This document shows positions 1 through 24,751 of a stretch of DNA of 24,751 nucleotides, piece by piece (within the stretch, counting starts at the first letter, position 1; each line of letters begins with the position of its first letter). Position numbers and translations under genes: made by a program. The stretch covers positions 1-24,751 of the IMG/VR virus record IMGVR_UViG_3300037189_007467. The stretch is one strand, 5' to 3'. This DNA comes from a virus. The notes beneath the pieces are model-generated. The model saw only the letters and a list, made by a program, of their open reading frames with translations, was not told the origin of the DNA and ran no database searches.

Positions 1-1
1 C

Positions 2-700
2 GTCTGGACCACGCAAGACACCCGATGGCTATCGCCCGACACATGGGCCAAGTGCGGCAAGCCACTCGACGGCGAACTGGAAAAGCGGGAGTGGTATGCG
101 GGCCTCGACTTGGCGAGCACGACCGACCTGTCGGCTTTCGTGATGGTGAGCCAGGCGGCCGACGGCACCTTTGACGTGGTGCCGTTCTTTTGGGTTCCAG
201 AGCAGAACGCTGCCGAGCGGACGCTGCGGGATAAGGTGGACTACCTCGGCTGGATTCGGGATGGTTATGTGCGGGCCACGGACGGGAACTGCACCGACTA
301 CGACGTGATCCGCAGGGACATCAACGAATTAGCCAAGCAATACAACATCCGCCAAATTGGAATTGACCGCTGGAACGCCACGCAACTTGCAACCCAACTG
401 CAAGGCGACGGCATCAACGTCTTAGGCTTTGGGCAAGGGTACGCCAGCATGACGAGCCCTTGCCGCCAACTTGAAACAATGGCGTTGTCGGAGCGAATGC
501 GGCACGCGAACCACCCAGTGCTGAGTTGGATGGCGGCGAACGTCGCGGTGCAAACGGACCACCAAGGCAACATCAAACCAAGCAAAGCAAAAAGCACCGA
601 GCGCATCGACGGCATTGTGGCGCTGGTCATGGCCCTCGGCATCCATGCGACGGCGACCGCACCGGCCCCCGAACAATCATGGGACATGCTGACCTTATGA
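2..700 (+). CDS. terL: Phage terminase large subunit, C-terminal nuclease part (5' end cut by window)
   Basis: The reading frame is open from base 2, so the gene begins upstream. The visible 232 residues are the nuclease half of an HK97/lambda-type large terminase, the motor that packages DNA and cuts the concatemer. The RNase H-like acidic residues are visible: D in GLDLASTTDLSAF (codon 107-109), D in IGIDRW (about 361-366), and D in RIDGIVALVMAL (about 604-639). The last is preceded by the usual lysine-rich KPSKAKSTE stretch. The ATPase domain with the Walker motifs must lie left of the window. The stop codon overlaps the portal start (ATGA, 697-700). Family assignment is firm from the motifs; what cannot be seen is the N-terminus and any small subunit. 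Confidence 0.9.
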   Translation, partial: VWTTQDTRWLSPDTWAKCGKPLDGELEKREWYAGLDLASTTDLSAFVMVSQAADGTFDVVPFFWVPEQNAAERTLRDKVDYLGWIRDGYVRATDGNCTDYDVIRRDINELAKQYNIRQIGIDRWNATQLATQLQGDGINVLGFGQGYASMTSPCRQLETMALSERMRHANHPVLSWMAANVAVQTDHQGNIKPSKAKSTERIDGIVALVMALGIHATATAPAPEQSWDMLTL

Positions 701-1950
701 GCGAAAACGCCGCCGCTGATTTCAAGATGATCGACCTGCGCGGCATTGATTGGGCAGGCGACGGCGGACGCACGCCCAGCGGCATCCGCGTGACGGCCGA
801 CAACAGCATGGCGTGCTCTGCCTATACGGCCTGCATCCGCGTCATATCGGATGCTGTATCTGCCCTGCCGCTCCACGTCTATGAGCGGCTGGCTGACGGT
901 GGCAAGGCCAAAGCCACTACGCACCCCGTGTATCGACTGCTGCACATGCAGCCGAATCCGTGGCAGACGGCGCAGGAATTCCGAGATTGGATGACGGGCC
1001 AATACCTGCACTACGGGGCGTCATACGCTGAGATTCGCCCAGGTGCTCGAGGTGCCGTCTCGGAACTGTGGCCGCTGCACTCCAGCCGGATGGATGCCGA
1101 GCGGTTGGAGGACGGCACGTTGCGATACAAGTACCGCGAGCCATCTGGCCGTCAGACGATCTACAGCCAAGAGCAGATCTTCGCGCTGCGGTTCACGACC
1201 GAGGACGGGATCCGTCCGATCCCGACCTACAAACTCTTTTCCAATGTCATCGGACTTTCGCAGGCTCTTGAGACGCACGCCGCGACGTTCTTTGGGAACA
1301 ATGCTCGCCCTGGCGTTGTGCTGGAGGCCGAGAACCCAATCCCGGCAGAGGCTGCGGAGCGGCTTCGGGAGTCTTGGGAAAGGTTGCATCGCGGCAGCGA
1401 TAGGGCTCATAGAACGGCAGTATTGCCTGCGGGCGTGAAGGCCCACGAACTGAGCAGCAGCAACGAGGCTGCCCAGATGCTGGAGAGCCGATCGTTCGCC
1501 GTGTACGAGTGCTGCCGGATTTTTCGCGTGCCTCCCCACATGGTGCAGCAACTGGACCGCAGCACGTACAGCAACATCGAAGTGCAGGGCACGGAGTTTG
1601 TTCAGCACTGTTTATTGCCTCACCTCAAGCGATGGGAAGCTGCGATCAGCCGCGATCTGATCGTGGATGACGAGACGTACTTTGCAGAGCACAGCGTGAG
1701 CGGCCTGCTGCGTGGCGATCACGCAAGCCGCGCGGCCTACTACATCGCAGCCCTGCAAAACGGCTGGATGAGCGTGAACGAGATCCGCGAACTGGAAAAC
1801 CTGAACCCGATTGGGCCGGAAGGCGACCAGCATTTCGTGCAGCTGAACATGACGACGCTGGACCAAGTTGGCCAGCAACAAGACCAGCAGCTAGCCCCTG
1901 TGGCACCGGCTGCACCCGCAGACACAGGAGCCCCAGCAAATGGAAATTGA
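697..1950 (+). CDS. HK97-family portal protein
   Basis: This 417-residue protein forms the ring at the packaging vertex through which DNA enters and leaves the head. The start at 697 was chosen because ATGA overlaps the terminase stop; the frame is open further upstream, but that part is antisense-like filler. The family pattern is clear: near the N-terminus, MACSAYTACIRVISDAVSALPLHVYER, then a stem/wing region, and a conserved C-terminal stretch around FRVPPHMVQ. The C-terminal tail is rich in Q, A and P (QQQDQQLAPVAPAAPAD), usual for portals. Length is normal for the family (about 400). It is followed with overlap by the protease, the standard portal-protease-capsid order. Confidence 0.93.
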   Translation: MSENAAADFKMIDLRGIDWAGDGGRTPSGIRVTADNSMACSAYTACIRVISDAVSALPLHVYERLADGGKAKATTHPVYRLLHMQPNPWQTAQEFRDWMTGQYLHYGASYAEIRPGARGAVSELWPLHSSRMDAERLEDGTLRYKYREPSGRQTIYSQEQIFALRFTTEDGIRPIPTYKLFSNVIGLSQALETHAATFFGNNARPGVVLEAENPIPAEAAERLRESWERLHRGSDRAHRTAVLPAGVKAHELSSSNEAAQMLESRSFAVYECCRIFRVPPHMVQQLDRSTYSNIEVQGTEFVQHCLLPHLKRWEAAISRDLIVDDETYFAEHSVSGLLRGDHASRAAYYIAALQNGWMSVNEIRELENLNPIGPEGDQHFVQLNMTTLDQVGQQQDQQLAPVAPAAPADTGAPANGN

Positions 1951-2584
1951 ACGCCGTGACTTTGCGTTTGAGGAAGACAACGAACTGATCGTGGAAAGCC
2001 GTGCCGATGGCCGTGCTGCCATCATTGGCTATGCCGCCGTGTACAACCGCATGAGCCTTGACCTAGGCGGATTTAAGGAAGAGATCCTTCCTGGTGCATT
2101 CGACAAAGTGCTGAACCGCCAGCGCGGCAAGCAGGACGTGGTGGCGCTGTTCAACCATGACAGCAACATTGTGCTCGGGCGTTCGTCTTCTGGCACGCTT
2201 GAACTATCCAGCGATGCCAAGGGGCTGCGGTACGTTGTGACGCCACCCGTGAGCCGGGCCGACGTGCTCGAGCTTATCCAGCGGCGCGACGTGCAGGGTT
2301 CGTCATTTGCGTTCACCGTTGGCAAGGATGGCGAAGCATTCACGACAGGCCAGGACGGAAAGGCAGTACGTCAGATCCGCGAAGTGTCTGGCCTTTACGA
2401 TGTGGGTCCGGTCTTGGTGCCAGCGTACCCAGCCACCTCTGCTTCGGTTGCCATGCGTTCCTACGAGGCGTGGCTGGCCCAGCAGGTTCCGGCCGCAGAG
2501 CCCGAGGCAGTGGCTGAGATCGTCAAGCGTTCGCTCGTCCGTGACGCCGCTGCGGCGTGGTCTTTGAGGCTGCGAAATGTCTGA
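1940..2584 (+). CDS. HK97-type prohead maturation protease
   Basis: This 214-residue serine protease of the S78/U35 family is expected to be packaged in the prohead, to remove the capsid delta domain and then digest itself. Diagnostic features are the N-terminal GYAAVYNRMSLDLGGFKEEILPGAF, the catalytic His in FNHD (H73), and the catalytic Ser in GSSFAF (S122). The late block DVGPVLVPAYPATSASV is also typical of the family. The start ATG at 1940 lies inside the end of the portal gene and the stop overlaps the next small ORF, so translation is probably coupled on both sides. Size and motifs are normal; confidence is high. Confidence 0.92.
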   Translation: MEIERRDFAFEEDNELIVESRADGRAAIIGYAAVYNRMSLDLGGFKEEILPGAFDKVLNRQRGKQDVVALFNHDSNIVLGRSSSGTLELSSDAKGLRYVVTPPVSRADVLELIQRRDVQGSSFAFTVGKDGEAFTTGQDGKAVRQIREVSGLYDVGPVLVPAYPATSASVAMRSYEAWLAQQVPAAEPEAVAEIVKRSLVRDAAAAWSLRLRNV

Positions 2585-2747
2585 GCCACGCTGCACGTGC
2601 GGCGAACGTCTGCGGACACGCTCCAGCCGGGCTTGTGGCGAGGAACGACAGCGGTACGTGCGGTGCCCACGATGCGGGGCGCGTGGCGTTGTGTTTGTGA
2701 AAACAACACTTTCCGAAGTGCGGTACTGCAAGAGTCCAGTGCGGTAG
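2577..2747 (+). CDS. Tiny CxC...CxxC zinc-finger protein nested between protease and capsid genes
   Basis: This 56-codon ORF starts at ATG 2577, 8 bases before the protease stop ends, and stops at TAG 2745-2747, 48 bases before the capsid start. The protein begins MSEPRCTCGERLRTRSS and contains C6-x-C8 and C30-P-R-C33, the four ligands expected for one zinc ribbon or knuckle. C20 and C51 are extra. It is basic. The overlap with the protease, the filling of an otherwise empty gap and the Cys spacing argue that it is real. Its role is unknown. Small Com/Ogr-like zinc-finger proteins exist in phages, but I see no sequence match strong enough to claim that family. Confidence 0.6.
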   Translation: MSEPRCTCGERLRTRSSRACGEERQRYVRCPRCGARGVVFVKTTLSEVRYCKSPVR

Positions 2748-2795
2748 CGTCACAGTGAACTCCACGGCAATACCGCCGCAGGAGTCTCACGAAAC

Positions 2796-4106
2796 ATGGA
2801 CAATCTCAAGAAGCTTCAGGACGAGGCGGCTGCCCTCGCCAACCGGATCGACGCCGTTCGTGCGATCGAAGCCGAGGACACGACTGCCCGCGACGTTGAG
2901 CTCATCGACCTCAACAAGCGTGCCGATGAACTCACCGCGAAGATCGACTTCGAAAAGAAGGTCGTTGAGTCGTCCAAGAGCCTGCGATCGGTTGTCGAGC
3001 GTTGCAGCCCGGCCCCCGAGGTGCGTGCCGACGAGCCGAAGACGCGGATTGAGGCTGTGCCGTTCACCGGTAAGCTTCGCGCTTTTTCCTCGCACGAGGA
3101 CGCCTACAAGACCGGCATGTGGCTGAAGGCCAAGGCCGGCGACGTGGACGCGAAGCGGTGGTGCCAGGATCACGGCGTCGAAAGCCGTGCCCAGGGTTCG
3201 ACCGGCTCCACGACCGGATCGGCATTTGTGCCCGACGTCCTTGAGGCGACGGTATTGAGGTTGGTGAACGACTTCTCCGCGTTCGCTGCCAACGCCATGA
3301 ACGTGACCATGCCGAGCGATTACGTCCTTTTTCCAAAACGTACGTCGGGTGCGACGACCTATTGGGTCTCGGAAAATGCCGCCATCACTGCGAGCGATCC
3401 GAACAGCACCCAGGTGGCGCTGACGGCGAAGAAGGCCACGGCAGCTGTCGTGTGCGCGAACGAGTTGCTTAGGGACTCCATCGTGAGCATCGCGGACTGG
3501 CTCGCCGCAGAACTGAGCTTGTCGCTCTCGCAGGCCATTGAAGCGGCTGCGTGGAACGGCAACCCCAGCAACGCCCCGGCCGTTGCCGGACTTGCGACGG
3601 GCTACACGGGCGGCCTCTACGCCGCGTCTGGCGTCACCTATGCGGCGTCCCTTGTGACGGCCGCTGGTGACACGCCCGACGAGGTCACGAAGGCCAACCT
3701 GCTGGCGATGATGGCCACCTGCCCGCAGCATTCGCAGGCGGGTGCCAAGTGGTTCTGCAGTCCCTACTTCTTCGCCACGTGCATGCAGGCGCTTGATCTC
3801 GCCCAGGGCGGATCGGTCGGCATGGCGCAGGGCATGGGCCTGACGTTCCTCGGCAAGCCCGTTGTGCTGACCGACCAGCTGCCCGCTGGCACGGACAGCA
3901 CCGGGAAGATCATGGCGGTCTACGGCGATCTGATGAACTCCTCGATTTACGGTGTCCGTCAGGGGATCGAAATTGCCTCGAGCGATCAGGTGAACTTCCT
4001 GAGCGACCAGAGCGTGATTCGCGCCGTGGCCCGCGTGGCGATCAGCCACCACAGCATCGGTGACGCGACCACCGCCGGCCCGGTCATCGGCCTGGTCGGT
4101 CTGTGA
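2796..4106 (+). CDS. Major capsid protein, HK97 fold, with N-terminal delta domain
   Basis: This 436-residue HK97-type major capsid protein builds the icosahedral shell. Residues 1 to about 75 are charged and heptad-like (LKKLQDEAAALANRIDAV, DLNKRADELTAKIDFEKK). They are the scaffold-like delta domain that the upstream protease should remove. The shell domain follows a linker rich in S, T and G (about residues 130-140), the most likely cleavage neighbourhood. Family landmarks include FVPDVLEATVLRLV, TTYWVSENAAIT, KKATAAVVCANELLRDS and the C-terminal IRAVARVAISHH. The start ATG at 2796 has GGAG at about 2781. A terminator hairpin follows directly, consistent with a highly expressed structural gene. 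Confidence 0.93.
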   Translation: MDNLKKLQDEAAALANRIDAVRAIEAEDTTARDVELIDLNKRADELTAKIDFEKKVVESSKSLRSVVERCSPAPEVRADEPKTRIEAVPFTGKLRAFSSHEDAYKTGMWLKAKAGDVDAKRWCQDHGVESRAQGSTGSTTGSAFVPDVLEATVLRLVNDFSAFAANAMNVTMPSDYVLFPKRTSGATTYWVSENAAITASDPNSTQVALTAKKATAAVVCANELLRDSIVSIADWLAAELSLSLSQAIEAAAWNGNPSNAPAVAGLATGYTGGLYAASGVTYAASLVTAAGDTPDEVTKANLLAMMATCPQHSQAGAKWFCSPYFFATCMQALDLAQGGSVGMAQGMGLTFLGKPVVLTDQLPAGTDSTGKIMAVYGDLMNSSIYGVRQGIEIASSDQVNFLSDQSVIRAVARVAISHHSIGDATTAGPVIGLVGL

Positions 4107-4135
4107 TCCTGACGGCTTGACGAGTGTGCAACTCT

Positions 4136-4176
4136 GAGCGGGCGGCTTCCAAGCGGGGGCCGCCCGCTCTCTTTTC
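4136..4176 (+). terminator. Rho-independent terminator after the capsid gene
   Basis: A perfect 11-bp GC-rich stem (GAGCGGGCGGC at 4136-4146 pairing with 4159-4169) has a 12-base loop and is followed by a T-rich tail (TCTCTTTT). It lies 29 bases after the capsid stop and 12 bases before the next start. Such sites let capsid mRNA be made in excess over the downstream connector genes; partial read-through must occur if no promoter lies in the short gap. Confidence 0.85.
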
Positions 4177-4187
4177 ACGAGGCACGC

Positions 4188-4922
4188 ATGATCGTCCGTG
4201 TTGGTGGCACCGAGGCCGACGTTCGCGTTGAGGCGGTGATGTCTGTGCCACGTCTTGGGTTCATGGACAACTTCTATACGTGGGCGCAGGCGCTCATGCC
4301 GCTCGGCATACGCCCCACAAAAGTGTCCGGTGCATTTTGGGGTCAATGCTTACAAAGGGTCTGCGAGCAGTTCGTGGACAAGTGTGAATACCTGCTCACC
4401 ATCGACTACGACACGTTTTTCACCAAGGCCGACGTGGAGCACCTTTTCGCACTGGCGATGACGTTTCAGTGTGACGCCATCACCGGGCTTCAGACGAAGC
4501 GAGAGGACGGGCGGCCGATGCTCACGCTGAAAGGCACGCTTGACAATCCGCCCGATGACGGGGCCACGAAGCTGCCCATGTCGTGGTTCTCTGAGCCAGT
4601 GCAGGAAGTGGACACGGCACACTTCGGATGCACGGTCATCTCAACGGCTGCCCTACGGAGAACGCCTAAACCGTGGTTTCTCGGCGTGCCAAACGCCGAT
4701 GGCGAGTGGGGCGAAGGACGCACCGACGACGACATTCACTTCTGGCGGCAGTTCCGACAGGGCGGCAACCGTGTCTACGTGTCGCCTCGAGTAGTGCTTG
4801 GGCACGGTGAATACGTCGTGACGTGGCCCGGCAAGGATCTCGGTAAGCCCGTGTTTCAGTACAGCACGGATTTCTGCAACAGCATGAAAAAGCCCGAAAC
4901 TGCATGGAGTGTGCCGGAATGA
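4188..4922 (+). CDS. GT-A-type glycosyltransferase in the head module
   Basis: This 244-residue protein resembles GT2-like glycosyltransferases. YLLTIDYDTFF carries a DxD metal/nucleotide-sugar motif (D73-Y-D75) at the end of a beta strand. After it come CDAITGLQTKREDGRPM, a DDD acidic run (180-182) and a late GH (H206) in the place of the usual C-terminal metal ligand. The N-terminal MSVPRLGFMDNFYTW fits the start of this fold. There is no signal peptide or membrane segment, so it should act in the cytoplasm. Placed between the capsid and the connector, it may glycosylate a virion protein; DNA or host targets are also possible. GAGG at 4179-4182 precedes the start. The sugar and acceptor cannot be told. 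Confidence 0.7.
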   Translation: MIVRVGGTEADVRVEAVMSVPRLGFMDNFYTWAQALMPLGIRPTKVSGAFWGQCLQRVCEQFVDKCEYLLTIDYDTFFTKADVEHLFALAMTFQCDAITGLQTKREDGRPMLTLKGTLDNPPDDGATKLPMSWFSEPVQEVDTAHFGCTVISTAALRRTPKPWFLGVPNADGEWGEGRTDDDIHFWRQFRQGGNRVYVSPRVVLGHGEYVVTWPGKDLGKPVFQYSTDFCNSMKKPETAWSVPE

Positions 4923-5119
4923 AGAAACTGAAATTCACCCGACCGTGGCGTGGCTACCGCACTGGGCAGGTTGTTGATGTTGCTGGCGGGCTTGCCGCAG
5001 AACTGCTTGCGATGCGGGTGGCCGTTGAGGACACGCAGCAGGAACTGATTGAGACGGCGGCCCTTGAGCCCGTGGTGGAAACGGCCGACGCCACGCCAAA
5101 GCGGAGACGAAAGAAGTGA
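4919..5119 (+). CDS. Small head-module protein of unknown function
   Basis: This 66-residue protein begins MKKLKFTRPWRGYRTGQVVDV and has a basic C-terminal tail (PKRRRKK). The ATG at 4919 overlaps the glycosyltransferase stop (ATGA); an in-frame ATG at 4904 is possible but lies deeper in the upstream gene. The middle (GQVVDVAGGLAAELLAMRVAV) follows a pattern seen in many small phage proteins just upstream of connector genes, with a short beta strand then a helix ending in a small-residue/valine turn. I know of no assigned function. The end overlaps the connector start (GTGA), so it belongs to the same translationally coupled set. Confidence 0.7.
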   Translation: MKKLKFTRPWRGYRTGQVVDVAGGLAAELLAMRVAVEDTQQELIETAALEPVVETADATPKRRRKK

Positions 5120-5727
5120 AGTACAGATCGCTCACCCGCCAGACCGCCCCAGCCGTTGAGCCTGTGACGCTCTCCGAGGCGAAGGCCCACTGCCGGATCG
5201 ACACGAACACGGACGACGCCTACGTGGCTGGGCTCATCACGGCTGCCCGCGAGTGGTGCGAGCAGTACCTTGACCGCACGCTGGTTCACACCCAGTGGGT
5301 GATGCGGTTCGATCGCTTCCCGCCAGACGGCACGATGGACATTGAACTGCCACGCCCGCCAATGGCAACTGCAGGCACGGCCACTGCCGTGGCCTTGACG
5401 TTCACCTACGAAAGCGGCACGACGGCCACCTACTCAACAGCCAGTTACCGAGTGGATCGTTCCGGCACGCCGGGCACCGTGAAAACGCTGTACGGACAAA
5501 CGTGGCCGCCGCACTTGCAGGATGACAACGCCATCAGCGTCACGTGGTGGGGAGGCTACGGTTCCAGCGGCACCGACGTGCCGGCTGCGATCCGCCACGC
5601 CATCCTCATGCTTGTTGGCTACTGGTACGAGAACCGCAGTACGGTGCTCATCGGCAGCATTAGCAAGCAATTGGAATTTGCCGTGGAGTCGTTGCTGGAC
5701 TCGCAGAAATGGGGCTCCTACCGATGA
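5116..5727 (+). CDS. Head-tail connector protein (phiE125 gp8-like)
   Basis: This 203-residue protein starts at GTG 5116, overlapping the previous stop (GTGA). The N-terminus PVTLSEAKAHCRIDTNTDDAYVAGLITAAREWCEQYLDRTL is the typical opening of the gp6/gp8-like connector family, a helical bundle that binds under the portal. The C-terminal part (DVPAAIRHAILMLVGYWYENRS) is the second helical block. In the middle is a beta-rich insertion (about residues 75-150), as in the longer phiE125 gp8/TIGR02215 type. It should form the adaptor ring between portal and head-closure protein. The stop overlaps the next start (ATGA). Confidence 0.82.
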   Translation: MKYRSLTRQTAPAVEPVTLSEAKAHCRIDTNTDDAYVAGLITAAREWCEQYLDRTLVHTQWVMRFDRFPPDGTMDIELPRPPMATAGTATAVALTFTYESGTTATYSTASYRVDRSGTPGTVKTLYGQTWPPHLQDDNAISVTWWGGYGSSGTDVPAAIRHAILMLVGYWYENRSTVLIGSISKQLEFAVESLLDSQKWGSYR

Positions 5728-6047
5728 TCGAAGCCGGCAAGCTCCGCGAGCGTGTCACGGTCCAGATCGCAAGCGGCACGACCAATGCCCTTGGCGAGAC
5801 GGTGCTTGCGTGGTCCAACTCGTCGGCCGTGTGGGCCAGCGTGGAAGGCGTTTCGGCACGCGAGTCTCTGGCGGCTGGGCAGCAGGATGTGACCGTGACG
5901 CACAAGGTGCGATTGCGGTATCTGCCTGGGCTCACGCAGTCAATGCGATTTGCGTGGCGAAACAGGACGCTGGAGATCGTCAGCCTGCTCGAGCACGAGA
6001 ACCGCAGCGAGCACGAAGCGATCTGCCAGGAGACGAAGGATGGCTAG
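5724..6047 (+). CDS. Head closure / head-tail joining protein
   Basis: This 107-residue protein opens MIEAGKLRERVTVQ and contains VWASVEGVSARESLAAGQ, VTHKVRLRYLPGL and MRFAWRNRTLEI. These are the strand pattern of the Phage_H_T_join family (SPP1 gp16-like beta barrels). It should seal the head after packaging and receive the tail. The ATG at 5724 overlaps the connector stop; GGGG just upstream serves as a weak ribosome site. Its end overlaps the next gene by 8 bases. Length is normal for the family. Confidence 0.82.
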   Translation: MIEAGKLRERVTVQIASGTTNALGETVLAWSNSSAVWASVEGVSARESLAAGQQDVTVTHKVRLRYLPGLTQSMRFAWRNRTLEIVSLLEHENRSEHEAICQETKDG

Positions 6048-6810
6048 CGTCTTCGCGTCTGGAAACCCGATGATCGTGATGGCTGTAGGCACTGGAAAGA
6101 AAGCCAAGGCGGCTTACTCGCTCCAGGCACTCGATGACGTGGTGGCGGCCCTCAAGACACTGCCGCGTGAAATCGCTTTGAAGCACCAGACGAAAGCGCT
6201 CAAGAAGGCTGCGAAGCCCGGCATTGACGCGCTGCGGTCGCAGGTTTCTTCCATCGGGCAAGTCACCGGAAACCTGCTGGCGAGCGTGTCGCAGGTGGAT
6301 AGGAAATACACCAACAACAAGCAGCAGGTTCCCGTAAGCGTAGTGGTCATCGGCTTTCGTCGCCCGACCAATTCAAACAGCCAGCGAGGTGCCACGCCGG
6401 CCTTCACGGGCGGCACGGTGCTGAAGGGTCCAAACCGCGCCTACCACTCGCACCTGGTGGAGTACGGAACGAAGCCGCGATCCGCTGGCAAGAGCCGCCG
6501 TAAGAGCCGGAAGCGCGTCATTCTTGGCGGACGCATTCGGACGCTGATTGAGCGAGAGAAAGAGCCGGCGATTGGCCGTGGCATCCTGTCGTCGTTCAAG
6601 CCTCGCGGGCCGTTCCACGGTCGCGGTTTATATCCAGCCGACTTCATCGCCACAGGAACCGTGGCAGGCTCTCCGGCCCGGCATCCGCTCAAGAAAGCCT
6701 TTGACCAGTCGCGGTCACAGATGCAGAGCATTCTGAACGTGGGAATGCGGAAGGCGCTCACCGCAGCCGTGCGAGAGACGCAGCGGAAATATGGAGATTT
6801 CGGCACATGA
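6040..6810 (+). CDS. HK97 gp10-like tail completion protein
   Basis: This 256-residue protein is recognised by the helical N-terminal region (LQALDDVVAALKTLPREIALKHQTKALKKAAKPGIDALR) and the late HLVEYGTKPR motif, the hallmark of the HK97 gp10/gp10-like neck family. HPLKKAFD near the end is also typical. The start ATG 6040 has AGGAG at 6028-6032 and overlaps the previous stop by 8 bases. The protein is longer than usual (about 130-170) because of a very basic insert around residues 150-200 (SAGKSRRKSRKRVILGGRIRTL). The insert may bind DNA or RNA; it could also be a structural loop. Confidence 0.78.
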   Translation: MASVFASGNPMIVMAVGTGKKAKAAYSLQALDDVVAALKTLPREIALKHQTKALKKAAKPGIDALRSQVSSIGQVTGNLLASVSQVDRKYTNNKQQVPVSVVVIGFRRPTNSNSQRGATPAFTGGTVLKGPNRAYHSHLVEYGTKPRSAGKSRRKSRKRVILGGRIRTLIEREKEPAIGRGILSSFKPRGPFHGRGLYPADFIATGTVAGSPARHPLKKAFDQSRSQMQSILNVGMRKALTAAVRETQRKYGDFGT

Positions 6811-7235
6811 AATCGCCCGAGGCTGTCCTGCGTTCCGCGCTCGTGGGCAATGCCACATTTTTGGCGTTGGCCGGATCGAAGGTGTTCCCGGTCATCGCCC
6901 CCGAAAAGGACGCGGCCGGCAACAAGGTGGCGCTGCCGTTCGTGACCTGGCGGCGGGTGGCGATCCGTCGGCAGCAGACGCTTGCTGCCCCTATGGGGAT
7001 GCCCGTCACCAGCGTGGAGTTTTCGATTTACGGAGCCACGTACGAGCAGGCCCGCGAGGTGGCTGACGCCATGCGGGCAGTTCTGGATGGGTACGGGGGA
7101 ACCGTGAACAATACGGAAGTGAAGCAAACGTCGCTCGAGCAAGAGTCGGACGACTTTGTGACGCTGGCAGGTGCAGAACTCCCGCCCGCGTATCAGATCA
7201 CCCAACAGTACGACGTTTTCTGGATCGAAAGCTAG
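6807..7235 (+). CDS. Tail terminator-like protein (DUF3168 type)
   Basis: This 142-residue protein overlaps the previous stop with ATGA. The layout follows the DUF3168 family: a helix at the start (SPEAVLRSALVGNATFLALAG), VFPVIAPEKDAAGNKVALPFVTWRR, then FSIYGATYEQAREVADAMRAVLDGYGG and a final strand QQYDVFWI. In phages these proteins cap the tail tube at the head-proximal end. Position directly before the tail tube genes fits. AGGAG for the next gene lies at its stop codon. Confidence 0.78.
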   Translation: MKSPEAVLRSALVGNATFLALAGSKVFPVIAPEKDAAGNKVALPFVTWRRVAIRRQQTLAAPMGMPVTSVEFSIYGATYEQAREVADAMRAVLDGYGGTVNNTEVKQTSLEQESDDFVTLAGAELPPAYQITQQYDVFWIES

Positions 7236-7247
7236 GAGACATAGAGC

Positions 7248-7631
7248 ATGGCCGCCACGCCCCATGATGGTTCCGGTTCGACGTTCGTGTTTGCCGGTGC
7301 GACGTACACCGTCACAAACATCACCTACACGATTGCGGACAACAACGCCACCGATTCCATCGACGTGTCGCACCTCGGCCAGACGGCCGGCTCAACCGTC
7401 CTGACGCTTTCGCGCCCGCTCAAGGGCTCGGCTGGCGACACCGGCAAGGAAGTCACCATCGACTACCTGACCAACGCCGGCGCAACGCCGATTGCTCAGG
7501 GCGCGACTGGCACGCTGACGATCACCGGGGGCATCACGCTTTCCGGCGTGGCCGCCACGTGCAAGTCGTCCACCATCACGCTCGCCACGAACGACGCCAA
7601 CAAGGGCTCGGCATCGTTTCAAGTCGCCTAA
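7248..7631 (+). CDS. Putative tail tube protein 1
   Basis: This 127-residue protein is almost all beta strands, threonines, alanines and glycines (SGSTFVFAGATYTVTNITYT, DSIDVSHLGQTAGSTVLTLSRPL, GTGTLTITGGITLSGVA type segments). That is what a tail tube beta-sandwich looks like. AGGAG at 7234-7238 gives a strong ribosome site for ATG 7248. It sits between the tail terminator and the chaperone pair, exactly where the major tail protein is expected. I recall similar short proteins in planctomycete phage-like sequences. A second, different tube-like protein follows, so which one forms the tube is uncertain. Confidence 0.6.
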   Translation: MAATPHDGSGSTFVFAGATYTVTNITYTIADNNATDSIDVSHLGQTAGSTVLTLSRPLKGSAGDTGKEVTIDYLTNAGATPIAQGATGTLTITGGITLSGVAATCKSSTITLATNDANKGSASFQVA

Positions 7632-7649
7632 TCGCCTGGGAGGTTTCCC

Positions 7650-7964
7650 GTGGCGAATTACAGCGCAGGCATCAGCGTCACGTGGAACGGCACTGCGTTC
7701 CAAGAGATCACGGGCTTGTCGTGGTCGTACGGCGGCGATTCAAAAGGCCGCAGCGTGGCGTGGACCGACTCGCCGGGCACTGTGACCGTCGAGTGCTTTG
7801 GCAGCGCCAACACCTCGACAAGCTTGTGGAACACTCGCGCCCAGGTGGTGATTTCCGGCGGCGGCCAATCCTTGACGGCATACGCAATATGGGACTCACT
7901 GAGCGTCTCGAATGAGTTGAACGGCGTGACCCGTTACAGCGTGACGCTCAAGCTTTCCTATTAG
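7650..7964 (+). CDS. Putative tail tube protein 2
   Basis: This 104-residue beta-rich protein starts at GTG 7650 with GGGAGG at 7638-7643. It opens MANYSAGISVTWNGTAFQEITGLSWSYGG and ends ELNGVTRYSVTLKLSY, a strand pattern typical of small tail tube subunits. It has no obvious identity to the protein just upstream apart from composition. Either this is the main tube and the upstream protein a decoration or tip component, or the reverse. Both are placed before the tail chaperones, so a role in the tail is likely. Confidence 0.6.
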   Translation: MANYSAGISVTWNGTAFQEITGLSWSYGGDSKGRSVAWTDSPGTVTVECFGSANTSTSLWNTRAQVVISGGGQSLTAYAIWDSLSVSNELNGVTRYSVTLKLSY

Positions 7965-7972
7965 GTGAACCC

Positions 7973-8320
7973 ATGCCGCTGACGAGAGAACAGATTGACG
8001 CCGCAAGCGATGCCAAAATCATCACCGTGAAAGCGCCGGAGCTCGGCGGCGAGGTGTGCATCCGGCTGATGTCTGTGGGCGACCGCGACTCCTACGAGCT
8101 CAAACTGCTTGAAGGCGAAGGCAAAGCCATCCCCGATTTTCGCAGCGAACTGCTTGCTCGGACGCTCTGCGATGCCACCGGCAACCTGCTCTATCCAGGT
8201 GCCGAAGGCGTGGCCGCGCTGAAGACGCGCAGCAGCGATGTGATGCACCGACTGTGGCACGCGGCCCTCAAGCACAACGCACTCACCGAGGAGGAAATCA
8301 AGAAGCTCGCGGGGGAATGA
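7973..8320 (+). CDS. Tail assembly chaperone, gpG-like
   Basis: This 115-residue protein has the typical chaperone pattern: a beta start ITVKAPELGGEVCIRLMSVGDRDSYELKL, then LLARTLCDATGNLLYPGAEGVAALKTRSSDVMHRLWHAALKHN and a charged end. In lambda-like phages gpG binds the tape measure protein during tail assembly. Its stop overlaps the start of the next ORF (ATGA at 8317-8320). A run of five G precedes the stop, so the second ORF could be reached by re-initiation or by a -1 frameshift. Confidence 0.75.
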   Translation: MPLTREQIDAASDAKIITVKAPELGGEVCIRLMSVGDRDSYELKLLEGEGKAIPDFRSELLARTLCDATGNLLYPGAEGVAALKTRSSDVMHRLWHAALKHNALTEEEIKKLAGE

Positions 8321-8628
8321 ACGCCAGGCCGACCTTGCAATTCAAGTTCGCCCTGGCTTCGCACCTCAAAAAAACGGTGGACGAAATCGACGCGATGGAC
8401 TCGCGCGAGTTCTCGCAGTGGATCGCGTACACGCGATGGTTCCGGCCGCTCGACAACCCGTGGCAACAGACTGGCATGATCGTCTCGTCGGTGCTGGCCC
8501 CGTACTCCAAGCAGACGCCAGAGCCCGACAAGTTCATACCAATCGAAGACAGAGCCCCACAGCACCCGACGCAGATCCGAGACACGATCCGCCGCATGGC
8601 GGAAGACCTGAAGAAGTTTGAGCAGTAA
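8317..8628 (+). CDS. Second tail assembly chaperone, gpT-like
   Basis: This 103-residue ORF begins at ATG 8317 inside the stop of the gpG-like gene. The segment DAMDSREFSQWIAYTRWFRPLDNPWQQTGMIVSSVLAPYSK matches the pattern of T-domain proteins (SREF-W-AY...), which recruit tail tube subunits to the tape measure. The frame is open upstream to about 8254, so a fused G-T product by a -1 shift is possible without meeting a stop. The gene ends TAATG on the tape measure start. Confidence 0.72.
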   Translation: MNARPTLQFKFALASHLKKTVDEIDAMDSREFSQWIAYTRWFRPLDNPWQQTGMIVSSVLAPYSKQTPEPDKFIPIEDRAPQHPTQIRDTIRRMAEDLKKFEQ

Positions 8629-10829
8629 TGGCAACCATCGGCCTTGGATTTCAACTCTCCGCATCCGCCACGCAGATGGCGGCTGGCATCAATGCCGGAG
8701 TCGTGGAGTTGCAGAAGCTCGGGTATGCCGCAAAGAAAACGTCGGACGACGTTTCCACGCTCAAGACAATTGAGCTTTCGCGGGTTTTCATTGATTCTGT
8801 GCGGGCCGCCAGCAGTGCGCTGTTCGCGTTCGTTGAAGGACCGGCAAAGGCGGCAACAGCGCTTGTGGATCTCTCGCGGCGCACCGGTGCATCGGCCAGC
8901 GCGCTCCAGTCGTATCAGTTTGCAGCCGAGCAGTCTGGCGTTGGCATTGAGTCGTTCGCCAAGGCGATTCAGCAACTCACGATCAACCTGGGCAAAGCCA
9001 GCGGTGGCGATAAGGAAACCGTGGCGGCGTTTCGGAACATCGGCCTTGCGATCAACGACCTTGCCGGCCTTACGCCCGAGCAGCAGTTTGAGAAGATCGC
9101 CAACGCTATCGCCATGCTGCCGACGCCAGCGCAGCAGGCCACGGCGGCGATTGACCTCTTCGGAAAGACGGGCCGCAATCTGCTGTCGGTCTTTCAAGAA
9201 GGGCCTGGCTACCTGACGCGGATGGCTGAGGAGGCCCGCAAGGTTGGCGTGGTCTTGAAGGAAAGCCAACTCAACGAACTGAAGGAACTGGAGTCGTCGC
9301 TTGGAACCGTGCAGGCTGCGTTCAAGGCGCTCGGCGCACGGGTGGCGGCAGAGCTTGCCCCACAGTTGCGTGACGCATCCAAGGTGGTGATCGACTTCAT
9401 TTCCAGCATTGACTCGGCAAAGATTCAAGGGGCGTCCGAGACAGCAGCCGGTGCGTTGCGTCAGTTGGCAAGCGTGTTCAAACTTGTTGGCACGGCAGCC
9501 CTGCCGCTCGCGGGAAACATCCTGCCTTCCATCGGTGCTTACCTGGCGTTCATCAATCGGCAGGTGATTTCTGCCGGGATCGCCAATCTGGCAAGGTTCT
9601 TCGCTGCGGCAACTGCGTCAGCGTTTGGCTACTCGGCAGCGGCCGGGACTGCCACGGCAGCCACTGCGGCACTCGGCGTTTCTATCCGTGCCACGCTGGC
9701 GAGCACTGGAATCGGAGTGCTCGTGGTCGGCCTTGGCCTCTTGGCTGGTGCTGCACTTGAGTGGGCAGTAGCAAGTAAGCAGGCCGGTGCCGATGTCACA
9801 ATCAGCATTGAAGACCCGCAGAAGTCGGTCAAGAAGTACAGCGAGCAACTGCGTGCGGCGACCACCGACACCGAGGAATTTGGCAAGCGGGCCAAAGACG
9901 CGCTGAAGATCCCCGATGTAAACGTCACGGACTTTGCGCAGAACTCTCTCAGCCAGGCCGAGTCTGCGATCAAGCAACTTGCCCAAGAACTCGGCGGCCT
10001 TGGGCAAGTGCCGATTGAGGTTCTCCAGCAATTTGACCGACTGACCGTTTTGGCCCAGCAGGCCAATGCCGAAACGATCTACCAGAAATACGCGATTGAG
10101 CAGGTAGACCGTGCGGCAAAGACGTTTGCTCAAACGCTTCAGAATCAAGCCGACGCGCGGAAGCGCGATGCTGACGCAGCCAAGGCGGCCTCGGACGCCG
10201 CATCCAAGGCGGCGCAAGAGTCTCGCCAGCGCGTGGCCGATCTCGCCAATGCTGGCGTCACCGATGCTGAAAAAAGCCGCCTGCAACTGAACAAAGACCT
10301 GCTGGCGATTACTACCGAGCAGCGAGATGCCGAGCAGGCGCGCGGCAAGGCAATGCGTGAATGGGATCTGAAGTCTTTGGCCGCCGCGAACGAGCGGCTG
10401 CGGCTCGCTTCCGAGGCGACAAAGCAGGCCAAGCTGCAAAACAGGGAGCGGCAACTTCAGGCCCTTGGGATTGATGCCAACCTCTTGAAGCCAGCCACTG
10501 GAATTGCTGACCAGTTTAAGGCCGTGCGTGAGGCATTCGATAGGAAACTGATCGACGGCGGAGAGGCTCGCAATGCCCTGCGGAATCTTGCGGCCGAAGG
10601 TATTTCCATTCGCAAAGACATAGCCGCCGAACTTTCGCGTCCGGCTTCAATGGCGCTGAATGCCAACGACATTCGCACGACAGAAGGCAATTCCCTTGTC
10701 AGGTCATTGGCGAGTGGCCGCGAAGATCCTGCGATTGCACAGCGCCGCGAGCAACTGGCGAAGCTCGAGGAAATCCGAAAGGCAATCGCTGCCACGGGTG
10801 CCAACCCAGTAGAAATCCTTGGTGGATAA
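8628..10829 (+). CDS. Tail tape measure protein
   Basis: This 733-residue protein is the longest tail gene, so it should be the ruler that fixes tail length; at about 0.15 nm per residue it predicts a tail near 110 nm. Residues 1-130 carry helical, alanine-rich repeats including VDLSRRTGASASALQSYQFAAEQSGVG, typical of tape measures. A strongly hydrophobic segment lies at about 355-380 (GVLVVGLGLLAGAAL), which may insert in the host membrane during DNA entry. Long charged coiled coil follows at about 500-640 (DARKRDADAAKAASDAASKAAQESRQR). No lysozyme or peptidase domain is seen. It starts at TAATG after the chaperone. Confidence 0.9.
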   Translation: MATIGLGFQLSASATQMAAGINAGVVELQKLGYAAKKTSDDVSTLKTIELSRVFIDSVRAASSALFAFVEGPAKAATALVDLSRRTGASASALQSYQFAAEQSGVGIESFAKAIQQLTINLGKASGGDKETVAAFRNIGLAINDLAGLTPEQQFEKIANAIAMLPTPAQQATAAIDLFGKTGRNLLSVFQEGPGYLTRMAEEARKVGVVLKESQLNELKELESSLGTVQAAFKALGARVAAELAPQLRDASKVVIDFISSIDSAKIQGASETAAGALRQLASVFKLVGTAALPLAGNILPSIGAYLAFINRQVISAGIANLARFFAAATASAFGYSAAAGTATAATAALGVSIRATLASTGIGVLVVGLGLLAGAALEWAVASKQAGADVTISIEDPQKSVKKYSEQLRAATTDTEEFGKRAKDALKIPDVNVTDFAQNSLSQAESAIKQLAQELGGLGQVPIEVLQQFDRLTVLAQQANAETIYQKYAIEQVDRAAKTFAQTLQNQADARKRDADAAKAASDAASKAAQESRQRVADLANAGVTDAEKSRLQLNKDLLAITTEQRDAEQARGKAMREWDLKSLAAANERLRLASEATKQAKLQNRERQLQALGIDANLLKPATGIADQFKAVREAFDRKLIDGGEARNALRNLAAEGISIRKDIAAELSRPASMALNANDIRTTEGNSLVRSLASGREDPAIAQRREQLAKLEEIRKAIAATGANPVEILGG

Positions 10830-11734
10830 TGGCAGTTCTCTCGTACCGCGAAATCTTGCCGCGCACGTTCTCGCACAAGTTTGGCGAATCGCCAACGTGT
10901 GAGCGCAAGTACGCCGTGACCATGGACGGCCCAACGGACACGCAGGGCATCCTTGACGCCATAGGCATCTATCACGGTGCGGTGCATCCCGAGTATAGCT
11001 ACCTGTACTGCCTCGAGGGAACAGTCAACGAGACGGATCGGTATCACGCCGAAGCCACGTACCGCTATGAGGTGCCGAGTGTCGGCACGACTGACTTCCA
11101 GGCCAGCCCGTTATCACGTGCAGACGTGTGGAGCTTCAGCACAAGCGGTGCTGGTGTCCCTGCCCTTGTCTACTACTACGGCAGTGGCAACGGTTCCAAG
11201 CGCGTGCTGGTGAACTCGGCCGGCGATTTCTTTGAAACGGCGATGACCGAGGAATCAGAAGTGCGGTGCAGCATCGCGGGGAACCGCTCGACGTTTCCAC
11301 TCACGACGGCGGCTGCTGTGACGAACTGCGTGAACAATGCCACGTTTCTTGGAGGTGCCGCACATCAGTGGAAGTGCGCAGGAATCGCTGGTCAGCAGCA
11401 GGTTGAGGTAGTGAATGGCGTGGAGATCGTTTACTGGAGCGTCACCGCTGAGCTGATCTTCCGGCAGAGCGGTTGGGATCTCCAGTTGCCGAATGTCGGA
11501 TGGAACTACATCAAGTCGGCAGGCACGGCTAACGCCAGCCGCGAGCGGTGTTACGTGTATTCAAATGGCGAGGCTATCCCATCAGCCAACGTCCTGGCGT
11601 TGAACGATGACGGTAGCATCCGATTCAACACGGACTTCACCGGGTCCGGTGCGCCGTCGATCCTCGTCCGCCGTGTTCACCCCGAAGTGAACTTCTCCAC
11701 GTATTTCGGCTCCCCGCCGGCAGGCATAGCGTAA
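10829..11734 (+). CDS. Tail tip protein following the tape measure, unknown family
   Basis: This 301-residue protein starts TAATG on the tape measure stop. It is beta-rich with many aromatic and glycine residues (YLYCLEGTVNETDRYHAEATYRYEVP, VEIVYWSVTAELIFRQSGWDLQLPNVGWNYI). It contains six cysteines and no membrane segment. In lambda-like tails the gene after the tape measure encodes the distal tail protein or the start of the tip complex, and the length fits. I do not recognise a specific motif, so the role is inferred from position only. Confidence 0.55.
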   Translation: MAVLSYREILPRTFSHKFGESPTCERKYAVTMDGPTDTQGILDAIGIYHGAVHPEYSYLYCLEGTVNETDRYHAEATYRYEVPSVGTTDFQASPLSRADVWSFSTSGAGVPALVYYYGSGNGSKRVLVNSAGDFFETAMTEESEVRCSIAGNRSTFPLTTAAAVTNCVNNATFLGGAAHQWKCAGIAGQQQVEVVNGVEIVYWSVTAELIFRQSGWDLQLPNVGWNYIKSAGTANASRERCYVYSNGEAIPSANVLALNDDGSIRFNTDFTGSGAPSILVRRVHPEVNFSTYFGSPPAGIA

Positions 11735-11743
11735 GGTGCCCGC

Positions 11744-12106
11744 ATGGCTAACAAGCCGGATGGCAAGGCGGCGAAAGTCGAGCGCGTCACGTTCACGCGC
11801 CCAGCGGCAGAGCGCATCGCCAAGGTTGTGCGTGCCGTCGAGGGTGGCGACCGCGATTGCGGGCCGCTGACGTTTGGAACGCAGCCTGGTGCCGTCGCGG
11901 GGAAGCTCTTCCGCGTCTGCACGTTCACGGGCTCGTGGTCAAAGAACAGCACGAAAACCGTGACGTTCAAATACCAGACGAGCACGCCCAATACTGCTGC
12001 CGCCAGCAATCTGTTTGCGGACCTTGGCACGGCGGCATCGTCCCGAAACTGCGCCATCGCGCGTGAAGGCACGGCTTGGTATCTGATTGCTGCGGAGTGT
12101 GGCTGA
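11744..12106 (+). CDS. Small tail-region protein, planctomycete-phage type
   Basis: This 120-residue protein opens MANKPDGKAAKVERVTFTRPAAERIAKVVRAVE and ends CAIAREGTAWYLIAAECG. I remember the combination of an FTRPAAERIAKVV helix followed by a beta-rich GSW/TKTVTFKY part from proteins of planctomycete phage-like regions, without known function. The helix may be an attachment or trimerisation element and the beta part a small tip domain; this is inference. The stop overlaps the next start (TGATG at 12104-12108). Position in the tail tip cluster suggests a virion protein. Confidence 0.55.
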   Translation: MANKPDGKAAKVERVTFTRPAAERIAKVVRAVEGGDRDCGPLTFGTQPGAVAGKLFRVCTFTGSWSKNSTKTVTFKYQTSTPNTAAASNLFADLGTAASSRNCAIAREGTAWYLIAAECG

Positions 12107-12960
12107 TGCTCGGCTCGAGCTGCTCTTCGTGCTGCGGGTGGACGTGTTACTACACGCCCGACTCCGGGCCGCCGGTCGCGGTGACAAACTTCCGGCGCGA
12201 TTCGATCGTCTGTCGCGGCGGCGATCTGCCGCGCGTCTACGCGGTACTGAAGTGGGACACGCCGACGCCGGGCGAGTGCATCCCGCTGATGTATTACGAG
12301 GTTCAGATCGCCGTGACGGGCGAGAGCCCACAATGGCAGACGGCGAAGAAGAGCGACTCTTCCACGGCGAACTACATCACGCGAGAGGAGGCTCTGGGTG
12401 GCGTGGAGATCCTGTGCGACTACGCGCAGTTCTACACGGTCGCAGGGCAGATCGCGTACTACCGCTCCAACGGCACGAACCAAGAGCGGCAAGTTCAATT
12501 CCGCGTCCGTGCTACGGCCGCGAGCGGCCCGCATTTCGGCGAGTCAACTGCCTGGGCCTACAACGGCACCGCCGATACGTCTGATCCCCGCGCCGCTTCG
12601 TTCTCGTCGGCCTATATCGAGAACGCTGGCGACGAAGGCTGGACGCCCAACATCTGGTACTACAGCGTCCCGGTCGGCGGCTCGAGCTGCCAGTCTGGCG
12701 CGACGTGGGACATAGAGCAGACGACCAGGGCGAACGCCGACATCGGTGTTAACCCGGTGTGGAGCGCGCTCGCCGTCTGCAATTCATCCGGCACGACCAC
12801 CGGGGCGTACACGCTGGCGCTCTCGCCGTCGTCGGGCGCGATTGCCGGCTACGGAGTGCTCGCCAACGGCAGCGAAGGCGGATCGGCCTGGTTGCGCGTC
12901 TCAATGCGCAACGTGCCGGAAGTGATGTGGATCTCGGACAGGAGGGCGAACCCGGCATGA
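12106..12960 (+). CDS. Tail protein with Cys-rich start and fibronectin III-like domain
   Basis: This 284-residue protein begins MLGSSCSSCCGWTCYYTPD, with five cysteines in 15 residues. It then shows a fibronectin type III-like strand pattern at about residues 25-150: VYAVLKWDTPTPG, YYEVQIAV, QFRVRATAASG, ESTAWAYNG. The C-terminal half is serine/glycine/threonine-rich beta sequence. Such domains are common in phage tail tips and fibres that touch the host surface. The start was chosen at the TGATG overlap; a start at 12076 would lie inside the upstream gene. The stop overlaps the next gene (ATGA, 12957-12960). Confidence 0.5.
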   Translation: MLGSSCSSCCGWTCYYTPDSGPPVAVTNFRRDSIVCRGGDLPRVYAVLKWDTPTPGECIPLMYYEVQIAVTGESPQWQTAKKSDSSTANYITREEALGGVEILCDYAQFYTVAGQIAYYRSNGTNQERQVQFRVRATAASGPHFGESTAWAYNGTADTSDPRAASFSSAYIENAGDEGWTPNIWYYSVPVGGSSCQSGATWDIEQTTRANADIGVNPVWSALAVCNSSGTTTGAYTLALSPSSGAIAGYGVLANGSEGGSAWLRVSMRNVPEVMWISDRRANPA

Positions 12961-14111
12961 GTCCATGTTTCCAAGCGGATCCCGGAGACGGATTTACGCC
13001 GGGCCAAGGCGGCTATCAATCGCAGGAGGAGTGCGAAGCGAATTGCTCGCAGACTGGCGCGTGCTGCGACAACGGGTCGTGTTCTCAACAAAAGCAGTGC
13101 GATTGCAAAGCACAAGACGGAAAAATCTTTTTCGGCGTTGGCTCTGAATGCGAGGACACGCCATGCCCATGCGAGGCGATTTCGTCGGATTGCGATTGGG
13201 ACCAGTATCGTACTATCAAAGTTTCGCTGCACGGCCTTGTCGATACAAACACAAATACACCAAGGTCATGCACGCTAAAACCAGCGTCGGAGCTGAACGA
13301 CAAAGAAATATGCTTTACGAGAGAACCAACATTCTCCGATGGGTCACGTGACTATTTTGTGGGGCAAGGATGCGGCGCAGCAAACGGGGCATTTTTTGCG
13401 CATCTGATTCTTTGCCGGACTGGCGACTACATCCAAGCCACTTTAGAGCTGGCCGACTGGCCTGCTCTGTTTGTTTTTCGCGTTCACGGTGTTTTTGGTT
13501 TTTCGTGTGAGTTTGACGAACAGTTTGCGTTGTCAAGCGAAAACCTACTTGGGACAGGACAGCCGTACGGATTCGATTCCGGGGCGTATTGCAGGATATG
13601 GGTCGCAGATTGCGAGCCGCCAAATGCGAGCGACTGCTGTTTTTATTGCAGCGACTTCGGCGGAACAAAACTTGGACTGAAAGAAACCATCGACGTGACC
13701 ATCTCGGATGTTGTTGCAAATAACTATTTCGGAGATCAAAGCAGTCTCAACGGAACATATACGCTCCAGAGATTGGGTTGCGGTTATATATTTAATGCGG
13801 CACCTGCTCAGTTTGGAGATCGGCCGCGATCTATTTACATCGAGCCTCGCTCCTGCGCCATTTACAGTTTTGGATTCGGTCAACAATCGGCCCGGATTCT
13901 GGGATTCAAATGGGATGCGCAAGTTTTTGCCACAAACAGATATGGCTACACGGCTGTGTTCGTTGTGGGAGTTGGCTCGACCGTCCATTCAGTTCCGGCC
14001 TGTTGCGCGACGGACGAACTAGAACTTGAAAGCTACAACGACGGGACCACTGATCCAAATTTTCCGCCAGAGCGAAGAAACAGCCTGACACTTGAAATTC
14101 ACTGTGACTGA
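12957..14111 (+). CDS. Cys-rich putative receptor-binding or fibre protein, locally AT-richer
   Basis: The protein has 384 residues. Residues 1-75 hold about 14 cysteines in a spacing like the small disulfide or metal-binding module GACC-x2-GSC...C...G-x-FFGVGSEC...C, which I recall in secreted planctomycete proteins. The rest is beta-rich with aromatic and glycine residues and further cysteines. Base composition changes here: three 60-base lines counted by hand (13261, 13381, 13741) total 86 of 180 G+C, against 40 of 60 in a line of the upstream gene. Codons such as ttt, aaa, ata become common. Last gene of the tail tip set, it is the best candidate for host recognition, possibly acquired by exchange. 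Confidence 0.5.
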   Translation: MSPCFQADPGDGFTPGQGGYQSQEECEANCSQTGACCDNGSCSQQKQCDCKAQDGKIFFGVGSECEDTPCPCEAISSDCDWDQYRTIKVSLHGLVDTNTNTPRSCTLKPASELNDKEICFTREPTFSDGSRDYFVGQGCGAANGAFFAHLILCRTGDYIQATLELADWPALFVFRVHGVFGFSCEFDEQFALSSENLLGTGQPYGFDSGAYCRIWVADCEPPNASDCCFYCSDFGGTKLGLKETIDVTISDVVANNYFGDQSSLNGTYTLQRLGCGYIFNAAPAQFGDRPRSIYIEPRSCAIYSFGFGQQSARILGFKWDAQVFATNRYGYTAVFVVGVGSTVHSVPACCATDELELESYNDGTTDPNFPPERRNSLTLEIHCD

Positions 14112-14565
14112 AACCGCCACGCTCTGCGCCCACGACGATTCCGGCCTTTGCCCACACTGCGGGCACAAGGCCCGAGCACGTCCGCACTACCGCGCGTGCC
14201 CAGCGTTCGCCCAGCCGACGCCGCCGCCGATGCCGCAGCAACAGCGGCCGGAGCCGCCCCCGTCCAACGGCCCCGGCACCGAGCTGAAAAAGCTCCTCGC
14301 TCAGATCGGCATCAAGGCTACGCCGACCTGCACCTGTAACGCCCGCGCCCGTGAGATGGACGCCTGGGGCGTGGAGGAAGCGGCCAAGCCCGAGCGGATA
14401 CAGCAGGCCGTTGGCTGGCTACGGGAAGAGGCGTCCAAGCGTGGCCTGCCCTTCGTTGACATGGCCGGTAGGGTGCTGGTGCGACGTGCGATTCACAACG
14501 CCCGCAAAGCGGAGGCGGCCCGTGCCCAAGAAGCCCAGCAAGCCCAAGGCCCGCCCGCAGTTTGA
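14104..14565 (+). CDS. Protein with zinc-ribbon start and conserved helical domain, unknown function
   Basis: This 153-residue protein starts at GTG 14104, overlapping the previous stop; TTG 14092 is an alternative start and neither has a clear Shine-Dalgarno. The N-terminus has CAHDDSGLCPHCGHKAR and a further RACP, a probable zinc ribbon. Then comes a proline-rich linker (PTPPPMPQQQRPEPPP). The C-terminal domain begins GTELKKLLAQIGI, contains TCTCNARAREMDAWG, then WLREEASKRGLPF and an alanine/arginine-rich helix. I recall this C-terminal pattern from planctomycete phage-like regions, always uncharacterised. It may bind nucleic acid. Confidence 0.6.
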   Translation: MTETATLCAHDDSGLCPHCGHKARARPHYRACPAFAQPTPPPMPQQQRPEPPPSNGPGTELKKLLAQIGIKATPTCTCNARAREMDAWGVEEAAKPERIQQAVGWLREEASKRGLPFVDMAGRVLVRRAIHNARKAEAARAQEAQQAQGPPAV

Positions 14566-14710
14566 CGCTGAGCCCGTCGAGGATGACGAGCCTGTGCCGT
14601 TCACCATGGACGATGACGGCAACATGGTCCTGCGGCGATCTGCCGCGAAACCCAAGGCAAAAGGGAAAGCCAATGGCAAAGGCAAAGGCGGCGGCCGGAA
14701 ACCTGCTTGA
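14522..14710 (+). CDS. Small basic/acidic protein overlapping both neighbours
   Basis: This 62-residue ORF starts at GTG 14522 with GGAGG at 14511-14515 and good spacing. It overlaps the upstream gene by 44 bases and the downstream one by 38. The protein is MPKKPSKPKARPQFDAEPVE, then DDEPVPFTMDDDGNMVL, and ends in a lysine/glycine tail (PKAKGKANGKGKGGGRK). The alternation of basic ends around an acidic centre and the placed ribosome site suggest a real gene. A disordered, charge-patterned linker or nucleic-acid binder is possible; no family is recognised. Confidence 0.5.
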   Translation: MPKKPSKPKARPQFDAEPVEDDEPVPFTMDDDGNMVLRRSAAKPKAKGKANGKGKGGGRKPA

Positions 14711-14936
14711 CGACGTGCTGGTGCATCTGCCAATCAAAGGCTGCGCCCCGTGGTACACGTTGCTGCCCGAGGATTTGTCCACGGAACTGCACGCGATCCG
14801 CGCCGCTTTTCGCGCCGGCAAACTGCCGCCGCGAACAACTCGCACCGGGCTGGCTCATGCAATTTCCAAGAGTCTCAAGGCGAGAAAAATAAACATAGGC
14901 CACGCGGGAGTGAACCGATGGCTCGCCGAAAAGTGA
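14673..14936 (+). CDS. Small helical, putative DNA-binding protein
   Basis: This 87-residue protein begins MAKAKAAAGNLLDDVLVHLP, continues LPEDLSTELHAIRAAFRAGKLPPRTTRTGLAHAISKSLKARKI and ends GHAGVNRWLAEK. The short helices and the closing GVNRWL are like small helix-turn-helix proteins. GGGAAAG upstream at 14663-14669 can serve as a ribosome site. I recall similar proteins beside the preceding family in planctomycete phage-like regions. A regulator or a small terminase-like DNA binder are both open; there is no direct evidence for either. Confidence 0.55.
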   Translation: MAKAKAAAGNLLDDVLVHLPIKGCAPWYTLLPEDLSTELHAIRAAFRAGKLPPRTTRTGLAHAISKSLKARKINIGHAGVNRWLAEK

Positions 14937-15994
14937 CCGACGAGGTGGTTGAGTCGTTGGCCGACGCGGCACAGCTGCAATCCGACGCGGAACTGGCCCG
15001 GTTGCGTTCCGAGGTGGCATCGCTGAAGGGCCGCTATAAGTCGGCTCTGGCGGCCATCGACGCCGAGCGGGCACGGGCCGATGCCGTGCTCTCGCTTCAA
15101 GGCATCAAGCCAACGCGGGCCAAGGCGGCCCCACGCAAGTCTTCAAAGAAGCACGCAGCCAGCATGGTGCTGATGCTGTCAGACGTTCACGCCGAGGAAC
15201 GGGTGGACCCGGCCACGGTCAACGGCGAGAACGACTACAGCCTGGACGTGTGCGAATCCCGAATGAATGAACTGCTGCGGCGGTTCTTCACCATGCTGGA
15301 TCATGAGCGGCAACTGGCCGACGTGCGGCGCGTCGTCGTCTGGCTGGGCGGCGATTTCATCACCGGCCACATTCACCCCGACTGTGCCGAGGTGGCCCAG
15401 CTGTCGCCACCGAATGCCACCAGGTGGGTGAGTTCAAGGCTGCGGGGAATCATTGACGCGATTGCCGAGCGTGCCGAGTCGGTCGTGATCGCAACGAACG
15501 CTGGAAACCACGGGCGATCAACAGAAAAAAACAGAATCGCCACGGAGTTGGATCATTCGTGGGAACAGCTGATGTACTACACGCTTCAGCGCGAGGAGCG
15601 AAACGCCAATGTGGATTGGCAGATCGGGACCGGGCACCTCAACTACGTGGATCTCGACGGCTTCACGCTACGGACCACACACGGTCACAGCATCAAATAC
15701 TCGGGCGGCGTCTACGGGCTCGCGCTGCCAGCCAGCAAAGCAATCGCGGGATGGGATGCACACCGGCGCGCTGATCTCACGGTATTCGGCCACTATCACC
15801 AATGGGGCTGGCTTCGAGGTGGGAGGTACGTCAGCAATGGCAGCGTGATTGGACACTCGCCATACGCTGTTCACATCAAGGCTTCGCCAGAGCGGCCGTG
15901 CCAAGGGTGCGTTGTGATTGACCACTGGCGGCACGAAGTCACCAAGGCGTACCCGCTTTTCTGCGACGACGATCTGCGAAAGGGAAAGGAATGA
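14918..15994 (+). CDS. Calcineurin-like metallophosphoesterase with coiled-coil start
   Basis: This 358-residue protein contains the metallophosphoesterase metal motifs in order: D89-x-H91 (LMLSDVHAEE), GGD (D146), G196-N-H198, H255-G-H257 and G291-H-Y-H294. The complete set argues for an active two-metal enzyme acting on a phosphodiester or phosphomonoester. Residues 1-75 are charged helix (VVESLADAAQLQSDAELARLRSEVASLKG), probably a coiled coil for oligomerisation. The start has GGGAG at 14906-14910 and overlaps the upstream gene. It could process DNA ends, RNA or nucleotides. Its place at the end of the late unit and next to a DUF1599-like gene suggests nucleic-acid or nucleotide metabolism rather than virion structure. 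Confidence 0.8.
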   Translation: MARRKVTDEVVESLADAAQLQSDAELARLRSEVASLKGRYKSALAAIDAERARADAVLSLQGIKPTRAKAAPRKSSKKHAASMVLMLSDVHAEERVDPATVNGENDYSLDVCESRMNELLRRFFTMLDHERQLADVRRVVVWLGGDFITGHIHPDCAEVAQLSPPNATRWVSSRLRGIIDAIAERAESVVIATNAGNHGRSTEKNRIATELDHSWEQLMYYTLQREERNANVDWQIGTGHLNYVDLDGFTLRTTHGHSIKYSGGVYGLALPASKAIAGWDAHRRADLTVFGHYHQWGWLRGGRYVSNGSVIGHSPYAVHIKASPERPCQGCVVIDHWRHEVTKAYPLFCDDDLRKGKE

Positions 15995-16329
15995 TTGTGG
16001 CCGACCGACTGATTGGCGATGGGATCCTGCACAACACTTTAAAGCCAGGATCCGACGAATGGTTGGCGTTGCACGACGAAATGCGGCGGCTGCACCTTGA
16101 GAAGACCAGCCAATACGGGTGCGAAGATTCAGCCTTCGCCAACGTGGAGGCGTCTGACAAGTGCGGCGTGGAACCGTGGCGGCGCGCCCTGTGCGACCTG
16201 TCGGATTGCGTGGTCCGCATGCAGCGGTTTGCCAACGGGCAGAACGTTGACTACGAAAACGCTCTCAAGGATGCGGCGAACTGGGCAATGATTTGTCTCG
16301 TGATGCTGCGGAGGGAAAAGCGTGCCTGA
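15991..16329 (+). CDS. DUF1599-like protein, possible nucleotide metabolism
   Basis: This 112-residue protein overlaps the phosphoesterase stop (ATGA). It follows the layout of the DUF1599 / nucleotide-modification-associated family: a helix with LEKTSQYGCEDSAFANVEA, then a helix with a conserved acidic/arginine pair (CDLSDCVVRMQRFANG), and a final helix ENALKDAANWAMICLVML. These all-alpha proteins resemble MazG-type nucleotide pyrophosphatases and often sit near DNA modification genes. Catalytic acidic residues are less clear than in true MazG. Assignment rests on pattern memory only. Confidence 0.5.
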   Translation: MIVADRLIGDGILHNTLKPGSDEWLALHDEMRRLHLEKTSQYGCEDSAFANVEASDKCGVEPWRRALCDLSDCVVRMQRFANGQNVDYENALKDAANWAMICLVMLRREKRA

Positions 16330-16525
16330 CCAGCGCGTGCCGTACAGCGAGGACGAAGCCCAGCAGGCGTGGTTGTGGGTTGGACGCCACGGGCCGGCGA
16401 ACAGCTGGACCGCGACCAACGGCACGGCGGCACGCATGATTGGCCGACTGCTCGAGGAGCGCGAGCGGCTGCTGGCGATCATCGCGGCACGCGAGAGCTC
16501 AACACGCTGGCAAGAGAACGACTGA
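16322..16525 (+). CDS. Small helical protein at the end of the late unit
   Basis: This 67-residue ORF starts at GTG 16322 with GGAGGG at 16310-16315, overlapping the previous stop by 8 bases. The N-terminal half is polar (SEDEAQQAWLWVGRHGPANSW), and the C-terminal half is a charged helix (ARMIGRLLEERERLLAIIAARE). No family is recognised. It is the last plus-strand gene before a bidirectional hairpin, so it ends the late transcript. Confidence 0.55.
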   Translation: MPDQRVPYSEDEAQQAWLWVGRHGPANSWTATNGTAARMIGRLLEERERLLAIIAARESSTRWQEND

Positions 16526-16592
16526 GCCGGGCGGCGGGTAGCAGGTGTTGAGTTTTCACCCTTTCACTCAACATCTCCCCGCTTGCCCGGCT
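16525..16592. terminator. Bidirectional terminator between convergent units
   Basis: A long nested hairpin. The outer arms AGCCGGGC (16525-16532) and GCCCGGCT (16585-16592) pair fully. GCGGG (16534-16538) pairs with CCCGC (16578-16582). The inner arms TGTTGAGT (16546-16553) and ACTCAACA (16566-16573) pair around a 12-base loop. It sits exactly between the last plus-strand late gene and the end of the minus-strand integrase unit, so it can stop both transcripts. There is no long T run. Confidence 0.65.
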
Positions 16593-16600
16593 ATCGTCGT

Positions 16601-16804
16601 TTATCTCTCTCGCTGCGACTGCCTGTGCCTACGGAGCGCGTCTTGCAGCATCGTGGGCCAGGCGGTGCCACAGTAGGCGATCAAATCGGCAATCGCCTCA
16701 ATTGCTTTTTCGTGGTTGTTATCGTTGCCAATCGCACGGCACACCCGATGGATGCGGGCGACCTCGCGCGGGCTCATGTCGCGCAGCTTTTGAAGACGGC
16801 TCAT
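16601..16804 (-). CDS. Small protein downstream of the integrase
   Basis: This 67-residue minus-strand ORF opens MSRLQKLRDMSPREVARIHRVCRAIGNDNNHEKAIEAIADLI and ends in a basic tail (RRHRQSQRER). It is 54 bases after the integrase stop on the same strand, so it is probably on the same transcript. No clear Shine-Dalgarno is seen. A 6-bp hairpin (16823-16828 with 16833-16838) lies between the two genes. Composition looks like a real helical protein, and the plus-strand reading of the same bases does not. Function unknown. Confidence 0.5.
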   Translation of the reverse strand: MSRLQKLRDMSPREVARIHRVCRAIGNDNNHEKAIEAIADLIAYCGTAWPTMLQDALRRHRQSQRER

Positions 16805-16858
16805 TGCGGCGTGAGTTGGATTATGCCGCGCACGGCATAGACCAACGCGGAGGAGGCT

Positions 16859-17749
16859 TTATGTCGGCGGCGTCAAATCCAGTGCCGGCAGCAAATCCGG
16901 TGCGGACGGACCCTGCGGAACGATGCGAGGGTCTAGGTAACTCTTCTGCGTGATTGCCGGGCTGGAATGATCCGCCAACTTTTGGCCTGCTCCAGGGCAC
17001 GCTGCCTCCGCATACGACACGGCGGCACGGCGTATCCCATGGAAACCACGGTACTGCACCCGCGCACGGCTGGCTATACCCTGCAGCCGCCGCCACAGGA
17101 GGCACGGGTTGCGATCCCACGGCCAGACCATGGCATTCTGGTTCTGGATGCGGCTCGACAGCCAAGCCGCCAACGTCTGCGAAATCTGCCGGTCTAGGTC
17201 GCGGGTCTGGTTTTTCCGCGTTTCCGCCCGGAAAGTGATGCGGCGGCCCGCCGTGTCTACCTCCCGCCATTTGGTGTGCAGAACGGCGTTTATGCGTTCG
17301 CCAGACTCCCAAAGGCAGAGCAGCAACGAGCTCCACCAATCGGCCTCGGAGACACCCGCCACCGTCCCGGTGAACCGTCTGGCCTCGCGGATCAGCAGGG
17401 CCACGTCCTCGGCCGTATAGGCCACGGGCACCCGCGTGGGGGCTCGCATGATGGGCACCTCGGGGAAGGCCAGCATTTCCCCGTCACTGCCCTTCATTCG
17501 TTTTCTAGCGGCATACCGCCACAGTGCCAAAATCTGCACCCGGTCGCGGGCAGCCGTGGCCCGGCACGTCTCGCGCTCTCGAGCGGAAAGGAACCGGGCA
17601 ACCGTTAAATCAGTTAGATGATCCAGCCGTGCCGGCTCGCCCAAGTGTCTGTCGAAGTGCCGCAGACTCACTTGGTAGCAGTTGATCGATTTCTGCCCAA
17701 GGCGGCGAAGCGGGGCATATTCCCGCGAAAAAAGATCGTTCAGCGTCAT
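16859..17749 (-). CDS. int: Tyrosine-recombinase integrase
   Basis: This 296-residue site-specific recombinase should catalyse insertion of the phage into the host chromosome and, with a directionality factor, excision. All active-site residues are visible: R152 (GERINAVL), K179 (RAETRKN), H237 and R240 (FHGIRR), H261 (LADHSSP) and the nucleophile Y271 (KSYLDP). Residues 1-90 form the SAM-like core-binding domain (INCYQVSLRHFDRHLG). No long arm-binding domain is present; length is at the short end of phage integrases. The start has AGGAG on the minus strand 9 bases upstream. It lies divergently from an HTH gene, with the attP candidate between them. Confidence 0.92.
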   Translation of the reverse strand: MTLNDLFSREYAPLRRLGQKSINCYQVSLRHFDRHLGEPARLDHLTDLTVARFLSARERETCRATAARDRVQILALWRYAARKRMKGSDGEMLAFPEVPIMRAPTRVPVAYTAEDVALLIREARRFTGTVAGVSEADWWSSLLLCLWESGERINAVLHTKWREVDTAGRRITFRAETRKNQTRDLDRQISQTLAAWLSSRIQNQNAMVWPWDRNPCLLWRRLQGIASRARVQYRGFHGIRRAAVSYAEAACPGAGQKLADHSSPAITQKSYLDPRIVPQGPSAPDLLPALDLTPPT

Positions 17750-17950
17750 TGTGGGTACTCCTGTTGCGGGGCTTCCTGCCTCCTCTATCTAGCCCGCGAA
17801 TCGGCGCGAGGCGTCCGGGTGTGCTAATTTTTTGAAGTGCTCGTTTTCCGGCCTTCATGGTGTCAAGTGGACTCCGCTCCATTGGTAAGCGGTGCCCGTA
17901 GTTCAACACTACGGGCACCGCCATCCAAAGGCAAGCGCCTGCGTGGGCGT
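17750..17950. other. Integrase-excisionase intergenic region, attP candidate
   Basis: This is the upstream region of both the minus-strand integrase and the plus-strand HTH gene. It contains the integrase ribosome site, a T6 run at about 17826-17831, and a perfect 14-bp inverted repeat (listed separately). attP sites usually lie beside the integrase gene, so the core is probably here. I cannot define its ends because the host attachment site is not in the window. No convincing sigma-70 promoter for the integrase was found by eye. Confidence 0.4.
17889..17921. repeat. Perfect 14-bp inverted repeat with tRNA T-loop-like loop
   Basis: GCGGTGCCCGTAGT (17889-17902) and its exact reverse complement (17908-17921) flank TCAAC. 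Read as RNA, the apex fits the tRNA T-loop pattern G-TTCAACA-C on a 5-bp stem, continued by 7 further pairs as in an acceptor-T-arm minihelix. There is no T run after it on either strand, so it is not a typical terminator. It may be an integrase or excisionase site or a structured RNA end; the tRNA likeness may be chance. Confidence 0.7.
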
Positions 17951-17978
17951 TTGACGCTTCTACCGCACTCGGTAGTAT
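17951..17978 (+). promoter_or_regulatory. Promoter P1 of the excisionase-like gene
   Basis: TTGACG (17951-17956) and TAGTAT (17973-17978) are separated by 16 bases, close to a sigma-70 consensus. The spacer and -10 carry operator O1. The -10 ends only 6 bases before the ATG at 17985, so transcripts should start at or next to the start codon and be leaderless. Confidence 0.65.
17959..17976. promoter_or_regulatory. Operator O1 (TCTACCG-CACT-CGGTAGT)
   Basis: Palindromic 18-bp site matching ACTACCG-N4-CGGTAGT with one change in the left half. It covers the P1 spacer and -10 box, so a bound protein should block P1. The same site recurs at two further promoters. Confidence 0.7.
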
Positions 17979-17984
17979 GGAGGC

Positions 17985-18242
17985 ATGAGCACCGTGGCAT
18001 CACCCGACAACAAGTGGGTATCCGTTTCCGAGGCGTGCGAACTGGCCGGCTGCACCGACGGCTGGATTCGCCACCTGCTGCGCGAGGGCAAACTTGGTGG
18101 CTTTCAAGTCAACGAATGGACGTGGATGGTTGACCGGGCCGAGGCCGTCGCCCTGCGTAAGCATCTATCCAGCCGGTCCAACGCCGCCAAAGACAAGAGC
18201 CCCAAGCCGACGCCAAAGCGTGGCTCAAGAAAAAGCGCCTAG
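17985..18242 (+). CDS. Small HTH protein, excisionase-like
   Basis: This 85-residue protein has a helix-turn-helix at about residues 11-45 (WVSVSEACELAGCTDGWIRHLLREGKLGGF) of the MerR/HTH_17 kind used by phage excisionases. A short linker and a lysine-rich tail (KDKSPKPTPKRGSRKSA) follow. Divergent placement beside the integrase supports a role as recombination directionality factor, possibly also as regulator of the operators around it. GGAGG at 17979-17983 is too near the start for normal use, and promoter P1 predicts a leaderless message. An alternative in-frame GTG at 17994 would give a normal GGAGG spacing only if the transcript started further upstream. Confidence 0.7.
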   Translation: MSTVASPDNKWVSVSEACELAGCTDGWIRHLLREGKLGGFQVNEWTWMVDRAEAVALRKHLSSRSNAAKDKSPKPTPKRGSRKSA

Positions 18243-18282
18243 CACGGGCGAAATGCACCGAAAGTTTTTTTGTGAATTCCCC

Positions 18283-18310
18283 TTGCATGAACTACCGAAC
18301 TTGGTAGTAT
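18283..18310 (+). promoter_or_regulatory. Promoter P2
   Basis: TTGCAT (18283-18288) and TAGTAT (18305-18310), 16-base spacer, same layout as P1. A transcript starting about 7 bases after the -10 would have a short leader holding the AAGGA ribosome site of the 47-residue ORF at 18333. Confidence 0.65.
18291..18308. promoter_or_regulatory. Operator O2 (ACTACCG-AACT-TGGTAGT)
   Basis: 18-bp palindrome with one mismatch in the right half, lying in the spacer and -10 of P2 at the same phase as O1 in P1. Confidence 0.75.
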
Positions 18311-18332
18311 GCCCCACGTGAAAGGAATCACT

Positions 18333-18476
18333 GTGAAGCTCAACTGGAACAACGCGATTCACGCCTTGGTTCTTATTCGGATCGGCCAAGACCTTGGGAC
18401 GAATTCCCAAGCGGCCAAGGCGGTTCACGATCTGATCGAAATGCTGGCAGCGGTTGCCAGTGGATTTTGCCGTTGA
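18333..18476 (+). CDS. 47-residue protein with its own operator-controlled promoter
   Basis: GTG 18333 has AAGGA at 18322-18326 with 6-base spacing; an upstream in-frame GTG at 18318 is less likely. The protein is MKLNWNNAIHALVLIRIGQD, then LGTNSQAAKAVHDLIEMLAA and VASGFCR: two amphipathic or hydrophobic helices without a clear membrane segment. The stop codon lies inside the -35 box of promoter P3. Being alone behind a regulated promoter suggests a regulator or early host-takeover protein, but no family is recognised. Confidence 0.5.
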   Translation: MKLNWNNAIHALVLIRIGQDLGTNSQAAKAVHDLIEMLAAVASGFCR

Positions 18477-18500
18477 CCAAACTACCGAACTCGGTACACA
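18473..18500 (+). promoter_or_regulatory. Promoter P3 of the early operon
   Basis: TTGACC (18473-18478) and a weaker -10 TACACA (18495-18500), again with a 16-base spacer holding an operator. It is followed by a second operator copy and by AAAGGA before ATG 18535. It should drive the replication genes. Confidence 0.55.
18481..18498. promoter_or_regulatory. Operator O3 (ACTACCG-AACT-CGGTACA)
   Basis: Copy of the 18-bp site with the last two bases of the right half changed. It covers the spacer and -10 of P3. Confidence 0.75.
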
Positions 18501-18518
18501 ACTACCGAACTCGGTACA
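18501..18518. promoter_or_regulatory. Operator O4, tandem copy of O3
   Basis: Identical to O3, starting exactly 20 bases later, so both lie on nearly the same face of the DNA and could bind two repressor dimers cooperatively around the early transcription start. Confidence 0.75.
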
Positions 18519-18534
18519 GAAAGGACTCTGACGC

Positions 18535-18780
18535 ATGGACGCACATTCACGGGAATACGCCGCTGCCGTGGCTGGAATGCAGGACACGTACGGCACGCAG
18601 AAGCAGACGCACGCCGTTGGCGATTCGATCTGGATTCGTCTGCCGGGAACCGAGAACACACACGCACGGGTGGTGGTGCTCGAGGTGCTAGATGACGACG
18701 TGTACCACGTCGTTCGGCACGTGCCAGGTGCCGAACGGGAGCACTACGCAGTCACGACCGAAGAAATCATGCCCTTCTAG
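18535..18780 (+). CDS. First gene of the early operon, unknown
   Basis: This 81-residue protein has a helical start (AHSREYAAAVAGMQDTYG) and a beta-rich rest (HAVGDSIWIRLPG, ARVVVLEVLDDDVYHVVRHVPG, HYAVTTEEIMPF) like a small SH3-type barrel. AAAGGA at 18520-18525 precedes the ATG. The tandem operators lie directly upstream, so it should be the first gene expressed on induction. No family is recognised. A short hairpin (GCCGGT-gga-ACCGGC, 18791-18805) lies between it and the next gene. Confidence 0.6.
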   Translation: MDAHSREYAAAVAGMQDTYGTQKQTHAVGDSIWIRLPGTENTHARVVVLEVLDDDVYHVVRHVPGAEREHYAVTTEEIMPF

Positions 18781-18890
18781 GGTAAGGAGAGCCGGTGGAA
18801 CCGGCGAACGCACGGAGGCATTCGTGCCGCTGAGTCAGGACGACAAGGCGGCTTTTCACAAACGGAACGACAGAACGAAAGGAAATCGAC

Positions 18891-19811
18891 ATGGTTCAGA
18901 TTCGCAAGGCCCGGCGCAGTGCCACGAAACTGCGGCTTCTCCTCACCGGCCCCAGCGGCAGCGGCAAGACGTGGGGTGCTCTTCAGATCGCCAAGGGACT
19001 TGGCGGCAGGACGGTCGTGATCGACACAGAGGAGGGGTCATCCGATCTGTACGACCACCTTCACGATTTCGACGTGATTGACCTGCGGCCACCGTTCACG
19101 CCAGAGCGGTACATCGAGGCGATCCAGGCGGCCGAAGACGCCGGATACGAAGTCATCATCGTGGATTCGGTGACGCACTGCTGGAGCGGGACGGGCGGTT
19201 GTCTTGAACTGCTCGAGGAGATTGCGAAGGCGCAATTTCGCGGGAACACGTGGTCAGCGTTCAGCGTCATCACGCCACGGTGGCGCATGTTTGTGGACAA
19301 ACTCCTGCGATCACCGGCCCACATCATCTGCAGCGGGCGATCCAAGACCGAGACGGCCCAGGTGGACGACCACGGCAAGAAGAAGGTGGCGAAGCTCGGC
19401 ATGAAGCTTGAGGCCCGCGACGGCCTGGAGTTTGAATTCACGACCGTGCTGGACGTGATCCACGACGGGCACTTTGCCACCGTCAGCAAAGACCGCACGG
19501 GGGTGTTCGCGGGCGATCCAAAGCCAATCACGGTGGACACAGGCCGCAAACTGGCCGAGTGGCTGGCGGGCGGTCAGGAACCGGAGGCGAAGCCGCTGAA
19601 GACCGAGCCGGCGGTGGACGTGGCGAAGTTGCTGACCGAGACAAGCGCGGCCATTGCTCGTGCGTCTGCAGCACAACTTGAGCGGCTGCGACCGAAGGTG
19701 CTGGCCCGCGTCACGGCCGGAGAACTGACCGAGAACCAGGCCGGAATGCTGACCGACCAGATCGACCAGCGGATGGCGTCACTGACTGCTGGAACAGGAG
19801 CGACATCGTGA
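18891..19811 (+). CDS. Sak4-like RecA-fold ATPase, single-strand annealing/recombination
   Basis: This 306-residue protein has Walker A GPSGSGKT (20-27), a VIDTEEGSSDLYDH strand after it and Walker B VIIVDS (88-93). A conserved HCWSGTGG-type loop and a C-terminal charged helix follow. This is the AAA_24/Sak4 pattern: a shortened RecA-like core used by phages for recombination together with an SSB. The gene directly downstream encodes an SSB-like protein, which supports the call. AAAGG upstream gives a good ribosome site at ATG 18891. The C-terminal 90 residues (TEPAVDVAKLLTETSAAIARAS) are an added helical region. A helicase loader is the main alternative. Confidence 0.75.
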   Translation: MVQIRKARRSATKLRLLLTGPSGSGKTWGALQIAKGLGGRTVVIDTEEGSSDLYDHLHDFDVIDLRPPFTPERYIEAIQAAEDAGYEVIIVDSVTHCWSGTGGCLELLEEIAKAQFRGNTWSAFSVITPRWRMFVDKLLRSPAHIICSGRSKTETAQVDDHGKKKVAKLGMKLEARDGLEFEFTTVLDVIHDGHFATVSKDRTGVFAGDPKPITVDTGRKLAEWLAGGQEPEAKPLKTEPAVDVAKLLTETSAAIARASAAQLERLRPKVLARVTAGELTENQAGMLTDQIDQRMASLTAGTGATS

Positions 19812-20383
19812 ACCAGCCACGAACGTCTTTTGAACAGAACGAGATGGAACTTTTGTGGTCACGGAACGATCCCTACATCAACAGAACGAGAAGGAGATTA
19901 CCAGTGCAATTTGCAGTACAGGACAACCAGCAGACGGAAACGCTTGAGCGGCCCATCGTGCCGGCTGGCGTTCGCGTGATGACCATTCTGGCCGCCGAAG
20001 AGGGACCGAATCATTACAAGGTGTGCGACGAGAACCCGGACGGCATGTGTCTGAAACTCCGGCTTTCGGACGCCAACGGCGGATTCAAGTTTGTTTTCGA
20101 CGACATCCCGAAGCACCTCGGGTGGCGGGCCGCCCAACTGGCCGAGGCGGTTGGCATCAAGGCTGTCAGCGGCAGCCTGGTGCTGACGCCCGACGAGCTC
20201 GTGGACCGGCAGATCCTTGTGGAAGTCTCGCACTACACGTCGAAGGCCGGAAAGGTTTCTGCGGTGGTGAAGAAGTACATGCCGCCCGATCCGGCGAGGC
20301 TGCCCAAGTCTGCTGTTGCTTCGGCCAAGAAGCCGGCGAGCCAGAAGGCCACGACGCTGCCTGACGATGACATCCCGTTCTGA
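19808..20383 (+). CDS. Single-stranded DNA-binding-like protein
   Basis: This 191-residue protein starts at GTG 19808, overlapping the ATPase stop, with AGGAG at 19796-19800. A second good start exists: GTG 19904 with AAGGAG at 19891-19896, giving 159 residues beginning MQFAVQDNQQTETLERPIVP. The core is beta-rich (GVRVMTILAAEEGPNHYKV, FKFVFDDIPKHLG, RQILVEVSHYTSKAGKVSAVVKKYMPP). The tail is a disordered K/A/P stretch ending DDDIPF, the same acidic tip that bacterial SSB uses to bind partner proteins. Role: coat single-stranded DNA at the fork and serve the Sak4-like ATPase. The fold itself is inferred; the tail is direct evidence. Confidence 0.7.
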   Translation: MNQPRTSFEQNEMELLWSRNDPYINRTRRRLPVQFAVQDNQQTETLERPIVPAGVRVMTILAAEEGPNHYKVCDENPDGMCLKLRLSDANGGFKFVFDDIPKHLGWRAAQLAEAVGIKAVSGSLVLTPDELVDRQILVEVSHYTSKAGKVSAVVKKYMPPDPARLPKSAVASAKKPASQKATTLPDDDIPF

Positions 20384-20574
20384 TGATCTACGGGCGATGG
20401 AAAGCATGGACGCCGTGGCGGCTGAAGCGAGCCCAAGCAGCCGAAGCCGCCACGGCGAAATTCAAGGAGGATTCCGATGCAGTGCGAGAAGCACAGCAGC
20501 CAGTTGGTGCGCAAGGTGGCCGCCAATGGCTTAAGCCAGTTCACGTATCAATGCCGAAACTGCGGCCAGATTGA
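20383..20574 (+). CDS. Possible small ORF between SSB and HNH genes
   Basis: This 63-residue ORF begins in a TGATG overlap with the SSB-like stop (20381-20385). It reads MIYGRWKAWTPWRLKRAQAAEAATAKFKED before overlapping the HNH gene by 98 bases in another frame. No Shine-Dalgarno is seen. The non-overlapping first half looks protein-like (amphipathic basic helix). The overlapping second half may be filler, so the ORF is uncertain. Confidence 0.3.
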   Translation: MIYGRWKAWTPWRLKRAQAAEAATAKFKEDSDAVREAQQPVGAQGGRQWLKPVHVSMPKLRPD

Positions 20575-20986
20575 CTACGAAAAGACCGGCCGAGGCCCGT
20601 GGGTGGCGAAGCCCGCGACCATCGAAATCGACGCGCTGCCGCTGTGGAGCGACGACCTCCAGGCGGCCAGCATGGAGGCCGTTCGCCTGCAGGCCGAGGC
20701 GCAGCGAGCCGAGCGAGACGAGGCGTGGTGGGCTGCCTACCACGATTACCTCGACAGCACCGATTGGCGGGAGAAGCGCCGCCGCGTGCTCGAGCGGGAT
20801 CGGCACCTCTGCCAAGGCTGCCTGCAAGACGTTGCCGCCCACGTCCACCACATGACATACGACCGGCTCTTCAATGAGTTGCTGTGCGATCTCGTTTCGC
20901 TCTGCACCGAGTGCCATCAGAAGTGCCACCCGCACAAGGACATCCTCGGAAGGGAGTTGCATGGACACGCTGTCACAGTGCATTGA
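20477..20986 (+). CDS. HNH endonuclease with N-terminal zinc ribbon
   Basis: This 169-residue protein has GGAGG at 20466-20470. Residues 1-35 contain C3, H6 and C26-R-N-C29, a zinc-ribbon-like start. Residues 85-155 form the HNH domain: WREKRRRVLERDRHLCQGC, HVHHMTYDR (H124/H125), N133 and C143-T-E-C146 with H147. The paired CxxC motifs bind structural zinc and the histidines cut. Free-standing HNH proteins in phages act in packaging, recombination or as homing nucleases. Here it sits in the replication operon between SSB and primase, not beside terminase, so a replication or recombination role is more likely. It overlaps the next gene by 26 bases. Confidence 0.8.
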   Translation: MQCEKHSSQLVRKVAANGLSQFTYQCRNCGQIDYEKTGRGPWVAKPATIEIDALPLWSDDLQAASMEAVRLQAEAQRAERDEAWWAAYHDYLDSTDWREKRRRVLERDRHLCQGCLQDVAAHVHHMTYDRLFNELLCDLVSLCTECHQKCHPHKDILGRELHGHAVTVH

Positions 20987-22718
20987 TTTTCTCGGCGCGA
21001 TCTTTGAGCCAGAGGACATCATCGAATTCCGCCCGCTACCGCCATCGGCTGGCCGCAGGTGGTCCCCGCTCACCGAAATCCCCGACATCGTGGAATGGCT
21101 GCAGCGGGTGAACGCCGATGAGCACCAGCGCGTGCACGCCTACTTTGGGGCAAACCCGAGGAAGGAAGTCGGTGCCAGCCAGGCCGAAGGCGTGAAGTTG
21201 GCCCGCTGCCTGTTCGCGGACTTTGATGGCGGGGCCGACTACGAAGACGCCATGGGGCGCATCAAGGCGGCGGATCTGCCGTGGCCTACCGCGATCCTTG
21301 AGAGCGGCGGCGGCATCCACGCTTGGTGGCGGCTTGATCAGCCCATGACCGATGCCGAGGCGTGGCACGTTCGCATGAAGGCGATTGCCTCGGCCCTCGG
21401 CTCCGATCAGTCGGTTTGCGATTGGCCACGCATCATGCGGCTGCCGGGATTCGTGAACTGGAAACACGAGCAACGCCCGCTTTCGGTGCTCAAGGACTGC
21501 GATCCCACGAGGGTCTACACGCTGGCCCGGCTTTCGCGGCAGGCGGTGCAGTCGGTGGTTGTGCAGCCCAAGAGCATGAGCGACCTGACGCGGCGATTCG
21601 TGGAGGAGGGATTCACGCTCGCCGCCGGCCGGCGGCAGACGATGTTCACCGTGGCCTGCGACTTGGCTGCTCGAGGGTGGGGCGTTGCCGAGGCTACGAC
21701 GCTCATCATGGGCCGGATGCGGCGTGTCGGGTTGCGGCAGGACGACCTCGACGATTGCCCGAGGCAGATAGCCAACGCATGGAAGCGGCAGCGGCTTCCT
21801 GTTCTTGGCCCTGCTGACGAGGCCCGCCCGGTTGAGGATGCCGTTGACGAGACGCCCACCCCGACGCTCGTGGACGCCATCGATGCCTGGGTGAAGCAGG
21901 AAGAAACGCCGGCCCTGCCGACCGGCCTGACATCGCTTGACATGCTGTTTGACGGCGGCCTTCCCCTTGGGCAGATGACAGCGATTGCGGCGGCCCCCGG
22001 CGTTGGCAAGTCGGCCCTCGCCCTGCAGTTGGCGATCATGGCCCTGACACAGCACCCAGAGATGAATGCCGCGTGGTGCTTGGGCGAGATGACCCGCAGC
22101 GCCTTGGCTGCTCGAGCGGTCACGTACTGGTGCGACGGCAAGCACTTCTCGCACCTGACCCTGCAGGAAGTGATTCACAAGGACATGCACGCCCGTGAAG
22201 TCGGCGTGCACCTGGCCGGCGAAATCGGTGACCGGCTGAAACTTATTGAAGCCCCGCTGGTCGTGGACAAGATCGAGCGGGCCGTGGCGAAGGATGGGGT
22301 GAAGCTGCTGATCGTGGATTACCTGCAGTTGGTCAGGAGCACGAGGCACTTCCCAGACCAGACCGGCGAAATCATTGACGTGCTGCAGAAACTCAGACAC
22401 ATCACCAACAGCCGCAACATCGCCACGGTGCTGGTCACGAATATCGCCAAGGGCGTGGATCACAACACCGAGATCGGCAACATCGGCAAGGGATCAAACC
22501 AGATTGATTTTGACGTGGACAACTTCCTTTTCGGGCAGCGAACTACCGAAGTCGGTGGTGATGGCGAGGTGCTGGTTCGCTGGCACTGCAAGAAGTTGCG
22601 GCAGGGCGAGCGGAAGGACATCGACCTGTGGTTCCACGGGAAGTACCAGCGGTTTGTGGACTCCATCTCAACTCCGTTTGAGGAGTTCAAAGACCCGTGG
22701 GGGCAATCCGATGCCTGA
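20961..22718 (+). CDS. Primase-DnaB-type helicase fusion
   Basis: This 585-residue protein joins two replication enzymes. Residues about 50-190 look like a RepB/AEP-type primase: FADFDGG (D87, D89), ESGGGIHAWW (H120) and PRIMRLPGFVNWK (154-168, with R157 and R160). Residues about 205-280 are a helical linker. Residues 318-575 are a RecA-like helicase of the DnaB/RepA kind: TGLTSLDMLFDGGLPLG, Walker A APGVGKSA (345-352), LGEM, Walker B LLIVDYLQLV (449-458) and the late GSNQIDFDVDNFLF. The start 20961 has GGGAG upstream. It should unwind and prime at the fork, loaded by the downstream initiator-like protein. An operator-like sequence lies in its 3' part. Confidence 0.85.
   Translation: MDTLSQCIDFLGAIFEPEDIIEFRPLPPSAGRRWSPLTEIPDIVEWLQRVNADEHQRVHAYFGANPRKEVGASQAEGVKLARCLFADFDGGADYEDAMGRIKAADLPWPTAILESGGGIHAWWRLDQPMTDAEAWHVRMKAIASALGSDQSVCDWPRIMRLPGFVNWKHEQRPLSVLKDCDPTRVYTLARLSRQAVQSVVVQPKSMSDLTRRFVEEGFTLAAGRRQTMFTVACDLAARGWGVAEATTLIMGRMRRVGLRQDDLDDCPRQIANAWKRQRLPVLGPADEARPVEDAVDETPTPTLVDAIDAWVKQEETPALPTGLTSLDMLFDGGLPLGQMTAIAAAPGVGKSALALQLAIMALTQHPEMNAAWCLGEMTRSALAARAVTYWCDGKHFSHLTLQEVIHKDMHAREVGVHLAGEIGDRLKLIEAPLVVDKIERAVAKDGVKLLIVDYLQLVRSTRHFPDQTGEIIDVLQKLRHITNSRNIATVLVTNIAKGVDHNTEIGNIGKGSNQIDFDVDNFLFGQRTTEVGGDGEVLVRWHCKKLRQGERKDIDLWFHGKYQRFVDSISTPFEEFKDPWGQSDA
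22542..22559. promoter_or_regulatory. Operator-like site inside the helicase gene
   Basis: ACTACCG-AAGT-CGGTGGT fits the operator pattern with one change in the right half, lying within coding sequence (residues RTTEVGG). No promoter is obvious around it. It may be a remote operator for looping, or chance. Confidence 0.35.
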
Positions 22719-23259
22719 CAAGAAACCATCCGCCAAAGGCGAACTGCGCCGCCGCCACAGGGCTTTGCTCTCAGAGGGTGTCATGGCACGCCTCGGAAGC
22801 GAAGGCCGGCTAATGGCTTGCTACGCACTGTATTGGGCTGATTTTGAGAAGTGCACGCTGAAGCTCAGTATCCGTGGGGCGGCTAAGGTGCTTGGCGTCT
22901 GCCCGAATGGCGTGCGGCGTGGCATCCAGCAACTGCTCGAGGCCGGAGTTTTGACGCTGGTTTCCAAGGGAACGGGCAGCCAGCGGAGCCAGTACGAAGT
23001 CGGTGCCCCCGGTCACGAGGCGTGTGCGCTCCGTACACGTAGCGTGACCACCCCGGTCACGACCGGTGACCGGAGCGCACACGTAGCGTGTACGGAGCGC
23101 ACACGTAGCGTGTACAGAGCGCACACGCTACGTGACCCCTATTTAAATATCTCTATTGGTAGTCAAGGTACTACCAATAGAGAGATTCAATCAGCCAATC
23201 CGCCCGGCTCGCCCGGTCAGGAACCGGACGACCGGGCCGAGGAAGGGGGGGCGGCATGA
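22711..23259 (+). CDS. Winged-helix replication initiator-like protein containing the putative origin
   Basis: The protein has 182 residues, starting at ATG 22711 and overlapping the helicase stop by 8 bases. Residues 30-98 form a winged helix: RLMACYALYWADFEKC, LSIRGAAKVLGVCPNGVRRGIQQLLEAGVLTLV, then a GTGSQRSQYEV wing. Residues about 102-142 are encoded by a 22-bp iteron array and look low-complexity. The C-terminal 40 residues are disordered and acidic (PGQEPDDRAEEGGAA). The layout copies lambda O: an N-terminal DNA-binding domain whose own gene holds the origin, next to the helicase gene. Family identity with O cannot be claimed from sequence; a plain regulator is the alternative. Confidence 0.6.
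   Translation: MPDKKPSAKGELRRRHRALLSEGVMARLGSEGRLMACYALYWADFEKCTLKLSIRGAAKVLGVCPNGVRRGIQQLLEAGVLTLVSKGTGSQRSQYEVGAPGHEACALRTRSVTTPVTTGDRSAHVACTERTRSVYRAHTLRDPYLNISIGSQGTTNREIQSANPPGSPGQEPDDRAEEGGAA
23014..23134. repeat. Iteron array, six 11-bp palindromic cores at 22-bp spacing (putative origin)
   Basis: Cores start at 23014, 23036, 23058, 23080, 23102 and 23124, exactly 22 bases apart. They are CACGAGGCGTG, CACGTAGCGTG, CACGACCGGTG, CACGTAGCGTG, CACGTAGCGTG and CACGCTACGTG. Five fit CACG-N3-CGTG; the third ends GGTG. The 11-base linkers are also related: TACGGAGCGCA (23091), TACAGAGCGCA (23113), ACCGGAGCGCA (23069) and the exact inverse of the first at 23025. Because 22 is not a multiple of 3, the encoded peptide does not repeat, so selection is on DNA. 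An AT-rich stretch follows at 23140-23160. Confidence 0.85.
23150..23183. repeat. 14-bp inverted repeat beside the iterons
   Basis: TCTCTATTGGTAGT (23150-23163) and its exact reverse complement (23170-23183) flank CAAGGT. It directly follows the AT-rich stretch CTATTTAAATAT (23139-23150). Its inner ends, TGGTAGT and ACTACCA, equal operator half-sites turned outward. It could be a primer/loading hairpin of the origin or a regulatory site. Confidence 0.75.
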
Positions 23260-23438
23260 GGCACGCCCCCCTCGGGATCCGCGAGGTTGCGGACCAGTGC
23301 CGCCGCCGGGCCGCGCTGGACACGACGGACAACATGACGGCCATCGTCCTGTTGATTGCCGCCAAGGCGCTTGAGCAACAGGCCGACCGGCTGATTCGGC
23401 AGGCTCACACCCTTGAGCACCTGGAGGCCGTCAAGTGA
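23256..23438 (+). CDS. Small helical protein in the replication operon
   Basis: This 60-residue protein starts in an ATGA overlap with the initiator-like gene, with a G-rich stretch GGAAGGGGGG upstream. It reads MRHAPLGIREVADQCRRRAA, then LDTTDNMTAIVLLIAAKALE and QQADRLIRQAHTLEHLEAVK: helices with a short hydrophobic patch (AIVLLIAA) too brief for a membrane span. It is followed by a GTGA overlap with the next ORF. No family is recognised. Confidence 0.55.
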   Translation: MRHAPLGIREVADQCRRRAALDTTDNMTAIVLLIAAKALEQQADRLIRQAHTLEHLEAVK

Positions 23439-23614
23439 CCGTATCCCAGTTGGCCCTCATCTGCGCCGGTTTCTCGATCAACGCCCTGACGTTCGCTCTG
23501 GGCATTCTTGTTGGTTGTTCTCTTCTCACTCGAAAGGATTCGACACATGACCGCAACGAAGGAACGAAAAAAGGCCCGACCCTCTGGCACGAAGTTGAGC
23601 GCCGGAAGTCTTAA
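23435..23614 (+). CDS. Small single-span membrane protein overlapping the clamp gene
   Basis: This 59-codon ORF begins at GTG 23435 (GTGA overlap) with GGAGG at 23423-23427, a strong site. Residues 4-31 are hydrophobic (SQLALICAGFSINALTFALG, then ILVGCSLL), followed by a charged tail (TRKDSTHDRNEGTKKG). This predicts one membrane segment with a cytoplasmic basic tail. It overlaps the start of the sliding clamp gene by 68 bases in another frame. It could be a holin-like, superinfection-exclusion or membrane-anchor protein; nothing decides between these. Confidence 0.5.
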   Translation: MTVSQLALICAGFSINALTFALGILVGCSLLTRKDSTHDRNEGTKKGPTLWHEVERRKS

Positions 23615-24686
23615 GGCGGCGCTGGCCGCTGTGCAGGGTGCCGTGGGCGGCGACCGACACCCGAAGCCCATCCTGCGCAACGTGCTGATCGCCAACGGGC
23701 TGATTACGGCGACCGACCTTGAAGTGCAGATTGAACACGAACTGTGGGCGGGAGACTCGCCATGCACGCTGTCGCTGCTCGTGCCGTTCGCACGCCTGTG
23801 GTCAATCCTGTCGCTGTGCCAGCCGTCCGACGAGGTGACGATCACGCCGGGCGAAACGTCGTGCGTGGTGGCTGCTGGGCACGGCACGTGGACGATCCCC
23901 ACGGAGTCGGCTGCCGAGTACCCCGAGATGGACGCGCCGGGCGTGGCACCGATCACGCGCCTGCCAGCGGACCAGTTTGTGCGGGCGGTGCGTGGCGTGG
24001 TCTACGCCGCAGACAACGAGAGCAGCAGGTACGCCCTTGGTGCCGTGTGCCTTGAGGTCAAAGGCGACGAGGTTTCCGTGGTGGCGACTGACGGCCGGCG
24101 GCTGTCGCTTGTGAAGCTCGAGCACGACCTGGCCGTGGACGATTCAAGCACGCTCGTGCCCGAGCGGGTGATGCAGCTGCTGGCACGTCTGGCAGAGCGG
24201 GCCGGTGACGAGGCCAGCGTGCAGCTGGAAGCCTCGGCCAATACGCTGATGGCAACCATCGGCGGCACGACGGTGACGGCACGGCTGACCGAAGGGCGAT
24301 TTCCAAAGTGGCGGGACGTGTTCCCGACGCGCGACGTTGAAGCGACGGCCGTGGCCCGTGACCAGTTGCTGGCGGCAACCCGTGCGGCGGCCATCGTCAC
24401 GACCGAGAACAGCCGTGGCGTGACATACACGCTGACCGCTGACGGGATCCACCTGCACGGGCAGTCGTCGGAAAGCGGCGAGGCCAGCGTGACGTGCGAT
24501 CTGGTGCAGTTTGGCCAGGCGGCCACGGTGAAGTTGGATCCCCGCTTCGTCGTGGAGTTCTTGAACGGCGTGCCGCTGGACGAAGAGCCCAATGTCGAGG
24601 TCGAGGCCGTGGACGCCACCAGCGCCGTGGTGCTGCGGTGCGGAGAGTTTTTGGGCGTGATCATGCCGCTGGCGAAGGATGCGTGA
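23547..24686 (+). CDS. dnaN: DNA polymerase III beta subunit-like sliding clamp
   Basis: This 379-residue protein is close to the length of bacterial DnaN (about 366). Family landmarks: LSAGSLKAALAAVQGAVGGDRHPKPILRNVLIA at the start; TDLEVQIEHEL; the central RLPADQFVRAVRGVVYAADNE with ALGAVCLEVKGDEVSVVATDGRRLSLV; and the third domain ending GVIMPLAK. Two like beta strands per domain fit the three-domain clamp. It should tether a polymerase to DNA; whether the phage polymerase lies beyond the window or the host polymerase is used is unknown. ATG 23547 has AAAGGA upstream; it overlaps the small membrane ORF. Phage-encoded DnaN-type clamps are uncommon. Confidence 0.88.
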   Translation: MTATKERKKARPSGTKLSAGSLKAALAAVQGAVGGDRHPKPILRNVLIANGLITATDLEVQIEHELWAGDSPCTLSLLVPFARLWSILSLCQPSDEVTITPGETSCVVAAGHGTWTIPTESAAEYPEMDAPGVAPITRLPADQFVRAVRGVVYAADNESSRYALGAVCLEVKGDEVSVVATDGRRLSLVKLEHDLAVDDSSTLVPERVMQLLARLAERAGDEASVQLEASANTLMATIGGTTVTARLTEGRFPKWRDVFPTRDVEATAVARDQLLAATRAAAIVTTENSRGVTYTLTADGIHLHGQSSESGEASVTCDLVQFGQAATVKLDPRFVVEFLNGVPLDEEPNVEVEAVDATSAVVLRCGEFLGVIMPLAKDA

Positions 24687-24751
24687 TGGCTCGTGCGAGA
24701 CGTTACAGCGTGCCGCTTTTGTTTCGGCTGTGGGCCGACCCAAAACTGAAG
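24686..24751 (+). CDS. Start of an unidentified gene (3' end cut by window)
   Basis: An ATG at 24686 overlaps the clamp stop (TGATG) and the frame stays open to the window end. The 22 visible residues begin MARARRYSVPLLFRLWADPK. It continues the early operon. Too short to identify. Confidence 0.55.
   Translation, partial: MARARRYSVPLLFRLWADPKLK

Follow-up and report, generated by a model that had tools for sequence, protein, structure and literature searches.

Three early promoters that carry the same palindrome in their spacers raise the question of which phage or host protein binds it. The stretch of DNA analysed here (the window) is a complete IMG/VR record (24,751 bases) that probably represents part of a temperate phage genome and has a reading frame open at its left edge. 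An earlier note on this DNA proposed that a single repressor controls an excisionase-like gene, a 47-residue gene and the replication operon as an immunity switch, and it listed the excisionase-like gene only as a target while naming no binding protein. On this last point, the comparison of related phages leads to a different view, in which the likely binder is the product of the excisionase-like gene itself (17985-18242). The four sites are very probably operators of this protein, which would act as a self-repressing repressor of early transcription.

In the window, a tyrosine integrase gene on the minus strand (16859..17749) is divergent from promoter P1, whose first gene (17985..18242, plus strand) encodes the 85-aa winged-helix protein proposed as the operator-binding repressor, from here on the P1 protein. 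Downstream, and also on the plus strand, are a 47-aa gene (18333..18476; g55 in many relatives) with a GTG start picked by comparing relatives, the 81-aa gene g81 (18535..18780), which is the first in the P3 operon, and an AAA_24 ATPase gene (18891..19811; phrog_1366, with a weaker likeness to Sak4-like proteins). The rest of the replication region (19808..24686, plus strand) encodes SSB-like, HNH, RepB-primase/DnaB-type helicase, g181 and sliding clamp proteins and is assumed to be a single transcript. The region between the integrase and P1 contains a hairpin (17889-17921) with a perfectly paired 14-bp stem and a 5-nt loop, close to a conserved CAAGTGGACTCCGCTCCATTGG stretch. Relatives differ in the stem and are similar in the loop and surroundings; the hairpin may belong to attP or be an RNA element. 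Also, a 67-aa ORF on the minus strand directly downstream of the integrase (16601-16804) is 95% identical in record G398 and was not found in the other six records compared.

A motif scan of the window bore out the four near-palindromic sites that the earlier note had placed at 17959, 18291, 18481 and 18501. Allowing up to three mismatches to ACTACCG-N4-CGGTAGT, matches are found at 17959 (O1, one mismatch), 18291 (O2, one), 18481 (O3a, two), 18501 (O3b, two) and 22542 (one). This corresponds to five matches against 0.41 expected, and none of 100 shuffles gave five, ruling out a chance origin of the sites. The match at 22542 was judged coincidental and rejected as a true operator because the helicase ORF encloses it and a -35 at a suitable distance was not seen. 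Promoter P1 (17951..17978, plus strand) is TTGACG-16-TAGTAT, with its -35 at 17951, its -10 at 17973 and O1 (17959..17976) within the spacer. P2 (18283..18310, plus strand) is TTGCAT-16-TAGTAT, with its -35 at 18283 and its -10 at 18305, and its spacer holds O2 (18291..18308). For P3 (18473..18500, plus strand; TTGACC-16-TACACA, -35 at 18473, -10 at 18495), O3a (18481..18498) is within the spacer and O3b (18501..18518) directly downstream. The same -35/16/-10 spacing at the three promoters, with the operator in equal phase, is likewise as first described, given that each site starts 8 nt past the first -35 base. P3 has a poor -10 and an imperfect right half in both O3a and O3b; it is kept in relatives, most of which also have the second tandem box. 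A simple sigma-70 scan recovered P1 and missed P2 and P3. A weaker operator at P1 than at P3 was tested and is unsupported, and no operator was found at the 5' side of the integrase gene.

The earlier note had also proposed a search for the motif through the phage and its relatives. The window and five relatives 29-46 kb long were therefore scanned, using for every record the operator class that it carries; matches with zero mismatches fall at P1, P2 and P3 only, whereas looser ones also occur elsewhere, such as the two one-mismatch matches outside P1-P3 in record G408.

The P1 protein is predicted to form a winged helix over residues 11-60, with likeness to Xis, BldC and MerR, and to be without structure after residue 60, where the prediction is of low confidence. 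The folds closest to the predicted structure, at modest E-values, are those of Pukovnik Xis and BldC. The HTH_17 profile (PF12728) matches the window protein with 19.8 bits, under the curated cut-off of 27 bits; the protein of L018 is over it (31.1 bits), most of the other relatives are below it, and those of L042 and L050 have no match to this profile. Hardly any residue is invariant (A2) in the alignment across relatives, and a tblastn search of the window protein against phages gave no match. The ATG lies 6 nt past the -10 of P1 in the window and 6-7 nt after it in 145 of 151 loci, so the P1 mRNA is predicted to be leaderless.

A megablast search of the window against phages returned no match, and every phage match of its ATPase was below 60% identity. 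Related viral loci were found through the ATPase (62), the 85-aa protein (8) and a genome scan (5), and among the last only L071, a 3.5-kb contig from a Planctomycetota MAG, shares the window layout. The recurrent order is a minus-strand integrase gene, the small winged-helix gene, P2, cargo and g55, P3, g81 and the ATPase. The tentative candidate host is one Planctomycetota MAG, the sole close match among 397 genomes sampled from its class and 392 sampled from its phylum. Some of these loci hold further elements. Between P3 and g81, L018, L024, L068, L033 and L038 have another sequence resembling a promoter (TTGACC-16-TACACT or TATAGT), which lacks an operator specific to the class. Moreover, 55 of 325 loci, some of them overlapping, have small cargo genes preceded by a conserved element roughly 39 nt long, GGGGCCACCCGGC...GAAACGGGTGGC, in which an 8-bp hairpin is possible (L020:5097, L071:1318, L043:5132, L012:4745 and L174:3852, among others); it is absent from the window and had no Rfam match in the six sources searched.

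Throughout this conserved layout the palindrome varies between phages, tracking the kind of P1 protein, and at least eight combinations of protein and operator are present among the relatives. The window shares CTACCG-N4-CGGTAG with L010, L107 and L111, and CTAACG-N4-CGTTAG is found in L018, L024, L034 and L036. The class TACCGA-N2-TCGGTA comprises L012, L045 and L037, the last two with poorer P3 sites. Other classes resemble TTCTAACG-N4-CG(C/T)TAG (L019, L035, L041 and L068), GGTTCCGAT (L020 and L038), GTAGTTGCGATA (L014, with a poor P3, L042, L051, L055 and L057), TATGCAAAG or CAACGA (L017, L033, L050, L060 and L070), and CTACCGATAG or CTACCG-N5-CGGTAG (L022, L043, L058 and L071). Promoter spacers across the relatives are of 16-18 nt, and the P1 operators are poor in several phages.

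The agreement between operator and protein was quantified in 31 reference phages, hand-chosen from 72 sources (the 62 ATPase loci, the 8 P1-protein loci, L071 and the window) after leaving out loci with missing ends, near-duplicates and those without a P1-type gene, which is present in 57 of 73 loci searched. Their P2 and P3 operators were picked by eye. Omitting six phages that do not have one of the four proteins (n=25), the similarity of P2 operators gives a Mantel r of 0.84 with the P1 protein, compared with 0.20 for the integrase, 0.12 for the ATPase and 0.15 for the SSB; for P3 operators the values are 0.68, 0.36, 0.29 and 0.25, respectively. When the genes were compared singly, none of eight others (integrase, ATPase, SSB, helicase, g181, clamp, g55 and g81) followed the operators better than the P1 protein, and all eight were discarded as best follower; the P1 protein led throughout except for one tie, the helicase and the P1 protein both reaching 0.54 with the P3 operators (n=9). 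The g181 protein was also rejected as the binder, being 96% identical in L035 and L050 despite their different operators. Furthermore, the nearest P2 of a P3 operator is of the same type in 21.7 of 31 cases, with ties shared, a value that none of 10,000 label shuffles reaches.

A later set consisted of 187 loci fetched with P1 proteins of five types, reduced to 120 by removing 11 incomplete loci, 35 repeats of a reference record and 21 duplicates. The P1 type of each was that of the nearest reference protein, a weak match for a few, and the P3 of L017 was removed from the reference set for the P3 type matching and for the in-place comparison. A blind promoter rule found P2 in 75 of the 120, with no promoter in the other 45, and 70 of the 75 have the operator of their own P1 type while five disagree. 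With regard to P3, 116 loci were long enough and 82 have a P3-like promoter, which agrees with the P1 type in 80 and disagrees in two, whereas reversed sequences gave three such promoters and none agreeing; relatedness makes the sequences non-independent, and the true number of events is lower than these counts. P3 is 0.2-3 kb from the P1 gene, and because the gene, P2 and P3 are all within this distance, shared inheritance accounts for part of the correlation.

A comparison of phages of unlike P1 type with at least 75% identity on both sides of P3 (n=9 pairs) reveals that the operator differs according to P1 type in seven: L018/L068, L035/L217, L035/L216, L139/L216, L139/L205, L038/L278 and L060/L071. 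In L018 and L068 both P3 boxes are unlike and the flanks alike, with integrases 98% identical. The two pairs that show no difference, L014/L017 and L017/L183, both include L017, a hybrid with the P1 gene and P2 operator of type 6, yet the unchanged P3 of its type-5 neighbour L014. Larger exchanges are observed as well, the whole block from integrase to P3 being exchanged between L020 and L024 with arms 98-99% identical. The cargo does not follow the operators, because L024, whose operators are as in L018, has a cargo stretch 88% identical to that of L068.

A different reading of the same gene is that its product is an excisionase or directionality factor that also represses early promoters during lytic growth, in the manner of Cox or Apl, another factor keeping lysogeny. 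The P1 protein is a small winged-helix protein encoded beside a divergent integrase (within reach of the gene in 135 of 151 loci), it has weak PHROG matches to excisionases, Pukovnik Xis is its nearest fold, and double roles are known (PMC7498355 and PMC7379572, in their available text). However, its specificity does not track the integrase: in 34 locus pairs the P1 type differs despite an integrase identity of at least 90%, and in 101 pairs P1 proteins with at least 85% identity occur with integrases that share no more than 50%. The sites are also palindromes at promoters. An excisionase is expected to go together with its own integrase and att site, and this decoupling therefore disfavors excision as the main role. 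The P1 gene probably does not encode an excisionase matched to the adjacent integrase, and the Cox- or Apl-like reading is unlikely, albeit the strongest competitor. Less probable is another phage repressor, unseen, that binds the sites while the P1 type is merely co-inherited. Most records are fragments and the gene comparison covered nine genes, which leaves room for it, but the P1 protein is the best operator-follower among those nine. Moreover, L024 and L068 share the integrase (99%), the cargo (88%) and the ATPase region and differ in P1 protein and operators, and L018 and L024 are unlike in cargo and alike in both. As the earlier note had stated, there is no CI-type repressor in the window, where no HTH_3 match is found, the P1 protein having a weak HTH_17 match instead. 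Among 21 records with a P1-type gene, none has HTH_3 over the cut-off (four have weak matches), whereas two of the three records without such a gene in the locus (L062, L063 and L069, i.e., G415, G416 and G417) are over it and one has weak matches. This would suggest, from a small number of records, that the P1 gene and a CI-type gene may replace each other.

Activation of the promoters by the P1 protein in MerR style would fit a MerR-like fold and a site within the -35/-10 spacer. Nevertheless, MerR-activated promoters have spacers of 19-20 nt, compared with 16-18 nt for the operator-containing spacers here, and a protein of 85 aa predicted unstructured after residue 60 leaves scant space for a C-terminal dimerization or effector domain, so activation of this kind is very improbable. 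Slightly less credible still is a host regulator such as LexA, which would couple the phage to the stress state of its host. Prophages under LexA control are known, but the operators here are unlike among phages with near-identical backbones, and the lexA promoter of the one candidate, uncertain host carries a different dyad (by eye); on these two grounds LexA was set aside as a very improbable binder. The dyad in question (L076:2290-2440, candidate host G001) is long, GGTATaGTACgATACC flanked by TGAACG/CGTTCA, and is possibly the LexA box of this bacterium.

The proposed regulation of early promoters by the P1 protein is placed among phage repressor-operator switches, a known kind. In phage lambda, CI and Cro act on operators at early promoters and cI can be read from a leaderless mRNA; the differences are an HTH_3-type protein with an S24 domain and divergent promoters, neither of which is seen here. 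The stoperators of cluster A mycobacteriophages are many asymmetric sites spread over the genome and serve another repressor, in contrast to the few palindromes at three promoters in the present case. The likeness to this group is that repressor and stoperators co-evolve into immunity specificities (PMC6550527, available text). Regarding the proposed mode of action, the nearest known system is CvkR, the MerR-type repressor of type V-K CRISPR-associated transposons. According to the available text of its report (PMC9938897), CvkR resembles the P1 protein, as the latter is viewed here, in being a small MerR-like repressor that serves a mobile element, in its leaderless mRNA and in the palindrome within a promoter spacer. 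It differs in having 150 aa and a 21-nt spacer at one promoter and in belonging to a transposon instead of a phage, and that text holds no comparison of a family with swapped specificities that we could find.

The winged-helix HTH_17/MerR-like fold of the P1 protein is shared by RdfS, Pukovnik Xis and BldC (PMC11963761; PDB codes: 4j2n, 6ama and 8dgl), and RdfS also represses its own promoter. However, RdfS and BldC oligomerize head to tail on DNA, and a palindromic operator in a promoter spacer was not found described for the three in the available text of PMC11963761. Regulation is a second role of the excisionases Apl of phage 186, P2 Cox and Pf XisF4, small phage proteins that repress early promoters and take part in the choice between lysis and lysogeny. 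Unlike the role proposed for the P1 protein, they drive excision and have a distinct immunity repressor alongside them, and the sites bound by Apl are direct repeats spaced by one helix turn rather than palindromes (PMC7498355 and PMC7379572, available text). A further contrast is that the integrase here is unmatched to the P1 protein. By analogy with RdfS, BldC and Apl, HTH_17 relatives that use direct repeats or head-to-tail oligomers, the palindromic sites would speak against the P1 protein as the binder.

The earlier proposal of one regulator for the three early promoters is supported by the matching of operators and proteins across the family; its immunity-type function is what we infer. 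On the best reading of these sequences, the P1 protein would functionally be an immunity repressor in phages without CI. Made from a predicted leaderless mRNA, it would bind as a dimer to the palindrome in the 16-18 nt spacer and exclude RNA polymerase. Autorepression at P1 would set its own level, and P2 (47-aa gene) and P3 (replication region) would be kept off, maintaining lysogeny and conferring immunity. The second operator at P3 may be a roadblock or an aid to cooperative binding, and the conserved 47-aa protein under P2 is, as a speculation, a candidate antirepressor. Literature searches found no earlier description of this phage system, which does not prove its absence.

More generally, we propose tentatively, at a little short of an even chance, that a lineage of temperate phages without CI may use a leaderless, self-repressing, excisionase-like winged-helix protein as its only immunity repressor. 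Such a protein would bind palindromes, in contrast to those relatives that have been studied, and immunity specificity would pass between phages as the gene together with its operators, the two boxes of the distant P3 changing jointly and in place. A caution for annotation is that the master repressor may be encoded by an excisionase-like gene adjoining an integrase; the small repressors, perhaps mutually insulated, are possible tools. Finally, matched sets of repressor and operators that determine immunity are known in few phage groups, and the sequences of uncultured phages reveal at least eight classes here, swapped naturally on backbones that hardly change. The system would thus allow a direct test of how repressor and dispersed operators can evolve jointly without the phage being lost.

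Follow-up and report, generated by a model that had tools for sequence, protein, structure and literature searches.

The segment from 23011 to about 23231 of the window, the 24,751-base stretch that was analysed as a whole, is very probably the replication origin of a phage, of the lambda-like iteron type and nested in the 3' half of its own initiator gene. This reading draws on the anatomy of the segment, the phase and conservation of its sites, covariation, the co-occurrence of array and gene, and the predicted fold of the encoded protein. The window is a linear virus record from IMG/VR and represents an uncultured phage lineage; its gene content includes a terminase and other structural genes, an integrase, a Sak4-like ATPase, an SSB-like protein and an HNH protein. 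The integrase, a tyrosine integrase encoded on the opposite (minus) strand at 16862-17749, lies between the structural and the replication genes, and because of its presence the phage is probably temperate.

The origin candidate is centred on a phased array of palindromes. Six palindromic cores, first proposed in a sequence-only reading, were confirmed at starts 23014, 23036, 23058, 23080, 23102 and 23124, with every one of the five steps measuring 22 bp. Five of the six cores are CACGNNNCGTG, as the description CACG-N3-CGTG had held, and the third is CACGACCGGTG. That description is accurate locally but does not extend to the family, in which the invariant is the longer GnnCAC-N5-GTGnnC (164 sites, 25 loci). 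Expressed as 17-bp sites of this form, the iteron array runs from 23011 to 23137, with sites starting at 23011, 23033, 23055, 23077, 23099 and 23121, and is located, as proposed, within the coding sequence of a winged-helix (WH) protein (ORF 22711-23259) beside a primase-helicase gene. The statement that the peptide does not repeat applies to single 22-bp units but not without qualification, as the peptide can in principle repeat every 66 bp.

Single cores are unremarkable in the window, where 21 matches at no more than one mismatch were found versus 26 expected, and the significance of the array lies in its phased run and not in the single cores. Among 5000 synonymous recodings that used the phage's own codon usage, the longest 22-bp run comprised three full sites, or four of the shorter form CACn5GTG, while 5000 shuffles of codon order gave a longest run of two; six are observed. 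The phased layout is thus far beyond chance given the encoded protein. Furthermore, in 15 viral records of 24-49 kb a two-site pattern was confined to the WH locus, and a reversed control pattern occurred zero times.

The grammar of the sites is that expected of DNA read by a protein over an open reading frame. In the 164 sites from 25 non-redundant loci, the eight key bases of GnnCAC-N5-GTGnnC carry 1.87-2.00 bits and the remaining positions 0.13-1.30 bits. By codon phase, the sites with all eight intact number 32/34, 59/59 and 62/65; because the key bases are equally conserved in every phase, the constraint ignores the reading frame. Covariation between the arms is absent: for three variable offsets, the fraction of shuffles of same-locus arms that paired at least as often as the observed arms was 0.56, 0.9975 and 0.76. 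The lack of covariation argues for half-sites that are read independently, as by a protein dimer. Hairpin formation by the palindromes was rejected as an explanation because the array arms do not covary.

The site centres are found in both orientations. The centre GTAGC (17 cases) was never found in the frame in which it would make TAG, whereas its reverse complement GCTAC occupies that frame in nine of 12 cases (Fisher 2.2e-5, uncorrected for relatedness). The DNA site tolerates inversion, with the open frame deciding which orientation survives. A clean inversion of the core of site 6 was observed between two very close relatives, CACGGCTCGTG in one (L015:5237) versus CACGAGCCGTG in the other (L016:5237), and this difference suggests that palindrome-mediated inversion shuffles the array.

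Relatives were collected by helicase search (37 contigs) and by an alignment-based search (45 contigs), and the array was found in more than 50 related viral contigs, always in the WH orthologue directly 3' of a DnaB-type helicase gene. The arrays of these relatives have six or seven sites at a step of 22 bp, and the seven-site arrays have one 23-bp step, nearly always between sites 2 and 3. Across arrays, mean identity was 0.62 at a lag of 22 versus 0.21 and 0.24 at lags of 21 and 23. According to the sequence-only reading, relatives with the protein intact but without the cores or the phase would speak against it; none was found, and every readable WH orthologue has an array phased at about 22 bp. 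When 2.9 million viral contigs were scanned for three consecutive sites by DNA alone, 45 contigs were returned, 34 of which were loci already fetched (by contig name) and 11 of which were new. In all 11, the gene that holds the array is a WH orthologue (45-51% identity) immediately preceded by a DnaB-type gene (38-42% identity), and the scan gave no array contig outside the WH family, as far as checked. From this result it was concluded that array and gene predict each other.

An alignment of relatives had been proposed in order to see whether the phase is kept, and it is kept even where the sequence of the sites has switched. One group (L078-L084), with helicases 67-69% identical to that of the window, has arrays made of GGnAC/GTTCC-type sites instead of the CAC type. 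In two of its members (L079 and L082), seven such sites are spaced at 23, 22, 22, 22, 22 and 22 bp, and in L078 they are of mixed orientation and incompletely registered. The two aligned members of the group, L078 and L079, carry E74 in place of Q74 in the recognition helix of the WH protein. In a single further relative (L085:5116-5245), the recognition helix has R74 and the sites, spaced at 22-23 bp, read TGGCAC-N5-GTGCCA, which is possibly a third specificity. In these sequences, the 22-bp phase outlives the sequence of the site, and iteron sequence correlates with recognition-helix residue 74 over three groups. The same iterons are also found in a distant set of relatives, clade C (L105, L107, L109, L112, L114, L115, L128, L130, L131, L137 and L144). 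In the six of these that could be read through, the helicase has a DnaB-like N-terminus and no fused AEP primase domain.

The earlier reading correctly placed an AT-rich stretch and a 14-bp inverted repeat immediately after the array; the repeat is perfect, with arms at 23150-23163 and 23170-23183 and a 6-nt loop. The AT-rich part (23138-23195) is a putative unwinding element. The inverted repeat extends to a hairpin, IR1 (23146-23187), with 18-bp arms that contain one mismatch. The second hairpin, IR2 (23209-23231), lies beyond it and is GC-rich; GGT-n5-ACC closes its 5-nt loop, and its arms of nine contain one mismatch. Most loci have CA-containing tetranucleotides at about +10, +20, +31, +41 and +53 after the last core, a regularity that at +20 and +41 is partly a product of hairpin symmetry; in the window, CAAG/CAAT motifs at 23164, 23175 and 23188 correspond to +30, +41 and +54 of this series. 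The counterpart motif in clade C is CTCAA at +11, +21 and +31 or +32.

Both hairpins covary in the relatives. For IR1, 92.5% of cells were paired versus 74.0% after shuffling, two-sided changes were present in 64 cells versus 17.8, and every slid register was far worse. For IR2, 195 of 208 cells in 26 loci were Watson-Crick pairs versus 149.9 +- 4.3 in shuffles, and the hairpin stands at a similar distance throughout. Its score is not extreme compared with random windows, most loci falling below the 99th percentile, and IR2 is supported because of its fixed position and covariation, not because of its score. The site-switched relatives L078 and L079 retain both IR1 and IR2, and clade C retains the hairpins with other sequences. 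IR1 and IR2 are hairpins kept by compensatory changes.

The genes around the array are replication genes, the neighbours of the WH gene including the primase-helicase, the sliding clamp, and the Sak4-like and SSB-like proteins. The gene at 20961-22718 (plus strand) encodes an AEP primase (RepB_primase-like) fused to a DnaB-type helicase and is likely the replicative helicase-primase, as judged from Pfam matches (DnaB_C, 6.3e-21; RepB_primase PF16793, 6.5e-8), intact AEP motifs (ADFDGG, SGGGIHAWW and DWPRIMRLPG) and Walker A/B motifs, and structure matches to PrimPol 6zp9 and DnaB structures. Its start codon (MDTLSQ) was picked by eye, and the longest frame begins at 20874. The WH gene (22711-23259, plus strand), a predicted initiator gene for a protein of 182 aa that was called from its ORF, an AlphaFold model and weak PHROG matches, overlaps the helicase stop by 8 bp at its 5' end. 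It is followed by a 60-aa ORF (23256-23438), which is conserved in L007 and L008 and gave no PHROG match, and shortly 3' of the WH gene by a phage-encoded DNA polymerase III sliding clamp (beta) at 23541-24686. The clamp of the clade C contig L130 is 58% identical; in many other relatives, a small LexA-like winged-helix ORF stands in its place. No relative turned up in bacterial and archaeal genomes, which were scanned twice with helicase queries, a tblastn search of INPHARED with the WH protein gave zero matches, and clamp and TerL searches in INPHARED gave matches that were distant and mixed only.

AlphaFold predicts a confident winged helix at about residues 8-97 of the WH protein (22732-23001, plus strand), with a mean pLDDT of about 82-95 over most of the domain, and the alignment places the recognition helix, with Q74, at about residues 65-78. 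The tail is predicted to be disordered from about residue 102, and the first iteron starts at residue 101; the whole array would therefore encode the disordered tail. Pfam and NCBIfam leave the family unassigned, no Pfam initiator model reaches its cut-off, and the family profile gave only marginal matches in the PDB. Matches to PHROG replication-initiation families are weak and involve single members only (best 2.4e-4, before correction for 24 members), as are those to O-like families (best 0.0066). Foldseek matches in the PDB are generic winged helices (best E 0.005), including transcription regulators of the CadC, CodY and MarR types and TubR (4asn), and also 4pql, 4pt7 and 5kbj, the titles of which are DNA-binding protein, initiator and Rep-DNA structures. 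Among predicted viral structures there were 63 matches at E <= 0.001, the named ones being the lambda GpO N-terminus, RepL, Replication initiator A, Replisome organizer and replication protein O of phage Min27. The best reading is that the WH protein belongs to a new initiator family.

The origin of phage lambda offers the closest parallel. It contains four inverted-repeat iterons in the O gene, at steps of 20, 24 and 23, with an adjoining AT-rich tract; origins of Stx phages have six iterons versus the four of lambda, and in lambda formation of the O-some is followed by opening of the AT-rich tract (PMC7466680). The sites of the WH family, 17-bp palindromes in six or seven copies, qualify as iterons when these are taken as inverted repeats of about 18-20 bp in four to six copies. 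As in lambda, Stx-phage and P22-type origins, the origin candidate lies in the middle of the initiator gene, with four to six inverted-repeat iterons and an adjoining AT-rich tract. The array encodes a stretch of the initiator itself, as in lambda, and the predicted winged-helix fold of the N-terminus is shared; by analogy, this N-terminal domain would also read the iterons. The in-gene iterons, the AT-rich tract and the fold uphold the earlier comparison with the lambda O/ori layout. The two systems differ in that the family keeps a strict 22-bp phase, whereas the lambda steps are 20, 24 and 23, and in that two covarying hairpins and a motif phased at 10-11 bp are present in the AT-rich part of the window. 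In addition, the window's own DnaB-type helicase gene precedes the initiator gene, whereas the P-type loader gene of lambda follows O; no P-type helicase loader was found downstream of the WH gene, where the 60-aa ORF and the sliding clamp are located. Membership in the lambda O family was considered and is unsupported by sequence: hhalign gave a probability of 6.5% for the WH profile against six O N-termini, and no member matched a Pfam O-domain model. The best reading, by analogy, is that the WH protein works like O, with membership in the O family not supported by sequence.

Several plasmid systems share parts of this layout. In the RepA_N initiator of pSK41, the winged-helix N-terminal domain binds repeats that are central in its own gene, and the origin-encoded linker is dispensable (PMC5703833). 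Central repeats that encode a linker are likewise present in the WH family, in which, unlike RepA_N, the sites are palindromic and the phase is very regular; the RepA_N domain PF06970 gave no match in the WH family, and no conserved C-terminal primase-interaction domain was seen. The oriV of IncQ/RSF1010 resembles the segment in its iterons, AT-rich part and hairpins, and a RepB_primase domain (PF16793) occurs in the helicase-primase of the window, but the genes of the window are fused and arranged differently and the clade C hairpins occur without a primase domain. The RK2 oriV has repeated short motifs in the AT-rich part beside its iterons, and TrfA reads 13-mers there as single strands (PMC4081077). 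The motif of the WH family differs in recurring every 10-11 bp and in overlapping a covarying hairpin.

By analogy with lambda and with plasmid initiators that read unwinding-element repeats, such as TrfA, a mechanism can be proposed, in which we infer binding, opening, helicase loading and the start of replication. The WH protein would bind each GnnCAC-N5-GTGnnC site as a dimer, with one subunit on each half-site, and six or seven dimers at 22-bp steps would assemble into a nucleoprotein structure that resembles the lambda O-some and that would strain and open the adjoining AT-rich segment. The CA motifs phased at 10-11 bp and the two hairpins may help to hold the separated strands in a state that allows loading of the adjacent DnaB-type helicase, to which a primase is fused in the clade of the window. 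The array-encoded part of the protein would be a disordered linker with a sequence set by the DNA sites. GC skew in the window and in four relatives of 46-49 kb was monotone, with no turning point at the array, and is dominated by gene direction.

What reads the unwinding element was considered separately. The hairpin ssiA, which the RepB' primase of RSF1010 reads, measures 21 nt (PMC4434180), and IR2 frequently has precisely this length. The idea that IR1 and IR2 are start sites for a RepB'-like primase is weakened by clade C, in which the hairpins persist without an AEP domain in the helicase gene. It is more plausible that the hairpins act in opening or helicase loading in general. A tentative extension, held with less than even confidence, is that the origin consists of separately exchangeable modules, with the iterons changing along with the recognition helix and the unwinding element and hairpin along with the helicase lineage. 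The pairings that suggest it are CAC-type iterons with Q74, the GTTCC type with E74 and the TGGCAC type with R74, and, for the unwinding element, the CA[AG][TG] type with the AEP-primase-DnaB fusion and the CTCAA type with a DnaB-like helicase without AEP, all seen in few clades. If this reading is true, the unwinding element would be read by the helicase side and not by the initiator.

Other explanations of the array were weighed against the origin model. The WH protein might be a transcription repressor that controls the replication operon by binding a cluster of operators inside the WH gene, and its closest PDB folds are indeed transcription regulators. Autoregulation by iteron-binding initiators is, moreover, common. 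Yet six or seven strictly phased sites far exceed the needs of an operator, the array always ends beside an AT-rich hairpin element and not a promoter, and the only further sites in the window, versus a chance number estimated here at about 0.8, are two isolated ones at 23733 and 23877, on the downstream side within or close to the clamp gene, with none at an upstream promoter. This explanation is improbable, and a regulatory role may exist alongside the origin role. Less probable again is a partition centromere of the parS/parC type, with the WH protein as its small winged-helix adaptor in the manner of TubR or ParR. The gene for such a small protein close to repeated sites would fit a centromere, as would the fold match to TubR, but no partition ATPase or GTPase is found among the neighbours in the window, a DnaB-type helicase is what accompanies the gene throughout 11 distant relatives, and the array lies within a gene, with a covarying hairpin element after it.

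Equally slight is the chance that the palindromes are mRNA or single-stranded DNA hairpins and the array a structural RNA or a recombination or packaging site. The cores are palindromic and the adjacent IR1 and IR2 show compensatory changes, as this explanation would have it; within the array itself, however, variable arm positions pair no more than shuffled arms, and eight bases are fixed, as for reading by a protein, instead of varying freely with pairing kept. Neutral tandem duplication in a disordered tail, with no function at the DNA level, has a negligible probability: tandem repeats arise easily and the tail is predicted to be disordered, but conservation is concentrated at eight positions in all codon phases, the phase persists where the site sequence has changed completely, and synonymous recodings never reproduce the array. 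The lambda-like origin is the preferred reading.

Lambdoid phages and RepA_N plasmids already provide examples of the layout itself (PMC7466680, PMC5703833). In the open-licence literature searched, no description was found of the initiator family, its strict 22-bp grammar, the pair of hairpins, the phased motif of the unwinding element or the switches. The analysis also suggests a function for this protein family, which is unidentified in PHROGs, Pfam and NCBIfam. The co-evolution of target sites with a coding frame, and a change of specificity without loss of the origin, are hard to observe. The family provides more than 50 natural variants with a strict phase, site switches paired with one position of the recognition helix, and an unwinding element that switches independently. 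It amounts to a clean natural experiment, in which the protein and its DNA target vary in concert with the 22-base spacing retained, and it makes the rules of iteron specificity and helicase loading directly testable.
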